Source of the DNA: Candidatus Poribacteria bacterium | Lineage (GTDB): Bacteria > Poribacteria > WGA-4E > UBA9662 | Assembly: GCA_012963885.1 (NCBI GenBank) | Contig: DTUY01000189.1 | Coordinates: forward strand, 1-64,000 | Direction: 5' to 3' | DNA: 64,000 bases | Shown here: piece by piece, positions 1 through 64,000 of the stretch | How the letters are laid out: every line of letters starts with the position of its first letter | How positions within the stretch are numbered: position 1 is the stretch's first letter | Notes under the pieces: generated by a model | Databases searched by the model: none | Told to the model about the DNA's origin: nothing | Seen by the model: the letters and a program-made list of their open reading frames with translations, nothing else | Translations under genes and position numbers: made by a program

Positions 1-242
1 CCGCCAATGATTGGACGGACCGAATTGCGGCCTTTGGTTACTGGAAAGCGGGAAGTGGGAAAGTCTTCAACATGAACTGGAGGCTTCCAAATTACCATAA
101 GAACAACAAAAATATTAACCAACTTTACCAATTAACTAAAAATGTGATTGAATGGTTAGCAAGTGAATCTGAGTTTGCTACATCTGTCTCTCAGCACAAC
201 AAGATAACAACAAGCTGGGGAGAAATTAAGTCATTATATTGA
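1..242 (+). CDS. 3' end of a ThuA-like secreted protein (partial)
   Basis: The reading frame is open from base 3 to the TGA at 240-242 and encodes 79 residues. They are nearly identical to the last 79 residues of the next gene (384-1202), including DWTDRIAAFGYWKAGSGK and the terminal WGEIKSLY. The copies differ by a few substitutions and one extra codon here (FATSVSQHN against FAAVSWRS). Similarity stops at the stop codon, so the two are tandem paralogs. The rest of this gene lies outside the window. Function as for the full copy: unknown, likely extracytoplasmic. Confidence 0.75.
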   Translation, partial: ANDWTDRIAAFGYWKAGSGKVFNMNWRLPNYHKNNKNINQLYQLTKNVIEWLASESEFATSVSQHNKITTSWGEIKSLY

Positions 243-383
243 TTTACCCGCTTGAAATGGTCCACTTCGTAAGCAGAAAGAACATAGCTGGTACTAGCGA
301 TGAAAATGGTAATGGCAATCCACATTTAATTTATGTCTAGTAACTTGCTGAACTGTTTTATATTATGAGGAGATAAGATAACG

Positions 384-1202
384 ATGTTAAGAAGGCTACT
401 TATTATCGTGTTATTAATTACGGTATTTATTCGTGTTGGAGATGCTTCTCTCAAGGTTGGGTTTATCACTTTGGGGGAAAAAGGGGCATTTACCAAACTA
501 GCTCTGGGATTTGCTAAAGATACTTTTCAGACTCAACAATTGAATCGCAAGGATCTAAAGAGTGGTACCTTTAAGGATTATGGAGTCATCTGGTGGCATG
601 ATGGCGATACTGATGGCGGTGACCTAAAGGATGCAGAAATCAACGCTTTTATGGACTATGCTAAGGCTGGTGGAGCGATCCTACTTACCGGTTGGGCAAT
701 CCGTTCCGCTACACCGATGGGACTTGAAGACGCTGTAGCCCGACAGTTTGGTCCACAAGAAACTGACGGAATTGCAGTCGGGATCACAGTGACAAAGAAA
801 ACAAAAGAGCTGAAATTGTTGACAGGGCTGAAAAACCTCAAAGGTAACCCACCTGGGGTTGATGATCGCGTTCAAGTCAATTCGACTGGTTATCCCAAAA
901 GCGGCGATTATTACGATAAAATATGGAAAAATTTTATTACCGTAGCTAACGCTTGGGGACCACCCGCCAATGATTGGACGGACCGAATTGCGGCCTTTGG
1001 TTACTGGAAAGCGGGAAGCGGGAAGGTCTTCAACATGAACTGGAGGCTTCCGAATTACCATAAGAATAACAAAGATATTAACCAGCTTTACCAATTAACT
1101 AAGAATGTGATTGAGTGGTTAGCAAGTGAATCTGAGTTTGCTGCTGTCTCTTGGCGCAGCAAGATAACAACAAGCTGGGGAGAAATTAAGTCATTATATT
1201 GA
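384..1202 (+). CDS. Secreted ThuA-like / class I glutamine-amidotransferase-fold protein
   Basis: A 272-residue protein with an N-terminal signal peptide (hydrophobic residues 5-18, probable cleavage near GDAS). The mature part begins LKVGFITLGEKGAFTK and contains YGVIWWHDGD and a Gly-rich turn (DYAKAGGAILLTGWA). This layout, a strand, then 'is it written as a list', then a Gly-Gly strand, is typical of ThuA-like domains with a class I amidotransferase fold. I see no Cys-His-Glu triad, so a catalytic role is not supported. AGGAG lies about 10 nt before the ATG. It is the second member of a tandem pair; the protein at 62199-63386 has a similar C-terminal segment. Family resemblance is moderate and function is unknown. 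Confidence 0.6.
   Translation: MLRRLLIIVLLITVFIRVGDASLKVGFITLGEKGAFTKLALGFAKDTFQTQQLNRKDLKSGTFKDYGVIWWHDGDTDGGDLKDAEINAFMDYAKAGGAILLTGWAIRSATPMGLEDAVARQFGPQETDGIAVGITVTKKTKELKLLTGLKNLKGNPPGVDDRVQVNSTGYPKSGDYYDKIWKNFITVANAWGPPANDWTDRIAAFGYWKAGSGKVFNMNWRLPNYHKNNKDINQLYQLTKNVIEWLASESEFAAVSWRSKITTSWGEIKSLY
963..1202 (+). repeat. Tandem gene-duplication segment (copy of 1-242)
   Basis: About 240 bases match positions 1-242 with scattered substitutions and one codon indel. The match runs to the stop codon and ends there; the 3' flanks are unrelated. The 5' limit cannot be seen because the first copy is cut by the window edge. Confidence 0.85.
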
Positions 1203-1518
1203 ATTTTCCCTATCGACTTTAATGATCCAAAGTGATTGTGTTATTTGAAGTCGTATTCGTTGCCTAACTAATGGATTTGTTATGTGTAGGACTTATGCAA
1301 GATTCATAGAAATAGATGGTGACGGAAGTTGCTGACACAGGTGATTATCAAGTAATGATTGTTTGAGTTGATAAATCGTTTGTCCTATTCCTTAAGGGGT
1401 TACTGCATACTACACTGACACTTTTCCACGCCGGTAACCTGCTGGGCTTAACGGTGAAATCGCTCAATCTTCAATGGATGCGACAGGTTTAGCCTGTCAC
1501 CTCGACAAAAATCCTTGA
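1203..1518. other. Intergenic stretch with a small hairpin, no gene seen
   Basis: There is no convincing coding frame in this 316-bp gap. A perfect 6-bp hairpin (GACAGG, loop TTTAG, CCTGTC) lies at 1482-1498, 20 nt before the ATG of the TPR gene, which has no recognisable Shine-Dalgarno. The hairpin may affect translation start or be a short repeat; nothing decides between these. Confidence 0.4.
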
Positions 1519-3636
1519 ATGGATATTAAACGAAAATTACAAGAAGCAATTGCCTTCCATCAGTCGGATCAACTACAACAAGCCGAGCAGATATACCAAC
1601 AGGTACTCCAAATCTCGCCCCGAAACGCGGACGCGTTAAATCTGCTGGGTTTTCTGGCCTATCAAGTTGGGAAATGTGAGATTGCGGCTAATTTGATTAC
1701 CGAGGCGATAGAAGTCGACTCAAACCAATCTATGTTTTTCATTAACCTTGGACTTGTGCGGCAAAATCAGGGGGAATTAGAAGGATCCATTGAGGCTTAT
1801 CACAAGGCTATTGAAATTAACCCTAATGACTCAGACGTTTATAATAATCTGGGCAATACATTACAGGAGAAAGGGGAATTAGAGGAATCTATTGAGGCTT
1901 ATCACAAAGCTATTGAAATTAACCCTAATGACTCAGACGTTTATAATAATCTGGGCAATACATTACAGGAGAAAGGGGAATTAGAGGAATCTATTGAGGC
2001 TTATCACAAAGCTATTGAAATTAACCCTAATGACTCAAGAATACATTATAATCTGGGTGCCGCACAAAAAAAACAGGGCAAGCTCGACAACGCCATCCAA
2101 ACCTACCATCAAGCTATTGAAATTAATCCAGACGATGCCGAAATATATAATAGTCTTGGAACCACACTACAGAAACAAGAAAAGTTAGATCAGGCTATCC
2201 AAGTATATCACCGTGCCCTAGAAATCAATTCCAATTACAGTGAAGCGTCCTATAACCTTGGTTTGGCATTACAGCAACAAGGAAAATTGGACCGAGCTAT
2301 TCAATCATATCATCGTGCTTTAGACATTAATCCAAACTACAGCGCTGCATATAATAACTTGGGCCTAGTATTACAAGAACAGGGAAAATTGGACCACGCT
2401 GTGCAATCATACCACCGTGCTTTAGACATTAACCCAAACTACGGTGAAGCATATAACAACCTTGGTATTGCACTAAAAGAACAAGAAAAGTTAGATGATG
2501 CGGTCACTGCATATCGGCGTGCCTTGGAAATCAACCCTGACTATAGCGAAGCTCACAATAATCTTGGTAACGCGTTAAAAGAACAAGAAAAGTTAGACGA
2601 TGCTGTCCTCGCATATCGGCGTGCTTTAGAAATTAATCCAGACTACAATGAAGCCCATAATAATTTGGGTTTAGTTTTGTTGTTACAGGGTGACTTCAGT
2701 AGCGGTTGGAGAGAATACGAATGGCGATTGAAATGTAAGAAGCTCAGTTTCTTCCTCAATAAGCGAGATTTTCCTCAACCTCTTTGGGGTGGTTCAAATC
2801 TGAAGCAGAAAACTATTCTTGTCTGGACAGAACAGGGCATTGGTGATGAAATCATGTTGGCAAGTATGCTCCCAACTCTCTTAAAAATGAATCCAAATGT
2901 CATTGTTGAATGCGACAAACGGTTGGTTCCGCTCTTTCAACGGTCCCTCCCGAATATCCAGTTCGTCCCGCGAGAAGATCCAGCCAATCCACAATTACTG
3001 AACCCAACCATTGACTACCAGATTCCAACGGGGAGTTTAGGACAGTGGCTGAGGGCAGATGAAGATACCTTTCTGCCAAAACAGGAATCGTATTTACAGG
3101 CTTGCCCGAATAAAACCCGGCGGTTGCAGAAAAAATATCGGGATCTGGCAGGTGATAAGTTGCTGGTTGGTATCTCATGGAAGAGTACAGGTATAGATCA
3201 AAAAAGAGCCAAGACAAAGAATGCGCCCTTAAAATACTGGACACCCATTCTGTCACGAGAGGATTGTTATTTTATTAATCTGCAATACGGCGATGTCAGA
3301 GAGGAAATTGAGGAATATACATCCGCTAGTAGCTATCCGGTATACATAGATGAAGAGATAGATTCATTGAGCAATTTAGATGATTTTGCGGCCCAAGTAT
3401 CGGCGTTGGATTTAATTGTTTCCACCTCGAGCACAACGGTACATATGTCAGGAGGATTGGGCAAAAAGGTTTGGGTTTTATTGTCATCTCGCCCGGACTG
3501 GAGATGGATGCTGGAGAGGGAAGACACGCCATGGTATCAGACAATGAGATTGTTTAGGCAGGAAAAGGCAGGAGATTGGGAAAGAGTATTCCAACGTATT
3601 AGTTCTGCATTGGAACAAGATATAAAAAATGGCTAG
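1519..3636 (+). CDS. TPR-repeat protein with C-terminal glycosyltransferase-like domain
   Basis: A 705-residue protein. Residues 1-400 hold about twelve 34-residue TPR units of the pattern NNLGN.L...G.L..AI..Y..AI.INP. The transition GDFSSGWREYEWRL is typical of TPR proteins that carry a GT-B (GT9/GT41-like) domain. Residues 430-700 hold that domain: WTEQGIGDEIMLASMLP near the start, then VGISWKS, and DLIVSTSSTTVHMSGGLGK, which fits a nucleotide-sugar-binding half. No signal peptide or membrane segment is visible, so it is probably cytoplasmic; modification of protein or polysaccharide is likely but the acceptor is unknown. TPR units 4 and 5 are identical at the DNA level. There is no clear ribosome binding site. 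The ATG was chosen because the first TPR begins directly after it. Confidence 0.8.
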   Translation: MDIKRKLQEAIAFHQSDQLQQAEQIYQQVLQISPRNADALNLLGFLAYQVGKCEIAANLITEAIEVDSNQSMFFINLGLVRQNQGELEGSIEAYHKAIEINPNDSDVYNNLGNTLQEKGELEESIEAYHKAIEINPNDSDVYNNLGNTLQEKGELEESIEAYHKAIEINPNDSRIHYNLGAAQKKQGKLDNAIQTYHQAIEINPDDAEIYNSLGTTLQKQEKLDQAIQVYHRALEINSNYSEASYNLGLALQQQGKLDRAIQSYHRALDINPNYSAAYNNLGLVLQEQGKLDHAVQSYHRALDINPNYGEAYNNLGIALKEQEKLDDAVTAYRRALEINPDYSEAHNNLGNALKEQEKLDDAVLAYRRALEINPDYNEAHNNLGLVLLLQGDFSSGWREYEWRLKCKKLSFFLNKRDFPQPLWGGSNLKQKTILVWTEQGIGDEIMLASMLPTLLKMNPNVIVECDKRLVPLFQRSLPNIQFVPREDPANPQLLNPTIDYQIPTGSLGQWLRADEDTFLPKQESYLQACPNKTRRLQKKYRDLAGDKLLVGISWKSTGIDQKRAKTKNAPLKYWTPILSREDCYFINLQYGDVREEIEEYTSASSYPVYIDEEIDSLSNLDDFAAQVSALDLIVSTSSTTVHMSGGLGKKVWVLLSSRPDWRWMLEREDTPWYQTMRLFRQEKAGDWERVFQRISSALEQDIKNG
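1828..2031 (+). repeat. Perfect tandem duplication of a 102-bp TPR unit
   Basis: Bases 1828-1929 and 1930-2031 are identical over 102 nt (34 codons, DSDVYNNLGN to KAIEINPN). The unit before them is also very close over part of its length. Other TPR units in the gene have diverged at synonymous sites, so this duplication is recent and may vary in copy number. Confidence 0.9.
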
Positions 3637-3650
3637 AAATAGCAATATGT

Positions 3651-3676
3651 TCAAGAGTTATTAACGTAACTCTTGA
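3651..3676. terminator. Hairpin between convergent genes
   Basis: TCAAGAGTTA (3651-3660), loop TTAACG, TAACTCTTGA (3667-3676) form a perfect 10-bp stem. It sits 15 nt after the TPR gene stop and before the convergent restriction pseudogene. There is no strong T-run on either side, so it may be a weak bidirectional terminator or only an mRNA-end structure. Confidence 0.45.
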
Positions 3677-3753
3677 TAATGTGACAGTTCTGATTACTGC
3701 AAGAATATTTATTCGTTTCCTGCCTGAATCGGAACCAACATAAGGTTTCCTAA

Positions 3754-5250
3754 CTATACTTCGCTAACCTCAACGTCCAAGTCACATATATCAGTTCTAT
3801 CCGATATTAGTTTGGGTAGAAACAGGTCACGGGTCTCTACCAGTTTCTGATTCCTTTGGATGAGATTCCGAGACAACTGGAAAATATCATTTACAATAGG
3901 ATAGAAACGATCTAAAATGTCCCTAGATGGAACAATGATTAAAATTTGATTGAGATTAACTTGGGTAATTTCCGGTTGCGCTGAACCTGTAATATAAGGT
4001 GAAATCTCAACATTAGAAAGGCACATATACAAAAAGTCCGTTGAAATGATATCTCGACCAGTTAGAACATGTGCATGATCACTGACCCAAAATTTGCCAC
4101 ATGGACGCTGCAAAACGGGGTTACCTTCTTCTGTGACTACAGTACCATCCCCACCAAGTAGTAGATAGTTATCATCAAACTGATAAACATTTACATAATC
4201 TAACACGTTGGCCGAACCATAGTAAGGAAAAGGACCTTGCATTTGAGTTCTTTGGGCTTTAGACAGCGGCTTTCTCTTATGATTATGATTTACCGATACA
4301 TCTACTAGTTTTTTTACCTCCCAATTCTCAGGAATCTTACCTAACTCCGAATCCACCATCTTGACATTTTCATGACCAGGGAAACGGAAATGAATGAACC
4401 ATTCCTGATAGATGGTCTGTGCCATCTCTTCCAGGATTCGGATGCGACGAGTGTTGTTATCAATCAAGGCATTGTATAGGATAAAATTCTCAATAATGTC
4501 TAATAAACGTTCAGGTATACAGACTCTCTCCAACAAAGTATCCAGGGAGACTACTCCTGTCTCACCTTCGTTGCCGATATGTTTCCATTCGGCATAATAT
4601 TCCTTACTGGCAGTGAGGCTACTTATACAACTATCCTCACCATTGGAGAAGAGGATTAAGGCATTGTACCAAAACAGCTGGGGGATGGTGTCTTTATAGT
4701 CGGTGATACTATCATTGTAGTCAGTCTGCAGATTTTGAATGATATTCTCAAATTCAAACAACAACAACGGTAGGCCATTAACAAACCCAACCCCGTTAGG
4801 GCAACGGGTATAGAGATCACCCGAAACCCAAAACTGTGACACTAGAAACAAGTCGTTCTGTTCAGGTTGGGTCCAGTTGACGACCTTGACCACCTGCACT
4901 ATCTCTGCATCAGTCTCTGCATCTTGGACAGTAACCTTAACTCCATCTTTCAGCAGTTGATAAATCTGACGGTTAGCCTCCATTATGCTGAGGCTCATAC
5001 GGTACCGCGTTAACTCTTCAATAGCTAAGTCGATAGCTAAAGTCGGGGTTTTAGGATTCAGCGTCTCCATAGCCGAACGCAGCCTATCTTTCAGTACCAC
5101 TTCCGACTTGTTCTCTCGTCCCAAATGACTTTGACCGCCTTCAAACTCATCGAAGCAATTACGATGCTGCCAGCCCAAGGTCTCCAAAATCTGGATAACA
5201 GGGAGTTCAACCAGTTGGTCTTCGCTGTTTGGATTCAGCATAATATTCAC
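3754..5250 (-). pseudogene. Chimera of type I restriction subunit HsdR (N-terminal part) and specificity subunit HsdS (C-terminal half)
   Basis: A continuous 498-codon frame starting at a GTG. Residues 1-260 match the N-terminal nuclease region of HsdR: LVELPVIQILETLGW, FVNGLPLLLFEFEN, YNDSITDYKDTIPQLFWYN, and RLLDIIENFILYN. From about residue 261 it becomes HsdS: the central helix ALIDNNTRRIRILEEMAQ, YQEWFIHFRFPGHE, a second target-recognition domain, and the closing LVETRDLFLPKLIS. HsdR is normally about 1000 residues with helicase motors; these are missing. The usual nuclease motif (PD ... E-x-K) reads PN at 151-152 and E-F-E at 166-168, so both the Asp and the Lys are lost. It is most likely a non-functional fusion formed by an in-frame deletion or recombination. 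Binding of DNA by the remaining recognition domain cannot be excluded. No hsdM is in the window. Confidence 0.8.
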
Positions 5251-5253
5251 TAA

Positions 5254-5331
5254 TTACACTCCACCAACCTCAATATTCAGGTCACAGGCATCAATCTGAC
5301 CTGAGATTAGTTTGGGTAGGAGTAGGTCACA
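5254..5331 (-). pseudogene. 3' remnant of an hsdS gene
   Basis: The minus strand encodes CDLLLPKLISGQIDACDLNI then EVGGV and a TAA at 5254-5256. This is a second version of the HsdS C-terminus, homologous to the end of the chimera (DLFLPKLISDRTDICDLDVE). It stops 3 nt before the GTG of the chimera, which is the normal hsdS-hsdR spacing. Nothing recognisable as HsdS precedes it, so the rest of the gene is gone. Confidence 0.75.
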
Positions 5332-5601
5332 GTTTTTTTATCTTCTAGGTTATACTAGTCTGAAGTTGAGAACCGGTGGAGAGTATTCCTGAAAAGTCAA
5401 GCTAGAATTAGACTTCAACTCATCCACAGTTTTCCATAATCCCTTTTCACTCTTACCGTGTGGAACTCAATATAAATCTTTTTTAATGATCGTCAGATTG
5501 CAGTTCGTATCTTCTTGACAAACCTAACGCGATTAGATCCGTTCCATCTCGCTAATTATAGTATAGTACCCACTTTAAATAAATTAATAAATCTCCCAAC
5601 A
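5332..5601. other. Stretch between restriction and IS remnants, nothing recognised
   Basis: Stop codons fill all frames and I see no motif, RNA or strong repeat. It is probably degraded sequence of the restriction and insertion-element remnants on either side. Confidence 0.4.
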
Positions 5602-5960
5602 TCAACAGAGAAATATTTTTAATAGAGACTTGCCATCGTAGCCAGCGTTAGCAACCAGAAAAACCAACCATTGGAGATTATCAGCCAGAAGTGCATTGTC
5701 TGCCTCTGCGACAAGCAACTGAGCCACCGATTGTTCCACTTGGTTGGCTTTGGTTAACGCCATCACTAAAGGGATGCCATCTCCAATGGCTAGCAGATGG
5801 AATTTGTAACCCAATAACCACTTTTGCTACGGTGGCCACAGATGGAAAGGTGATCCAGCACCTAAATCGGTAAGTCACTCATGTCCATTGACACTAACCT
5901 GATGCTGCTCTAGTGGAGCAGAGTTGGCAGAAATCTAAACACTTGCTGTTGCAAATCAAG
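5602..5960 (-). pseudogene. Decayed IS5/IS4-type DDE transposase fragment
   Basis: The frame ending at 5602 reads GYKFHLLAIGDGIPLVMALT, then KANQVEQSVAQLL and ANAGYDGKSLL. This is the order found in the IS5-like DDE core (KxHLL...G.PL....T.AN ... D.GYD). Upstream (higher coordinates) the match continues only in shifted frames, for example VATVAKVVIG. The N- and C-terminal parts are missing. It is a dead fragment of a different subgroup from the element at 39820-40697. Terminal repeats were not found. Confidence 0.6.
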
Positions 5961-6377
5961 GACCTAGAGTTCCATCGATAACAAAGGGTTCGGCTAGGTG
6001 GAACCTCACTTTTTCTGAGTTAACACAGATTCCTGAAGATTGGACAAAAGAGAGTTGATTGACAATGCGCTTGGCTCTGGTTCCTCCTGATCACGGTGGC
6101 CAGAAGTCTAATCAAAACCATCTGGCTAATCTGTGGAGCCGATATCAGACGATCTTATTTCGCTTTTTCACCTCGGTTCCCAGTTTTGGCCAGTGTTTGA
6201 GTCATGACCTGTTTGACATCGGTTAACAGCTATTGTATTCTATGCCATTGCTGGTTCCTATTTTGAATTTTGTCATGGATTAGAATACTCGAATTCAGTT
6301 GTAGCCAGCAACTCTTTTTATTTCTTGCCAACACTACTATTCCCTATCAAATTAATCACATCCAAGGTACAAATGAT
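5961..6377. other. Degraded intergenic sequence
   Basis: No convincing gene. The sequence may include further unrecognisable transposase debris. The last 110 bases are an open upstream extension of the oxygenase frame, but this has no family similarity and the oxygenase start is placed at 6378. Confidence 0.35.
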
Positions 6378-7244
6378 ATGTCATCTGAAGCCGAGTTGAG
6401 ACTCAAAACTATTCCGAATCAAAAAAACAAGATCATACCGACTCAGGAACAATTGGATGAGATTGCACGGGATCTCCGTTTTCATCCAAGTCAATGTCAA
6501 AATCCGATTGTCCTTACACAACATCAAGTAGAATCCTTTAACGAACTTGGCTATATAAAAGGTATTCAAATCTTTGATCAAGATGAGATTCTTGAATATA
6601 GAAAGCATTTTGATGTCTTGCTGGAGGAAGTCACCACCGCGGGTGGAGGCAGCTATTCGATCCTTTCTGCCCACTTAAAATATGGAAAGATCTACGATCT
6701 TCTTAGAGATCCCAGAATTGTATCCTACATTAAAGACTTGATAGGAGAAGATATTATCGGTTGGGGAGCGCACTATTTCTGTAAGTTACCTGGTGACAAT
6801 AAAATAGTTGCTTGGCATCAAGATGCCAGCTATTGGCCACTGACGCCATCCAAAACAGTGACAGTGTGGCTAGCCATAGACGATTCTGATGTTGAAAATG
6901 GCTGCATGCGTTTTATGGCTGGCTCTCACCAGTTTGGGCACTTAATGTATAAAAAAAGCGATCCTTCAGAAAATAACATCTTAAACCAAACTGTTGATAA
7001 TGCAGAACAACATGGCAAACCAGTTGACGTAGAGCTACAGGCTGGTAGTATCTCAATCCATTCGGATCTACTGCTACACAGTTCAAATACCAATAACTCC
7101 AATCGCAGACGATGTGGTCTAACTTTACGCTACTGTACTCCTGATGTTCGAGGTCATTTGCATTGGAATGAAGAAGGAATTGTAGTTAGTGGCAAAGACA
7201 GATCAGGACATTGGGCGAATCCAGTTCGAACTCAAAATGACTGA
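6378..7244 (+). CDS. Phytanoyl-CoA dioxygenase (PhyH) family protein
   Basis: A 288-residue member of the Fe(II)/2-oxoglutarate-dependent PhyH family. The metal site is visible as HxD in AWHQDASYWPL and the distal His in ISIHSDLLLHSSNTN, followed by the 2-oxoglutarate-binding Arg region NRRRCGLTLRYC. The start at 6378 (MSSEAELRLK) has AAGG about 10 nt upstream; the frame is open to 6270 but that part lacks similarity. Such enzymes hydroxylate small molecules, and the real substrate is usually unknown; many paralogs are typical of marine symbiont genomes. It stands alone on this strand, 166 bp before the next operon. Confidence 0.85.
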   Translation: MSSEAELRLKTIPNQKNKIIPTQEQLDEIARDLRFHPSQCQNPIVLTQHQVESFNELGYIKGIQIFDQDEILEYRKHFDVLLEEVTTAGGGSYSILSAHLKYGKIYDLLRDPRIVSYIKDLIGEDIIGWGAHYFCKLPGDNKIVAWHQDASYWPLTPSKTVTVWLAIDDSDVENGCMRFMAGSHQFGHLMYKKSDPSENNILNQTVDNAEQHGKPVDVELQAGSISIHSDLLLHSSNTNNSNRRRCGLTLRYCTPDVRGHLHWNEEGIVVSGKDRSGHWANPVRTQND

Positions 7245-7455
7245 ATCATACCTGCTTTTTGATTCTTAATTGGATAAATTTCTACAGACCTTTCTGCATA
7301 CCATAGAGAAATTCTACAAGATATGTATCTCGACTTGAAAAGCTTGTCTGCTTAGCATCTCCTGAGATTTTTAAAACGTTTGACTTTCATTTTCAGCCTG
7401 CGATATAATCATGCTGTCAGGCAAGATACCACCTACGCAATGTACTGGATGCTCC

Positions 7456-8538
7456 GTGAGAAAAACTGCCCTTTACGAACAACATAAGCTGCTCGGTGCG
7501 AGCTTTGAGCAGATGTATGACGGTTGGTCCTTAGTTTCCCACTATAACGACTCAGCACAGGAGCATCTTGCTGTTCGAAATGGTATTGGTATCATTGACG
7601 TATCACATCGAGGGAGGTTACGGTTAACAGGTACAGAACGAGCAGAATATCTTCATCGCATTGTGTCAAATGAAGTAACTCAGCTCCCGTCTGGAAGCGG
7701 AAATTACGCGATGATCCTTACCAATCGAGGAAAAATAATCGCTGATATGGATGTAATCGTTGCTGAGGATTACATTGACCTCATCACCAATGCGGTAACC
7801 AAGGAAGTCCTGTATCAGAATCTGGACAAATACCTGATTGCTGACGATGTCGAAATCACTGACATTACCGCAGAAACAGGTATTATTTTAATTTCCGGTA
7901 CGAATTCGGAATTGTTCATTAAAGAACTTCTTGAAGCTGATGTTGGTAATCTAGAAGAGTACCAAAGTATAGATGGGAAAATCGCAGGTCTATCAGTGAA
8001 ATGTGTATGCGGGTTAGAAACTGGGGAAATTGGATTTCAATTGCACGTTAATTCAACATCGGAGCTTTCGGATCTATGGCGGATCCTGATGACTGAAAGG
8101 AGAGATTTTGAGGTCATTCCGGTTGGCCTAAAAGCTTTAAATTCACTTCGGATAGAGGCAGGAATCCCTCGATTTGGGAATGAGCTTGATGATTCTATTA
8201 TTCCGCTTGAAGCAGAGTTGGAAAAAGCAATTGATTTCGAGAAAGGGTGTTACATCGGTCAAGAAATTATTGCCAGAATGAAATATCGTGGTCATACAAA
8301 CCGTCTGTTACGCGGAATTGAAATTGATTCCGAGGATCTGCCAAATGAGAAAACAGCAATCTATAGTGGAGAAAAGCAGATTGGTTATGTTACTAGCGCG
8401 GTTAAATCTCCAACTTTAAATAAAGTTATTGCCCTTGGTTATGTCCGGACAGCTTTTACCGAGCATGGTAGCGAGGTGAAAATTAAAACCGAAAATGGAT
8501 GGGTAAATGCAACAGTTTCGTCATTGCCTTTTTATTGA
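7456..8538 (+). CDS. Folate-binding GcvT/YgfZ family protein
   Basis: About 360 residues with the aminomethyltransferase (GcvT) fold: RKTALYEQHKLLGASFEQMY, VRNGIGIIDVSHRGRL, and FGNELDDSIIPLEAELEKAI. The motif KGCYIGQE is the hallmark of YgfZ-type tetrahydrofolate-binding proteins involved in iron-sulfur enzyme maintenance. A GTG at 7456 gives the usual family start; an in-frame ATG at 7411 would add 15 residues without similarity. The C-terminal barrel (IGYVTSAVKSPTLNKVIALG) is present. It heads a run with a 79-aa protein, an aminotransferase and a Fur regulator. No other glycine-cleavage genes are in the window, so it is more likely a YgfZ-like or stand-alone family member than the true T protein. 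Confidence 0.8.
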   Translation: MRKTALYEQHKLLGASFEQMYDGWSLVSHYNDSAQEHLAVRNGIGIIDVSHRGRLRLTGTERAEYLHRIVSNEVTQLPSGSGNYAMILTNRGKIIADMDVIVAEDYIDLITNAVTKEVLYQNLDKYLIADDVEITDITAETGIILISGTNSELFIKELLEADVGNLEEYQSIDGKIAGLSVKCVCGLETGEIGFQLHVNSTSELSDLWRILMTERRDFEVIPVGLKALNSLRIEAGIPRFGNELDDSIIPLEAELEKAIDFEKGCYIGQEIIARMKYRGHTNRLLRGIEIDSEDLPNEKTAIYSGEKQIGYVTSAVKSPTLNKVIALGYVRTAFTEHGSEVKIKTENGWVNATVSSLPFY

Positions 8539-8597
8539 AAAAGCATGATCTCATTCAACAGTTATTTATAATCTTTTGTTTGCAGGAGTAGATACCA

Positions 8598-8837
8598 ATG
8601 ATGGATTCTAAGTTGAAAAAGATACAGGTTACACCACTAAAATTTGACAAAGAAGGCGAGGTACAAAAAGAAGAGTTCGCCACAATCACGCTTGAAGTTC
8701 CTCTTGACAGTCGGTCGCAAAGAGAAGAGATGATTAAGTTATTCGACCTTCTGACAGCGGAGTGGGTTAAACTTGAAATTACCGATGGAAAAGTGAAATC
8801 TCTTTTTGATGAGTCACAACCTAGCGCACTGGTGTAA
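8598..8837 (+). CDS. Small conserved-looking protein of unknown function (79 aa)
   Basis: It encodes MMDSKLKKIQVTPLKFDKEG and continues with a charged, strand-rich sequence ending LFDESQPSALV. GCAGGAG lies about 10 nt before the ATG. Its TAA overlaps the ATG of the aminotransferase (TAATG), so the two are translationally coupled. No signal peptide, membrane segment or Cys pair is present. I do not recognise the family. The tight packing suggests a function linked to the neighbours. Confidence 0.7.
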   Translation: MMDSKLKKIQVTPLKFDKEGEVQKEEFATITLEVPLDSRSQREEMIKLFDLLTAEWVKLEITDGKVKSLFDESQPSALV

Positions 8838-9976
8838 TGAAAAATTATCTGTTTGCTCCGGGACCAACGCCAATTCCTACTGAAACCCTACTCGCAATGG
8901 CTTCGCCTATTGATTATCATCGAGCTAGTGAGTCAGTGGAACTGATTGGCAATGTAACGGCGAAATTGAAATATGTTTTTCAAACTAATAACGATGTAAT
9001 GATACTTACCTCATCTGGTACAGGCGCTATGGAAGCGATTATCACTAATCTCCTGTCGTCAGACGATCGAGTAACTGTGATTCGTAGTGGGAAATTCGGT
9101 GAACGCTGGGGTGAAATTTGTGCTGCATACGGAATTCAACTTGATCCTATAAACATTGAATGGGGGAGGTCGGTCGATCCTCAGCAGGTTGAAGATCAAC
9201 TAAATCGATATCCGGAGACCAAAGCTGTTTTGGCGACACTATGTGAAACGTCGACCGGAGCCTTACATGATATTAAAACGTTGGGCGATATTATCCAGGA
9301 TAGTCAAACGCTATTGGTGGTTGACGCAGTCAGTGCCCTATGCGCCGACGATTTACAGATGGACAATTGGAGTGTTGATGCTGTTGTCTCGTGTTCACAC
9401 AAAGGGTTGATGACACCACCTGGACTTGGTCTGGTATCATTAAGTGATCAAGCATGGAAAGCAACCAAGAGTTCTGATTTGCCGAAATTCTATTTCGACC
9501 TGCGTCAAGCCCGAGATGCTGGAAACAGAGGATCAACGCCATATACTCCAGCTATTACGTTCATCAAAGCCTTGGACCAAGCACTGGATCATATTCATCA
9601 GGAGAAGATCGAAAATGTGCTAGAACGTCATGCTTACTTGGCACAGGCAACCAGAGGTGCAGTAAAAGCCATGGGCTTGAAGCTTTTTGCCCAAGACCCG
9701 GCCAATACCTTGACTTCAATTTGTCTGCCTAACAGGGTTGATGGTCAGGCGCTAGTGGAGATGATTCGCAACCGACACGGGGTAACTTATGCAGGGGGAC
9801 AAGCAAAGTTAAAAGGCAAAATTATTCGTATTGCCCATCTTGGTTGGGTATGCGAACATGATATGATTGTCGCGATTTCCACCTTGGAACGAGGTCTTTC
9901 TGAAGTTGGATATAATCTTACACTTGGATCCGGTTTAGCCGCTGCGCAGGAAGTGTTTAGGAATAGCCAACCATGA
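8837..9976 (+). CDS. Class V aminotransferase (alanine-glyoxylate / serine-pyruvate type)
   Basis: A 379-residue PLP enzyme. It starts YLFAPGPTPIPTETLLAMA, the usual family opening with substrate-binding residues. TSSGTGAMEAIITNLL forms the phosphate-binding region, VDAVSALCAD carries the PLP-contacting Asp, and SCSHKGLMTPPGLG carries the Schiff-base Lys. It should transfer an amino group from alanine or serine to glyoxylate or pyruvate; the exact pair cannot be told. Its ATG overlaps the stop of the 79-aa gene and its stop overlaps the Fur-family start by 4 nt. With the GcvT-like gene, this suggests a glycine/serine one-carbon theme. Confidence 0.88.
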   Translation: MKNYLFAPGPTPIPTETLLAMASPIDYHRASESVELIGNVTAKLKYVFQTNNDVMILTSSGTGAMEAIITNLLSSDDRVTVIRSGKFGERWGEICAAYGIQLDPINIEWGRSVDPQQVEDQLNRYPETKAVLATLCETSTGALHDIKTLGDIIQDSQTLLVVDAVSALCADDLQMDNWSVDAVVSCSHKGLMTPPGLGLVSLSDQAWKATKSSDLPKFYFDLRQARDAGNRGSTPYTPAITFIKALDQALDHIHQEKIENVLERHAYLAQATRGAVKAMGLKLFAQDPANTLTSICLPNRVDGQALVEMIRNRHGVTYAGGQAKLKGKIIRIAHLGWVCEHDMIVAISTLERGLSEVGYNLTLGSGLAAAQEVFRNSQP

Positions 9977-10425
9977 ACACAGAAAACGTCAATGCACCCA
10001 ATGAACGCGTTGACCAATTCAAAGATTATCTTGATACCCAAGGATTAAGGTTAACTCAAGAAAGACTCACCATCTTGGATCAGGTTTTTAACACGGATAC
10101 TCATTTTCGTCCAGACGATCTGCTGGTTTGGATGCGACAGGCCGGTTACAAAACATCCAAAGCAACCATCTATCGCACTTTGCCACTTTTGATCAAAAGT
10201 GGAATTTTAACCGAAGTCATTGATGCCAATAATCAAACTCAATATGAGTACATCGGCAACATAGAAGAACATGCACATCTGATTTGCGTTCAATGTGGAA
10301 AAATCACTGAGAGCAGAGTACCAGAAATCATTAAACAAAAAAATGATCTCTGTAAGAAATTCAATTTTCATCCCATAAAATTCAGAAACGAAATTATTGG
10401 TGTTTGTTCCGAATGTAGAGGATAA
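9973..10425 (+). CDS. Fur-family metal-responsive transcriptional regulator
   Basis: A 150-residue protein with the Fur winged helix (LRLTQERLTILDQVF, TSKATIYRTLPLLIKSG). The dimerisation domain has HAHLICVQCGKI and a second Cys pair GVCSECRG, together the structural zinc site. Which metal or peroxide it senses (Fur, Zur or PerR) cannot be decided. It starts in an ATGA overlap with the aminotransferase, an unusual operon partner, so it may be autoregulated with that enzyme. No Fur box was recognised upstream of the operon. Confidence 0.88.
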   Translation: MNTENVNAPNERVDQFKDYLDTQGLRLTQERLTILDQVFNTDTHFRPDDLLVWMRQAGYKTSKATIYRTLPLLIKSGILTEVIDANNQTQYEYIGNIEEHAHLICVQCGKITESRVPEIIKQKNDLCKKFNFHPIKFRNEIIGVCSECRG

Positions 10426-10463
10426 ACGCTATTTTAGCTGCCTCCCCAATTCTTCCTCTCAAC

Positions 10464-11729
10464 TTAGTCGATGTAGCCAAGGTTCCGCAACCGATTCTCA
10501 AGAATTTCTGTCTCTTCGTTGCTAGTCTCTTGATGCTGCAGATGCTGGTAACGAGAGTTGATTAACAATTCATCGTACTTGAATTTAAAAGTAGCTGGAT
10601 CCTCACAGGGAAGATCCGTTCCGCTCGCCACTTCGCGTACTGTATAATTACCATCTTGTTCATTTTCTCGATAGAATATTTTGCCATCGGTCAGCGTCCA
10701 CAACCGGCAACCTTTGGGATCCTTCGAGATTTCCTGATCGTCAATTTTGAGTCGAGAAGTTACTCGGCGATGGGCGGTTTCCAGATTGGATGGTTTGAGA
10801 AACCCAACACCGTACAAACTGTCTAGTTCTGTCAATACCCATCTATCCTGAAACTCTTTCGGATCTCCCAATAAATCGCGACCATACCCGTCATAGTTGA
10901 TGTCGAGCCCCGCCAGATTAAGAATTGTTGGAAACAGATCTATCATTGAAACTGGTGCAGCCTTTGGAAAAGCAAGTTGGTCGACTTTCGGTATATTAGC
11001 TAGGAGAGGCACTCGAATCACATTCTGATGGAGGTTATCTCCATGTGCCATAACTTCATCACAGAATCCCTCACCATGATCACCAAAAATGAAAATCGCC
11101 CACTCGTCAAGAGAAAGCGATTTCAGTACTTCTACCAACATGAATTCTAGTGCATGGGTTACCGCAGCATAATAAAATTGCAGTGCTTCCTCCGTTTTGC
11201 CTTGGTTCACCAGTTGCTGTAGATTCGGTGAGGCCCGGACTCCGCCCAGACCATAACCACCGTGCGTGTACCAGATGTGCAGGAAACAGAACTGCGGTGA
11301 TTCCTCAGGTGATTTTAGCGCATCCAGAAAATTTTCAAGAGATCCCAAATGCTGTTGTCTCGCATCCGGATCGAGCAGAGTAATATAGGGCTCGAAATCC
11401 AGAAATCGAAATACATCTGGTCGTTGAGATCTACCCAACGTACGGTAACCTGCTTGATCAAAGATCTGGAAGAGGTTTTGAATCTGATCAAACATTTTCA
11501 GGTAGGTTTGCCCGTAAAGACCGTGTTCAAATGGATAAAGTCCGGTGAAGAGTGAGGTATGAGAGGGTCTTGTGGCGGGTGCTGTGACAAAAAAACGGTC
11601 AGCAAAAGAGAAATCCTGTGTAACCAAGTCGAATTTAGGTGTACGTAATGTTGGGTTAGTTCGACTGAGAGCATCATACCGCCAACAGTCAATTGAAATC
11701 AGCAAAAATTTATCGACGCGATTTTCCAT
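10464..11729 (-). CDS. Sulfatase-like hydrolase (alkaline phosphatase superfamily) with Thr at the nucleophile site
   Basis: A 421-residue protein opening LLISIDCWRYDALSRTNPT, with the metal-binding Asp of the sulfatase fold. The active-site region reads APATRPSHTSLFTGLYP; the canonical Cys/Ser-x-Pro-x-Arg is replaced by Thr-Arg-Pro-Ser-His. Further metal ligands are in IFGDHGEGFCDE and MAHGDNLHQN. No signal peptide is seen, so it is probably cytoplasmic. Thr nucleophiles occur in phosphonate, phosphodiester and transferase members of the superfamily, so true sulfatase activity is doubtful. It converges on the Fur gene and lies just downstream of the FG-GAP protein on the same strand (25-nt gap). 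Confidence 0.8.
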   Translation of the reverse strand: MENRVDKFLLISIDCWRYDALSRTNPTLRTPKFDLVTQDFSFADRFFVTAPATRPSHTSLFTGLYPFEHGLYGQTYLKMFDQIQNLFQIFDQAGYRTLGRSQRPDVFRFLDFEPYITLLDPDARQQHLGSLENFLDALKSPEESPQFCFLHIWYTHGGYGLGGVRASPNLQQLVNQGKTEEALQFYYAAVTHALEFMLVEVLKSLSLDEWAIFIFGDHGEGFCDEVMAHGDNLHQNVIRVPLLANIPKVDQLAFPKAAPVSMIDLFPTILNLAGLDINYDGYGRDLLGDPKEFQDRWVLTELDSLYGVGFLKPSNLETAHRRVTSRLKIDDQEISKDPKGCRLWTLTDGKIFYRENEQDGNYTVREVASGTDLPCEDPATFKFKYDELLINSRYQHLQHQETSNEETEILENRLRNLGYID

Positions 11730-11754
11730 GTGGAGTGTCCTGAGATTGTTATGC

Positions 11755-13158
11755 TTAGTCTATTAAACGTGTGTTATATTGGCGTGAGGTATGATGGTAA
11801 CCACTGAAAACCTGCGGATCAAACGGGGCAGGAGTGTATATGTAAACAGCATCACTATAAGGATCATAAAGAATCACTTCTTCACGTGCATCTCCACATA
11901 CATTAGCGGGAAAGCAATGATACCAACCCATTTTGCCACCAGTAGCAGGCGGTAAATCAGGAAAGGTTACAGCTTTCCTTCCACGACTGTCATAAAGAGC
12001 CGCCGGACTGTAAATCAGCTCTATTTGGTGATCGCCATTCCAGCGGATAATTTCTAGTCCGGTATTGTTCGGTGATTCGTCAACTTGAAAACGTGTTCTG
12101 ACTCTGCCAGTATTGTCGACAACCATCAAGTTGGGTGTGTGGCCATCATAGCGAATAACCATGTCCAGACCAGTTGAGTTAGGGAAGACATTGCCACATC
12201 GGATTTCCTGTCCGTGTGGGATCATTTCTAAGCCAAGTTTGAACAACTGAAAGCCATTAGCATCAAGAACCTGACCTCCAGCCGAGAGAATTGCTTCTTT
12301 TCCGTCGTCTGGATTACCATCCCAGTCTTCAACGAGAACGGCATCCATATTGTCACCGAGATACTTCTCCCAGATAACCGTTCCGTCATGGTCTAACCCA
12401 AAGTGTCCACCATTGACTTCATCTCTGCCATCCCCATCAAGATCTCCGACTGCCGGTATATAGGCAGAATGTTTGGGGTATTGATACCATTTGTTTTGAT
12501 ATTGCCATAAAATTTCGAGTTGATGGTTAAAAGCAATAATATCATTACCAAGTTTTACAACAAAATCCTGAGGGTGTCGATTGCCAGAGAAATTCGCAAT
12601 CATCAGTCGGTGGTGTGCATAATTGGAAATATGCAAATCACCATCGACATAAGCGCTGCAACCTTTCAACTGATCAGGAGATGCCTTACACTTAACCTGT
12701 CCAGTCTTACCATCCAAAATAAGGAGATCCATGCCTTCCATAGTCCATTTACTGGTGGGCTTACCTTGTTGAAGATCTTCGTTAACATAGAGGCAGATTA
12801 CTTCAGTTTGACCATCTTGATCAATATCGTATAATGCTACAGGGCCGGGGCGGTCAGGAGACAGTGTATGATGGTGGTCATTGCTGTCGGTATCCGGAGT
12901 AGTTAAGTCTTTATCACCCACTGACCAGATCGGACTTCCATCCATAGTAAAGGTTCCGATAAAAGACGGTTTCATGCCACCCAGCGATTTATAGACTAGA
13001 AAATCGACCTCACCATTTCCTGTTAAATCCCCGATGCGTATATCCCCACCCCACCTTCGTCCAGATGGATCTACAGACAAAAAATCATTCGGGATAGCTA
13101 CCCTGCTATAGAGTATAGCTGAAGCAGTTTTGACAGATGAATTTTCTGGTGTTGGCAT
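11755..13158 (-). CDS. FG-GAP / rhamnogalacturonan-lyase-like beta-propeller protein
   Basis: A 467-residue protein with repeated calcium-loop motifs of propeller blades: IGDLTGNGEVDFLV, LYDIDQDGQTEVICL, VGDLDGDGRDEVNGG. The order resembles the eight-bladed PL11 rhamnogalacturonan lyases and their uncharacterised relatives. There is no obvious signal peptide at the ATG (MPTPENSSVK), which is odd for this family. It may act on polysaccharide or only bind it. It probably forms a two-gene unit with the sulfatase-like gene downstream, a pairing that would fit sulfated-glycan turnover, but this is inference. Confidence 0.65.
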   Translation of the reverse strand: MPTPENSSVKTASAILYSRVAIPNDFLSVDPSGRRWGGDIRIGDLTGNGEVDFLVYKSLGGMKPSFIGTFTMDGSPIWSVGDKDLTTPDTDSNDHHHTLSPDRPGPVALYDIDQDGQTEVICLYVNEDLQQGKPTSKWTMEGMDLLILDGKTGQVKCKASPDQLKGCSAYVDGDLHISNYAHHRLMIANFSGNRHPQDFVVKLGNDIIAFNHQLEILWQYQNKWYQYPKHSAYIPAVGDLDGDGRDEVNGGHFGLDHDGTVIWEKYLGDNMDAVLVEDWDGNPDDGKEAILSAGGQVLDANGFQLFKLGLEMIPHGQEIRCGNVFPNSTGLDMVIRYDGHTPNLMVVDNTGRVRTRFQVDESPNNTGLEIIRWNGDHQIELIYSPAALYDSRGRKAVTFPDLPPATGGKMGWYHCFPANVCGDAREEVILYDPYSDAVYIYTPAPFDPQVFSGYHHTSRQYNTRLID

Positions 13159-13892
13159 TGCGAAGCCTCAATTATTTCGTACTCACCCTCAGTGAATGAT
13201 ACGAAAGTAGGAAATATTTACTGCACGATTCCAACATTATATCAAGCAATACAGGTTTGTCCAACTGTTTGGCAGAATGAGCCTAGTTGATGCTATATAT
13301 GTGCTGGCAGGCCAGATTAACTAAGCCCACAATTACTTCTTTATTCAATTCTCATAAGGGAACACAAAAAATATAATAGAATTGTCATCCCAAAAACAAT
13401 TTAATATCCAATCATTTAACTTCATCTGCTATGAACTGCCAGCTGCCGTGTTATGTGAATTTTTGTTTCTAACTTTTCTCGATTATGTTACTGAATTAAT
13501 CATGGACAAGCCAAACTTCTCATTGTCCACTTTACAAAACGAACATCATTTGATATACCGATTTACCGTTTCCAGTTCTGCATGTATCGTCATTATTCAG
13601 TGTATTCTTTATTTGATTTATTTGAATGGTTGGAAACGAACGCATGAATTTAGCTTATGGGAAATGTACTACTCAACCGATCAGACACTTTTAGAAACGA
13701 TATTGAGGCTTAAACTCAATAATAAGATCAAAGGATAGTTTGAAAATCCCAGGCCTTATTAAGGATGTGTTTGCTAAAATAGATAAAAAAATATGATTAC
13801 TTTGGCAAAGCTAAAAAATGTTTAGCGATATTTGTGCTGACTATCATTACCTTTTGATGCCAGAATGTACTACCGATGTTTAGGTATCCAGT
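13159..13892. other. Long intergenic stretch without a convincing gene
   Basis: This region lies between two divergent genes. An open frame from a TTG at 13382 to 13738 has no signal, no SD and no recognisable pattern; I treat it as chance. The region is AT-rich and presumably holds promoters for both sides, but no clear -35/-10 pair stands out. Confidence 0.4.
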
Positions 13893-14024
13893 ATGAAAAG
13901 AGAATACATTTTGGAGGTGGAGATCTTGAAGAAAAGAGAACTTGATATCTGGCACATATGTGAAGTCAACAACATAATGACAACGTCGCACCCTAACGAA
14001 TTTAAGGAGAACTTGACCCTATGA
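13893..14024 (+). CDS. Possible 43-aa leader or small protein coupled to the next gene
   Basis: An ATG at 13893 opens a 43-codon frame beginning MKREYILEVEILKKRELDIW and ending ENLTL. Its TGA overlaps the ATG of the next gene in an ATGA. The next gene's AAGGAG lies inside this frame. The coupling geometry makes it plausible, but the protein is not recognised and it could be chance. Confidence 0.3.
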   Translation: MKREYILEVEILKKRELDIWHICEVNNIMTTSHPNEFKENLTL

Positions 14025-14716
14025 GCGATCAGGAAATTGCTAATGCCCCTAAAACGGGCTTCGCTCTCTTTATGCATCGAGCTTTCGCTGATCCACAACA
14101 AAAACTCTATATGCGGATTAGCAATTTTGTGGCCGTCATCATCTTTATTTCAATTGGGATGATCGTTTACGAAACGGTGTTAGAAAGCAATGTTATTACA
14201 GCAAGGAGTGAAATAGAAACTCGAATCACAGATATTCGCGAGAATATGCGTGAAATTATAGATGAAATCCGTGGTCAACAAAGCGATGGAAAATACAAAA
14301 GTGTCTTTGAGTCTGTAAGCGCTGAGAAAAGCAGTGATGCTGAAGATGAAAAGCATAAAAATTTCAGAAAATTCTATGCCTATTGGACCGAAAAATCTAT
14401 TGGGCAGAATTTGGCTAATGAGAAAATCAGCGCTAAATCGCGCGTAGTTAATTTGATTGCGAGAATTGACAGCACTGAAGATGAACGTTTCCTAAGAAAG
14501 ATTGGGTACGTGTCAAAAGACGACAAGTACGTCGATCTTTATGACGAAGGTGACAGTGCCCTTTCTACATTCAGAAAATATTCTATCTGCTTCACTGAAT
14601 TAGCTCAAAATGATTCAACAACCCCCCAACACGAAGAATTTATAACTGAATTTGCCGAAGCTGAGAGCGATTTTGATAGTATTCAGAAACGACTTGGGCA
14701 TGTAAAGTTCTTTTAG
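14021..14716 (+). CDS. Single-pass membrane protein with long helical domain, unknown function
   Basis: A 231-residue protein. Residues 34-52 (FVAVIIFISIGMIVYETVL) form one clear membrane helix. Residues 55-90 are a charged coiled-coil-like helix (ARSEIETRITDIRENMREII), and the rest is acidic and helical. The hydrophobic stretch after YMRISN faintly resembles the S1 helix of ion-channel proteins, but no pore or further helices follow. AAGGAG lies about 10 nt before the ATG. The family is not recognised. Confidence 0.6.
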   Translation: MSDQEIANAPKTGFALFMHRAFADPQQKLYMRISNFVAVIIFISIGMIVYETVLESNVITARSEIETRITDIRENMREIIDEIRGQQSDGKYKSVFESVSAEKSSDAEDEKHKNFRKFYAYWTEKSIGQNLANEKISAKSRVVNLIARIDSTEDERFLRKIGYVSKDDKYVDLYDEGDSALSTFRKYSICFTELAQNDSTTPQHEEFITEFAEAESDFDSIQKRLGHVKFF

Positions 14717-15187
14717 ATTAGAGGAATCAATGATTAATCATCCAATTTCACCATTCATACTACTGGTGTTTTGGCAACGCAAGACGTCTATGAGTTGCCG
14801 CTCAACACGCGGGTCAAAGATGCCATCCAAGTGGGGCTGGAGGGACAAAGGATCAGGCGGATCTCCAGCGTTTTATTAGCTGCCAAGATCATTGATGAAA
14901 AGGTTCTTAGCTCCACCTTGATTGCCAAGAATCAAAACCAATCGGCAGAACTTTCCTATTTCCAAACAGGTCTGCCAGAGAATCTAATTCCTCAAACACA
15001 AGTCGGATCAACACCAATACGACCTCACCGGCTTTAGTTACAGACGCTACCATGAAAAAGGGCGGCAATAGCGCAAAGAATTGCTGATCATTGAAAAGCA
15101 AAGCACACTCTCACCAGTTGAAGGCTTATAAAAAATAAGAGGAATTGGTGACAAACCATGGGATAGACTTGGTAAATTTATCACTTT
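14717..15187. other. Intergenic stretch, unrecognised debris
   Basis: Short open frames exist on both strands (14771-15037 plus, 14907-15101 minus), but none starts with an SD or shows a family pattern. The sequence may be remnant coding DNA. Nothing is supported. Confidence 0.35.
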
Positions 15188-16519
15188 TTACTGCTGCGAA
15201 GCCAAGTATTGCAGTAACTCTAATTTTCCAATAGGTTGATCTAAATGCATGAGATATACTTGAAAAGAGTCGCTCCTATCGGAAACAAAAGCAATTTTAG
15301 ATCCGTCAGGTGAAAATGCAGGCTGAATCGACGCTCCAATGCCATTGGTGACTTGATGATCATTTGTCCCATCAACATTCATTGAAAATATTTCGATATC
15401 CCCATGTCGTGCAGAAACAAAAACAATCTGTTTGCCATCCGGTGAGACGATAGGACTGTAGCAATCATACGGATTCGAATTTAAGTGGGTTTCATTGGCG
15501 CCATTTATATCAGTGGTATAGATCTGATGCGGTTGTTCTTGGCGTGAGGAGCTAAAAACAATCTTTTTCTGATCGGGGTAAAACGCGGGATTTCCGTCAT
15601 CAGCCGCATTTTTAGTAATTTGCCTTGCTGGAATTGTCTTCGGACTAATGTTGTCCAGATCCACATTGGTAAGATCAATCTCATATAGTTCAAGATTGTT
15701 TCCACTTTTAGTTTCATAAAGAATCCGCTTTCGGTCAGGTGAGACACTAGGTGCTCGCACACCATGTCCAATTGGCAAAAGTTCCTGGACTTTTTTGCTG
15801 AAGATATGTGAGATATTAAGACCAGCATAGATTCGAGATGAGCCACTTCCCTGCAAAGTAATTGTAATCTGACGAGAGGTTTTGGGTTCTCTGATATATA
15901 GGATATACTTGTTGTCGTGTAGAAAAACGGGAGCCGATTCATTGAAATCGGTTGTGAAAGTTACGCGTTGCCGGATCCGGCCATCCAGATCCATAATATA
16001 AACTTCGCTGTTGTCAGATCTATAAGAGGAGAAGGCAATCTGCTTGCCATCGGGCGAAAAATTTGGTGAGTAGTTGTCTGAATCCCCCTTGGTCAGTTGT
16101 ATAATTTGGTATCGATCCGTAACCAAACCTGCGACCTGACTAATGATGTCTTGGTCTGAAGTCGATTGTAACGTTAATCGAAGTTGGCTAAACGCTTTTC
16201 GTCGATCGCTATTTTTGAGATAGAGTTTGGCTAGCCTAATCCGTAAAATAGCCTGATCCTTCGGTTGAGCAGGAAGGATAAGAATTGCTTCTCGAAACTG
16301 ATTAACTGACTGATTATATTGTCCTGATTGGTCATAGGTTTCACCGAGCAGAATCCGAGCTTCCACATTTTCAGGTTTAGCTTGGACAATTTTTTCTAAC
16401 AGGACAGCTGCGTCCTGTAACTTGCCTGAATTGATCAATTCTTTAGGGGATTGCAACGGATCGCACCCGAATGTTACAAAAAACCATAATGTAAGGTAGG
16501 AAAATAACAATCGCTTCAT
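15188..16519 (-). CDS. Lipoprotein with TPR and TolB-like WD40 (PD40) propeller
   Basis: A 443-residue protein with a lipoprotein signal (LTLWFFVTFGC, lipobox ending at Cys19). Residues 25-125 hold TPR-like helices (VEARILLGETYDQSGQYNQS). The remainder has PD40 blades such as SPNFSPDGKQIAFSSYRSD, PSVSPDRKRILYET and PAFSPDGSKIAFVSDRSD. This fits a periplasmic TolB-like protein, probably a protein-interaction scaffold. It starts 3 nt after the pyrK stop, so the two are co-transcribed although functionally unrelated. The tol-pal genes are not nearby, so it should not be called TolB. Confidence 0.82.
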   Translation of the reverse strand: MKRLLFSYLTLWFFVTFGCDPLQSPKELINSGKLQDAAVLLEKIVQAKPENVEARILLGETYDQSGQYNQSVNQFREAILILPAQPKDQAILRIRLAKLYLKNSDRRKAFSQLRLTLQSTSDQDIISQVAGLVTDRYQIIQLTKGDSDNYSPNFSPDGKQIAFSSYRSDNSEVYIMDLDGRIRQRVTFTTDFNESAPVFLHDNKYILYIREPKTSRQITITLQGSGSSRIYAGLNISHIFSKKVQELLPIGHGVRAPSVSPDRKRILYETKSGNNLELYEIDLTNVDLDNISPKTIPARQITKNAADDGNPAFYPDQKKIVFSSSRQEQPHQIYTTDINGANETHLNSNPYDCYSPIVSPDGKQIVFVSARHGDIEIFSMNVDGTNDHQVTNGIGASIQPAFSPDGSKIAFVSDRSDSFQVYLMHLDQPIGKLELLQYLASQQ

Positions 16520-16522
16520 GGA

Positions 16523-17326
16523 TTACCAGATGATGTCCTCGGCATTAAAGACCGGCCCTTCAGTACAAACTCGCTGAAACTCAAAACCCGCACTTGGCAG
16601 ACGTACCTTGCAGACGCATCCTAAACAGACGCCCAAGGCACATCCCATGCGGTTTTCCATTGCCACCTGGCAGGGTATTCCATAATCAACTACAATTTTA
16701 GTTGTCGCTCGAAGCATCCCGTTGGGACCACAAGCGAAGATGATTGGGTTTCGGAGTCTATTCTCAGTAGGCTGATCCAAGACTGCCAATAGCGAATCAG
16801 TAACAAAACCTTGATTACCAACACTGCCGTCGTCTGTTGTAATATGTGTTTCAGCACCTATTTCTTCTAGATCCTTAACACTCAAGAGGCGATCGCTACT
16901 CATCGCACCAACCATGGCAATTAGTCTAACATCACTTAGTCGAAGCGCAGTTGCCAGTAGCATTAGAGAAGCAATCCCCGCACCGCCACCGACAACGATT
17001 GCCGGATCGGGTTTAACCGAAAGATCAAAGCAGTTTCCTAGCGGACCTAGGACATTGATCTGCTGATTCTGTTGGCAAGTTGATAAGATTTCAGTGCCTT
17101 TTCCGATAATTTGGTAAAGCATAGAAATCTCATCGCCTTCAATACTGTAAATTGTGAATGGACGTCGCAATAGCAAGTTCGATCCTTCATCAATTAAAAC
17201 ATGGATGAATTGCCCCGGTTTCGACTTAGCTGCAATCTTCGGACATATGCAGCGTAGCAGAAAGTGGTTGGTTGCGATCTGCTCGTTAGAAATGATCTGT
17301 GTGGTCGTATCAAACTTTTGAGGCAA
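16523..17326 (-). CDS. pyrK: Dihydroorotate dehydrogenase B electron-transfer subunit
   Basis: A 267-residue flavoprotein. LLRRPFTIYSI is the FAD-binding motif, VVGGGAGIASLMLLA the NAD-binding Gly-rich loop, and MGCALGVCLGCVCKV with the later RVC the 2Fe-2S cysteines. It passes electrons between NAD and the PyrD catalytic subunit in pyrimidine synthesis. The length matches the family. No pyrD lies beside it, which is unusual, and the downstream partner is a TolB-like lipoprotein 3 nt away. Confidence 0.92.
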   Translation of the reverse strand: MPQKFDTTTQIISNEQIATNHFLLRCICPKIAAKSKPGQFIHVLIDEGSNLLLRRPFTIYSIEGDEISMLYQIIGKGTEILSTCQQNQQINVLGPLGNCFDLSVKPDPAIVVGGGAGIASLMLLATALRLSDVRLIAMVGAMSSDRLLSVKDLEEIGAETHITTDDGSVGNQGFVTDSLLAVLDQPTENRLRNPIIFACGPNGMLRATTKIVVDYGIPCQVAMENRMGCALGVCLGCVCKVRLPSAGFEFQRVCTEGPVFNAEDIIW

Positions 17327-17446
17327 CGAAAATCACTCCTGATTTCCCTATTGAAAGGCACGGGAAATAAAAAGAGTTACTTCTGTAAGACAGCAAATAT
17401 GAGTATATGCCTGATTCAAGAAAAAAATCAATAGCACGATTAAGGG

Positions 17447-18208
17447 TCATTTCCTTTTATTTAGGTTACTAAAAAAAGCAAGAATGTCTGCCATGGCTTG
17501 ATCAGATAGCTTTTCTACACCCATAGCTGGCATCGTAAATCCACCCGCTCGAACATAAGATGCAATCTTGTGTAATCGTTTCTGCAAGTTAGCAGGCGGG
17601 CGAGATTTGACCATTTGAGGACCGATACCGCCTCTTTTCGGCTTGGCGTGGCAGCTTGCACAAGCTTTAGCATAAATCTTCCATCCATTTTTCGCATTGC
17701 CATTAATTTTGAGGATTTGGTCGGCGGCTATTTTTGATGCGTCCTTGCTAAGACCTTGCAATTTCACCTTTGGTGACTTCTTGCCAATTGACACATAATC
17801 GAAATATGCCATTAGGGCTTCGGCTTGATCTTCAGGTATGGCGGAGGGATCGATTTTTCTTTCCGGAATCCTTTGTAGAAAACGCTGATAGCAGAATCCC
17901 GCACCGCCGGCGGCTCTTTCAAATATAGCAGACGTAACCTTTGCCCATTGAGATTTCCCTCGATCCCGCACGCCAATAATACTGTGTCCTGTACGGATTT
18001 GTCCATCGGGTTCTTTTCCCTCGTCAAAATCTGCGTGACAAGTTGCGCACGACATACCGCTAGCTTTATTTGAATCTATGGTTCCCCCGAAAGAGGGATC
18101 ATGAAATAGCTCACGTCCCAACTGTGCTTGCGAAGAGATTTCTGATTTAGCCACTGTCCCAAAAACAGTTAGAGAAAGTATAAAACCCAAAAATGACAAT
18201 TGACGCAT
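17447..18208 (-). CDS. Periplasmic di-heme cytochrome c
   Basis: The ATG at 18208 gives MRQLSFLGFILSLTVFGTVA, a signal peptide, with AGGAGAA upstream; the frame stays open to 18274 but that part has no role. The 253-residue protein has two heme sites, SCATCHADFD near residue 55 and CASCHAKPKRGG near 185. The axial Met is probably in GGFTMPAMG near the C-terminus. The first half resembles di-heme peroxidase-type domains (ELFHDPSFGG) and the second a small class I c-type domain. It is an electron carrier or part of an oxidase or dehydrogenase chain whose partner is not in the window. Confidence 0.85.
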   Translation of the reverse strand: MRQLSFLGFILSLTVFGTVAKSEISSQAQLGRELFHDPSFGGTIDSNKASGMSCATCHADFDEGKEPDGQIRTGHSIIGVRDRGKSQWAKVTSAIFERAAGGAGFCYQRFLQRIPERKIDPSAIPEDQAEALMAYFDYVSIGKKSPKVKLQGLSKDASKIAADQILKINGNAKNGWKIYAKACASCHAKPKRGGIGPQMVKSRPPANLQKRLHKIASYVRAGGFTMPAMGVEKLSDQAMADILAFFSNLNKRK

Positions 18209-18312
18209 GAAAATTCTCCTGAAAAATTCTAAGTATTGCATTAAATGGAAACAACACAATATTATACAGAACAAAACCTATTGTACAAAAGCAAAACGAT
18301 GTGAGAGATATT

Positions 18313-18915
18313 ATGTTTGATGCTTTACTCCGACAGATAAAAGATCGGCTACTTGCTTCGGTGGCAGAAATGTTGAATATTCCACCAAATCTGGTTACTG
18401 CGTTCAGTTTGATACTGGGGGGCCTGACTGTCGTTTTTTATCCCGAAAAAGCCCTACCTTGTCGCCTTAATATTCTGGATCCTAAACTGGTTTTTCGATG
18501 GATTGGATGGCGCCATTGCCCGAGCTCACCAACGCCAGACCGATCTGGGCGGATATCTTGATACCTTATCTGACTTTATCATCTATGCAGCTATTCCCAT
18601 CAGTCTGGTTGTTATTACCAACTATGGAACGATACTTTTATTTGACCTTGATGATCCCCACTTTCTACGTCAATGCGTCTTTATAGATGTACCTATCAGC
18701 AATTTTGGAGGAGCGGACACTGGGATCAAACACACGCAGAGAGGACACAACGGTAATTATGCCTGATGGATTGATCGGGGGAGCAGAAGCGATTCTGATG
18801 TATTCATTATTTTTCGCAATACCTGAACGAATCGCTGTATTGTTTTTTTATTATGAGTATATTGGTGGGTCTGACAATCTGCCAACGGTTAATTTGGGCA
18901 ATGGTGAAATTGTGA
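18313..18915 (+). pseudogene. Frameshifted CDP-alcohol phosphatidyltransferase
   Basis: Three successive frames together make one family member. The start (MFDALLRQIKDRLLASVAEM, then IPPNLVTAFSL) is in one frame. The catalytic motif DG-x2-AR-x8-G-x3-D-x3-D (DGAIARAHQRQTDLGGYLDT) is in the second. The final membrane part (MPDGLIGGAEAIL, then VGLTICQRLIWAMVKL and TGA at 18913-18915) is spread over further frames. At least two frameshifts are needed. An in-frame GTG at 18301 is an alternative start. The gene would make phospholipids from CDP-diacylglycerol; it is broken unless these are sequencing errors. Confidence 0.8.
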
Positions 18916-19014
18916 GAGAACAATCAATTGGGAAGATAAAGATTGTAGGGTTGGTCTGTGTAGTTGATATCTCCAAGATTAGAAAGCAATGCTGGTGACA
19001 CCCCGCTCAGTAGT

Positions 19015-19396
19015 CTACGTGCCACCCAGCCGATTAAGCTCGGGCATTTGATCCTTGGAAAGTTCTTCAATTTCCGACAGTGAGAAGTATCTTGCATCAT
19101 CAATTTCACGCTGATCAGGAACCGGATCATGAAAATCGATTGGTGTCAGTTGAAAAATCAGGTAGGTTGAATTATCTTTTTTTATTAACTCGGTGTCGTA
19201 CGCCCAACAATCCATCCATTTTGGCCCAGATCTACGTTTCCTCAAAAACCTCTCGAATACAAGCATCATGAGCGGCCTCCTCAAGTTTGACGTAGCCACC
19301 GGGTATTCGCCAAACTTTTGGGTCATAGGCATGGTGAACCATCAATAGCCGACTATTCAGTAAAACGGCACCACCAGTACCAAGTGAAGATCTCAT
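19015..19396 (-). pseudogene. Broken Nudix hydrolase
   Basis: An ATG at 19396 follows GGAAGG and starts MRSSLGTGGAVLLNSRLLMV. The Nudix box GGYVKLEEAAHDACIREV-FEET is complete to its last Glu, then a TAG follows. The next residues (IWAKMDGLLG) continue in that frame, and the remainder (YDTELIKKDNSTYLIFQL to NRLGGT) lies in another. So one nonsense change and one frameshift interrupt it. It lies 100 bp from the broken phosphatidyltransferase, on the opposite strand. Confidence 0.78.
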
Positions 19397-19544
19397 GCTA
19401 AAGGTCCTTCCACTGACTGTTTTTTTAAGAATGTTTTCTCTTTCAATATAAAATAATGATACTGTAAACATCCCAAGCCAATTCAGTAAGTATAGAAATA
19501 CTAATACAAGGTTTCGGATACGCGCAACTGGCTATAATCGATTT

Positions 19545-20636
19545 TCAACTGTGCAACAGTGTAATGTCATGGGGCGAGAATGTTAGTTCGACTGCTTCTC
19601 CTAGCCCACAAAACTTGCCTTTTCTCGAATTTAAGGTGTTTACTCTGACGATCTTGTTTTCGTTTATCGCAATCATATATTGGATCTGTGATCCAAGATA
19701 AGCAGTTGATTCAACCTTTCCCGAAATCCGGTTTGTTGTTATGCCCCCTTTCGAAAATCTAATTAACTCGGGTCTGATATTGAATTCGATTGGACTTCCG
19801 ATCGATGGTGGTTGGCTGAGAGAGTTTTGCCACACGGCTTGAAGGTCTTGTATTTCGTCAGACGACAGTATTAACATGTCCTCATTGATATCAATTATCT
19901 CCGCTGAAAACAAGTTGGAAGTTCCAACGAAATCAGCCACAGATTTCGTGTAGGGTAACTCATAAATTTCTTTAGGCGTACCTTCTTGAATTATCTTTCC
20001 TTCTGACATTACGGCAATACGTGTGGAAGTAATAAGTGCTTCTTCTTGATCATGTGTGACGTAGATTGTTGTTATTCCAAGTTCGCGTTGCAAGCGGAGC
20101 AACTCCTCTCTCATCTGAATACGTAACTTAGCATCAAGATTTGATAACGGCTCATCTAAAAGCAACAAGCCTGGTTCGGTAACAAGTGTCCGCGCCAAGG
20201 CGACACGCTGCTGCTGACCACCAGAGAGCTGAGAGGGACGACGTTTATCAAGCCCCTCCAGATTCACCATCTGCAGGGATCGTTCAACTCGATCCTGAAT
20301 TTCAGATTTGACTATTTTCCGTTCACGCAACCCAAAAGCAATATTTTCAAAAACATTCATATGCGGCCACAAAGCATAGTTTTGAAAAACCATCCCTACG
20401 TTCCGTTTCCAAGGTGGTATGTCATTCACGAACTGATCGTCAAAATATATTGATCCACTATCGGCTGACGTAAAGCCGGCGAGTATGCGCAGTAACGTTG
20501 TTTTCCCGCAACCACTCGGTCCAAGGAAAGTGTAGAATTCACCTTTAGCAATATGTAGATTTACATCCTTGACTGCATGCACATCACCAAATTGTTTTCT
20601 CAAACCTTCTGTACGAACTTCTATACTCTGGTTCAT
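19545..20636 (-). CDS. ABC transporter ATP-binding protein, MalK/PotA/FbpC type
   Basis: A 363-residue ATPase. GPSGCGKTT is Walker A, LSGGQQQRVALARTL the signature, LLLLDEPLSNLD Walker B and D-loop, and VTHDQEEAL the H-loop. Residues 240-360 form a TOBE-like regulatory domain (FNIRPELIRF). AGGAGA lies 5 nt before the ATG. This type normally serves sugar, polyamine or iron importers, yet it follows Opp-type permeases (58-nt gap) on the same strand. It may energise an importer encoded elsewhere or serve this one in addition to OppD/OppF. Confidence 0.88.
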   Translation of the reverse strand: MNQSIEVRTEGLRKQFGDVHAVKDVNLHIAKGEFYTFLGPSGCGKTTLLRILAGFTSADSGSIYFDDQFVNDIPPWKRNVGMVFQNYALWPHMNVFENIAFGLRERKIVKSEIQDRVERSLQMVNLEGLDKRRPSQLSGGQQQRVALARTLVTEPGLLLLDEPLSNLDAKLRIQMREELLRLQRELGITTIYVTHDQEEALITSTRIAVMSEGKIIQEGTPKEIYELPYTKSVADFVGTSNLFSAEIIDINEDMLILSSDEIQDLQAVWQNSLSQPPSIGSPIEFNIRPELIRFSKGGITTNRISGKVESTAYLGSQIQYMIAINENKIVRVNTLNSRKGKFCGLGEAVELTFSPHDITLLHS

Positions 20637-20693
20637 AATCTCCTAAGATCCTCAGTAATTTTCAGAAAACCAAGCAACATATGCATCAGGTTG

Positions 20694-21812
20694 TTAATCT
20701 GAGTAGGGATCGGTCGCATCTCGAAGCGCGTCACCCAGAAAATTAAATGAAATCACAACAGATAAAACTGGGATAGCGGGGAAAATCAACCATGGATAAT
20801 GGAGTAATACTGTTACACGCTGAGCTTCTTCAAGCAGAACGCCCCAACTCGTCATCGGAGGACGGATTCCTAGACCAAGAAAACTCAGTGTGGTTTCGCC
20901 AATAATCATACCAGGAATCGAAAGTGTTGCAATGACTATAATATGACTATAAGATCCCGGCAGTAAGTGACGAGTGATAATATGCCAGTGGTTCCCGCCT
21001 GCCGCTCGTGCGGCCATGACAAATTCCTGTTCACGATAAGCTAGAACTTTTCCACGAACCTGTCTGGCCAAATTCCCCCATCCAACTAAAGCCAGAATAA
21101 CGGTGATGCCGAAGAATACTACAATGGGATGCAAACCTGGCGGTAATGCCGCACCAAGTGCCATCCAAAGCGGAATAGTGGGAAAAGCTAATAATACTTC
21201 AATTAAACGTTGTATAAAGATATCCACTCTTCCACCGAAATAACCTGAGACAGTTCCTAGAACCGAACCTAAGATTAAGCTGATGATGACACCAACTAAT
21301 CCAACTGTCATTGAAACGCGACCACCATATATTATCCTCGACAACAAATCGCGTCCCATACGATCTGTTCCCAACACAAACATAGGACCAGCAGATCCAA
21401 CCAGGTGTCGTCTACCCTTCTGATCTTGGTAGAAAAAGCGGATAGGATAAGGTTGATTGGAATCAGGTGTAAACTCTAATTCCAGCGTTTCCGGATTTCT
21501 CACCGACTTAAGGTCATACACATGTAAGCCATATTCTGTTGAAAATCGAATTTTTTGCGGAGGGACATGGCGAAAATGCATTTTAATATCGTTATAGTGG
21601 TAGGGGGCAAAAAAATCGGCAAAAATAGAAATAATATAGAAGGAAATCAGGATAGCGGCAGAGATGATTCCCATGCGGTTCTTTCGGAAACGTCGCCAGA
21701 TCAGTTGACGGTAACTGAGACTCGCTAGTTCGCTAGACTCCGCGCTATAATCGTCAGACAAAGTTTCGTTGTCTATATTATTTTGTTTTTCTCTGTTTTT
21801 TTTATCATTCAT
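20694..21812 (-). CDS. Oligopeptide-type ABC transporter permease (OppC/DppC)
   Basis: A 372-residue inner-membrane protein with the N-terminal helix and long periplasmic loop of OppC proteins. GTDRMGRDLLSRIIYGGRVSMTVG is the signature region (two motifs at residues 151-175). The ATPase-contact loop is in MAARAAGGNHWHIITRHLLPG. It starts 8 nt inside the OppB gene end. The 40-residue charged N-terminal extension (MNDKKNREKQNNIDNE) is longer than usual. Confidence 0.88.
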   Translation of the reverse strand: MNDKKNREKQNNIDNETLSDDYSAESSELASLSYRQLIWRRFRKNRMGIISAAILISFYIISIFADFFAPYHYNDIKMHFRHVPPQKIRFSTEYGLHVYDLKSVRNPETLELEFTPDSNQPYPIRFFYQDQKGRRHLVGSAGPMFVLGTDRMGRDLLSRIIYGGRVSMTVGLVGVIISLILGSVLGTVSGYFGGRVDIFIQRLIEVLLAFPTIPLWMALGAALPPGLHPIVVFFGITVILALVGWGNLARQVRGKVLAYREQEFVMAARAAGGNHWHIITRHLLPGSYSHIIVIATLSIPGMIIGETTLSFLGLGIRPPMTSWGVLLEEAQRVTVLLHYPWLIFPAIPVLSVVISFNFLGDALRDATDPYSD

Positions 21813-22791
21813 GGCGTATTCTCGGATCTACCCATGCCAGCGCAATATCAGCCAAAAGATTACCAATGACCAGAAGTATGCTTTGCAACATAAGTAATGT
21901 TCCTGCCAGATAAACATCCTCGACCAGAAGGCTACGAAATAGTAACGATCCAACTGTTGGTAGACCAAGCACTATTGAGACAATTGCTTCTCCGGACAGT
22001 ATGGCTGGAAGACTCATACCCAAAATACTGATCAATGGATTTATGGCCAAACGCGATGCATGTTTAATAACCACGATGGTTTCTTTGAGTCCCTTTGCTC
22101 GTGCAGTACGTACAAATGGTTGTCCTAGTACATCAAGCAAATTTCCACGCATGATGCGCATTAATCCAGCTGTACCGTTCAAACCAACGACAATGACAGG
22201 AAGCCAAAGGTGATTCAGTAAATCCACTAATTTCCCTGTCGTCCAGGGTGCACCTTCGTAATAAGACGAGAACAACCCGAACAACGGGATTTCAAAAACC
22301 TCAAACACAAACACCATCAGGGCTAGCGCAACAAGAAAGGCAGGTAGCGACATGCCAATAAAACTCAGTAAAGTCAAGAAATTATCCGAAAATTTATACT
22401 GATGAGTTGCTGAATAAATTCCTAGTGGGATAGCGATAATATAGGTTAAAATTAATGCGGTAACAGAAATCAGAAGTGTCAGTAGCAAACGATCCCAAAC
22501 CAGTTCACTAACTTCGACTTCATATTCAAAGGATTGACCAAATTTACCTCGAATAAATCCAGTAACCCACACAAAATATCGGATGACCATTGGCTTATCA
22601 AGCCTGTAGCGTTTTCGCAATTCCTCAGCCATTTCCATCGAGCTACTATCACCGTATTGCTCCTCAAGTTCCTGTATTTTCCGATCAAGATAATCCCCCT
22701 TAGGTAGCTGAATAATAATAAAACCTATAATTGAAATTGCGATAAGAGTTGGGACAGCGAGCAGGATACGACGTATGATATATGCTGTCAT
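21805..22791 (-). CDS. Oligopeptide-type ABC transporter permease (OppB/DppB)
   Basis: A 328-residue permease starting MTAYIIRRILLAVPTLIAIS, the standard OppB opening. It has RKRYRLDKPMVIRYFVWVTG and the ATPase-coupling loop TARAKGLKETIVVIKHASR. The next gene product is OppC. It overlaps the binding-protein gene by 4 nt upstream and oppC by 8 nt downstream, so the three are co-translated. Solute specificity (peptide, nickel or sugar) cannot be told from sequence alone. Confidence 0.9.
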   Translation of the reverse strand: MTAYIIRRILLAVPTLIAISIIGFIIIQLPKGDYLDRKIQELEEQYGDSSSMEMAEELRKRYRLDKPMVIRYFVWVTGFIRGKFGQSFEYEVEVSELVWDRLLLTLLISVTALILTYIIAIPLGIYSATHQYKFSDNFLTLLSFIGMSLPAFLVALALMVFVFEVFEIPLFGLFSSYYEGAPWTTGKLVDLLNHLWLPVIVVGLNGTAGLMRIMRGNLLDVLGQPFVRTARAKGLKETIVVIKHASRLAINPLISILGMSLPAILSGEAIVSIVLGLPTVGSLLFRSLLVEDVYLAGTLLMLQSILLVIGNLLADIALAWVDPRIRHE

Positions 22792-24728
22792 GGACGCTCT
22801 TCCTTAATAAAATATTGTTCTGGATAACTTGTTGCCGGTCCACTAATTGCCCATGGTCCCAAAATACCTGTACTCGGAACGTTATGGAACTGATTCTTGG
22901 AAATCACGAGCTGAGGGGATCGACCTGCTGTACCAAGGTGAAACGGGCCTTCATCGATATGAATCTGAACCGCATCCCGAACATATTGATGCCTTTTCTG
23001 CAAATCACTTTCCTTCTTGATTGTATCGTAAAGATCAAGTAGCTTTTTAAGAGGGCCTGTCGGTGGTTCCCCCTCTTTTCCACCAGTTTCATACCATTTG
23101 CCAACCCTTGGGTGCCAATACTTAGACAGAGTAGGGAAAACCCAATCAGGATAGGTAAACAAATCCATTTCAGCCTCGCCGTGCATGCTAACTGTAAATT
23201 CCCCGAGGTTGCGTCTTAGACTAAGTTCGGATCCAGGAGGTGTGTTAATAACAATCTCAATTCCCAACTTCCTCCAATCTTCAGCAATAATTAAACCAAT
23301 ATCATTTTCCTGACTGCTCTGCTTTGAGCTTGGCATATCGATGACTATAGTAAGCTTTTTACCATCAGGCCGGAGTCGAACCCCATCTTTATCTCGCTTC
23401 GTTAATCCCATTTCGTTCAACAAATTGTTTGCTTCTTCAATATTGAAATCTGCGTCTGCTTTCTTCCATCTTTCGAAAAGTTCCTGTCCCATTGCATCAG
23501 TAAAGTGCCAACCCTCCTGACTTACCGTTGCTGCTTGTGCTTGCAACAGACCACGCCAAGCGATTTGATTGCACTTGTTCCGATCAATACCTAGCGCTAG
23601 AGCTTTACGGAAACGTTGATCCCGCATCAGTTTACGTAGTACCGGATCTGGATCGGTCCAATTGAGTAAGATCGCTGGTTGTGCTCCAGCAGTGGTTTCC
23701 CACCTTAAGACTTTATAGTCCCCACGTTCTTGGCCTTCTATGTACAAGGCCAAGTCTCTTATCTCTGCTCCTCTAAACTGACAGTCAATCTCACCAGCAA
23801 GGATTTTTAAGACCCGAACCTGAGGGTCCGGCACAAGACTGGTTTTGACCCTATCAATGTATGGCAGTTGTCGTCCTAGTGAATCGACCGCATAATAATA
23901 TGGATTTCGCTCAAATTCGACTCGGTATCCACCTTTTGCGTTCTCGATCATCCTCCATGGCCATAACGTCGGCCGATCTGGATTCTGATGGTTCAAATCT
24001 CGCATTTGGAACTGCTTGAAGTTTTTGTATTCGGAATAATCTGGATGGAATTCAATCATGTAATGCCTGGGAATGTTGTATTTTTCGGAATGCCAAAATC
24101 CAGTTCCCAACCATAGCGGTACCAACCAGTTTGGTCCGGCAAATTTCATAACAATAGTATAATCATCTGGCGTTTCAATCTCCATCGGTTCGCCGTCGAC
24201 AAGACACCAAACTGGTGGCTCATAACTGTGACGTGTATCCAAACAAAGTTGATAGAAGAAAGCAAATGATTCGGAGGTAAAAGGGTGACCATCTGACCAC
24301 CTTATTCCTCGACGCAAATGTATGGTTAATACGGAACCATCTTGGTTAAATTCCCAAGCTTCTGCTGTACCAGGTTCCAAACCTGAACAATCGAACTTCC
24401 AGCGAATCAACGGAGCGTACCCACCAATCATTTTCCAAGATCCAAGTTCGGGATGATTGTGGAACCTGTGCCAGGTACCACCGTAGATCCCAGGTTGCTC
24501 GTAGCCGTCAAAGTCAGTTTTCGCAACCAGTGGGTTTTCAGGAATCCGTTCTGCAAGTGATGGCAGTTTTCCTTCCTCCACCATTCTAGTCAGCATCGGC
24601 GCTTCTCTGGCCTCTAAACCGTTTGGATAAGCTGATAGATCCTGCTTCCTCGCCGTTTGGTCTGAGCAACCAAAAATAAAAATAATGCTACTCAGAAAAA
24701 TATATCTGATTGTTTTGATCAATTTCAT
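22788..24728 (-). CDS. Extracellular solute-binding lipoprotein, family 5 (Opp/Dpp type)
   Basis: A 646-residue lipoprotein; the signal ends IIFIFGCSDQ. Family 5 features are IHLRRGIRWSDGHPFTSESF, FRKALALGIDRNKCNQIAWRG and DPQVRVLKILAGEID. It begins 1 nt after the VTC-domain gene. It should deliver peptides or similar solutes to the OppB/OppC pair. It is somewhat longer than classic OppA proteins (about 540). Confidence 0.9.
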   Translation of the reverse strand: MKLIKTIRYIFLSSIIFIFGCSDQTARKQDLSAYPNGLEAREAPMLTRMVEEGKLPSLAERIPENPLVAKTDFDGYEQPGIYGGTWHRFHNHPELGSWKMIGGYAPLIRWKFDCSGLEPGTAEAWEFNQDGSVLTIHLRRGIRWSDGHPFTSESFAFFYQLCLDTRHSYEPPVWCLVDGEPMEIETPDDYTIVMKFAGPNWLVPLWLGTGFWHSEKYNIPRHYMIEFHPDYSEYKNFKQFQMRDLNHQNPDRPTLWPWRMIENAKGGYRVEFERNPYYYAVDSLGRQLPYIDRVKTSLVPDPQVRVLKILAGEIDCQFRGAEIRDLALYIEGQERGDYKVLRWETTAGAQPAILLNWTDPDPVLRKLMRDQRFRKALALGIDRNKCNQIAWRGLLQAQAATVSQEGWHFTDAMGQELFERWKKADADFNIEEANNLLNEMGLTKRDKDGVRLRPDGKKLTIVIDMPSSKQSSQENDIGLIIAEDWRKLGIEIVINTPPGSELSLRRNLGEFTVSMHGEAEMDLFTYPDWVFPTLSKYWHPRVGKWYETGGKEGEPPTGPLKKLLDLYDTIKKESDLQKRHQYVRDAVQIHIDEGPFHLGTAGRSPQLVISKNQFHNVPSTGILGPWAISGPATSYPEQYFIKEERP

Positions 24729-24729
24729 A

Positions 24730-25422
24730 TCAGGTTAGTGTTCTCTCGATTCCATTGACATATTTTGAATTCCTGGTCATCCTGAACGGAAAATGGTTAG
24801 TAATTGCATCTGCGCCCGCATCCTTACTGAAATCGTATTTCAGTTCAAGAACGGTGCTGATTTTATCTGAATCCTGTTGAAAAAGAGTTTGGGAATGTGA
24901 GTTTACTGTGTTGCATTCCATACCTGAATCGATAGTGATACGATAGTGCCCATCCCATGATCTATAGTATTTTCGGAGATAACGATTCAGCAGATGGGGG
25001 TTCAAAGAAGAGACATATGCTTTTATCGAATCCGGAAGATCTGAATTTCTGATCAAACCGTTTATACCTCCCACCCCAATTTGTTGGTTAATCAAAAATG
25101 AGGATAACGGAAACAATTTTTTTGCACCGAGGAATCCTTTCTTAAACTTAAATTCTAACATGGGTTCTTTCACAGACCTAAAAAAACGACCATACCAGCG
25201 AATCCGAATTTTTATCCGATTTCTTAAACCTTCGACGCTGTCACGGTAGTTTCGCATTCCAAAGCTGTCAAGGTAAATATTGTTTACCCAACGTGGATGA
25301 TGTATTTCGGAAAACATTGCTGGATGAAATCTAACAATTAGTTCTATCTCCTGTTGTGACAATTTAGACACAGCGAACTTCCGTTCGTAACGCCAAGTTT
25401 TGATATCAAACAGTTCTATCAT
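24730..25422 (-). CDS. VTC-domain polyphosphate polymerase-like protein
   Basis: The ATG at 25422 (MIELFDIKTWRYERKFAVSK) has AAGG upstream; a TTG at 25452 is an alternative. The roughly 230-residue protein has the basic tunnel motifs of VTC domains: RYERKF, NRIKIRIRWYGRF, EFKFKKGFLGAKK and VLELKYD near the end. Known VTC proteins polymerise phosphate from ATP. In bacteria this domain often travels with CotH and DUF4956 genes, exactly as here. It has no signal peptide, so the domain should be cytosolic. Confidence 0.85.
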   Translation of the reverse strand: MIELFDIKTWRYERKFAVSKLSQQEIELIVRFHPAMFSEIHHPRWVNNIYLDSFGMRNYRDSVEGLRNRIKIRIRWYGRFFRSVKEPMLEFKFKKGFLGAKKLFPLSSFLINQQIGVGGINGLIRNSDLPDSIKAYVSSLNPHLLNRYLRKYYRSWDGHYRITIDSGMECNTVNSHSQTLFQQDSDKISTVLELKYDFSKDAGADAITNHFPFRMTRNSKYVNGIERTLT

Positions 25423-25702
25423 GTTGCTTTTTGCCTTACATCTATTACTCAAAACAGATAGGGTGGGAAGAGTGGAAAGTCAATTGCCACGAAAATCCAG
25501 AACCTAGGGTAACTACATTGGGTGACATTTGTCAGCAGATCTTTATAGAAAAAACGATATCGACGACGAGCAAAAAACATACCTAGATATCCAGTCAGTT
25601 GATTTATATTTTGAGAAATTAACTGGCATAGATCGAATCTCTTTTCTACAAATTAATGATGAGTGGAAAGCAGAAGGCAAACGGCAAAAAATTAACCAAA
25701 GA

Positions 25703-28354
25703 TCACAACATGCTCTTCTCATCTTTAACACCGTACAATATCTTTTTGACATCTTCTTGGTATGTGTTTATTTTCTTCTGATTGATAACTATAGCCGACT
25801 TTTCTTCAACAAGGTACAATGTCTTTATATTTTTCATCTCAAGGTGTGTTGCCATTATCAGTCCACCGCTAAATTCCGGTTTTTTTTGAAAGGCTACCAA
25901 ACCATAGTGGGAATTATCTATCTTGAGTTGATCAACGCTCACTTGAGATAGGTCTTTACTTGCCAAACCGATCTTGGCATTTTTAATATCCACTCGATGA
26001 ACAAGCATTTCACTGTTCTCTCCAGCACTAAGTCCTTTATCGCCACATCCATCGATTGTAACATCTTTGACCTGAACTATACTGCCAGACACATCAATAG
26101 CATCATTCCCGCAATGTAAAAAAGATGATTCCATGACCTCACCTTCACAGAAATCGATATCAAGCGCATCAGAAAATGAATGGCTAAAAACCGTATTTCT
26201 AATCATGAATTCCGATCTCATAATATGGAGACTGTCCTCAGATCTTGAGCCAATGAACTGACAGTTGGCAATCTGAACTGGTGATTCATAAAATGTAATT
26301 GCTCCTGTCAACTCCCAACCATTTTTTGCAGAGGCTGCCAAATTGTGAAACTTGACGAACTTTAGTACCGACTGCTCTGAAGAGCTCATAACCGTTAAAC
26401 CCTGTCCCGACGAGTTGTCAGACGAAATGACAATCGGTTCCTCTTCGCTACCGATAAAATAGATCGAAGAGTAAGAAAGGATCGTAGCGGAATCGATTAA
26501 ATTGATCTTTACACCTGACGGACAAACTAGATGATAGTCCTCCGGCACTATCAGGTCTTGATCAATCGTCCATGTTCCCCTTTGAATAGAAATTTGCTTT
26601 AATTCTTCGTTGATTTTCAAGAAATCAAATGCATGGATATTAGATGATTGCCGGATAAAATCATGCTTTGCGAAATCATTCCGCATGTAAGACCAGGGAA
26701 AGACAGTTTCGGACCTTGTCTGATCCGTTCCCAAAATCCGGTAATTAATTTTTAGATTAGATCTCATACTATCATCCCACGCAAAATCTGCCGGAATCCC
26801 AAATTTGATGTTCTGATAATTTGTGAGTTTCCTCGGCACTTTGGCGGGAAGAATGATCTTCCCATTAGCTTGAAATGTAACTAAGTCCTTGTATGAAACG
26901 CTATCGACCTCAATTGGCAGGGGCTGGATGCTTGCTACCTGAAGCTCAATTTCATTTTCATCTACCCTATATTGATAGGCATGCAGTCCCTTGACAGGAT
27001 TTAGAATTGCTTTAATGTATTCTTGGTTCTCTCTATACACCTTTTTCGAAAAATGAGGCCGAAAAAATTCACTTTTAAGAATATTAAGATTAATAGCGAG
27101 ATTTACATCTAAAGACGCGAACAGATTATCGAGATAAGCAGGTTCTGAAATCCGATTTAGCGCTTTGACATATCGACGAAAGAATGTTTCATCGTAAAAA
27201 ACCCTTGCATAATAGCTATGTCCAATTTGTGACGCATGGTTTCCAAGGTAATTTCCGTTAATTGTGGCACACAATGACCTAACAGGTTGACCTGCATTTC
27301 CATCAAACCCAATAGGCTGTAATTTCGAGGTTATAGGATTATAATAGAATCTTGCATTATGCCAACGTGAACCGTGTTCAGCTCCCATTAGATCGGTAAG
27401 AGCAAAGAATTTAGCCAGTTTCTCAACATCGAAAACCTGACTGGTCTTTAATTGTCCCCGACGAAATAACTCCAGTAGATGCACTGCTTTGAGATACTGT
27501 TTGTGATTACTTGGTTTCGAAATCCACTTCGTTGTTTGAAATGTATCGATACCACTTGAGAGGTAAGACCCGCTGCTCATCTTAGCTTGATTAAATGCAC
27601 TTTTTTGTGCTATTTCTTTCCAGAAAAATTCTTCATTGAATCTGACGATTGGTCCGTCATGTAACTGGTTATGACCTAAAAGATATTCGTCAAAATGTTC
27701 TTCTAAGGCATAAATGCCTAGATCCTCTTGGTTCAAGACAACTCTAATAAACTGATAACGCAACCCCAGAAGACCTTCTCTTCTCAATGTTTGATGGAAA
27801 AGCCATTCATTAAGATAATTCCGTGTTTTGGGATGATGTATGGAAAACCTTTTCATTCCCAAAATAGTGTTATTTCCTTTAACAATGATTCGGAATGACC
27901 ATTTTTTACCTTGAAGATGATCTATGTGGTCGCCTTTTAGGCGAAGTTTGACCTTTATTGCCTCATCTCCATGTTGTATCATCGCTGGAACATAGTCGGC
28001 TTTCGTAACAAACAATTTATCTTTTCTCAAAGCACGTTCTCTTTGAAGAGACAGGCTGCGAAAGTTTTTAGGCTTGATATCTATTCGAATCTGATCTGCT
28101 TTTTTCGTTTGTCGTATTCGCGAGAAACTGACAGAGACAAAAATTGCAAACGAATCGCGAACCGATTTTATGTTATCCTCGAATTCACTATAGCAATGAC
28201 CTCCATAAATGAATATTAGTAAGCTGTATACCATGAATAGAGAACCTATAAACAGGTAGAACAATAGTTTACAAGATCGGGCATTCTTGAGAAGCCAATT
28301 TTTTTTGCCCTTTAATGAAATCCAGTGCTGCCCATCGGAATTTTTGATTTCCAA
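25703..28354 (-). CDS. CotH-kinase family protein with membrane anchor and beta-helix domain
   Basis: An 883-residue protein starting at a TTG with GGAG about 10 nt before. Residues 27-50 form an N-terminal membrane helix (LLFYLFIGSLFMVYSLLIFI). Residues 110-430 match CotH: RLKGDHIDHLQGKKWSFRI, TRNYLNEWLFHQTLRREGL, LGIYALEEHFDEYLLG, and FYYNPITSKLQPIGFDGNAG. Residues 610-840 look like a right-handed parallel beta-helix with repeated short turns (CGNDAIDVSGSIVQVKDVTI). CotH proteins are atypical kinases or adhesion-related proteins. The beta-helix points to a surface or carbohydrate role. It forms a trio with the VTC gene (250 bp downstream) and the DUF4956 gene (36 bp upstream). Confidence 0.87.
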   Translation of the reverse strand: MEIKNSDGQHWISLKGKKNWLLKNARSCKLLFYLFIGSLFMVYSLLIFIYGGHCYSEFEDNIKSVRDSFAIFVSVSFSRIRQTKKADQIRIDIKPKNFRSLSLQRERALRKDKLFVTKADYVPAMIQHGDEAIKVKLRLKGDHIDHLQGKKWSFRIIVKGNNTILGMKRFSIHHPKTRNYLNEWLFHQTLRREGLLGLRYQFIRVVLNQEDLGIYALEEHFDEYLLGHNQLHDGPIVRFNEEFFWKEIAQKSAFNQAKMSSGSYLSSGIDTFQTTKWISKPSNHKQYLKAVHLLELFRRGQLKTSQVFDVEKLAKFFALTDLMGAEHGSRWHNARFYYNPITSKLQPIGFDGNAGQPVRSLCATINGNYLGNHASQIGHSYYARVFYDETFFRRYVKALNRISEPAYLDNLFASLDVNLAINLNILKSEFFRPHFSKKVYRENQEYIKAILNPVKGLHAYQYRVDENEIELQVASIQPLPIEVDSVSYKDLVTFQANGKIILPAKVPRKLTNYQNIKFGIPADFAWDDSMRSNLKINYRILGTDQTRSETVFPWSYMRNDFAKHDFIRQSSNIHAFDFLKINEELKQISIQRGTWTIDQDLIVPEDYHLVCPSGVKINLIDSATILSYSSIYFIGSEEEPIVISSDNSSGQGLTVMSSSEQSVLKFVKFHNLAASAKNGWELTGAITFYESPVQIANCQFIGSRSEDSLHIMRSEFMIRNTVFSHSFSDALDIDFCEGEVMESSFLHCGNDAIDVSGSIVQVKDVTIDGCGDKGLSAGENSEMLVHRVDIKNAKIGLASKDLSQVSVDQLKIDNSHYGLVAFQKKPEFSGGLIMATHLEMKNIKTLYLVEEKSAIVINQKKINTYQEDVKKILYGVKDEKSML

Positions 28355-28391
28355 CTAATATGTCTCCATAGATGAGCGCCAGCAGATGGCG

Positions 28392-29069
28392 TTAGCTATT
28401 GTCTATAAATGAGATGCGCATTGAATCATTAAGCCCCTGCAACTCAGATTTACTCATCTCTAGTTGTGAATAATTCTCAAAACCAACCAGAAATGATGCT
28501 TCCAATAAATTCGAGTTTTCGTCAAATCTCTTTAAATTAACATCCGTACAATGCTTCTGAAGCACTTTGATGATAACATTAAGTTCGTTTCCATCCTGAG
28601 TTGGACTTGAAATTGTAAGATATAGGTTTTGGCCATTTTCCATATTATTTTGATTTATATTTCTCAGCCAGATTATCGCAATAATTGTTAGTAATGTAAC
28701 AATTGTGATGATAGCTTGATTTGCTCCAATACCCATCCCAATTGCAATAGTAAGAAACAGATATGAAAGTTCTTCTGGTTCTTTGATTGCTGTTCGGAAC
28801 CTAATGATTGAAAGTGCGCCAATTAAGCCTAGCGAAAGTACGAGTGATGATTTTATAATTGTAATGATAAACATTGTTGTCATTGTAATCGGCAAAAAAT
28901 TTCGAGCGAATTGTTTTCGGTTGGAGAGTGCTGATCCGTATTTGGCATAAACCCAACCTAAAACTAACGACAGAACTGCGGACAGAAACAGGTTGAAAAT
29001 CATGATCCAAACGGAGACTTGTTCGGCCGCGTTAGCTGACAATTCTTGTAAGATCGGTAAATTTCTCAC
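28392..29069 (-). CDS. DUF4956 family membrane protein
   Basis: A 225-residue protein with about four membrane helices in residues 20-140. The family signature is clear: SLVLSLGLIGALSIIRFRTA then KEPEELSYLFLTIAIGMGIG. A soluble C-terminal domain of about 80 residues follows. The frame opens at a GTG at 29069 without a visible SD; an internal ATG at 29003 is possible. DUF4956 is known mainly from neighbourhoods with VTC and CotH genes, which are the next two genes here. Its function is unknown; a transport or assembly role at the membrane is inference. Confidence 0.87.
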   Translation of the reverse strand: MRNLPILQELSANAAEQVSVWIMIFNLFLSAVLSLVLGWVYAKYGSALSNRKQFARNFLPITMTTMFIITIIKSSLVLSLGLIGALSIIRFRTAIKEPEELSYLFLTIAIGMGIGANQAIITIVTLLTIIAIIWLRNINQNNMENGQNLYLTISSPTQDGNELNVIIKVLQKHCTDVNLKRFDENSNLLEASFLVGFENYSQLEMSKSELQGLNDSMRISFIDNS

Positions 29070-29160
29070 AAAGGAGTTATTAGCCTCATATCATGAGATC
29101 GTGAAATAATTGGATAGAGGGAGATTAATTTAACGTTGGTGATCAGTTGCATCTAACTTG

Positions 29161-30159
29161 CTAGATACCTTGAAGAGACAATTCATCATGTAGATGACAC
29201 GCTACCTCTGATCCTGATGTGGTCGTTTCAAGTCGCAGTTCCTCTCGCGAACATATATCCGTCGCATAGCCGCATCGCGGATGGAAATGACATCCCAATG
29301 GGGGATTAGATGGATCTGGAACATCTCCTTCAAGTCTAATTCTTTTTCGTCCCCGTTGTATCTCTGGATCCGGCATTGGAACAGCCGATATCAGCGCTTC
29401 GGTATATGGATGTTTCGGATGATGGTAAACTTCGTGTGCAAGATTAGTTTCCACAATCCGACCAAGGTACATGACAGCAATACGGTCACTGATATGCTCT
29501 ACAACACTCAAATCATGGGCGATGAAGATATAAGAAAGCTGAAATTCCTCCTTCAGTTCCTCCAGCAAGTTGAGAATCTGAGCTTGGATCGAAACATCCA
29601 GTGACGAAACTGGTTCATCCGCAATAATCAGTTCTGGTCGTAATGCTAATGCCCGTGCAATTCCAATCCTCTGTCGCTGTCCTCCGCTGAAAGCGTGTGG
29701 ATAACGACGCATATCATCTTTCTGTAACCCGACTGATTCAAGCAAGTTAACAACTCGGTCTTCTGTTTCGGACCTATTTGAAACTTGATTAACATAGAGG
29801 GGCTCAGCAACGATGTCACCAACAGTCATCCGTGGATTAAGAGACGAATATGGATCTTGAAAAATCATCTGTATTCTGCGTCTATACGGCTTCAATTCGG
29901 CCTGAGTCAGTTGGCAGAAATCAATCTGCTCCTCACCAAACAAAACCTCGCCATCAGTTGGCTCTATTAGCCGCATCAAGCAGCGACCAGCTGTGGTTTT
30001 CCCACAGCCGCTTTCTCCAACCAATCCAAGGGTTTCGCCACGGTGCACATCAAAACTCACGCCATCTACCGCTTTTACATAGCCAGCCTGCTTTTGCAAT
30101 ATGCCACGTCGAATTGGAAAGTATTTCTTTAGGTTTTTAACTTGAAGAATTTTTCTCAT
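29161..30159 (-). CDS. Oligopeptide ABC transporter ATP-binding protein OppF/DppF
   Basis: A 332-residue ATPase. [20 protein letters not shown] is Walker [19 protein letters not shown] the signature, and [18 protein letters not shown] Walker B. The C-terminal oligopeptide extension has [16 protein letters not shown], the iron-sulfur or structural Cys cluster typical of OppD/F. The ATG lies 20 nt after the OppD stop. With OppD it should energise the OppB/OppC permease encoded 8 kb downstream. Confidence 0.92.
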
Positions 30160-30179
30160 GCTTTAATTTCACATACACT

Positions 30180-31172
<993 letters not shown>

Positions 31173-31222
31173 CTATTAATCCTGATATAAATTTTAAATC
31201 AACATGACAGAATAGCAAGGAA

Positions 31223-34200
31223 CTAGTTTCCTGCTAATACCTTGAAGTTCCCAACATCCTCAAGAATTAGCAGGCCGAGACTACTGGGAGGAACTGACTC
31301 AGTATTGGGCATTTGTTCGGCCCAATAAACCGATCGTTCATCTGACCGGTGAATGATGAAATTAAAACCCAGCTTATTGTTTCGTTTCATTTTTATGGGA
31401 TCAAATCCTTTAAGTATAGGATAGAAAGGGAGGCGTGCCTCGATCATATAATAATTTTCCTGCTCAGTCACGGCTATTTGTAATCCCTTAGCTTCATAAT
31501 TCGGAACCAGTCTGGGTGCAGACTGTCCGAAATATGGCCGGCTACCATTAAAGCCGCCGCCCTTCGGACAAACCCAAAAAATGAACCGATCCGAATCACC
31601 TTGGCTGTCGAGGTAATCAGGCCTGTGTTCATGTATCGGGTGGAGGTCAATATGGAGTTCAAGTGCATCAGAACCTTGATAGTATCGAATTGGATCACCC
31701 ACTTCAACTTGATTGTCATAAATTTGTGCTAGAAAGTATAGTGAGTCTTGATCCCATTGTAGCCACAATAGACCTTCATTTTTTGGAGTCACGATTGCCT
31801 TTTCGAGTGGCCATTGATCATCAAGACCATCAATGACGACGGGTTTATTGGTTCTTGCTGCCCAAGCAATCAAATTCGATCGGCACATGGTTGTTATCTC
31901 AACATTTGTTTCACCAGTCTCAATTAAACGATCATCGTAAATCATGGCAATCATTTCCCCACCGGTCAATCCAAGCTCATTGGATTCATTGATATCTCGT
32001 CCATATGCTGTTTGAATTGATCCACGAAATATCCGGGAATTTTTACTCTCTTCCAGAAGCACAATATGACTACCTGTTTCCATTTCATTGACCCGTACTC
32101 GCAAATTGGCTGATTCAGTTATAGAAGGGTCAACATTGAGATCCTGATCTTCCAAGCGGAAATAAAGTGTGGCGCCAATATTAAAATTCCGAAGCACTGA
32201 ACCGTCTTTACGGGTGACAGTTAAATTGCCACGGATCCCTTTATTAGCGTAGGTAATATCCTCGACAGTTGTTGCGTTGATGGCACTAAATTGAGGCGAA
32301 TAGATGGCAGTTACTGCTTCTTCTCCTTGGACGTCAAGTGTGTCATCTGCGACTGCTGTTCTTCCATAGCGGGTTGGAACGACCCCCCAAAATACGCCGT
32401 TTTGGTTCGGCTTCTTTTCTAGTACTACATCAACCTGATCTTGTGTTCGGTTCCCATAAATAGTGATCGTCACTTCACTTGCGTCAACGACAGTACTGAG
32501 AAGAAGATCTTCAAGCCAGAAGTAAAGCAGATCTCCAGCCATAAAACTGCCGACTTCACTTTCATTGTCATCGGTAATCTTTAGAATGCCTTCATTACCG
32601 CTGAGCACAATAGCCTGCACCTTTGTCATTATTCCGGTTTCACCAGTTGCTGTGAGTGCGTCCAAATAGCTTATAGCAATCACTTCCTTATCAGTAAGCA
32701 CCAATCCAATTGGATCGGCATTTGCCTGATTACTAGTTGTGAAGGTTCCTGCAAAGATACCGGAATTTTTGTTTGTTTCGTGCAGACTAATAACCTTCTC
32801 GTTTCCCAGTACATTTCCACGAACAGTTACTTTTGTTGACTCAATTTTTTCAGGAAAGAGATCTAAATCTTTATCAGTTAACCGAACCAACAGTTGTTCG
32901 CTATTATTGAAACTTCCGATACCAACAGAGAAATTGCTGATTAAACGAAGTGATTCGACAGTATAAATTTCAATATCACCGGTTTCTCCCACCGCTACCA
33001 TCAGATCAACACGAATTTTTACCTGTGTTGCGCCGGTATCCTGTAAGGCATCAGTATACACAAAGGTGACAATGTCACCGCCTTGAACCTGCAGGACACC
33101 ATCATTCACAATTGGGTTCGAGCCGTAATCAGTTTTTAGTCGACCGCGAAAGACACCTGCGTTTCCAAAAACCCCCCACATCGTTATCCTTATCCTATCA
33201 CGAACCGTATTTTCGGTAAGATCGGTTTCGAATACCTGAGCCACTACGTTTGTTGTATCCAGATCTGCATCTTTGATTTCAAGGATCAGCGTGTCACTCG
33301 CACGAAAACGGTTTATTGGAGAATTCAACATGGAATCTGGATTAAAACCTGATTCATTATAAACATGAATATTTCCAGTCGTCCCAACGTTTGTTTCACA
33401 GGTATCAACAATCTCGATATTTGTTTCACCAGTTGCCCTCAAACCATCAAGATAGACAGCCTGAATTTTTTCTGCCCCTTTTACCTGAATTACTCCATCA
33501 TCAATTTGCGCTTCGGTGCTATATAGCGTAGGAATAGAACCGGAAAAGTTCCCTTCGGCAGACGTCGAGAACAACACTAACTTCTCCCGATCGTTTAGCA
33601 TATTACCACTAAGAGCAATCGCAATAACATCCTGAACGATGTCCTTATCACGAAGACGCAAGTGAAGCATGTTTCCAGCGTTGAAATTCTCCAGATCAGT
33701 CACCTGATTTGATTGTACAATCCCAATGATCCCATCATAGCCAGTCACGGCCTGAGCGACTCTCGAAATCAAGACTCCAGTCTCTCCGGAACCCCGAATT
33801 TGATCGACGTAACCAACCGTAACTTTTTCACCACCGACTACTTCGAGTTTATTGTTTTTAGTGTCAGCTTTTATTGCATATGTCGTTTCGACAGAGGCGA
33901 TAAAAATACTGCTATCAGCATCGGTTTCAGTCAAAGCCAGTCTATATTGATCCTGTAATTGATCCCCTTCAATTATGACATCAATGATTTCTTTTTGCGT
34001 TAAATCTTGATTGAGATCCGTATCTTGGAGTTCAATTTGTAGTGGAGTTCCTGCTTTGAAAAGCATGTCTCCGGGTATCAGTCTTCCGTTGATATTTAAT
34101 TGTGCGGTATCGCCAATTTTTACCGTTTTTTGAGTTTGAATTGTTACATTGGCTTCACCTGTTTCTCGCAGTTGATCCACATACATGGCACTAATCGTCT

Positions 34201-37000
34201 GCATCCCAACTGCTTGAAGTATCATGTCATTTGGATCAGAAGTTTCACTGTAGACAGTTGTGAACTGTCCAGAATGATAGTTATTTTCTGAATCAAACAA
34301 AAGTTTAAGTGATTCACTTTCATCAGTTCCGATTACTGCGAGCTCCACCTCGATCTCGCTACTTTTTGACACGTCGGCATCTTGAACAATAATATGAAGT
34401 TTCGAACCCAGTTCAATCATCTTAGCCGGTCGTTCGACATTATTAATGAAGATTTTACCGTCGTTCCCGCTGGTTGCAACCACTGTTGCTTCAACCAGCT
34501 TGTTTCGTTCGTCACGACTGAAATAGGGATCAATGTAAGTCAATAGAATTTCGTCATTTCCACGTACTTTTAATATATCCAACGAACTACCTTCTGCATC
34601 GGAAGTATCTCGCTCTTTTTCAAAGACTGTTACAACCCGAGTGGTGAACAGAGAACTATTTTCAGATCTATTACCCCTAACATCATCAATTAGGGTAGTA
34701 AAATCAGTCTCATATAATGCAAGACGCATGGTTTGGCTAGTAGTGGTATTCGTTAATGCGGCTTGAATTGACTCCGACTCTGCGCGGTCGGTGTTACTAT
34801 CTGCATCCCACACACATAAGCTAATTACATCACCCGCTGTAAAAGTGAATATGGGCATTAGCAACCGTTCATCCATAAACACAACCCGACCGCTAATTTG
34901 GCTGACCAGTTCAATTACATTCCAATCACTGGGTGAAGCGTTTACATCACCAGACGCATAAGCAAAACTACGATCTCCCACAGAATAGATGTAATTGAAT
35001 CCAATCGATTTGCCAATGTCGGGAATATAATTCTGAAGAACCAGATCTTTTGGAAGACATACTTCTAGGTTATATCCCTTGTCTGTCGGCATGATTTTGG
35101 CGTCGATATATTTATGGAAGTTAATATTCTTAGGGATGGCATCCATGTGGTGGTGAATCTGGGTGGGATGAACGAAAAGTTGATTTGTGTCCGATCCGTA
35201 GATTGTCAAAACGAAATGGTGGTCACTTGTTTTGTACATGCCAGTTGAAGCTTTTCTGGTAGAATCGCAAAAGATATGAATGACATCGCGATCCGTACTT
35301 TTAAGATCGGCATGGTTGATAGTAGCAGCAATATAAAAATTTTCTTCGTTCCATTGGGTGTAGAGCGTAACTAGATCTTGTATTGGTTTAGCATCTAAAA
35401 AACGGCCAAATTTTTTGGGATCCGGATCAATTTCACGTGCCATGTGTGGATACAAAAGGTGCCAATCTTCTATATAACCATCAATTACGATCTCTTGATC
35501 CACCTTAATGGCACGACCAATCTGATCGTTTGACAATTGCTGAGACTTTACCATTTCAGGACCAGAGATTTTGATCGGTCGAGCTTCATATAGCCGTACT
35601 TCGGAAACGACTGCATTGGGACCGGCAATTCGATTAAAATGAAGTTCCATACGTCCGTCGGCATAGGCCTCAGAGGGAATGGGAATAGTTCTTGTGCTGA
35701 AATCTCCTACAGGTATTTCAATTGCCGGATGAAGGATGTGCCCATCAACCAGCAGATCCTGAATACGTGTTCCACCATTCTCTTGCAGATATTCCACCTC
35801 TACCCAATAGAGCATCCAAGGTTTAAGTTGATTGTAGCCAACTTTTACAGCGTTATAATGGTAAGAGAAACTTCTGGCGGAATTAGGATTACCCGGATTA
35901 ACTTTGTCAGGCTCTCCACCTTCAGCAAGAAAATATCGATTTTCGCCACTGGTATCCCGATCAAAGGCAAATCCCTGTATCAGGTGCGGAGCTAAGATGT
36001 TATTTGCCTCACCAAGCCGCTCATGTTGCATCTGGATAGCGTTGTAATCCCTAAGTTCCCTCTCTAAACTATTAGGACGATAGTCTTTAGTATAGACCTC
36101 AAATTCGCGAATCTCAGCATAATCACCATGCCAATCACCATTTTCAATTTGTAAACGAATATAACGTCCCTTCATCGGCATATCAAAGAGATGTTGATCT
36201 GCCACAGTCTCATCCGGTAATTCCTGAGATATATAGATATTCTGATAATCCTGTCCATTCGAACTGATAGCAATTGAGTAGGTCTTAACGTTGTCTCCGG
36301 GACCATCAGTAGTCAGCTGAAACCCGTATATCTTTTGAATTTCGCCGATATCTGCGGTAACATAAACAGGTGTTTCCGGCGGTTTGTATTTTATCTCAAC
36401 TTCTTCCCCTCCGTCCTCGACTTCAGTTTCTATTCGTTGCGCCGCCGCCCATTTTGAATCTCTGAAAGGAATTAGATCCTTTAGCATAGACAACTCAACT
36501 TCATTATAATTGGAAGTCATCGATTGAATGGGTGTATGGGATTTGTATCTTAATCCAACTTGAAAATCATCGACTTTTAAATTCGGTCTATTATTAAACC
36601 AGTCATTGATCACAACCTGAATCCAACGCGCTTCAGTTGGAAACTGAAAAGGCTGCAGCGCGAAATTGTATTCACGTGAACTACCAACATAAGAAAAGGC
36701 ACGTGTAAAACGTGATTTCGATCTGTCCTTTCCTACTAATATATCAAACTGTTTCGGTCCACTTTCATTTGGGTCTTCAAATCGAACCTTAACTTTGTCA
36801 ACCAGGTAGACATAACCGAGATCATAGGTGGCAAAGGGAGGGTCGCTCCTGAGCAAATCTGCCGACCGGAGGGATTCATCATCCATCTTGCGAACGGGCT
36901 TGATGAAGTATTGGTTTGTTCTCAGATTAACTTTATTTCGCGGATAAAACAGAAACCCTAGTAGGATTGCGATACTGCTGAGGAAAAGATACTTAGCCAC
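31223..37000 (-). CDS. Giant secreted protein: discoidin-like, CBM9-like and eight tandem repeats
   Basis: A 1925-residue protein with an N-terminal signal or anchor (LFLSSIAILLGFLFYP). Residues 40-155 and 160-310 resemble F5/8-type C (discoidin) domains; the second has YGFQLTTDGPGDNVKTYSIA and KGRYIRLQIENG. Residues 490-710 resemble a CBM9/DOMON-type domain (IDGYIEDWHLLYPHM). Residues 710-1700 contain eight units of 110-130 residues, each ending in Y-x-D-x-L-x-x-TGE (for example YVDQLRETGEANV, YLDGLRATGETNI). Each unit also has a DxDL segment and an E(T/S)..(N/D)S.(I/V)F.G strand. Residues 1710-1925 are a second CBM9-like domain (VVIDGLDDQWPL). This suggests a surface glycan-binding or adhesin protein. 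It begins 12 nt after the AAA ATPase gene. Confidence 0.8.
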   Translation of the reverse strand: MAKYLFLSSIAILLGFLFYPRNKVNLRTNQYFIKPVRKMDDESLRSADLLRSDPPFATYDLGYVYLVDKVKVRFEDPNESGPKQFDILVGKDRSKSRFTRAFSYVGSSREYNFALQPFQFPTEARWIQVVINDWFNNRPNLKVDDFQVGLRYKSHTPIQSMTSNYNEVELSMLKDLIPFRDSKWAAAQRIETEVEDGGEEVEIKYKPPETPVYVTADIGEIQKIYGFQLTTDGPGDNVKTYSIAISSNGQDYQNIYISQELPDETVADQHLFDMPMKGRYIRLQIENGDWHGDYAEIREFEVYTKDYRPNSLERELRDYNAIQMQHERLGEANNILAPHLIQGFAFDRDTSGENRYFLAEGGEPDKVNPGNPNSARSFSYHYNAVKVGYNQLKPWMLYWVEVEYLQENGGTRIQDLLVDGHILHPAIEIPVGDFSTRTIPIPSEAYADGRMELHFNRIAGPNAVVSEVRLYEARPIKISGPEMVKSQQLSNDQIGRAIKVDQEIVIDGYIEDWHLLYPHMAREIDPDPKKFGRFLDAKPIQDLVTLYTQWNEENFYIAATINHADLKSTDRDVIHIFCDSTRKASTGMYKTSDHHFVLTIYGSDTNQLFVHPTQIHHHMDAIPKNINFHKYIDAKIMPTDKGYNLEVCLPKDLVLQNYIPDIGKSIGFNYIYSVGDRSFAYASGDVNASPSDWNVIELVSQISGRVVFMDERLLMPIFTFTAGDVISLCVWDADSNTDRAESESIQAALTNTTTSQTMRLALYETDFTTLIDDVRGNRSENSSLFTTRVVTVFEKERDTSDAEGSSLDILKVRGNDEILLTYIDPYFSRDERNKLVEATVVATSGNDGKIFINNVERPAKMIELGSKLHIIVQDADVSKSSEIEVELAVIGTDESESLKLLFDSENNYHSGQFTTVYSETSDPNDMILQAVGMQTISAMYVDQLRETGEANVTIQTQKTVKIGDTAQLNINGRLIPGDMLFKAGTPLQIELQDTDLNQDLTQKEIIDVIIEGDQLQDQYRLALTETDADSSIFIASVETTYAIKADTKNNKLEVVGGEKVTVGYVDQIRGSGETGVLISRVAQAVTGYDGIIGIVQSNQVTDLENFNAGNMLHLRLRDKDIVQDVIAIALSGNMLNDREKLVLFSTSAEGNFSGSIPTLYSTEAQIDDGVIQVKGAEKIQAVYLDGLRATGETNIEIVDTCETNVGTTGNIHVYNESGFNPDSMLNSPINRFRASDTLILEIKDADLDTTNVVAQVFETDLTENTVRDRIRITMWGVFGNAGVFRGRLKTDYGSNPIVNDGVLQVQGGDIVTFVYTDALQDTGATQVKIRVDLMVAVGETGDIEIYTVESLRLISNFSVGIGSFNNSEQLLVRLTDKDLDLFPEKIESTKVTVRGNVLGNEKVISLHETNKNSGIFAGTFTTSNQANADPIGLVLTDKEVIAISYLDALTATGETGIMTKVQAIVLSGNEGILKITDDNESEVGSFMAGDLLYFWLEDLLLSTVVDASEVTITIYGNRTQDQVDVVLEKKPNQNGVFWGVVPTRYGRTAVADDTLDVQGEEAVTAIYSPQFSAINATTVEDITYANKGIRGNLTVTRKDGSVLRNFNIGATLYFRLEDQDLNVDPSITESANLRVRVNEMETGSHIVLLEESKNSRIFRGSIQTAYGRDINESNELGLTGGEMIAMIYDDRLIETGETNVEITTMCRSNLIAWAARTNKPVVIDGLDDQWPLEKAIVTPKNEGLLWLQWDQDSLYFLAQIYDNQVEVGDPIRYYQGSDALELHIDLHPIHEHRPDYLDSQGDSDRFIFWVCPKGGGFNGSRPYFGQSAPRLVPNYEAKGLQIAVTEQENYYMIEARLPFYPILKGFDPIKMKRNNKLGFNFIIHRSDERSVYWAEQMPNTESVPPSSLGLLILEDVGNFKVLAGN

Positions 37001-37012
37001 AAAGCTAACCCT

Positions 37013-39412
37013 TTATACCATGTCAAGAGAATTTTTTAATTCTTGAAGACGACGACTAATTTTTTGCTTGTCAATTCGGTTCCCGTCAACGTATTCCCTT
37101 AACTCATGCGGCAAATTTGGTGGAACCATCGACCGGGAATTTGCTTCACGAAGTGCCAAAAGTCCCATAAATTCGTTCATCTCAGGTGAATGTTCAGGAA
37201 CATAGTCGTCAATGGTTCGATTTAGATCTTCTTGGGACACAACCTCACGTTCATGCCGTTTGGCAAGGTTATAGCTTCTCAGCACAATACGTTCAAGATC
37301 TCCACCGCTCAGTCTACGTGTCGCTCGGTTAGCTTGGCTAAAATCAATGCCATCAACGGAAATCTGATGTTTTCTGAAAAGTTTCTCCAGAATATCAGCA
37401 CGTTCCTGACCGGTTGGCCGCAGCAAAATTAATCGATGATCAAAGATACCACGTTGTCGAAACACCGGATCAATGGCATCGGGGCGGTTTGATGCACCAA
37501 TCCAGAGAATTTTACCGTGGTATTCTGGATCACTGATCATATTGGTCAGTTCAGCGGGCAACATACTGTTTGGTGTTTGCACGCCATTACTAACATGTGG
37601 GTTGCTTACCAAATCGATTTCGTCTACAAAAACAATTACCGGTATTACGGCTTGAACAAAACTAAGTGCCATCCTTAAATCGCTTTGATACGATTTTCCA
37701 TCACCCGCCATTGGTCTCTCAATACCAATCCATTCCCGTGGACTTTTAAGTCGAACAAATGTCAATCCACTGTATCTTGCAATCATCTGAGCTAACAAGG
37801 TCTTACCGGTACCAGGTGGTCCTAGCAACAACAACCCCCGCGGTGCACGCTTCAGATCACCTTGATGGATAGCGGACATGATATCTCTCATTATCTCACC
37901 AACGTGTCTCATACCACCGACCACTGAGCGATCGTAGGGAGTCGGCACAACTTCTAGTAGACCTCGACTGTGAGTCTCGACATTCTCACGTCGATACTGA
38001 GCAATTAGCGTTGGAGTAATCGGTTCACGCACCTCCTCTGCTCGCAAGGCAACGTCATGGATACCAAAGAGGGTAAGACCTGCGGTATCTCGGGCAGCTT
38101 GTTCAATCGTTAAATCTGGGTGAAGTTTTATCTGTGTCGTAATTTGCGCTCGTGAATCTGGATTGGTCTGAACAGGCAAGCTGATCAAGTGATTAATAAA
38201 TTCAAATCGATCATTGTAATCCGGAAAAGGAATTTCCACTACCGGCACATCACTATTTTTCGTCAATACTGGGTGGACATCGGTGATATCATGTGCTACC
38301 ATCAAGAAAAGGTGCTTTTTCAGTCTTATATCGAAGTCCGCTGCCCACCTCTGCAATGTATCCAAAAACGTCGTGGTCTCTTTTGGGAGTACAGACATTT
38401 CCCCACTTGGCGCGACTTTCTCTGTATAGAACATCACCAACCCAACCTTGTATCTTACAGTATTGAAAAGTGTATTAAGCTGATTTAACCAATCAGAGGT
38501 TATTGGGAGCTTACCAGAGCCAATGAAGGGGTCTTCATGCATCTTCTCGTGAATTACACCGGAGTTGATTTTCGTGCGATGCGGGTCAACTTCACGTTCA
38601 GAAACAATCTCCCACTGAGCATCTTCAATTTCTACCGGATTACCACTCGAGTCCTCGCCAGCAAGTTTGAATTTATAGGGTTCCCTCGGTTTTATCTCTC
38701 TTGGCATTTCCTCAAATTTGATTTTGGTAAGTTCCCCAGGAATAACTACGATCTCATCAGACTCAGCATTCACATTATGTACTTGAACAGTGATCTTGCC
38801 CTTGCCTGCCTTTGAAGCAGTAAAAACACCATCAGGGGTTATGTCACCAATTCCTCCTTCAACTTTCCAGCGCGCCTGTTGAATCCCAATTGGACGATTC
38901 GATCCGTCAAAACCGGTTAATTTTAGCCGGATTTTTTGACCAGATTCTATTTCAAATTGTTGAGGTGAAATTTCAAGCTGCTCAATCTGGTCATCCGTAA
39001 TACGGAACCGTGGTGATTCGGTACGCACATTGCCAACTGAAGCACGGATTCGCCCTAGCCCCAGTTCCTCTGCTATAAACGTTCCCTGCCCATCAAATTG
39101 ACCGACAGAGGGTAAACCTCCCTGCATCTCACCAACCCATTTAACATCCTCACTAACCAACCCAAGTGAACGTTGGATCCATTTCCAATGGTCTATTTGC
39201 GGCCAAATAATTCCTTGTGAAGGTGTATACCCAAGAACAATATCACACCCAACCATATTCAATTGTTCCATGAGATAATAGAATATGGGTAAATACCCAT
39301 GTTCCGCGTCTTTTGCCAAGTCATATGTATTATAGTGAAGCATAAACATATGGGCAGAACCTGCTTTGTACTCTTTGGCAATCCTATCAAAAAAGCTGGG
39401 CATTTCCCTCAT
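37013..39412 (-). CDS. AAA ATPase with a degenerate first module split by Ig-like repeats
   Basis: A 799-residue protein. Residues 490-740 are a standard AAA module: LLLLGPPGTGKTLLAQMIAR (Walker A), VIPVIVFVDEID (Walker B), WIGASNRPDAIDPVFRQRGI (sensor 1 and Arg finger) and RRLSGGDLERIV (sensor 2). Residues 1-90 and 271-480 look like a degenerate AAA module without a P-loop (HLFLMVAHDITDVHP, IPFPDYNDRFEFI). Residues 91-270 between them are two repeat lengths of a bacterial Ig-like fold (RWKVEGGIGDITPDGVFTAS, KAGKGKITVQVHNV). Ig-like repeats normally occur outside the cytoplasm, yet no signal peptide is present. The coding strand runs on into the giant protein gene with a 12-nt gap. Confidence 0.82.
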   Translation of the reverse strand: MREMPSFFDRIAKEYKAGSAHMFMLHYNTYDLAKDAEHGYLPIFYYLMEQLNMVGCDIVLGYTPSQGIIWPQIDHWKWIQRSLGLVSEDVKWVGEMQGGLPSVGQFDGQGTFIAEELGLGRIRASVGNVRTESPRFRITDDQIEQLEISPQQFEIESGQKIRLKLTGFDGSNRPIGIQQARWKVEGGIGDITPDGVFTASKAGKGKITVQVHNVNAESDEIVVIPGELTKIKFEEMPREIKPREPYKFKLAGEDSSGNPVEIEDAQWEIVSEREVDPHRTKINSGVIHEKMHEDPFIGSGKLPITSDWLNQLNTLFNTVRYKVGLVMFYTEKVAPSGEMSVLPKETTTFLDTLQRWAADFDIRLKKHLFLMVAHDITDVHPVLTKNSDVPVVEIPFPDYNDRFEFINHLISLPVQTNPDSRAQITTQIKLHPDLTIEQAARDTAGLTLFGIHDVALRAEEVREPITPTLIAQYRRENVETHSRGLLEVVPTPYDRSVVGGMRHVGEIMRDIMSAIHQGDLKRAPRGLLLLGPPGTGKTLLAQMIARYSGLTFVRLKSPREWIGIERPMAGDGKSYQSDLRMALSFVQAVIPVIVFVDEIDLVSNPHVSNGVQTPNSMLPAELTNMISDPEYHGKILWIGASNRPDAIDPVFRQRGIFDHRLILLRPTGQERADILEKLFRKHQISVDGIDFSQANRATRRLSGGDLERIVLRSYNLAKRHEREVVSQEDLNRTIDDYVPEHSPEMNEFMGLLALREANSRSMVPPNLPHELREYVDGNRIDKQKISRRLQELKNSLDMV

Positions 39413-39819
39413 CTTAATCCTAGGGTTTCATTGTCCTTATCATAATAGCATGGCCACTATCAATTAGCAAGACTTTGCTTACGCTCGTTTAAAGAGTTTA
39501 ACCTTCTAAAGTGAGCTAGATTCTGACCAAAGGAATTAGCATACTAAAGAAGAAGATAGAGAGCCTGGATTCGAAGTTGCTAGGATTATCCAGCTCGAAA
39601 AAATTGCACCTCCGAACCCTGAACTACTCTCCCAAACTCAGGATTCAGGGCAACTGGTGGGTTGGATAACAACTCCAATTCCCTAAAAGATGATTCAAGA
39701 ATTACCAATGCCTGGAATGCTACTAGGACTCATTGAGGTTGGGAATAAAGTCCAGAGCATCAAGAAATTGCTGATATCCCCTTTATCGGTCCTCGAGCAC
39801 ATTACCTGTCACGAATTAA
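39413..39819. other. Intergenic stretch upstream of the AAA ATPase and IS element
   Basis: No gene seen. An inverted repeat CCCTGAA / TTCAGGG (39617-39623 and 39644-39650) is present with a 20-nt loop; its meaning is unclear. The promoter of the 20-kb minus-strand run probably lies at the left end, but I cannot name it with confidence. Confidence 0.35.
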
Positions 39820-40697
39820 TAGACCTCTTGCAAAAGTAGAAAGAAATGCTAGAATGAAAGGATGAGATACCAAGAGATAAAAGATAAATCAGGATCAGAT
39901 TATAAGCGATTGACTGGAGTTAGCCCACAGACCTTCCATCAGATGCGACAAATGTTAGAACAGTCCCAACCTCGGAGGGAACGACCAGCTAAACTGAGTT
40001 GTGCCGATCAATTGTTAATGACCTTGATGTACCGGCATGAATACCAGACTTAGTTTCACCTTGCCCAAAGCTATCGCCCAAGCGAAGCCACTGTTTGTCG
40101 CACCATAGCGAAAGAGGAAGACTGATTGATACAATCAGAACAGTTCCGATTGCCGGGTAAGAAGAAACTGCTAGAGAGTGACAAGCAAATTTAAGTCTTG
40201 TTAGTAGATGCCACCGAGCAACCAATTGAACGGCCGAAAAAAACAAGGACAATATTACAGTGGCAAAAAGCGGCATACGCAGAAAGCACAATTGGTGATA
40301 AATTTAGCCTTCCGACAGATCCTGTTCACCACTTTTGACAGCGGAAGGAAACATGATTTCCAGTTGTTTAAGAACAGCTAGACAAAGATTTAGAGGACAA
40401 CTCTGTTGTTTGTCTGATTCAGGTTGCCAGGGACTATCCAAGTTGCATAGCAACAGTTGGTTGCCAAAAAAGCAATCCAAACATCGGCCTCTGAGCCAGA
40501 AGGGGGAAGCCTCTAATAGAGATTTAGCCCGAGGCCGTATTTATGTTGAACATGTAATTGGCAAGTTAAAAGTCTTTGGCATCCTGTGCCAGCGTTATCG
40601 AGACCATCGCCGGTGTCTTTCACTACTGCTTTAATCTGATAGCTTCTATCTACAATTTGGAACTCACCCTTAAATGCTGATTTAGGCAAGAGGTTAA
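39820..40697 (+). mobile_element. Degenerate IS5-family insertion sequence
   Basis: The left end has AGACCTCTTGCAAAAG (39821-39836). The right end read on the minus strand has AACCTCTTGCCTAAA (40681-40695). These share ACCTCTTGC and flanking bases as imperfect terminal inverted repeats. The element is about 880 bp and contains one decayed transposase. No clear target-site duplication was found. Confidence 0.65.
39862..40682 (+). pseudogene. IS5-family transposase (DDE_Tnp_4 type), frameshifted
   Basis: The start MRYQEIKDKSGSDYKRLTGV and LSCADQLLMTLMYRHEY match the HTH part. Later pieces appear in changing frames: LVDATEQPIERPKK (first catalytic Asp), TVAKSGIRRKHNLVINLA, FTTFDSGRKHDFQLFKEQLD (second Asp region), ARGRIYVEHVIGKLKVFGIL (catalytic Glu) and LIASIYNLELTLKC at the end. 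Several stops and frameshifts separate them, so no active enzyme is made. The full family length is still recognisable. Confidence 0.82.
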
Positions 40698-41538
40698 ATG
40701 TTGTTTCTTACTGAATTTAGCTAGATGCTTGAAATCTCACCCACGCTTTCAATTCAATTGGATGCATCAGTTGAATTTGGCGAAATTATGGCCTCGGCAC
40801 TTGAAATTTCTCTTAAAAATTTGCCTAATACAGAATTGCGCCCTACAAGAACTTTTCCTACCATGTAACAGATACAGTTGTTGTACTAGGTTCGCGAGTT
40901 TTCTGCGCACTGATTGAGGATGTACTGATTGTCAGCTTAGGTTAGACTTCACAACTATCAAATCTTAATCGCACACTATCGAATAAAGCTTCCAATGATT
41001 TCCTGCAAATCGTGGACCATGTACATGACCAATCAGTTCCTTGGTGCAGGGTAAGTGGACCTGAGATTGAACTTAAAACTCAAAATCGATATCGCCTGTT
41101 TATTTATTGTTGCAATTTCCTCGCTTGCTTTAAGTCCATCAGTTGTGCCGATACTCTTAGTGCCCCTACCGCACGACGACGAACACCAACAAATTAATCC
41201 TGTAATGTTCCGATCAAAGCATAAACAACACCTACTTTATCCTCTTTCTATTTCTGCTGATTACTTAATGCAAAAGTGCCTCTTGTTTTCCAAAAAAGTG
41301 GGGTAGGGAAGGATGCGTGTTAGCAACGATAGCGAAATCAAGATATCAAGATATAGCTCAAAGATACCAAATGTATTGGCAAATCAGATAGCCACAAGGC
41401 GAAACTGGATCAGGATCTTAACGTGCGACTGAAATCAAAACAAAATACACTGTACATTAAGATCTGTAACAGGGAAGACGATTAGGCGTTTGCAGTCCGT
41501 TTCACTAACTCTTCAGGTAAACTAATTAAGTAGATCAG
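40698..41538. other. Long stretch without a confirmed gene
   Basis: A 47-codon frame at 40725-40868 (MLEISPTLSIQLDASVEFGE) is followed by fragments that could be decayed coding DNA, such as ALIEDVLIVSLG and FLQIVDHVHDQSVPW. No SD, family pattern or RNA is recognised. It is probably degraded sequence beside the dead IS. Confidence 0.35.
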
Positions 41539-42669
41539 TTATGAGGGATCAAGATAGAATTTTTGGAGCAGTTTAAGCTGATGCGATGATATTTCGGTTG
41601 GCAGTTTAACTCGGAGTGTTACAAGTTGATCTCCAGTATCCGTTCCTGCTTCATTCGGAAGCCCTTTACCAGAAAGTTTAAATTTATGATTGGGTTGTGT
41701 TCCAGCAGGGACATCAATATGGATAAAATCATCAAGCGTTTGTACCGAGATCTGTGTCCCCAAAATAGCATCAATAAAATCAACCCCCATTTCACTATGG
41801 AGATCGTTTCCGTGTCGCGAGAGGTATGGATGTTCTCGAATCCGGACTTTCAGAAATAAATCGCCGTTTGGACCATTATGTAAACCCGGTTCCCCCTTAC
41901 CAGAAATCTTTAAGCGAGTGCCGTCCTTAATACCTGGTTTTACAGTAGCCATAATTTTGTGTTGTCTCTCAATCCTACCGGTTTCACTACAATTGAAGCA
42001 GGGAATTCCTTTGTCATCGATGTTATCACAGCAACTGGGACATATCCGTTTAACATCAACGTTTCCCATTCTCACCTCGATAGTACCAGTTGCTGCACAT
42101 CTTCGGCACCCCCGCGAGTCAATGGCTCCTTGTCTCCCTATACCATTGCAGCGAATACAGGTTTCGTGAATGGTCACAGGGACCATAAACTGTCCACCTT
42201 GTAAAACATCTTTTAGGTCTATCTCAAGAATCTGCTGAACGCTTTCACCACGCACGGGTCTTTTTATTTTTGTTTTCTGACTTTCTGATTCGGTGAAGAA
42301 ATCATTGAAGAAATCTGAGAAGGAAGCACCCGAGAATTTCCCTCTTGTTCTTGCGCGTGCAGTCGAAGTTGGAGGTTCGTTGGTCGTTCGTGCTTGTGGC
42401 TTTGACCTTGGAGAAGATTGGTAACTATGTTTAGCAGACGGTGGTTTTGCCTTGTTTTTACTAGCAGAATAAGACTGATCGTATTCTGCTCTTTTTTCCG
42501 AGTTTGAAAGAATGGCATACGCTTCTGAGATGCGTTGGAATTTATCTTCAATGCTGAAGTTATTAGGATTTTTGTCGGGATGGAATTCAATCGCAAGCTG
42601 ACGGAATGCTTTTTTGATCTGGTCAAGCGTAGCAGACGTTGAAACCCCTAGAATTTTATAGTAATCCAC
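41539..42669 (-). CDS. dnaJ: DnaJ-type co-chaperone
   Basis: A 376-residue protein with the J domain at residues 1-66 (YKILGVSTSATLDQIKKAF, catalytic HPD in IEFHPDKNPN). A charged S/T/K/P linker follows in place of a classic G/F region. Four Cys pairs form the zinc domain: CIRCNGIG, CRRCAATG, CPSCCDNID and CFNCSETGRI. The third has lost the Gly pattern. The C-terminal substrate-binding domain is intact (MATVKPGIKDGTRLKISGKG). It works with DnaK and GrpE, which are not in the window. Confidence 0.88.
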   Translation of the reverse strand: MDYYKILGVSTSATLDQIKKAFRQLAIEFHPDKNPNNFSIEDKFQRISEAYAILSNSEKRAEYDQSYSASKNKAKPPSAKHSYQSSPRSKPQARTTNEPPTSTARARTRGKFSGASFSDFFNDFFTESESQKTKIKRPVRGESVQQILEIDLKDVLQGGQFMVPVTIHETCIRCNGIGRQGAIDSRGCRRCAATGTIEVRMGNVDVKRICPSCCDNIDDKGIPCFNCSETGRIERQHKIMATVKPGIKDGTRLKISGKGEPGLHNGPNGDLFLKVRIREHPYLSRHGNDLHSEMGVDFIDAILGTQISVQTLDDFIHIDVPAGTQPNHKFKLSGKGLPNEAGTDTGDQLVTLRVKLPTEISSHQLKLLQKFYLDPS

Positions 42670-42896
42670 AATTCAAGCATCCATGTATAGTTACTTTAGT
42701 TTTCCAAGGTTGCATAGTATACAAGATTACAGACTAAACATGTAAACGTTATTTGCCTTGCAGCACTGCATACATTAAGGAGATATACAAGTCAATTTTT
42801 ACTATCAATTTTGATTGGCCGTATGCTATCCTTAAAAATATAGACGATTTAAGGTTACGAAAGCATAGTTCACGGAATTAAGGGAATATTCGTAAG

Positions 42897-43646
42897 ATGA
42901 TGTGGCGTACCCAGGCGCGCGCCTTCGCACTCCAGATGCTTTATCAAGTTGAAGTACATCAAGATAGTTCTTCCATCGATTTTACATACTTCTGGAAACA
43001 ACCAGATATAAATTCGTTAGATGGATTTTATCCGCTTAGTGTATTTCGGTGGTTGCTGTCCGGAAACACAAGTCAGAAGGAGAAAGGTCAGGAAGATTTC
43101 AATCAAAAAGTTATTACCGTTCAAGAAACATTTGAAAATCGGAACAAAGATCGTCATAATCCCAACCAAGAATTGGTTGATCTGTTCAAGAATTTATTCT
43201 GGAATCGAACTGAAAACGGAGAAGACGAAACGGTCGAAATATCGGCTCATCCGTCTGAACAGAAACAGGAAATCTCGCTTAAGGCATTTAAAGCGTCAGA
43301 CGACATCATCGATTTTGCCAATTTATTGGTGCAAGGTACCATTGAACATCTGTCGACCATTGACCAATTGATTGATTCGGCTTCAGAACATTGGACACGT
43401 AATAGGATGCCACTTACCGATTTGTCAGTTTTACGGCTTGCAACCTATGAGATACTATGTCTAGTAGACATTCCTTTTGCCGTCTCAATTAATGAAGCAG
43501 TCGAACTCTCCAAAATCTTTGGCACCGACGATTCCCCCAAATTTGTCAATGGCGTTTTGGATAAAGTTAAGGAACTGAGTTCCACAAATCATATCCCACT
43601 CAATCGATTGGAAGTTAGTTCCAACCAGAATGAAGAAGAGAGATAA
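42897..43646 (+). CDS. nusB: Transcription antitermination protein NusB with a long internal insertion
   Basis: A 249-residue protein against the usual 140-160. Residues 3-35 ([20 protein letters not shown]) and 135-235 ([63 protein letters not shown]) match NusB well. Between them is an insertion of about 100 charged residues with no recognised domain. NusB binds NusE/S10 and boxA RNA in rRNA antitermination. The NHL gene starts 3 nt after its stop. RsmB at 56895 carries a related N-terminal NusB-like fold, but the methyltransferase half is absent here. Confidence 0.88.
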
Positions 43647-43649
43647 AGT

Positions 43650-45566
43650 ATGGTAATATCTCTTCGAAGATTCTTGCCATTAATGGCTACTGTTTTCTTG
43701 TCTGCTAATGTGTTAACCGTCTCTGCCAAAGAGGTGAAATTTGATTTTCAATTTGGAGGCAAAGGAAACAGTGAAGGTAAATTTTCGGACAAAACGCTGT
43801 TTAGCTTTGATCAAGAGGGAGCTATCTACATTGCAGATAACGGCAAGGGAATGAGAAAAATTCAGAAACTTATGCCAGACGGTACCCTTGCGTTTACAAT
43901 TAAGAGCGATCCAAAAAAATTTATCTTCGCAAATATCACCGATATGGCTATTGGTACTGATGGCAAAATCTACGTTTCAGACTGGAAAATTTCGCCGATT
44001 GAAGGTGCAGATGATCCCAAGCTCTTCACCTACGGAGCTTGCATTCACAAATTTAATGCCGAAGGTCAGTTCATCGAGACCTATTTCGTTCACCGCTTGA
44101 CCCATTCAGGGATTAGATTTCTTCCGGATTCGCCATTAGGGGCGATTGTCAAGCGCAATTTGACTAATACGTCTCTCCCACTGAACCACCAGTCACTTTC
44201 TCAGCATTCCCAGTTTTTTGAAACTGCGTTACCCGCTTTAGATCCTGATGGGCACTATGCACTTTTTCTGCCACAAGGAAATACCAAAAGAACCTTTTTT
44301 CTCTCAGTTGATGAACAAGAGAATATGTATGTTTTTGATGACGGCAAAATCCGAAAAATCTCTGCAGAGGGTTTTATACTGTCAACATTTACGGTAGATC
44401 AACCTGGTGCCGGACAGGTCGCTGAAGCCGCTGACATGGCTATTGATCTGAAGGGACATATTTACATTGTCGATCAAAAATTGCATCGCATCCTGAGATA
44501 TAATGCCAATGGTGAATTCGTTTCGACTTTTGGAAAACAAGGTTACGATGATGGTGAATTGATATCCCCTTATCATCTGGTTGTGTTAGCGGATAATTCG
44601 GTTCTTGTTGCTGATAAATCTCGATACTGGAAACTATCCTCTTCCAAGTTACCAACTCGTATGAATGATCCACTAATGACTCCTAAGTTTCAGCAACTTG
44701 TTAGTGTTGGGCGTACTTTTCAGAGTCGTTTTTTGAGAGTTCAACGATTTAGCTCCGACGGGAATTTTCTCGAAAAGACTCTGGTTCGTTTTCAACGAGA
44801 AGACAAGAGTTTTGCCAATTTAGAATTGAAAGCAATTGATTTAACCGGTAGCCTCTACTTTATCAACACCCAATCGTTGCGAGTAAGCAAATTTTCACCA
44901 GCCTCACCGTTTGTTAGATCTGCATTGCAAACCGAAGTTCAACTCACATACCACCGGAACGATGAGGGAACCTGGATCGACAATGAAGATGATTTGGATG
45001 CTGACGTTCACCAAGGGGCCGATTATGAACAGGATCTGACCGACAACGGCATAGATGCCACTGCTATCTTTACATACGATTTTAACGAAGATTTTCGGAT
45101 TAAGCTAACTAACACTATCGGTTGGAGTGAAACAACCGATGATTTATACTATCGTACGCCTGCCTTCGAAGACTTTCGCGGGAGTTTCGTGGCTGACGGT
45201 CGAACAGTCAAAGATAGCTTGAGAAATAATATTGTGCTGGGCTTTGAACTCATCCGAGATCATAATCCCTATACCTATAGGGAAATAGGAGGGGACGTCA
45301 ACCTGTCAGTCACGAACATGGGGCAGATCAAGTATGCTTTTGACCCAAGTAACAAAAGTTACCTCGATTTCTCGGCTAGGACTGTTGGCTGGGGTGCCAA
45401 TGTATACTACGATTTCGGGAGAACCTTTCGACTGAAATTTCAAATCAGAGGATCAAACGGTGGTGGAAGTTACACCTACAATGATGAACTCGATATGCTT
45501 TACATGACTTTTGCTTCAAATGCTGGGTACACTCAAGTCAAAGTCATGATTGATGGAGTATTCTAA
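43650..45566 (+). CDS. Secreted NHL-repeat propeller with C-terminal beta-barrel-like domain
   Basis: A 638-residue protein with a signal peptide ([19 protein letters not shown]). Residues 30-350 contain NHL-like repeats, e.g. [40 protein letters not shown] and [18 protein letters not shown]. Residues 430-638 are rich in alternating strands ([38 protein letters not shown]). This may be a small outer-membrane barrel or surface domain. It ends in Phe (KVMIDGVF), as many outer-membrane barrels do. It follows nusB by 3 nt, probably as a read-through gene with no shared role. Confidence 0.68.
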
Positions 45567-45660
45567 GGCTTACAGCACAAGCATAATCTCTTTCGCTCGA
45601 TCTATTGAGTGTCATTTTCGTTTCGGTTTCTGCCTTAGGTCATGGTTAAAAGAGGTCGTG

Positions 45661-46296
45661 ATGTCCGAGAAAACACTTGAAGGCAGTATACATGTTCCTG
45701 ATTTCCCCCAAGACATGGAGTGGTTCAATACCGATACTCCAATTTCTCTTCTGAATTTACGGGGTAAAATTGTTTCACTTGATTTCTGGACTCTCTGTTG
45801 TATTAACTGCCTACACACCACCCCTGATCTCAAAAAATTAAAGGAGAAGTTTTCTGATCTTGAAACACTCGAAGCCAAACCTCATGCAGGAACTGGTCGC
45901 GAAGCACGGGTAGACGGCAAGTTACTCAAATCCGCGCTTACACAACCAAGCAGTATTAATAAATGGCGAGAAACTTTATTTCGCTGATAGCGAGATTAGT
46001 TCAATACGTTCTGCCAATATTAACTCAAATGGTGTCGCAAAAACTATTATCGGAAAGGCCTGTTTGAATTCGATGATGCTGATGGATACTTCTCATCTAC
46101 CCAATTGCCGCATCCGGTTGATGTCGTTTTTAAAGATGGCGCACTTTACATAGCGGATACATACAATTCGAAAATCAAAACGATTGATCCAACCAAACGA
46201 GTCGGTAATTCATTTGCGGGGACAGGTCTACACGGTTATGCTGATGGGGTCAGATTCGAAAAATTGACCTTGAAACCAACCAAGTTGAAATCATGA
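45661..46296 (+). pseudogene. Broken thioredoxin-NHL protein (NHLRC2-like)
   Basis: The frame from ATG 45661 encodes the first half of a thioredoxin-like domain ([19 protein letters not shown], active site [12 protein letters not shown]). It then jumps to unrelated-looking sequence with a missing middle. NHL blades follow in other frames: [12 protein letters not shown], then LPHPVDVVFKDGALYIADTY. It ends truncated near 46296. At least two frameshifts and a large deletion are needed. The intact homologous family has a thioredoxin domain fused to NHL repeats. Confidence 0.8.
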
Positions 46297-46327
46297 AATT
46301 CTTCAATTAATTTGGAATTCAAGAAAA

Positions 46328-47113
46328 ATGGCTCTAAAAGGTAAAAACATCGTTATTGTCGGTGGAACGTCCGGTATGGGGTTGTCAGCGTGTCAGGCAT
46401 GTATTCAGGCAGGAGCGAAGGTTTCTACCTTTGGTCGCAATGCCGAGAAAGTTGAGCGATCCAAAAAAATATTAGGCAATCAAGCAACTATTGCCGTTGG
46501 TAACGCCACAGATCCAAATATGGTTTCGTCTGTGATTGATCGGTTCGTGGCCAAGCAGGGAATAATCCATGGTCTTTATCATGTGGCAGGCGGTAGCGGC
46601 CGCAGTATGGGAGATGCGCCACTGCATGAGGTCACAGACAAAGGGTGGTATAAAACTATAGAACTCAACCTAACTTCCATGTTTTACTCAAACCGTGCGG
46701 CAGTCCGGCAGTTCCTAAGACAGAAAACCCGCGGCTCGATTTTAAACATGGGATCCGTCCTGGGATTTTCTCCATCCTCTCGTTATTTCGGCATGCTTAC
46801 CTATGCTACTGCCAAATCAGCTATCATCGGGATGACCAAATCCTCTGCCTCCTTTTACGCAGATCAAGGTATTCGGTTCAATGTCATTGCGCCTGCTCTC
46901 GTTGATACACCAATGGCAGAACGAGCCTCGACCGACCAAAAAATTATGCAGTACATTCAAACCAAGCAACCGTTGGATGGTGGGAGGATTGGCTTGCCCT
47001 CCGATCTAAATCAGGCGGTGGTATTTTTTTTGTCAGATGCTTCAAAATTCGTAACCGGTCAAGTTCTAGCCATTGACGGTGGCTGGTCGATCTCGGAAGG
47101 ACAATATCTATGA
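46328..47113 (+). CDS. Short-chain dehydrogenase/reductase (SDR)
   Basis: A 261-residue Rossmann enzyme. IVIVGGTSGMGLSACQAC is the coenzyme-binding loop and GRNAEK follows strand 2. ILNMGSVLGFSPSSRY and YATAKSAIIGM hold the catalytic Ser, Tyr and Lys, and NVIAPALVDTPMA and LAIDGGWS are typical of classical SDRs. Substrate unknown. The stop overlaps the ATG of the SIS-domain gene by 4 nt (ATGA). Confidence 0.88.
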   Translation: MALKGKNIVIVGGTSGMGLSACQACIQAGAKVSTFGRNAEKVERSKKILGNQATIAVGNATDPNMVSSVIDRFVAKQGIIHGLYHVAGGSGRSMGDAPLHEVTDKGWYKTIELNLTSMFYSNRAAVRQFLRQKTRGSILNMGSVLGFSPSSRYFGMLTYATAKSAIIGMTKSSASFYADQGIRFNVIAPALVDTPMAERASTDQKIMQYIQTKQPLDGGRIGLPSDLNQAVVFFLSDASKFVTGQVLAIDGGWSISEGQYL

Positions 47114-47898
47114 AGCCAAGTCAACAATATATATCTAAGTGCCGCGAAATCATTGATCTCATTGAGCAACAGTATGACCAAATCAATCAAGTTGCAGACT
47201 GGTTTAGTGAAACAATTTTAGCAGGACGCATGGTTCATCTCTTTGGATCAGGACATAGTCGAATCATGGTGGAAGAGATGTGGCCACGTTATGGATCCTT
47301 TCCCGGCTTTAACCCCATCGTTGAGTTGTCGCTGACATTCCATAACAATGTTGCCGGCACAAATGGGCAGCGTCAGGCGATGTACCTCGAAAATGTTAGC
47401 GGATTCGCTCAACATATTTTGCGTAATTTTGATTTGTCCGAGATTGACTCCGCCTTAGTTATTTCATCTGGCGGTACAAATATTGTCCCCATCGAAATAG
47501 CACAGGGGTTCAAGGGGGCTGGAATGAAAGTCGTAGGGATGGTAGGTGTGCGACATTCGGAAGCAAGCGAATCTAAACATCCTGAAAACCTCAAGCTCAC
47601 AGACACAGTCGATTTGATTCTTGATAATGGTGTTCCTCCGGGGGATTCGATGGTACAAGTTGATGGACTTGACACTCCAGTTTCACCCGGATCAACCGTT
47701 GGAGGCGTAGCCTTAATTAATGCCGTTAAGGCTGAAGTCGCTGATCGATTGACTAAGGCGGGTCATCCACCAATAGTATTGACAGCCTCCTGTCTGGTTG
47801 GAAGTGAGCGGGCATCACATCTGTTTGAATCAGCCTATGATGAACATGCGCATCGGATAAGTAAACTTTATCAAAAAATAGGAAAACTTAAGGAATGA
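47110..47898 (+). CDS. SIS-domain phosphosugar-binding protein
   Basis: A 262-residue protein with a SIS fold: VHLFGSGHSRIMVEEMWPRY, DSALVISSGGTNIVPIEIA and VVGMVGVRHSEASESKHPE. SIS domains bind phosphosugars in isomerases and regulators; this one resembles the UPF0309-type proteins. It overlaps the SDR upstream and the MetE-like gene downstream by 4 nt each. A role in sugar or sugar-phosphate catabolism with the SDR is inferred. Confidence 0.82.
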   Translation: MKPSQQYISKCREIIDLIEQQYDQINQVADWFSETILAGRMVHLFGSGHSRIMVEEMWPRYGSFPGFNPIVELSLTFHNNVAGTNGQRQAMYLENVSGFAQHILRNFDLSEIDSALVISSGGTNIVPIEIAQGFKGAGMKVVGMVGVRHSEASESKHPENLKLTDTVDLILDNGVPPGDSMVQVDGLDTPVSPGSTVGGVALINAVKAEVADRLTKAGHPPIVLTASCLVGSERASHLFESAYDEHAHRISKLYQKIGKLKE

Positions 47899-48938
47899 AG
47901 GATTTTCCGCTCCGAACTACGGTTATAGGAAGTTATCCATTTCCAGGTTGGCTTGAATTTGCCTCTCAGAACTTAGATCAATTCGGCTTCAGCGATATAG
48001 AAGAAATTCAGGAAGACGCGGTAACTGTTGCTATAGGTGACCAACTTGGTGCTGGTTTAGATGTCATTACTGATGGGGAACAGACACGCTTCGACTTTAA
48101 TTTGTCCTTCTATGGCTACCTGAAAGGGATTGAGACTGAGGCCGAAATTTCTCGACAATTTGGTCCACCAGCACATGATCAGCGAGGGAAACACAAGATT
48201 ATTGACCAAATTACTGCTCCAGATGGGCTTGGCGCGGTTGAGGAGTTTGGCCGGCTTCAACGACTGACATCTTACTTAGATCCACGCCCGGTTTTGAAGT
48301 CATCTGTACCTGGACCATACACTATGAGCGGTCGGTTGATTCCGAATGATCAGTACCCCGACCGTTACGCAGTTACAGAAGCATTATTGCCGATTGTACA
48401 GAATGAATTGATTCTTTTGGTGGAAGCTGGTTGCCAAGAATTAACAGTTGATGAACCTTCAATGAGTTGCTACGCTTACCACGAAAATCCAGCCTGGTTT
48501 GTCGACATTTTTAATCGTACAATTGAACCCATTCGCGGTAAAGTTCGACTCTCGACGCATTTATGTTTCGGCAATTTCAAGGCACGTGCAGTTGGGTTGA
48601 GGAAATACGCACCAATGTTTCCAGCGTTTCTTGAGATGAACGTTGACGAGATCCATGTCGAAATGGCAAGTCGCCGGTTTTCCGAAATTGAGATCGTCGA
48701 ATTGATTTCCCGAAAAATGGATGTGGCAGTTGGAATAGTTGATGTAAAAAGCTATTATATCGAATCTCCCGAGGATATAGCAGACAGTGTTCGGCTCTGC
48801 TTAAAGCACGCTTCGCCAGAGCGTTTATCATTTTCCCCAGACTGTGGTCTGAGTCAAACTGCACGTTGGGCAGCACGCCAAAAATTAATAAATATGGTCA
48901 AGGGTGTCAAAATTGTTCGCCATGAACTTGGGCTTTAA
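47895..48938 (+). CDS. MetE C-terminal-like cobalamin-independent methyltransferase
   Basis: A 347-residue TIM-barrel protein. TTVIGSYPFPGWLEFA and ITDGEQTRFDFN open it, LTVDEPSMSCYAY is the substrate loop, and LSTHLCFGNF and FSPDCGLSQTARWAARQKL carry the zinc-binding His and Cys residues. The family includes the methyl-accepting half of MetE and many stand-alone demethylases; lack of the N-terminal MetE half argues against standard methionine synthase. It is co-translated with SDR and SIS genes, so methyl transfer from a sugar-derived compound is possible. Confidence 0.83.
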   Translation: MKDFPLRTTVIGSYPFPGWLEFASQNLDQFGFSDIEEIQEDAVTVAIGDQLGAGLDVITDGEQTRFDFNLSFYGYLKGIETEAEISRQFGPPAHDQRGKHKIIDQITAPDGLGAVEEFGRLQRLTSYLDPRPVLKSSVPGPYTMSGRLIPNDQYPDRYAVTEALLPIVQNELILLVEAGCQELTVDEPSMSCYAYHENPAWFVDIFNRTIEPIRGKVRLSTHLCFGNFKARAVGLRKYAPMFPAFLEMNVDEIHVEMASRRFSEIEIVELISRKMDVAVGIVDVKSYYIESPEDIADSVRLCLKHASPERLSFSPDCGLSQTARWAARQKLINMVKGVKIVRHELGL

Positions 48939-49033
48939 TCCCCATATTTGTTGAACTTAAGTCAACAACCTTGACTTCACGCAAGACATTAATGTTAGGA
49001 TGAGGTTAAAATCTTATCAAGTGAGTAGGTATA

Positions 49034-50122
49034 TTGGGAAATAAAGCGTCTTTTATTCAAAACCTAATTTTCTTTATAGTAGTTTTTCTCATTATCACCG
49101 TCAGTGGTTGTGAAGACGATGCGATAAACGAGGCCAAGCCCAAACTCGGCCAAATTGAAGGTTTGCTAAAACCAGCTGATGCTGCTACTGAAATTCAACT
49201 GGTACAGGCAGGAAATATTGTGGCAACCACCTATCCGGACGAGAATGGAAAATACATTTTTTCTAATCTGGAATTTGGGGGCTATGACATCATTGTTATT
49301 GCAGAAGGATACCATGTCGCATCTGAAGTCAACACCATCACACTTGACAAAGAAGTCGCTATCAAGAATTTCCAGCTTGTTCCACTGATGGCATCAATAC
49401 GGGGAATCGTCATAGATTCTGAAGGTGCATTTATAGAAAATGCATCAATTACGGTCTCTGCACTTGGTGATGAATTTACAACTCAAACAGATCAATTTGG
49501 GGTTTTTTCTTTTAATCAATTACCACCAGAAGTTGGGTTGGTATTGGGAATCTTTGCAGATGGAAAGGTTGAACTTCAGGTTACAGTTGAGCCAATTGAA
49601 AAGGGAGGAACAAAAGATCTACAAATCAGTCTCAAAGAAATAGAACAGAAAATTGGTGTCGGTTCACAAGTAGGCGACTTGGCTCCCAATTTCTCATTAC
49701 CTGATGTGGATGGTAAAATTGTTTCTTTGAAAGATTTCGCTAGCAAACAAACTGTTCTGCTTACCTTTCACCGTGGCAAGTTGTGACCTGTATGCTTACC
49801 GCAGTTGGTACAACTGCTACAAAAAAATTATAATAAAATTTCAGATCTCAAAGCTGAAGTCATTGCTATTAGTCATGAATCTGTGGTCGAAAACAAGAAG
49901 ATTCATCAGCAACATAAACTGAAATATCTTTCTCTATCGGATCCAACAGCAAAGACAATTCGGGACTACAAGGTGTTAGACTTTGGCAGATTTCCCAAGG
50001 TATCCTTTTTCATTGTTGATAAGCAGGGCATTATTCGTTGGCGTTCCACGCACAGTGGTGCCAATCCTGATGATTTGCCAAAGATTGATGACTTGCTTAA
50101 GGCAATTCAGTTAGCCCAGTAA
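49034..50122 (+). CDS. Probable selenoprotein: peroxiredoxin-like (AhpC/TSA) lipoprotein with in-frame UGA
   Basis: One frame of 363 codons from a TTG (GTAGG upstream) to TAA is interrupted only by TGA at 49784-49786. The N-terminus is a lipoprotein signal ending TVSGC (Cys near residue 18-20). Two CarboxypepD_reg/Ig-like domains follow (IEGLLKPADAATEIQLV; IRGIVIDSEGAFIENASITV). Next comes the AhpC/TSA domain: GDLAPNFSLPDVDGKIVSLK, LLTFHRGKL-U-PVCLPQLVQ, VIAISHESV, SDPTAKTIRDYKV and SFFIVDKQGIIRW. In homologs the TGA position is the peroxidatic Cys of the RGxWCPxC motif, giving U-P-V-C here. A SECIS-like hairpin follows at 49789-49821. The protein would reduce peroxides outside the inner membrane. 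It heads an operon with a TlpA-like lipoprotein. The alternative is a recent nonsense mutation. Confidence 0.8.
49789..49821 (+). promoter_or_regulatory. Candidate bacterial SECIS element
   Basis: Directly 3' of the UGA, GCAGTTG (49801-49807), loop GTA, CAACTGC (49811-49817) form a perfect 7-bp stem with G first in the loop. TGTA (49789-49792) and TACA (49818-49821) can add a 4-bp lower stem with an 8-nt 5' bulge. The loop starts 21 nt after the UGA. As I recall them, bacterial SECIS rules require a loop 16-37 nt downstream with G in its first two bases; this fits. Confidence 0.75.
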
Positions 50123-50152
50123 TTCAATTAGCGCCGTAAAGAGGATTTTTCA

Positions 50153-50665
50153 CTGAGAGCGTTCATTCTTATCGCTTTATTTTGTTGCTCTTTCGGTTGT
50201 TCAAACGAGACTGACAACGCTGATAATCCCAGTAATCCGGCCCAAGACTCGAATTCTCCCCTGGCGCCGGATTTCACCTTGCTCAGCACGGACTTTAAGC
50301 TGGTAAGTTTATCCGACTATCGGGGAAAAATCGTTCTTCTTGATTTTTGGGCTACATGGTGCAAATCATGTCAAGAAGAAATCCCAATCTTTATTGACCT
50401 ATATGACCAGTACCGCGATCAAGGATTTGAGATGGTTGGCATTTCGATTGATAGTGAACGTCTTAAGGTAGTCAATCCTTTTATTGAGAAACTAGGTGTA
50501 AACTATACAATTCTCCTGGGTGAACCAAATCTAATGGACAAATACAATATTATGGCGATTCCAACTGCAGTCCTGATCGACCAATCGGGTAATATCCGTA
50601 AAAGGTTTACTGGTGCGCAACTAGACAGACTTATTTACGAAAATGAATTAAAAAAACTGCTATGA
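50153..50665 (+). CDS. TlpA/ResA-like thioredoxin lipoprotein with apparent CTG start
   Basis: The frame from 50153 reads LRAFILIALFCCSFGCSNE, a clear lipoprotein signal with Cys at position 16, preceded by AGAGGA at 8-nt spacing. The only initiation codon at that place is CTG; a TTG at 50279 would start inside the domain and lose the signal. The thioredoxin core has APDFTLLSTDFKLVSLSDYR and FWATWCKSCQEEIPIF (active site WCKSC), then KYNIMAIPTAVLIDQSG with the cis-Pro. It should reduce disulfides or support cytochrome c maturation outside the membrane. It lies 30 bp after the selenoprotein-like gene and overlaps the next gene by 4 nt. Confidence 0.75.
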   Translation: MRAFILIALFCCSFGCSNETDNADNPSNPAQDSNSPLAPDFTLLSTDFKLVSLSDYRGKIVLLDFWATWCKSCQEEIPIFIDLYDQYRDQGFEMVGISIDSERLKVVNPFIEKLGVNYTILLGEPNLMDKYNIMAIPTAVLIDQSGNIRKRFTGAQLDRLIYENELKKLL

Positions 50666-50889
50666 AAAAATTGTGGTTGATTATCTTGGTGGGCGGAATT
50701 ATCAGCATCGGAGGTTGTTCAACACACTTTACGCAAAACGAACAACTTCAACTTGACCTATCAGGTTCTGTAGCAGAAACACCAGCCATTTTAGCCGAAT
50801 TTGATTCTAGTGGAGGGGAGGAAAACTCTGGAGATATTACGAAGAAATCTGGCAGTAGTTGTGCCAACGGCGTTTGCACAATCTATTAA
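50662..50889 (+). CDS. Tiny lipoprotein with C-terminal Cys pair
   Basis: A 75-residue lipoprotein (LWLIILVGGIISIGGC) with a Ser/Glu/Gly-rich body that ends SGSSCANGVCTIY, a C-x4-C pair at the very end. It starts in an ATGA overlap with the TlpA-like gene. It may be a small redox partner or substrate for that protein, but the family is not recognised. Confidence 0.72.
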   Translation: MKKLWLIILVGGIISIGGCSTHFTQNEQLQLDLSGSVAETPAILAEFDSSGGEENSGDITKKSGSSCANGVCTIY

Positions 50890-50902
50890 CAGATCTACAA
50901 CC

Positions 50903-52033
50903 ATGTTTTCCTTCCTGTTTTTTTTCTTGCTTCTTTCCTTTCCATTGACTTCATTGGCACAATTGCCTTACTTTCAAACCTTCCAACAGAATCTCAAAGT
51001 CAAATTCCAAACAGAAAGCACCTATGACAATCACATTGAATTGGGTTTGAGTATCGACCCATATACCAGCAACCTTTCGGGTCGTCGAAACCCACAAATA
51101 CGAAGCCTTGTTAACCAAGCAAGAATACATCTGCAAGGCTCTTTTCCCGTCAGCCAATTCTTTGGTGTAAAAACGCAGTTCAAAACACAGTTGGAAGATT
51201 ACATTGGAAGAGATGATAAACTTGATAATTTTAATGGTTTCAATAACATCTTCTCAACAGAATTTCTACTTCGATTAAGCAATCAGTTGCCGCATCTTCG
51301 TTTCCAGCACCAGATTCAGCGCCTTGACCGAGAAGATGACATTTACGATTACGTTGAAAACCAAATTGGTTTTCAGTTTGGTGAAGTGTTCAAATATCAT
51401 CTTCGATTCAGGAACTTTGACGATAATCGAACTCGTCGAGAAGATTTTCTACTTGTAGGTTCTCGTTCACACTTGGGTATTGGGCGATTACAATTTGGTA
51501 TCCTGAAAAACATTTTAGGCCGGTTCGAATACCAAATTGAGCATCAACGTTATAAAAATAACTTGAACAACTTGGTGCTCGGAATTGCCAAAATCGATCC
51601 AGGAGATCTTCGTACCGATTGGAAACACCTTTTTACAACCCAACTAATACAGATTCCAACAAATCAAATCATCATTCAAGAAGATATCAGCTTTTTTCAG
51701 AATAATTCCGATACATCATTTTACGATTTTGTAAGCCTTGAATTTGGAGGTACCGGTTTCCATCAAATGGCTGATAGACGTTGGATCAGACTGCGTTTGT
51801 TCGCACTCCAACTCAATTTTAAAGATCGAAAACTTATTTTTCAAAATCAATCGCAAAATAGAATAAATCAGCAAATTGGAATTGACTTCCTAATGCATTG
51901 GAAGCTGACTAATAAATTTTCTTTGCTTTTCGGATATCAACTGGTGAAAAATCGTATCAACGAGAAATCCGAAATTCTTGATTTTTTGAACTATCATCAC
52001 AACATTATTTCAATCAAGTTGACCTATGACTAA
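50903..52033 (+). CDS. Predicted outer-membrane beta-barrel (DUF2490-like)
   Basis: The ATG at 50903 gives MFSFLFFFLLLSFPLTSLAQ, a signal peptide; the frame is open further upstream inside the previous gene but that start is not likely. The 376-residue mature region is strand-rich with alternating aromatic and polar residues (KYHLRFRNFDDNRTRREDF; FSLLFGYQLVKNRINEK) and ends in a strand ([10 protein letters not shown]). The pattern resembles DUF2490-type outer-membrane proteins. It is the last gene of the redox operon and its stop overlaps the next gene by 8 nt. Confidence 0.62.
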   Translation: MFSFLFFFLLLSFPLTSLAQLPYFQTFQQNLKVKFQTESTYDNHIELGLSIDPYTSNLSGRRNPQIRSLVNQARIHLQGSFPVSQFFGVKTQFKTQLEDYIGRDDKLDNFNGFNNIFSTEFLLRLSNQLPHLRFQHQIQRLDREDDIYDYVENQIGFQFGEVFKYHLRFRNFDDNRTRREDFLLVGSRSHLGIGRLQFGILKNILGRFEYQIEHQRYKNNLNNLVLGIAKIDPGDLRTDWKHLFTTQLIQIPTNQIIIQEDISFFQNNSDTSFYDFVSLEFGGTGFHQMADRRWIRLRLFALQLNFKDRKLIFQNQSQNRINQQIGIDFLMHWKLTNKFSLLFGYQLVKNRINEKSEILDFLNYHHNIISIKLTYD

Positions 52034-52931
52034 ACCAATCTTGCAAGGCAATCAATTTCTGGCCAATGTCAAAGAATATCCCAAAGAAAATGGACATTTT
52101 AACCTATGGTGGCTTGGTCAAAGCGGCTATTTGATTCAGTGGAATCGAGCAAATGGAAATTCAATTATCTCACGGCACTTGCTGATAGACCCCTATTTAT
52201 CCAACTCGTTGACAAAAAAATACGCCGATACTGACAAGCCTCATATCCGGATGACAGAGACGGTAATTAACCCTAATCAACTCGATTTTATTGATGTAGC
52301 AACCTCCAGTCATAATCACACGGATCACCTAGACGCAGAAACCCTGATCCCATTGATGAGTGTGAATCCAAAACTGAAAATTGTTGTACCTGAGGCAAAC
52401 CGTGACTTTGCTGCGGATCGATTACAGGTTGATGCCGAATCACTAATTGGATCTGATGCAGGAAAGAGCGTGACAATCGCTGATATTGAAATCAACGGAG
52501 TACCCGCAGCACACGAAACGCTGGAGATTAATGCAGACGGACAGCATAAATTTCTCGGCTACGTGTTTCAGTTTGGAGAATGGACAATTTATCATAGCGG
52601 TGATACAATGCTGTATGGTGGAATGGTTACCCAATTCAAGAGATGGGAGATAGATTTGGCGATCCTGCCGATTAACGGTTCTGATCCTTCCCGCCGAGTG
52701 TCCGGTAACCTGAGCGGTTCCCAAGCAGTCTGGTTAGCTCAACAAATCGGCGCTAAGTTGGTCATTCCATGCCACTATGAGATGTTTGAATTCAATACGG
52801 TTTCACCAGATCAGTTTGTGGCTGAAGCAAAGAAGCAAGGACAAAATTATTGTTTGCTAAAATGCGGCGAAAGATTTAGCAGCAAAGGGAACGAATTTAG
52901 CAATTCCCGAAACGATGGAGGAGAAAATTGA
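52026..52931 (+). CDS. Metallo-beta-lactamase-fold hydrolase (UlaG-like)
   Basis: A 301-residue enzyme. [12 protein letters not shown] is the first strand, [16 protein letters not shown] carries the HxHxDH metal site, [13 protein letters not shown] the bridging Asp, and [15 protein letters not shown] the last His. The family includes L-ascorbate-6-phosphate lactonase UlaG. It overlaps the Gfo/Idh/MocA gene and probably works with it in sugar-acid catabolism. Confidence 0.85.
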
Positions 52932-54127
52932 TGGCACAATCACATAAAATTACCATGTTAGGTACAGGTTTTATCGCTGATTTTTACACCTTAACGCTTC
53001 ATAATCAGCGTGGGCCAGAACAGGTCCATATGGTTTATTCGCGATCTGAAGAACGGGCAAAAGGGTTCCAAGACAAATGGGGAGTTCCTCATGGATCTAT
53101 CAGTCTTGAAAAAGCTATCAACTGCGCAGAAACTGACACAGTGATTATCGGTTTGCCGAATCATCGTCACGAAGAAGCAGTGATTGCCGCAGCGAAAGCA
53201 GGTAAAGCAGTTCTGTGCACTAAACCTCTGGGACGGAACGCCGACGAAGCCAAACGAATGTTGGATGCCGTTGAAAAAGCTGGTGTCTTCAATGGTTACT
53301 TGGAAGACTTAGTTTATCCTCCCAAGACGTTGAAAGCAATTCAATCCGTCAAAAACGGAGCCCTAGGGAAAATCTTATGGGTCAGATCTCGCGAAACACA
53401 TCCTGGACCTCATAGTGACTGGTTCTGGGATATTGAACAAGCTGGAGGTGGGGCGATTGTCGATATGGGATGCCATTGCGTTGAGATCATTCGAAATTTC
53501 GTAGGCAAGGGCATCCGGCCTGTTGAAGCGATGTGTTGGGCTGATACACTTGTCCATCCCATTGATGCTGAAGACCACGGAATTGGTCTAATCCGGTTTG
53601 AAAATGGTGCTATGGGTCAATTTGAGGTCAGTTGGGCTTTTCGGGGTGGGATGGATCTTCGCGACGAAATTTCTGGTTCGGAAGGAACTATCTGGCTTAA
53701 TCATTGGCTGAGAACTGGTTACGAGATGTTTACCTCAGTTGGACAGGGCGGCTACGTGGCAGAAAAGGCAGAAGGTGATACAGGCTGGCTTTTTCCTGTT
53801 GGTGATGAAGCGGCAGAACTCGGATATACTGATATGTTTAATGAAATGTTCAACTGCTTGGATAACAGCACCAAACCAACGGAAACTTTCTATGACGGTT
53901 ATGTTGTCAATGCCATGATTGATGCCTGCTACAAGTCTGCCAAGTCAAAGCAATGGGAGCCGATCCAACTAGAGGTTTGGCATGGTGAGGAATCTGTCGA
54001 ACATCTTAGATCCATAACTGAGATAGATGGAAAGGTTCTATTAAAAACTGAAGTCATGCCAGATGGAAAAACCAAGCAGATCCTCAAAGACCCGGAAACC
54101 GATAAAATAATTGAGCAAATACTGTAA
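52931..54127 (+). CDS. Gfo/Idh/MocA family oxidoreductase
   Basis: About 398 residues. The NAD-binding strand-turn-helix is [20 protein letters not shown], then [20 protein letters not shown] and [14 protein letters not shown] with the catalytic EKP-like Lys (here TKP). [15 protein letters not shown] holds the second conserved Asp/His. A double ATG allows a start at 52928 or 52931. Substrate is a sugar or inositol derivative by family; identity not visible. It is translationally coupled to the MBL-fold gene. Confidence 0.87.
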
Positions 54128-54132
54128 CGTGG

Positions 54133-55428
54133 ATGACTAACTTATTTGATATCGGCGACCGCCATGAAATTTATCTGAACAGTTTAACCTATTCCAATTC
54201 GGCTGTCGGTCGAATTGGCAATATCGTAACTTTCGTGGAAGGTGGTGTCGCAGGCGATACTGTTCTAACTGAAATCACAAAAATTAAGAGGAAAAGTCTC
54301 GAAGCCAAGATTATCGAATTTGTTTCGCCATCTCCAGATCGGGTGGATCCTCCCTGTGATTTCTTTCGAGATGGATGTGGTGGATGCCAATGGCAACACA
54401 CTGATTACGCCACGCAGATTGATGCCAAAAAGCAGATACTAACCGAGAGTCTCAAGCGAATTTCCAAATTAACATATCTACCGGATATTACGCTGCACCC
54501 AGCCAATCAAACACTGGGTTATCGAAATTACATTCGTCTAACGGTATCCGAAGTTGAACCGACACTCAAGTTCGGTTTTAAACGGAAAAACACGCATCAA
54601 CTTGTTCAAATTAACCAATGTAAAATCGCCGATCCACAGATTAATCTTTCATTACCCCAAGTTATTGATCTAATCCGGGATTTCCAGATTTTTTCGGTCA
54701 AATCGTTCTCTCTGCGAAGGTCAAAATCCTCTGGTGAAGTCATGTTGATTCTCATCTATCCCAAAAGTAAGAAACCAAACTTAAAAATCCAGACTGAAGA
54801 CTTAAAAAATTATCCGCAGATCAACTCGGTTTATGTCAAGACAGGTGAACGCGGTTCGCCAAGTTGGGTTGCAGGTAAACACTCAATGACGGAAGTAATT
54901 GGAGGTATCAGCTATGAGATTGGTGCTGACTGTTTCTTTCAAACTAACTTTAGCGGATTAGGAACCCTGATTAAAATTGTTGAGCACGGTGTTCAGTTCA
55001 TCAAACCATTAACAACAATCGACGCGCATTGTGGAGTTGGAACGTTCACGTTGCCGATTGCCAAGTATTCACAACGCATTCTTGGAATTGACTTGCACCG
55101 GCATTCGGTGAACTCAGCCATTAAAAACGCCAAACGAAATCAGATCAATAATGTCGAGTTTCAAACCGCAAATCTCGCACAGATTAAGGGTATCAAGGCG
55201 GATTTTATTATTCTCAACCCCCCAAGAACCGGGTGCTGGAAAGAGGATTTAGTTGGCATAACCAGAATGCTCCCACCCCACGTTATGTACGTATCGTGCA
55301 ATCCAACCACGCTGGCGCGCGATTTAGTCAAACTTAAATCAGTTTACAAAATCGCGAATTTGGATTTGGTCGATCTTTTTCCGATGACCTATCATTTTGA
55401 AACAATTGCTTGGCTTCAAAAACAATAG
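54133..55428 (+). CDS. rlmD: 23S rRNA m5U methyltransferase, RlmD/RumA type
   Basis: A 431-residue enzyme with an N-terminal TRAM-like domain (NSLTYSNSAVGRIGNIVTF). The 4Fe-4S cysteines are in PPCDFFRDGCGGCQWQH and INQCKIADP. The methyltransferase domain has IDAHCGVGTFTLPIAK (SAM loop), ILNPPRTGC, and the catalytic Cys in MYVSCNPTTLARDLVKL. It would methylate a uracil of 23S rRNA (U1939 in E. coli); RlmD versus RlmCD/TrmA-like paralogs cannot be fully separated. It lies 5 nt after the oxidoreductase stop. Confidence 0.85.
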   Translation: MTNLFDIGDRHEIYLNSLTYSNSAVGRIGNIVTFVEGGVAGDTVLTEITKIKRKSLEAKIIEFVSPSPDRVDPPCDFFRDGCGGCQWQHTDYATQIDAKKQILTESLKRISKLTYLPDITLHPANQTLGYRNYIRLTVSEVEPTLKFGFKRKNTHQLVQINQCKIADPQINLSLPQVIDLIRDFQIFSVKSFSLRRSKSSGEVMLILIYPKSKKPNLKIQTEDLKNYPQINSVYVKTGERGSPSWVAGKHSMTEVIGGISYEIGADCFFQTNFSGLGTLIKIVEHGVQFIKPLTTIDAHCGVGTFTLPIAKYSQRILGIDLHRHSVNSAIKNAKRNQINNVEFQTANLAQIKGIKADFIILNPPRTGCWKEDLVGITRMLPPHVMYVSCNPTTLARDLVKLKSVYKIANLDLVDLFPMTYHFETIAWLQKQ

Positions 55429-55440
55429 TTGGAGTGAAAA

Positions 55441-56289
55441 ATGAGTCGAAAAATAGAAGTTTGGGAAGTAGCAATTTCCATATTCTTGGTTACCGGTTTT
55501 TTGATGGCGGATGGACAAGCAGATATAGAGGGAAACACGGATCAACTTCGGTTAAGAGCAGAACTGCAACGCCTTGAAAGTGAATTAAAACGCATCTCCA
55601 ATCCGGAACAATTAGAGGTTGAAGAAAACTTTCAACAACAAAAAGATACACCTGCGCGTGTCAGAGAAATCCAACAACGGATTGGGAAAATTCAAGGTAT
55701 TCAGTCACAGCCAGGAAGGAAGGTATCAGTACCAACTAAAGAACAACTCGACAAAATTATTGCCAATTTACGGGTGGAAATCAACAAAGCAAACAAACCG
55801 ATTGAGAAAGTTGCTGAATTGGCACCAGGTTCGGAAGAATTGCGAATGCTTCGCCGACGTTTAAGTCACAAAAAGCGAGTACTGCACTGGAGAATTTCGC
55901 AGCGAAATTGGCTTGAAACCCAAGAGGAGAAAAAACTTCAACAGTTAGATCCTGAAGGAGAAAAGACATCACCATCGTCAGAACAGATTGAAGTTGTTCT
56001 TGACGAACTCAGCATTGATCCAACAGAATTCAACCAGTCAGAAGATACGTCATTCCACAACCGCCAACAACTTGAGTTCTTTTCATTAAACTATGTGTCT
56101 GCAGATTATGCATTAGATGTAGTTGAACCATTTCTTACCCCTGGAAATATAGCCGTTTCAGTTGATCTTAACACAAATACCCTGATCGTAAGAGACGTAC
56201 CGAAAGTGCTAATTGATATTGACCAGATAATAGCCCATATTGACATTAATACCGATAAACAAAACAAGAGGCAAATACCAGATGATTGA
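55441..56289 (+). CDS. Exported coiled-coil protein with secretin N-domain-like end
   Basis: A 282-residue protein with a signal peptide (VAISIFLVTGFLMADGQADI). Residues 30-185 are charged helices (LRLRAELQRLESELKRIS). Residues 210-275 look like a secretin/TonB short N-terminal domain: LNYVSADYALDVVEPFLTPG, then VDLNTNTLIVRDVPKVLIDI. This suggests a periplasmic partner of a secretion or pilus system, but no secretin gene is nearby. It follows rlmD by 12 nt. Confidence 0.62.
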   Translation: MSRKIEVWEVAISIFLVTGFLMADGQADIEGNTDQLRLRAELQRLESELKRISNPEQLEVEENFQQQKDTPARVREIQQRIGKIQGIQSQPGRKVSVPTKEQLDKIIANLRVEINKANKPIEKVAELAPGSEELRMLRRRLSHKKRVLHWRISQRNWLETQEEKKLQQLDPEGEKTSPSSEQIEVVLDELSIDPTEFNQSEDTSFHNRQQLEFFSLNYVSADYALDVVEPFLTPGNIAVSVDLNTNTLIVRDVPKVLIDIDQIIAHIDINTDKQNKRQIPDD

Positions 56290-56299
56290 TATTTGCCTC
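56268..56299 (-). terminator. Strong hairpin between convergent genes, probable rpsU terminator
   Basis: GAGGCAAATA (56268-56277) and TATTTGCCTC (56290-56299) form a perfect 10-bp stem with a 12-nt loop that contains the stop codon of the secretin-like gene. Read on the minus strand it is followed by TTGTTTTGTTT, a T-rich tail, so it fits termination of rpsU. On the plus strand a T-run occurs only 13 nt later. Confidence 0.6.
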
Positions 56300-56372
56300 T
56301 TGCGGTTGAGCAGGATTTTTTCTTTAAAAAAACCCCTTAAAATCCTTCCAAGGAGTAAAATACATTTTCTCT

Positions 56373-56696
56373 CTAATAACTACGCCTTGTTGTGTTACTG
56401 CTTCCACGGAAGCCTGTATTCCGGTTGAAGCCTGTATTTCGGCTATTGGAATTTCCACGGTTATTGGAATTTCCATGACGGGAACGATAATCGCCATTTT
56501 GGTTATCCCGAAGAGCCAGTTTCAGTTTACGCTCCCTTTTCAAGGTTATTCTACGTTTTTTCTCACTCGGCTTTTCATAGTAACTTCTCTTTTTGATTTC
56601 TTTGACGATTCCAGCCTTAGTACAATTCTTCTTAAAACGACCGAGAGCCTTTTCAATAGGTTCATCTGGATTAACCTTAACTTCTACTTGAACCAT
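56373..56696 (-). CDS. rpsU: Small ribosomal subunit protein bS21 with extended tail
   Basis: A 107-residue protein. Residues 1-65 are bS21: VQVEVKVNPDEPIEKALGRF, then KKNCTKAGIVKEIKKRSYYE and PSEKKRRITLKRERKLKLAL. Residues 66-107 are a low-complexity tail of Arg, Asn, Gly and Ser, with repeated NTGFR units, not found in the usual 60-70-residue protein. TAAGGAG lies 11 nt before the ATG. bS21 helps mRNA binding on the 30S subunit. Convergent with the secretin-like gene. Confidence 0.9.
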   Translation of the reverse strand: MVQVEVKVNPDEPIEKALGRFKKNCTKAGIVKEIKKRSYYEKPSEKKRRITLKRERKLKLALRDNQNGDYRSRHGNSNNRGNSNSRNTGFNRNTGFRGSSNTTRRSY

Positions 56697-56735
56697 GACT
56701 TATTTACTCCTTAAACAACAATTATGGATACTCGA

Positions 56736-56764
56736 ATTATATGGAATTTAAATACTAAAGTACA
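56736..56764 (-). promoter_or_regulatory. Possible rpsU promoter
   Basis: On the minus strand a perfect -10 TATAAT lies at 56736-56741, about 40 nt before the rpsU ATG. A weak -35-like GTACTT stands 17 nt upstream. The -10 is convincing, the -35 is not. Confidence 0.35.
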
Positions 56765-56894
56765 TCAGACTTTTCTGCAATTTGCCCTAAAACACGCAAA
56801 ATTACGGTATAATTGCTAACAAGATGCCAGTCGAATTATATCAACTTGACTAGCCATTATCAATAAAAAATTAGATTATAGAGCTAATAGTAGT

Positions 56895-58229
56895 GTGATA
56901 AGAAAACTTGTTCTCAGATGTTTGGTCCAACTTGAAAGAAGAAATTCACAGATTGCACCTGTAATAGATATGGTTATTCGGCAGAATCAATTAAATAATG
57001 TAGACCGAGGACTTCTAACTGAAATTGTATATGGTGCAATTCGTTGGCGAGGGCATCTTGACTGGATAATCCGTCAGTTTGTCAAACCAGACTTTCAACT
57101 CGATTTACAGATGAGAAACATACTGCGGATCGGCGTGTATCAATTACTTTATCTTGATAAGATTCCGGCTCACGCTGCAATTAATGAAACAGTTAAACTG
57201 GCTAATCAAAAAGGACAAAAATCGAAGAATTTTGTCAATGCTATCTTGCGATCAATTCAGCGATCAACCAACAGTTTGACTCCTCCTCGATTTAAATTAG
57301 ATCCGATTTCACACATCTCTACGAAACTGTCTTATCCTGGGTGGTTAGTTAAAAAATGGATCAGGCAGTCTAATCCTGAGTGGACGCTGAAATTCTGTCA
57401 TGCCAGCAACCAAGTCGCCCCTGTATCGATCCGTACCAACACATTACGAACTGACCGAAAAAAACTTGCCAAGTCACTTCAGGAGGATGGTAACCAAGTC
57501 GTAGAAAGCCAGATCTCACCCGATGGATTGCTGCTAACCAAGACTAATCCGATCCGTTCACTGAGTGATTTTCAAGCTGGATTGTTTCAGATCCAAGATG
57601 AAGCCGCCCAACTTGTTTCCCACTTGCTTGATCCGCAGGAAAAGTCACAAATTGTTGATCTTTGTGCATCTCCAGGTGGAAAGACAACACATCTTGCACA
57701 GCTAGTTGGAAATGTTACGAATATCGTCGCAATCGACTTATCGACAAAGAAAATTAAGAGGATTCAGGAAAACTGTAAACGACTCGGTATCACAAATGTC
57801 CGCACGCAAGTAGCCAATGCCACAACAGATGAGATCAAGGCTTTGGCTACAGCAGATTCAATTTTGATTGACGCACCCTGTTCAGGCACTGGTACTTTGC
57901 GACGTCATCCAGATATTCGTTGGAAAAGAACCGCCAAACAGATAGTAGATCTTGCCAATCTGCAACTTGAAATTCTGATTAAAACAGCAATGCAGATAAA
58001 ATCTGGTGCAGTCATAATTTACAGTACATGCTCAACTGAAGTTGAAGAAAATCAGGGGGTAATTACTCGGTTTCTTGAAGTATGCCCACAATTTGCTGTT
58101 GAACCAGCACACGATTTCCTGCCATTTTTACCAGCTGATGCAATCACATCTGAGGGACATCTGCAAGTATTTCCACACACGCATAAAGTTGACGGGACTT
58201 TCGCTGTCAGGTTACGCAAAAATGATTAA
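56895..58229 (+). CDS. rsmB: 16S rRNA (cytosine-967-C5)-methyltransferase
   Basis: A 444-residue protein starting at a GTG. Residues 1-140 are the NusB-like RNA-binding domain ([39 protein letters not shown]). The methyltransferase domain has [19 protein letters not shown] (SAM), [19 protein letters not shown] (catalytic Cys) and [14 protein letters not shown] (second Cys). It methylates C967 of 16S rRNA. A plus-strand TATAAT at 56808-56813 could be its promoter. The stop overlaps the start of the broken ABC ATPase by 8 nt. Confidence 0.92.
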
Positions 58230-59697
58230 TCCATTACTGGAAATGAAATCCATTACCAAAGAATTTCCGGGTGTCCGTGCCCTAGATCAAGTGTCATTCG
58301 CTGTTGAACACGGTGAAATCCATGCGCTCTGAGGCGAAAATGGGGCGGGAAAATCAACACTCATCAAAATCCTTGGTGGCGTTCATCCGTACGGTACTTA
58401 TCAAGGAACATTACGAATCGAAAAAAGGGATCAACAGTTCCATTCTGTCCGTGATGCAAAAAAATCGGGCGTAGCAATCATTCATCAGGAATTGACTCTG
58501 ATTCCCAAGTTGACTGTTGCGGAGAATATCTTCCTCGACAGAGAACAAACCAAACTTGGAATAATTGATCATCATCAACTATATAGCGATACAAACCGAC
58601 TTCCCAAAGATTTTGCTCTTGGCATACCTATTCAAACTCCCATTGAGCATCTTGGGATTGACCAATAGCAGATGGTTGAGATCATCAAAGTCCTGTCGCA
58701 GGATGCACGAGTTTTGGTTCTTGACGAACCGACTGCCGCTTTGACGGAGGCTGAAATCAAAGCCTTACTCCAAATCCTGAATCAACTTCGAGATAAAGGA
58801 ATTACCTGTATCTATAATCACCCATAAACTGAAAGAAGTATTTGCTATTGCTCTGATAGGGTAACAGTCCTACGTGATGGACAAACTATCAGAACCCTAT
58901 CAACTGGCAAAGCTAATGAAAGTCAAATTATTCAAATGATGATTGGTCGTAAGCTGGATTACCAAAGGCAGTCGGATGATGAATTGAAAAAAGGACAGAC
59001 TGACAACACCGCAGACTTGGCCTTACAGGTGAATAACCTGAATGCCTACTACGTTGGTCGTCCCCACCAAACTTATTGTTGAAAAATATTGATTTTAGCC
59101 TTCGATACGGTGAAATCCTCGGCATTGCAGGATTGATGGGGGCAGGCAGAACAGAATTAGTCTTATCGATCTGGGGTGCGTACGATGGAAAAGTTAAAGG
59201 TCAAATTTTGATCGATGGTATACCAGTTCGGATTAATTCACCACAAGATGCAATATCACGTGGAATAGGATTCGTCAGTGAGGATCGGAAACGATTCGGC
59301 CTGATTCTTGACGCTAATCTCGAAACTAATATGACGCTGGCAAGCCTCGATCAGATGACGCAAATGGGTATCATTGATCGTAATCAGGCATTTCATCAAA
59401 CCAGCCATTATGTCGAATCCATGCAAATTAAGTCCCCTTCGCTTGAAACTGCCGTCAAAAAATTAAGCGGTGGAAATCAACAAAAAATGGTACGGGGAAA
59501 ATGGCTGATGACACAACCGAAAATTTTATTTCTTGATGAGCCTGTGGCGATTATTATAACCTCATCAGATGTTACCTGAGATTCTGGGAGTAAGTAGCAG
59601 GATTATCGTCCTTCATGAAGGCGAAATTACTGGCCAATTTACAAACCAGGAAGTGATACAGGAAGATATTCTCCAATGTGCTTCCGGAAGACATTGA
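58222..59697 (+). pseudogene. Broken sugar ABC transporter ATP-binding protein (MglA/RbsA/XylG type)
   Basis: Two fused ABC modules are recognisable. The first begins [20 protein letters not shown] and has a TGA in the P-loop approach (HAL-stop-GENGAGKSTLIKILGG), a TAG in LGIDQ-stop-QMVEIIKVLS, and a frameshift after LRDKGIT. The second module has GEILGIAGLMGAGRTELVLS and VKKLSGGNQQKMVRGKWLM. After LFLDEP about 25 residues of the D-loop and switch region are deleted, and the end (SRIIVLHEGEITGQF to CASGRH) is in another frame. Such proteins power ribose, galactose or xylose uptake. No permease or binding protein is adjacent. Confidence 0.88.
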
Positions 59698-59758
59698 CAA
59701 AAGCGTATACTCTCGTTATTATAACTCAATAAAGACAAGCTATTCCTAAGGAAGTTTA

Positions 59759-60967
59759 ATGCCTCTAATTGAACCTGACGGTGGGGAATTGATTAATCTC
59801 ATCGTTCCAGAAAATCAAAGATCCGAAAAAAAATCGGAAGCTGAGTCATTGCCAAAAATGGTCATCAACGAATATCATTTGCAATGGATCCACATATTAA
59901 GTGAAGGGTGGGCAAATCCACTTACCGGATTTATGCGTGAGAATCAGTTTTTACAAACAATCCATTTTAATACCATACGGCAACCAGATGGCACGCTCGT
60001 TAATCAATCCGTTCCGATTACGCTCGATATCTCAGATCAGGATTGCGATCGTCTGCAAAACGCCGACGCAATTACACTGGCAAAATCAAATGATGAGCCT
60101 GTGGCGATTTTACGAGATCCGGAGTTTTATACCAACCCGAAAGAAGAATACGCTGCCCGAACGATTGGATTTACGCATGTCGGCCACCCAACGGTCGAAC
60201 GAATTATGAAAATGAGTACGCAGTTGGTTGGTGGGGATCTCGAGGTCCTCAGACCAATCGTCTATAACGATGGGCTTGATCACTATCGTCTGTCACCCGC
60301 TGAATTACGTGCAGAATTCGAAAAGCGTGGTGCAGACGCGGTTTATGCTTTTCAACTCCGAAATCCGGTTCATAATGGCCATGCTTTACTAATGAACGAA
60401 ACAAAAGAGCAACTAAAAACACAAGGATACAAAAACCCTGTGCTTCTGTTGCATCCGCTTGGAGGATGGACGAAAGAAGACGATGTTCCTCTAGATGTCA
60501 GGATGCGTCAACATGGTGCAGTACTTGAAGATGGGATATTGGATCCGATCTCAACAGTTGTTTCCATTTTTCCCAGCCCCATGCTTTACGGTGGGCCGAC
60601 AGAAGTTCAGTGGCACGCCAAAGCCCGAATCAATGCCGGGGTGAGTCACTACATCGTTGGGCGTGATCCCGCGGGGATAACGCATCCGGAGACGGGTGAA
60701 CCTGTCTACGACCCGTTTCACGGCATGAAAGTCCTGCAGATGGCTATCGGTCTGGAAAAACTGGAAATCATCGAGTTCAAATTTGCCGCTTATGACAAGG
60801 TTTCCGGCAAGATGGGATTCTTTGACCCTAGCCGAGCTGACGATTTTCTGATGATTTCTGGTTCACAAATGCGGGAATACGCACGAAACAAAGAGACACC
60901 TCCAGATGGATTCATGGGTAAAAAGGCTTGGCAGGTTATTGCAGAATACTATGCCTCAATCAATTAG
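59759..60967 (+). CDS. sat: Sulfate adenylyltransferase (ATP sulfurylase)
   Basis: A 402-residue homodimer-type ATP sulfurylase. AFQLRNPVHNGHALLM carries the QxRNP-x-HxxH ATP site, YIVGRDPAGITHPETG the GRDPAG motif, and MLYGGPTEVQWHAKARINAG follows. AAGGAAG lies 7 nt before the ATG. It activates sulfate to APS, or runs in reverse in dissimilatory sulfur oxidation. No APS kinase domain and no APS reductase gene is nearby. A weak hairpin follows at 60977-61010. Confidence 0.93.
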   Translation: MPLIEPDGGELINLIVPENQRSEKKSEAESLPKMVINEYHLQWIHILSEGWANPLTGFMRENQFLQTIHFNTIRQPDGTLVNQSVPITLDISDQDCDRLQNADAITLAKSNDEPVAILRDPEFYTNPKEEYAARTIGFTHVGHPTVERIMKMSTQLVGGDLEVLRPIVYNDGLDHYRLSPAELRAEFEKRGADAVYAFQLRNPVHNGHALLMNETKEQLKTQGYKNPVLLLHPLGGWTKEDDVPLDVRMRQHGAVLEDGILDPISTVVSIFPSPMLYGGPTEVQWHAKARINAGVSHYIVGRDPAGITHPETGEPVYDPFHGMKVLQMAIGLEKLEIIEFKFAAYDKVSGKMGFFDPSRADDFLMISGSQMREYARNKETPPDGFMGKKAWQVIAEYYASIN

Positions 60968-60976
60968 TATTCCAGC

Positions 60977-61010
60977 TACCAAACCCTTAAATGCAATTAT
61001 TAGGTTGGTA
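60977..61010 (+). terminator. Weak hairpin after sat
   Basis: TACCAAACC (60977-60985) can pair with GGTTGGTA (61003-61010) with one bulged A. A short TTT follows. It may be a weak terminator for sat. Confidence 0.3.
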
Positions 61011-61052
61011 TTTCGACCACCTGTACTATCTCAGAAATAAGGGGAAGATTAG

Positions 61053-61943
61053 ATGTCAATCAAGCTGAAAAGCAGTTATACTAACATTAAAAACTGGTTT
61101 CGCGGAAATTTGCACACACACACTACAGAAAGTGACGGTTCACGTCCTCCAGAGATAGTCATCGCCGATTACGAATCTCGAGGCTATGATTTCCTTTGCA
61201 TCTCCGATCACGATATTCTGGTAGATCCAAGTCAATATCAGCAAGATACCTCCATGACACTAATCCCCGCAGTAGAGGTGTCAGCACATGGACCGCACAT
61301 TCAGCAAGTCAATGCCAATAATCGTGTTGCTCCTGATTCAGATCGGCAAGTTGTGGTGAGAGAGATCATTGCAGACCAGTCAATCTGCATTTTGAATCAT
61401 CCTAATTGGGGAAGACAATACAACCATTTCCCACATGATTTAATGGAATCATTAGATGGATATCACGGTATCGAAATCTATAATGGTGTCATCCAACGAT
61501 TGCACGGGTCAGCGCTAGCCACGGATCGATGGGATCGTCTACTTTCTGATGGACATCGGCTTTGGGGGTATGGCAATGATGACTCCCACCAACCGGGAGA
61601 TGTCGAAATCGCATGGAACATTGTACAAGCTAAAGATTGTACAGTTGACCAAATTGATGCTGGGTTGCGTAACGGCAGTTTTTACGCTTCAACTGGTGTT
61701 ACTATCAGTTCAATAGAAACTAGTGGTACAACGATCCATGTCAAAACCAAAGACGCTCAGAGAGTTTGCTTCGTCAGTAAACTAGGAGTAATTCAGTCAA
61801 TCGTTGATGAGGCTGAAGTCAGCTACACTTTGCCAGAAGACCCAAACCAAGCACTTAGCTTGAGCTATATCCGTGCGGAATGCTATGGATCAGGAGGAAG
61901 TGTGGCTTGGACCCAACCAATCTTCATCGAGGAAAATGCATAA
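61053..61943 (+). CDS. PHP-domain phosphoesterase
   Basis: A 296-residue protein with the PHP metal sites: FRGNLHTHTTESDGSRPPE (HxH and Glu), FLCISDHDILVD, IPAVEVSAHG, CILNHPNWGRQYN and GNDDSHQPGDVEIAW. PHP proteins hydrolyse phosphoesters in nucleotides or sugars. It stands 85 bp after sat with its own AGGGGA before the ATG; no clear operon partner. Confidence 0.88.
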   Translation: MSIKLKSSYTNIKNWFRGNLHTHTTESDGSRPPEIVIADYESRGYDFLCISDHDILVDPSQYQQDTSMTLIPAVEVSAHGPHIQQVNANNRVAPDSDRQVVVREIIADQSICILNHPNWGRQYNHFPHDLMESLDGYHGIEIYNGVIQRLHGSALATDRWDRLLSDGHRLWGYGNDDSHQPGDVEIAWNIVQAKDCTVDQIDAGLRNGSFYASTGVTISSIETSGTTIHVKTKDAQRVCFVSKLGVIQSIVDEAEVSYTLPEDPNQALSLSYIRAECYGSGGSVAWTQPIFIEENA

Positions 61944-62005
61944 ATCTATACAACGCATCGCGGATTGTTGTATTGGACGATTTGACACTGTAGTATTAAA
62001 ATGAC

Positions 62006-62029
62006 ATAATACTAAAGTTTTAGTATTAT
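62006..62029. repeat. Perfect 11-bp inverted repeat, possible operator
   Basis: ATAATACTAAA (62006-62016), GT, TTTAGTATTAT (62019-62029) is a palindrome with 2-nt centre. A third half-site TAGTATT lies at 61991-61997. The spacing looks like a repressor site more than a terminator, since a 2-nt loop is too tight and no T-run follows. It is 170 bp upstream of the next gene. Confidence 0.4.
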
Positions 62030-62198
62030 AATCTTAGTTCAGATTTCCAAGTTTAATTCTGTAAAGATTAATTGACTTGCTATCGATAGAGAACAGCCCT
62101 CAATCTTCACATTTTGAGCACATACAATTTCCCTGATTCATAACCGAGGAATCCGATAAAAGAAACCTCGTCTTTACCAATCTAAGGAAACTGGAGAA

Positions 62199-63386
62199 AT
62201 GACAGGAAGATCTCGATTTAGGTTTGCCATCCTATTTTTTATTTCTATTGTTCTAACTTCGTATTATGATGCTGAGGCCTTTATCCAGAAGGAATATTCA
62301 CTTCAGGAGGTATTGAGCGAATGTTCCAATGTCCTTTTTGGCACAGTCACTGAAGTCGACCAAAAGCGGATGATGGCAAAGGTGAAACCGGAGGAAAACT
62401 TAAAGGGAGAAACCAAGTTTAGCCAGATTAAAATTAACATCGGTGTTGGACAAGGGAACTTCCCTCAACAACTAATTCGGAAGTTTAAGGTTGGAGAACC
62501 GATTATCATCTTTTATAAAGACGAAGGTGGCCGGATCGCAAGTGTTGGTCATATTGGTGGAATTTGGTTTCAGATCTTTGCGCCTAAGCGTTCTGACAGA
62601 AATAAGATCTGGTGGAATTTTACGCACATTGAAATTTATATGCACCGTACTTACAAAGGTTCAACAGTTGATTTCCAAAGTCATCTGCGCCAAGTTTTTG
62701 CCGGGAAAATTAAACCCAAAGGGAAAAAAGGATCTCAATCTTATAATCTAGCGGACGCTCCAACAGGAGCCATACGTGTTATGGTACTCAATGGTGCTCG
62801 TTACGATGTTGAGTTCTCAACCTTAACTGATTTTGATCAAGCCAACAATCACAAAGTTGTTTACCAGCAGACGGAAGACCGTGATCTACCCGGTATCGAA
62901 AAAGCAGACATCTTGTGGATTGGTCAAGGAGTGATTAGTAACGACAAGTACTTTTTAACCTCCAAGCAAGAGAAGAAGATTAAAGCTTTTGTCAAAAGTG
63001 GCGGTGTGGCAATCGTGTCTAGCCAAGACAGCGATGATGAACGTCCATGCGAGGTTGGTTGGATATCTGAGCCAATAAAAGGAATTGAAAGTATGGGGCG
63101 AAGTGACTTCAAAGCGACCGAACACGCTGGATCTCTTTTCGATACTCCTAACCGGATAAGATCAGGGGAGGTTTTTTTGGACGATACTTGGTCAGACTGG
63201 AGCAGTAAATATATCATGTTGGCAACGACAAATTCAGGCAAAAATGTTGCTGTGGCTATGCTCAAACATGGACGTGGAATATATCTATTAACTGGTTTTC
63301 AAAATGAAACAACTGCAAATGTATTTGTTAATCGATTAATGATTGAGAATCTTATACACTTTGCCGCTAATTGGCTTAAGGGATGA
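62199..63386 (+). CDS. Exported protein with ThuA-like C-terminal segment, unknown function
   Basis: A 395-residue protein with a signal peptide (FAILFFISIVLTSYYDAEA). Residues 35-150 form a strand-rich domain (LSECSNVLFGTVTEVDQKRM; PIIIFYKDEGGRIASVGHIG). Residues 190-390 resemble the ThuA/amidotransferase fold of the gene at 384-1202 (IRVMVLNGARYDVEFST, ADILWIGQGVISNDKYF, KAFVKSGGVAIVSSQ, HGRGIYLLTGFQNETTANVF). It is co-translated with the propeller gene downstream (ATGA overlap). No catalytic triad is visible. Confidence 0.58.
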   Translation: MTGRSRFRFAILFFISIVLTSYYDAEAFIQKEYSLQEVLSECSNVLFGTVTEVDQKRMMAKVKPEENLKGETKFSQIKINIGVGQGNFPQQLIRKFKVGEPIIIFYKDEGGRIASVGHIGGIWFQIFAPKRSDRNKIWWNFTHIEIYMHRTYKGSTVDFQSHLRQVFAGKIKPKGKKGSQSYNLADAPTGAIRVMVLNGARYDVEFSTLTDFDQANNHKVVYQQTEDRDLPGIEKADILWIGQGVISNDKYFLTSKQEKKIKAFVKSGGVAIVSSQDSDDERPCEVGWISEPIKGIESMGRSDFKATEHAGSLFDTPNRIRSGEVFLDDTWSDWSSKYIMLATTNSGKNVAVAMLKHGRGIYLLTGFQNETTANVFVNRLMIENLIHFAANWLKG

Positions 63387-64000
63387 ACCTAACGGGAAAA
63401 ACTCTGATGAAAAAGGTTTTGATGTTTACAGCGCTTAGTATTATGCTTGTCAGCCTAGCGGTACCTGCACAGGCAGTTATTCCCGCATTGGTCGGCCCGT
63501 TAGCAGCACTAATTAGTGTCTTGCCACAGATCCTTGCTTTTGTCGGCATAGGCATGCTAGCGATATTAAAACCCGGAACCTACCGCGCATTACTCACTAT
63601 TGCTTGGCAGCATAAAATCATCACAACAATTATACTCTTAAGTGTCACAATCAGTAGTGGATTCTTTATTTATCAGGCTGTATCGCCAAATGTAAATATA
63701 ATAGCAACTACATCGAAAGATCTACAATTGAGTAGTATCAGCCAATCATGGGCAACCTTCCGTGGTGGAATCCACCGCACGGGGCACCAGGCTAATCATC
63801 TCGGTCCGACTGACGCAAATTTACTATGGGCATTTATAGATCGCGAAGCGGCGGTAATGGATTTTTCATCCTCTCCAGCGGTCGTTGGTAACCGCTTATA
63901 TATTGGTGCTGGCCGTGGTTCGCTCTTTCGCACAGATGGGTTGGTCTATTGCCTTGATGTGAAGACGGGTAATGTGATTTGGAAATCGAAGTCCCCCCAA
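63383..64000 (+). CDS. PQQ-like beta-propeller membrane protein (partial, 3' end missing)
   Basis: The frame is open from ATG 63383 to the window end. An in-frame ATG at 63407 (MKKVLMFTALSIMLVSLAVP) gives a typical signal peptide and may be the true start. A second hydrophobic hairpin follows (LPQILAFVGIGMLAILKPG, then TTIILLSVTISSGFFIY). From residue 130 the sequence ATFRGGIHRTGHQA and LVYCLDVKTGNVIWKSK is that of PQQ-binding-like propeller repeats. The ATG overlaps the TGA of the previous gene. Confidence 0.7.
   Translation, partial: MNLTGKTLMKKVLMFTALSIMLVSLAVPAQAVIPALVGPLAALISVLPQILAFVGIGMLAILKPGTYRALLTIAWQHKIITTIILLSVTISSGFFIYQAVSPNVNIIATTSKDLQLSSISQSWATFRGGIHRTGHQANHLGPTDANLLWAFIDREAAVMDFSSSPAVVGNRLYIGAGRGSLFRTDGLVYCLDVKTGNVIWKSKSPQ

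Follow-up and report, generated by a model that had tools for sequence, protein, structure and literature searches.

An AAA family ATPase encoded by a Candidatus Poribacteria bacterium contains, in frame, two repeat lengths of an immunoglobulin (Ig)-like domain. The window, which is the whole stretch of 64,000 nucleotides that was analysed, lies on contig C189 of a 6.8-Mb Candidatus Poribacteria MAG. The ATPase, recognized by Pfam AAA and by its homologs, has 799 residues and lies on the reverse strand at 37013-39412. Its insert occupies residues 91-270 (38603-39142, reverse strand). Because three families share this insert with identical boundaries, sequence comparison marks it as an ancient, conserved component in one branch of the family that other relatives most simply have lost, rather than as a fresh mishap or an artefact of assembly. 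The reading favored here, at a probability of roughly 0.6, is that the Ig pair was gained once, long ago, that it forms a nested Ig-in-Ig arm on a two-module AAA protein, and that it was later lost from some lineages.

Antibody-like (Ig) domains usually belong to secreted proteins. At the N-terminus of this ATPase neither a signal peptide nor a transmembrane segment was found, and the highest 19-residue hydropathy in its first 60 residues is 1.02. This agrees with the original prediction that a piece of an extracytoplasmic-type Ig array had been inserted in frame into a protein that has no signal peptide. The case offers a well-bounded example of a tandem extracellular repeat turned part of an intracellular machine. 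It can also be studied by comparison, because insert-bearing, primitively insert-free and, most probably, secondarily insert-free relatives all exist.

Boundaries and anatomy of the insert

The boundaries of the insert come from homologs that lack it. These align to residues 4-90 and then straight to residues 272-796 with nothing missing on their side, which places the insert at residues 91-271, give or take one. A search of 59 related genomes divided the query, wherever the homolog had no insert, into two matching segments, residues 3-91 and residues 261-797. In one such homolog, from G005, the two matches (96826-97086 and 97084-98658) abut at ATPase residues 90 and 272. Relatives that have the ATPase without the insert were what the original prediction had proposed to look for, and the way they abut at the flanks bears out the coordinates it gave, residues 91-270. 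A multiple alignment reveals the insertion point to be a length-variable linker, which is LGLLPHEEKKGDESRSPINSK in G005 and 180 residues here. Some members of family f3 have a longer, unrelated stretch of about 40 amino acids at this point. It has no match to the repeat profile described below and was rejected as an Ig relic. In this genome the junctions are also bordered by a possible duplication (VSED ... VSER). It is absent from the carriers in the other two families (G021 and G070), so it was not interpreted as a remnant of the insertion.

The internal structure of the insert was read with a repeat profile of 70 positions, built outward from the middle repeat with giant secreted-type proteins of the phylum (G000:C11 and C363, G001:C65, G012, G019, and G021; G000 is the genome of the window and G001 a congener). 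Three matches were obtained. Residues 91-141 (38990-39142) are the C-terminal half of an outer repeat (profile 42-70) plus a linker, residues 142-225 (38738-38989) are a complete middle repeat (profile 2-70, 68.7 bits) plus a linker, and residues 226-270 (38603-38737) are the N-terminal half of the outer repeat (profile 7-43). The start and end of the insert coincide in phase, just after the Trp strand, and Trp is present at both ends. The earlier description of two repeat lengths, circularly cut at the Trp, was therefore accurate. The insert contains no Cys. The ATPases of G001 and G021 give the same three matches. That of G070 gives four, because its middle repeat is split by about 71 amino acids at profile position ~41. 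The spacing inside the insert is about 16 residues between profile ends, and arrays commonly have 15-25, so the insert amounts to one contiguous stretch of array, two periods in length.

Do the two outer halves belong together? When the last piece is joined before the first, a single continuous repeat match results in all four carriers (48.1, 48.5, 44.4, and 64.0 bits), and in the window ATPase the joined halves cover profile positions 6-70 (48 bits). The joined halves amount to one complete repeat, and the natural reading is that one Ig domain is nested inside another. Specifically, the insert would correspond to a tandem Ig array, two periods in length, cut open in the loop that follows the Trp strand. 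Its outer halves most likely combine into a circularly permuted Ig that encloses a second, complete one. With such closure both ends would exit via one loop and the AAA module could fold around them. An alternative, with perhaps one chance in four, is that the halves stay apart and either pack on the AAA module or are swapped between adjacent subunits of the ring. The Trp at both ends means that the halves overlap slightly around the Trp strand, which would suit non-closing halves, and predicted models are uninformative about closure. AlphaFold2, run on the whole protein and on residues 80-285, gave a mean pLDDT of 32 over the full length and of 38 over the insert, and these models are not interpretable because the alignments had two rows. 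Against non-closure, the two halves complement each other at profile position 42/43 in every one of the four carriers, and their joined score is that of one complete repeat. The integer number of repeats and the phase of the cut together make a testable splicing rule: open a repeat in a loop, and the halves can still close.

The fold class of the insert can be assigned in a wider sense. Pfam finds no Ig domain in the ATPase, even when E values up to 1 are allowed, so the insert is not recognized as a member of PF02368 (Big_2). Related repeats in a giant repeat protein of the same genome (G000:C363) do reach Pfam Big_2, at 6e-9 and above the cut-off. Furthermore, a profile of the middle and donor repeats matches solved Big_2 domains, namely LigA (8gyr) at 1e-6 and a bacterial teneurin-like protein (9ifo) at 4e-11. 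By homology to repeats that match these structures, the insert is Big_2-like. It differs from the Big_2-type domains that its repeat profile matches: they come in tandem outside the cytoplasm and start at strand A, whereas the insert is two periods cut in a loop, inside an enzyme without a signal peptide.

One old gain and later loss as the simplest history

Of 85 genomes searched in the phylum, 67 have the ATPase (E ≤ 1e-60). Among 41 aligned loci, of which two are the same gene, the insert is present in four: those of G000 and G001 (family f1), G021 (f4) and G070 (f8, outside the order). Position and phase are identical in all four carriers. So is length to within one residue (180, 180, 181, and 180, the last without an extra 71-aa piece peculiar to G070). 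Identity to the insert of the window falls from 91% in the congener to 50% in another family and 46% in another order-level lineage.

This distribution refutes the idea that the insert is a recent capture, or a chimera, in this single genome, which has virtually no chance of being right. In its favor, similar repeats of about 35% identity do occur among the giant proteins that this genome encodes. However, an independent assembly of a congener (PAQF01000086.1) and two further families have the insert at the same place, which also disposes of the worry about a chimeric assembly raised with the original prediction. The prediction had read the region as an in-frame capture. A recent capture is not supported: three families share the insert with vertical-looking divergence, and the members of the order that lack it most simply lost it. 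The region is an ordinary part of the ATPase in four genomes (G000, G001, G021, and G070), which makes it an old and regular feature of one branch of the family. The prediction had named such a finding as one that would refute it.

How often was the insert gained? A tree made with the insert columns removed has the form (f9,f10),(f5,(G070+,(G000+G001+,(G005-,(G021+,f3-))))), where plus and minus denote presence and absence, and the outgroups in f5, f9 and f10 are without the insert. Grouping the carriers in one clade, as a single gain without loss would have it, is rejected by the AU test (p 0.0098), subject to the program's own caution about long-branch placement. Constraining the order's insert-free members to one group, as a single loss would imply, is not rejected (p 0.14). 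The G021 copy comes from a fragmented MAG, on a contig of 4 kb, though its position in the tree agrees with taxonomy. The inserts are each other's best matches: that of G000 scores 185 bits against G021 and 93 against G070, and donor-type repeats score 57-62. Because the carriers are not one clade and their inserts resemble one another more than they resemble arrays, the distribution is most simply explained by one old gain that predates the separation of the order from G070, with one or two losses afterwards.

The main historical rival to this one-gain history is that the insert was captured independently, or spread horizontally among lineages, into a hot-spot linker. The variable length of the site, with its unrelated stretch in some f3 members, and the failure of the carriers to form a clade are both in keeping with it. 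Nevertheless, identical phase and length would not be expected of separate captures, nor would inserts that resemble each other more than any array. In addition, insert identity follows that of the rest of the protein (91% and 91% for G001, 50% and 50% for G021). Separate captures or spread are therefore rather unlikely, and a single gain with later loss is the best-supported history.

The host ATPase and a possible role for the insert

The insert interrupts the N-terminal part of the ATPase. All parts lie on the reverse strand. Residues 1-90 (39143-39412), delimited by alignment to insert-free homologs, share 55% identity with G005 over residues 4-90. Residues 271-483 (37964-38602) follow the insert. 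Neither Pfam nor sequence searches of the PDB recognized this split module 1, and its profile-profile alignment with module 2 is collinear but weak (p 0.089). This alignment, together with the order of elements in a low-confidence predicted model, faintly suggests that residues 1-90 and 271-483 form a degenerate AAA module. So, of the earlier claim that the insert splits a degenerate first AAA module, the split is confirmed by homologs and the degenerate AAA identity is weakly supported. Going by sequence order and a low-confidence secondary structure, the insertion site would lie after the second helix and before a Walker-B-like strand.

Module 2 (residues 484-799, 37016-37963), defined by Pfam and PDB relatives, is much clearer. 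Its Pfam AAA match spans residues 527-661 (1.2e-19) and passes PF00004 at 71.5 bits against a cut-off of 21.2, with both nucleotide-site motifs. Alignment to homologs indicates that Walker A (GPPGTGKT, residues 531-538, 37799-37822) and Walker B (VIVFVDEID, residues 592-600, 37613-37639) are intact. In the arginine finger region, R..GRFD in p97 is FRQRGIFD here, with one Arg retained and others altered. On its motifs, module 2 looks active. Its best matches, in a profile search as well, are Cdc48/p97 and VCP-like ATPases (for example PDB 5g4g and 7rlh; E 1e-42). Those have two recognizable tandem AAA modules. Here Pfam finds a single one, module 1 has no recognizable P-loop, and an Ig pair is inserted. 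The NCBIfam CDC48 model scores the protein at 81 bits, far under its 803-bit cut-off, and the Cdc48 N-domain was not found in it.

The insert is under purifying selection, slightly less tight than that on the AAA parts. Between the congeners G000 and G001, dN is 0.044 and dS 0.344 in the insert (NG86; dN/dS ~0.13), and in the flanks dN is 0.02-0.06 and dS 0.55-0.74. This bears on whether the insert might be a functionless passenger tolerated in a surface loop. Many relatives have lost it and the linker tolerates other lengths, much as a neutral passenger would predict. However, the low dN/dS, the lack of any indel between the congeners, in frame or frame-breaking, and its retention across three families make neutrality improbable.

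What might the insert do? One clue is that the apparent insertion site, between a helix and the Walker-B-like strand, is where other AAA+ clades have accessory elements in the AAA core, which can mediate protein contacts (PMC5039278). The helix-2 inserts of clades 6-7 (MCM, NtrC, McrB) are likewise accessory elements in the AAA core, but they are small and native to their clades, whereas here a foreign Ig pair of 180 amino acids is found in one branch of one family. Judging by titles and abstracts in the open-licence literature, the same arrangement was not found described. The proposed explanation is that a Big_2-like Ig pair was inserted once, long ago, into the length-variable linker of degenerate module 1. 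The pair would stand out from the AAA ring as a rigid arm in the cytoplasm and bind a client or partner, with module 2 supplying ATP-driven work.

Another clue is the state of Walker A. The motif reads GPPGTGKT in G000, G001 and G070, and the outgroups too have a canonical form. Its Ser/Thr (in some also the Lys) is lost in G005, G021 and all aligned f3 sequences, a clade that appears to be a large group of likely pseudo-ATPases. The insert losses fall within this clade. Perhaps the arm became dispensable in the branch whose module 2 had lost the Walker A Ser/Thr, and was then lost. Yet G021 retains the insert despite loss of the Walker A Thr, so the presence of the insert is not strictly tied to ATPase activity, and motif decay either preceded insert loss or was independent of it. 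Insert loss within a clade lacking the ATP-binding motif provides a natural experiment on the purpose of the insert. A fuller version of the proposal holds that the nested Ig pair is a client or partner receptor, exapted from a secreted array before the order diverged and discarded where the ATPase became a pseudoenzyme. It is tentative, and we would give it somewhat less than even odds.

Neighboring genes

Downstream of the ATPase, on the same strand at 31223-37000, is a gene encoding a giant protein with F5/8 type C, CBM9 and other repeats (Pfam). It starts 12 bases past the ATPase stop codon and is adjacent in G001 also. The original prediction was right about this adjacency, but the gene was rejected as donor because its repeats are of a different type and do not match the insert. 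Upstream is a spacer of 2.1 kb (39413-41538) that contains a DDE transposase remnant (40335-40634); the same spacer is about 330 bases in G001. Beyond it, again on the same strand, lies a DnaJ-like gene with DnaJ and DnaJ_C domains (41539-42669), which is kept in G001.

In three families outside the order, represented by G062, G070 and G069, the ATPase gene adjoins a gene for a UPF0182 membrane protein (L074 4571-7474, L073 7321-9498, and L077 2-1960). The UPF0182 and DnaJ-like neighbors are leads only as to the client. The UPF0182 gene of G070 holds additional propeller-like sequence and contains a single in-frame stop codon (L073 8176-8178). The ATPase of G070 (L053 733-3345) has an addition of its own, the extra ~70 amino acids in its middle Ig (LDASLQNELKTG...VSRNLQQQFQ..., residues ~186-253), which occupy the loop corresponding to the one in which the outer Ig is cut. 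A module similar to this piece is found within a UPF0182 protein ORF of the window's genome (G000:C268:79300-79497), and also in the UPF0182 neighbor of the G070 ATPase.

Follow-up and report, generated by a model that had tools for sequence, protein, structure and literature searches.

The UGA codon at 49784 is almost certainly read as selenocysteine (Sec), so that the peroxiredoxin (Prx)-like lipoprotein gene in which it lies is, judging from sequence, a real selenoprotein gene. Sec coding was strongly supported because the genome carries the machinery for it, the UGA is conserved among homologs, other homologs are Cys forms, the SECIS hairpin covaries and the Sec forms make up a single clade. 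The window (i.e., the whole stretch of 64,000 nucleotides that was analyzed) comes from a Poribacteria MAG of 6.84 Mb, with contamination estimated by the tool used at 5.45%, which belongs to the same order as the 40 order-level relatives considered below. The gene, its parts and its neighbor are as follows.

49034..50122, + strand: Sec-containing Prx-like lipoprotein gene with TTG start and TAA stop, predicted to encode 362 aa with one Sec (frame, Pfam, homologs)
49034..49111, + strand: putative signal sequence and lipobox, VSG-C26 (inspection; AF2 helix 4-22; Cys common in homologs)
49145..49381, + strand: first beta-sandwich domain, SdrD_B / SpaA-like (weak, below the Pfam cut-off; AF2 strands)
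49394..49633, + strand: carboxypeptidase regulatory-like domain, PF13620 (63 bits, above cut-off)
49670..50041, + strand: AhpC/TSA (Prx-like) domain, PF00578 (93.8 bits, spanning the UGA; Foldseek to Prx structures)
49784..49786, + strand: UGA codon, very probably read as Sec251 of UxxC (UGA kept in Poribacteria homologs; Cys in other phyla)
49793..49795, + strand: Cys254, second residue of UxxC (matches the peroxidatic Cys of Prx by alignment)
49801..49817, + strand: bSECIS hairpin of 7 bp with loop GTA at 49808-49810 (perfect stem, covariation, window-wide TGA scan)
50153..50665, + strand: adjacent TlpA/ResA-like lipoprotein gene (ATWCKSC) with probable CTG start (neighbor kept in G001, G002, G019/L067 and G021)

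Reading frame and coding signal

The frame from 49034 to 50122 consists of 362 codons followed by TAA, and its sole in-frame TGA (codon 251, 49784-49786) falls in the sequence HRGKL-U-PVC. The first-pass annotation had described a frame broken only by this TGA, with both halves in the same frame; that description was accurate and its coordinates and distances were exact, except that the 363 codons it gave included the stop. The TTG start aligned with ATG in a same-genus homolog. Coding constraint was evident on both sides of the conserved UGA. Thus, third codon positions held most of the substitutions that distinguish the gene from its 82% identical same-genus homolog, before as well as after the UGA, and this TGA ranked best among those of the window in coding score summed over both sides, aside from one edge case that outscored it, a TGA located 26 codons before a 705-codon frame. 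If UGA were annotated exclusively as a stop, the gene would be split into two fragments, which makes the family easy to miss.

Domain architecture and active site

By inspection, the lipobox VSG-C26 follows a hydrophobic stretch, and most aligned homologs have a Cys that comes behind an N-terminal hydrophobic stretch. In several Poribacteria homologs, in-frame tandem repeats of 39 bp (LANRKLAIQKA-type) were noted in the region of the lipoprotein signal, after the start and ahead of the hydrophobic part (L031:1456 and 1495; L042:1162, 1201 and 1240). Weaker matches to Pfam families of the prealbumin/SdrD_B type precede the PF13620 and PF00578 domains, and the lipoprotein signal and carboxypeptidase-regulatory-like domain of the first-pass annotation were both recovered from sequence and Pfam. 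In the AF2 model (mean pLDDT 83, pTM 0.50, the relative placement of domains being unreliable), the N-terminal half is strand-rich and the C-terminal domain Prx-like, the latter resembling Bcp/AhpE-type peroxiredoxins in Foldseek comparisons (TM-score 0.84-0.89 by target length).

When aligned with the Sulfolobus Prx 2ywn, Sec251 corresponds to the TxxC Thr and Cys254 to the Cys that is established as peroxidatic in Prx. FHRGKLUPVC has Arg for Pro and Sec for Thr when compared with FYPAAFTQVC of 2ywn, and thus departs from the PxxxTxxC/U motif of classical peroxiredoxins. The UGA had at first been assigned to the catalytic Cys of an AhpC/TSA CPxC motif; this assignment was not upheld, as Sec occupies the Thr position and Cys254 that of the peroxidatic Cys. 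Because of these two correspondences, the redox center is predicted to be a thioredoxin-like UxxC on a Prx fold, with Sec at the first position of CxxC. A PF00578 match together with U251-P-V-C254 is the combination that marks Prx-like thiol:disulfide oxidoreductases of the UxxC type.

SECIS hairpin

The stem of the hairpin GCAGTTG-GTA-CAACTGC begins 14 nt after the TGA. Published constraints on bSECIS elements are a loop of 3-9 nt, G in the first two loop bases, a loop 16-37 nt from the UGA and an MFE of -7.5 or lower (PMC13188914 Fig 2), and the hairpin agrees with all four (PMC13188914 Fig 2), having a 3-nt GTA loop, the first base of which (G) lies 21 nt from the TGA, and an MFE of -8.8 kcal/mol. 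Perfect stems of at least 7 bp that conform to the bSECIS distance and loop rules followed only 0.7% of the 2826 TGA triplets in the window. In an alignment of 18 sequences, the 7-bp helix was paired in 96% of cells as opposed to at most 44% with the partner slid 1-3 columns, and compensatory changes, on both sides, were seen in 3 helix pairs, these counts being modest since the branch of the family that includes the window's gene is represented by few sequences. None of 500 shuffles reached the observed covariation score for the 18 sequences, a control that is inflated by their relatedness. The stems differ yet pair, GCAGTTG/CAACTGC in the window as opposed to the common GCAACTC/GAGTTGC, and the residues they encode differ as well (QLVQL in the window, QLGEL commonly), while a loop with initial G was kept in nearly all homologs compared. 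The perfect 7-bp hairpin, its GTA loop and its spacing, which the first-pass annotation had likened to bacterial SECIS geometry, are thus corroborated by both the published constraints and covariation.

Conservation and evolutionary history

Homologs at E <= 1e-12 were found in 79 of 85 Poribacteria genomes. Among the phylum matches listed, all carry one in-frame TGA except two, both from G049 (a 61% complete MAG in which no selB exceeded the cut-off), and these are the Cys forms FYRGYWCPVC and FYRGLFCPYC. The other two MAGs without selB over the cut-off, G042 and G043, had no homolog at E <= 1e-12. Among the 40 order-level genomes, each homolog listed to approximately E 1e-13 is interrupted by a single in-frame TGA, partial N-terminal matches aside. 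TGA occupied the RGxx-U-xxC position in all 30 loci read and the same motif in 19 named Poribacteria loci, the named relatives in the protein alignment being Candidatus Poribacteria MAGs L061-L077, L079 and L080. Relatives outside the phylum (Paenibacillus, Acidobacteria, cyanobacteria and others) had Cys in the Sec column wherever the motif was readable, mostly as FYRGxWCPFC. The comparison of homologs at the UGA column that the first-pass annotation had proposed thus gave Sec (UGA) across Poribacteria and, as in known selenoprotein genes, Cys in outside relatives.

In a tree of the domain, the 48 UGA forms made up one clade (support 0.953) that included 0 of 56 Cys forms. Because the UGA sequences form one clade without Cys members, a single Cys-to-Sec change followed by vertical descent would be the simplest history.

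Selenocysteine machinery and the meaning of UGA

The genome contains a tRNA-Sec gene (anticodon TCA, 70 bits, over the Rfam cut-off) that directly adjoins selB, a selA gene (578 bits) and a selD gene with an in-frame TGA of its own. All four components for which the first-pass annotation had suggested a search, SelA, SelB, SelD and tRNA-Sec, are therefore present, as expected of a genome with selenoprotein genes. Among the 40 relatives, selA exceeded the cut-off in 38; the absence in the other two probably reflects MAG incompleteness, since both have selB. TGA is the terminator of many homologs of the Sec gene and also of the TlpA gene next to it, and UGA thus remains a stop codon in these genomes.

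Other apparent Sec genes were noted elsewhere in the genome. A 301-aa frame at L141:496-1401 (G000:C179), with two PrxQ-like domains and in-frame UGA at residues 47 and 197, reads as a fused double-Prx, double-Sec protein. Another UxxC selenoprotein appears to be a TlpA-like lipoprotein with FWATWUGSC (L144:1312-1908, G000:C52), and a deiodinase-like selenoprotein with GSFTUPPF lies at L151:1399-1989 on the minus strand (G000:C414). SelD and the C179, C52 and C414 selenoproteins support active Sec use in this genome.

A scan of the window gave no second convincing Sec gene. TGA 58330 was rejected as a Sec codon because it sits in a frameshifted sugar-type ABC ATPase gene (58063-59594), the frameshifts and in-frame TGA before Walker A of which indicate a pseudogene or assembly error. 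A Thioredoxin/NHL-type gene at 45550-46341 was likewise found as fragments in several frames.

Gene neighborhood

The probable CTG start of the TlpA gene (50153-50155) sits behind an AAGAGG-type ribosome site, and the same CTG is found in same-genus G001. A TlpA/ResA-like gene follows the Sec gene in the window, G001 and G002, while in L067 (G019) and G021 TlpA precedes the Sec gene or genes and a DUF362 protein gene comes after. In the majority of the remaining relatives, DUF362 comes immediately after the Sec gene, which is present singly or as 2-3 tandem copies. Thus, the TlpA neighbor is confined to part of the order, with DUF362 instead in most relatives; the DUF362 genes of the window's own genome are elsewhere, on other contigs. 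DUF362 neighbors have a twin-arginine-type N-terminus (e.g., L070:6990-8144 and its equivalents in L061-L080), and in an alignment of 14 of them exactly two Cys, spaced by 22 residues, are invariant. From this gene context, an envelope redox pathway common to the Sec lipoprotein and its neighbors is a reasonable inference.

Proposed function and alternative explanations

Sec coding, the SECIS, the domains, the lineage and the neighborhood have computational support, while export, anchoring, activity and partners are predicted. SelB with Sec-tRNA and the downstream hairpin would decode UGA 49784 as Sec251, and the product would be exported and lipid-anchored at Cys26. One or two beta-sandwich (carboxypeptidase-regulatory-like) domains would serve as spacer ahead of the C-terminal Prx-like domain with its Sec-Pro-Val-Cys center. 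Attack by the selenolate of this center on a disulfide, sulfenic acid or peroxide may lead to a selenenylsulfide between Sec251 and Cys254, which would be re-reduced by a neighboring thiol oxidoreductase, here perhaps the adjacent TlpA lipoprotein, and the DUF362 neighbor of most relatives may be a client or partner. The most likely function is thus that of an envelope-anchored UxxC thiol:disulfide or peroxide reductase, and the explanation as a whole, envelope thiol:disulfide-reductase chemistry included, is considered probable. Its main rival, which we regard as unlikely, concerns the chemistry of the same selenoprotein, which might instead be a true peroxidase that clears envelope peroxides with Cys254 as peroxidatic and Sec251 as resolving residue. 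The best solved relatives are indeed peroxiredoxins, with a peroxidatic Cys to which Cys254 aligns, but Arg and Sec replace the Pro and Thr of the Prx signature PxxxTxxC, and the published UxxC class is named thiol:disulfide oxidoreductase (PMC13188914).

Explanations that dispense with Sec fared far worse. Decayed genes do occur in the window, the ABC ATPase with TGA 58330 and frameshifts being one, yet it is extremely improbable that TGA 49784 is a normal Cys codon altered by nonsense mutation, gene decay or a sequencing error, since its retention throughout the phylum in independent genomes refutes decay or error; moreover, the gene has no frameshifts and its downstream half is under coding constraint, as judged from the third-position excess. 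General reassignment of UGA (e.g., to Trp), or its suppression, in this lineage could account for UGA read-through in several genes of the genome but is scarcely credible given that TGA still serves as the stop codon in many of the homologs that carry the UGA and in the neighboring TlpA gene, that homologs hold Cys rather than Trp at the site and that the genome has the full Sec machinery. Termination at the UGA with a separate downstream gene of 105 aa was rejected, since one AhpC/TSA domain runs across the UGA both here and in homologs.

A wider scheme can be put forward tentatively, namely a dedicated Sec redox relay of the Poribacteria envelope, arisen once by early Cys-to-Sec replacement, in which 1-3 tandem Sec lipoproteins on beta-sandwich stalks might have as partner a Tat-exported DUF362 protein with its two invariant Cys, a TlpA lipoprotein or both. 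Most of this little-studied, largely uncultured phylum uses Sec and keeps a Sec redox protein that appears to be exported and lipid-anchored and whose gene neighborhood recurs, which offers an experimental way into envelope redox chemistry and DUF362 function.

Comparison with known selenoproteins

In the open-access literature searched (subscription papers and preprints being outside its scope), nothing was found that linked Poribacteria, carboxypeptidase-regulatory domains or DUF362 to selenoproteins, although the words 'selenocysteine' and 'Poribacteria' occur together in two papers, the former once in each. As far as searched, the fusion architecture, the Poribacteria-wide conservation and the conserved neighbors (TlpA lipoprotein or DUF362 protein) are thus new, and the fusion of a lipoprotein signal with carboxypeptidase-regulatory-like domains, unfamiliar to the first-pass annotation, retains that standing. 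Its description of a new selenoprotein holds for the Sec protein, which appears real, but not for the redox class, since Prx-like thiol:disulfide oxidoreductase selenoproteins (PF00578, UxxC/UxxU, representative WP_010940744.1) are already catalogued (PMC13188914 Table 1). Members of that class share with the Poribacteria protein an AhpC/TSA fold with Sec in UxxC (PMC13188914), whereas the table lists no lipoprotein or carboxypeptidase-regulatory-like form (PMC13188914 Table 1), and the N-terminal half of the Poribacteria protein is an added module of approximately 200 aa. The Sec peroxiredoxin with PxxxTxxU belongs to the same Pfam family (PMC13188914), but Sec251 lies three residues earlier, at the Thr, and the motif is absent. 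The SelL-related redox protein model NF040769 matched the redox domain at 48.4 bits, below its curated cut-off of 120, which places the Poribacteria protein outside that family; the model is also shorter and without the N-terminal module. Also close are the Cys peroxiredoxin-like proteins with FYRGxWCPFC from Paenibacillus, cyanobacteria, Acidobacteria and others, which have the same domain with Cys in the Sec column and match the Poribacteria protein mainly over the redox domain.
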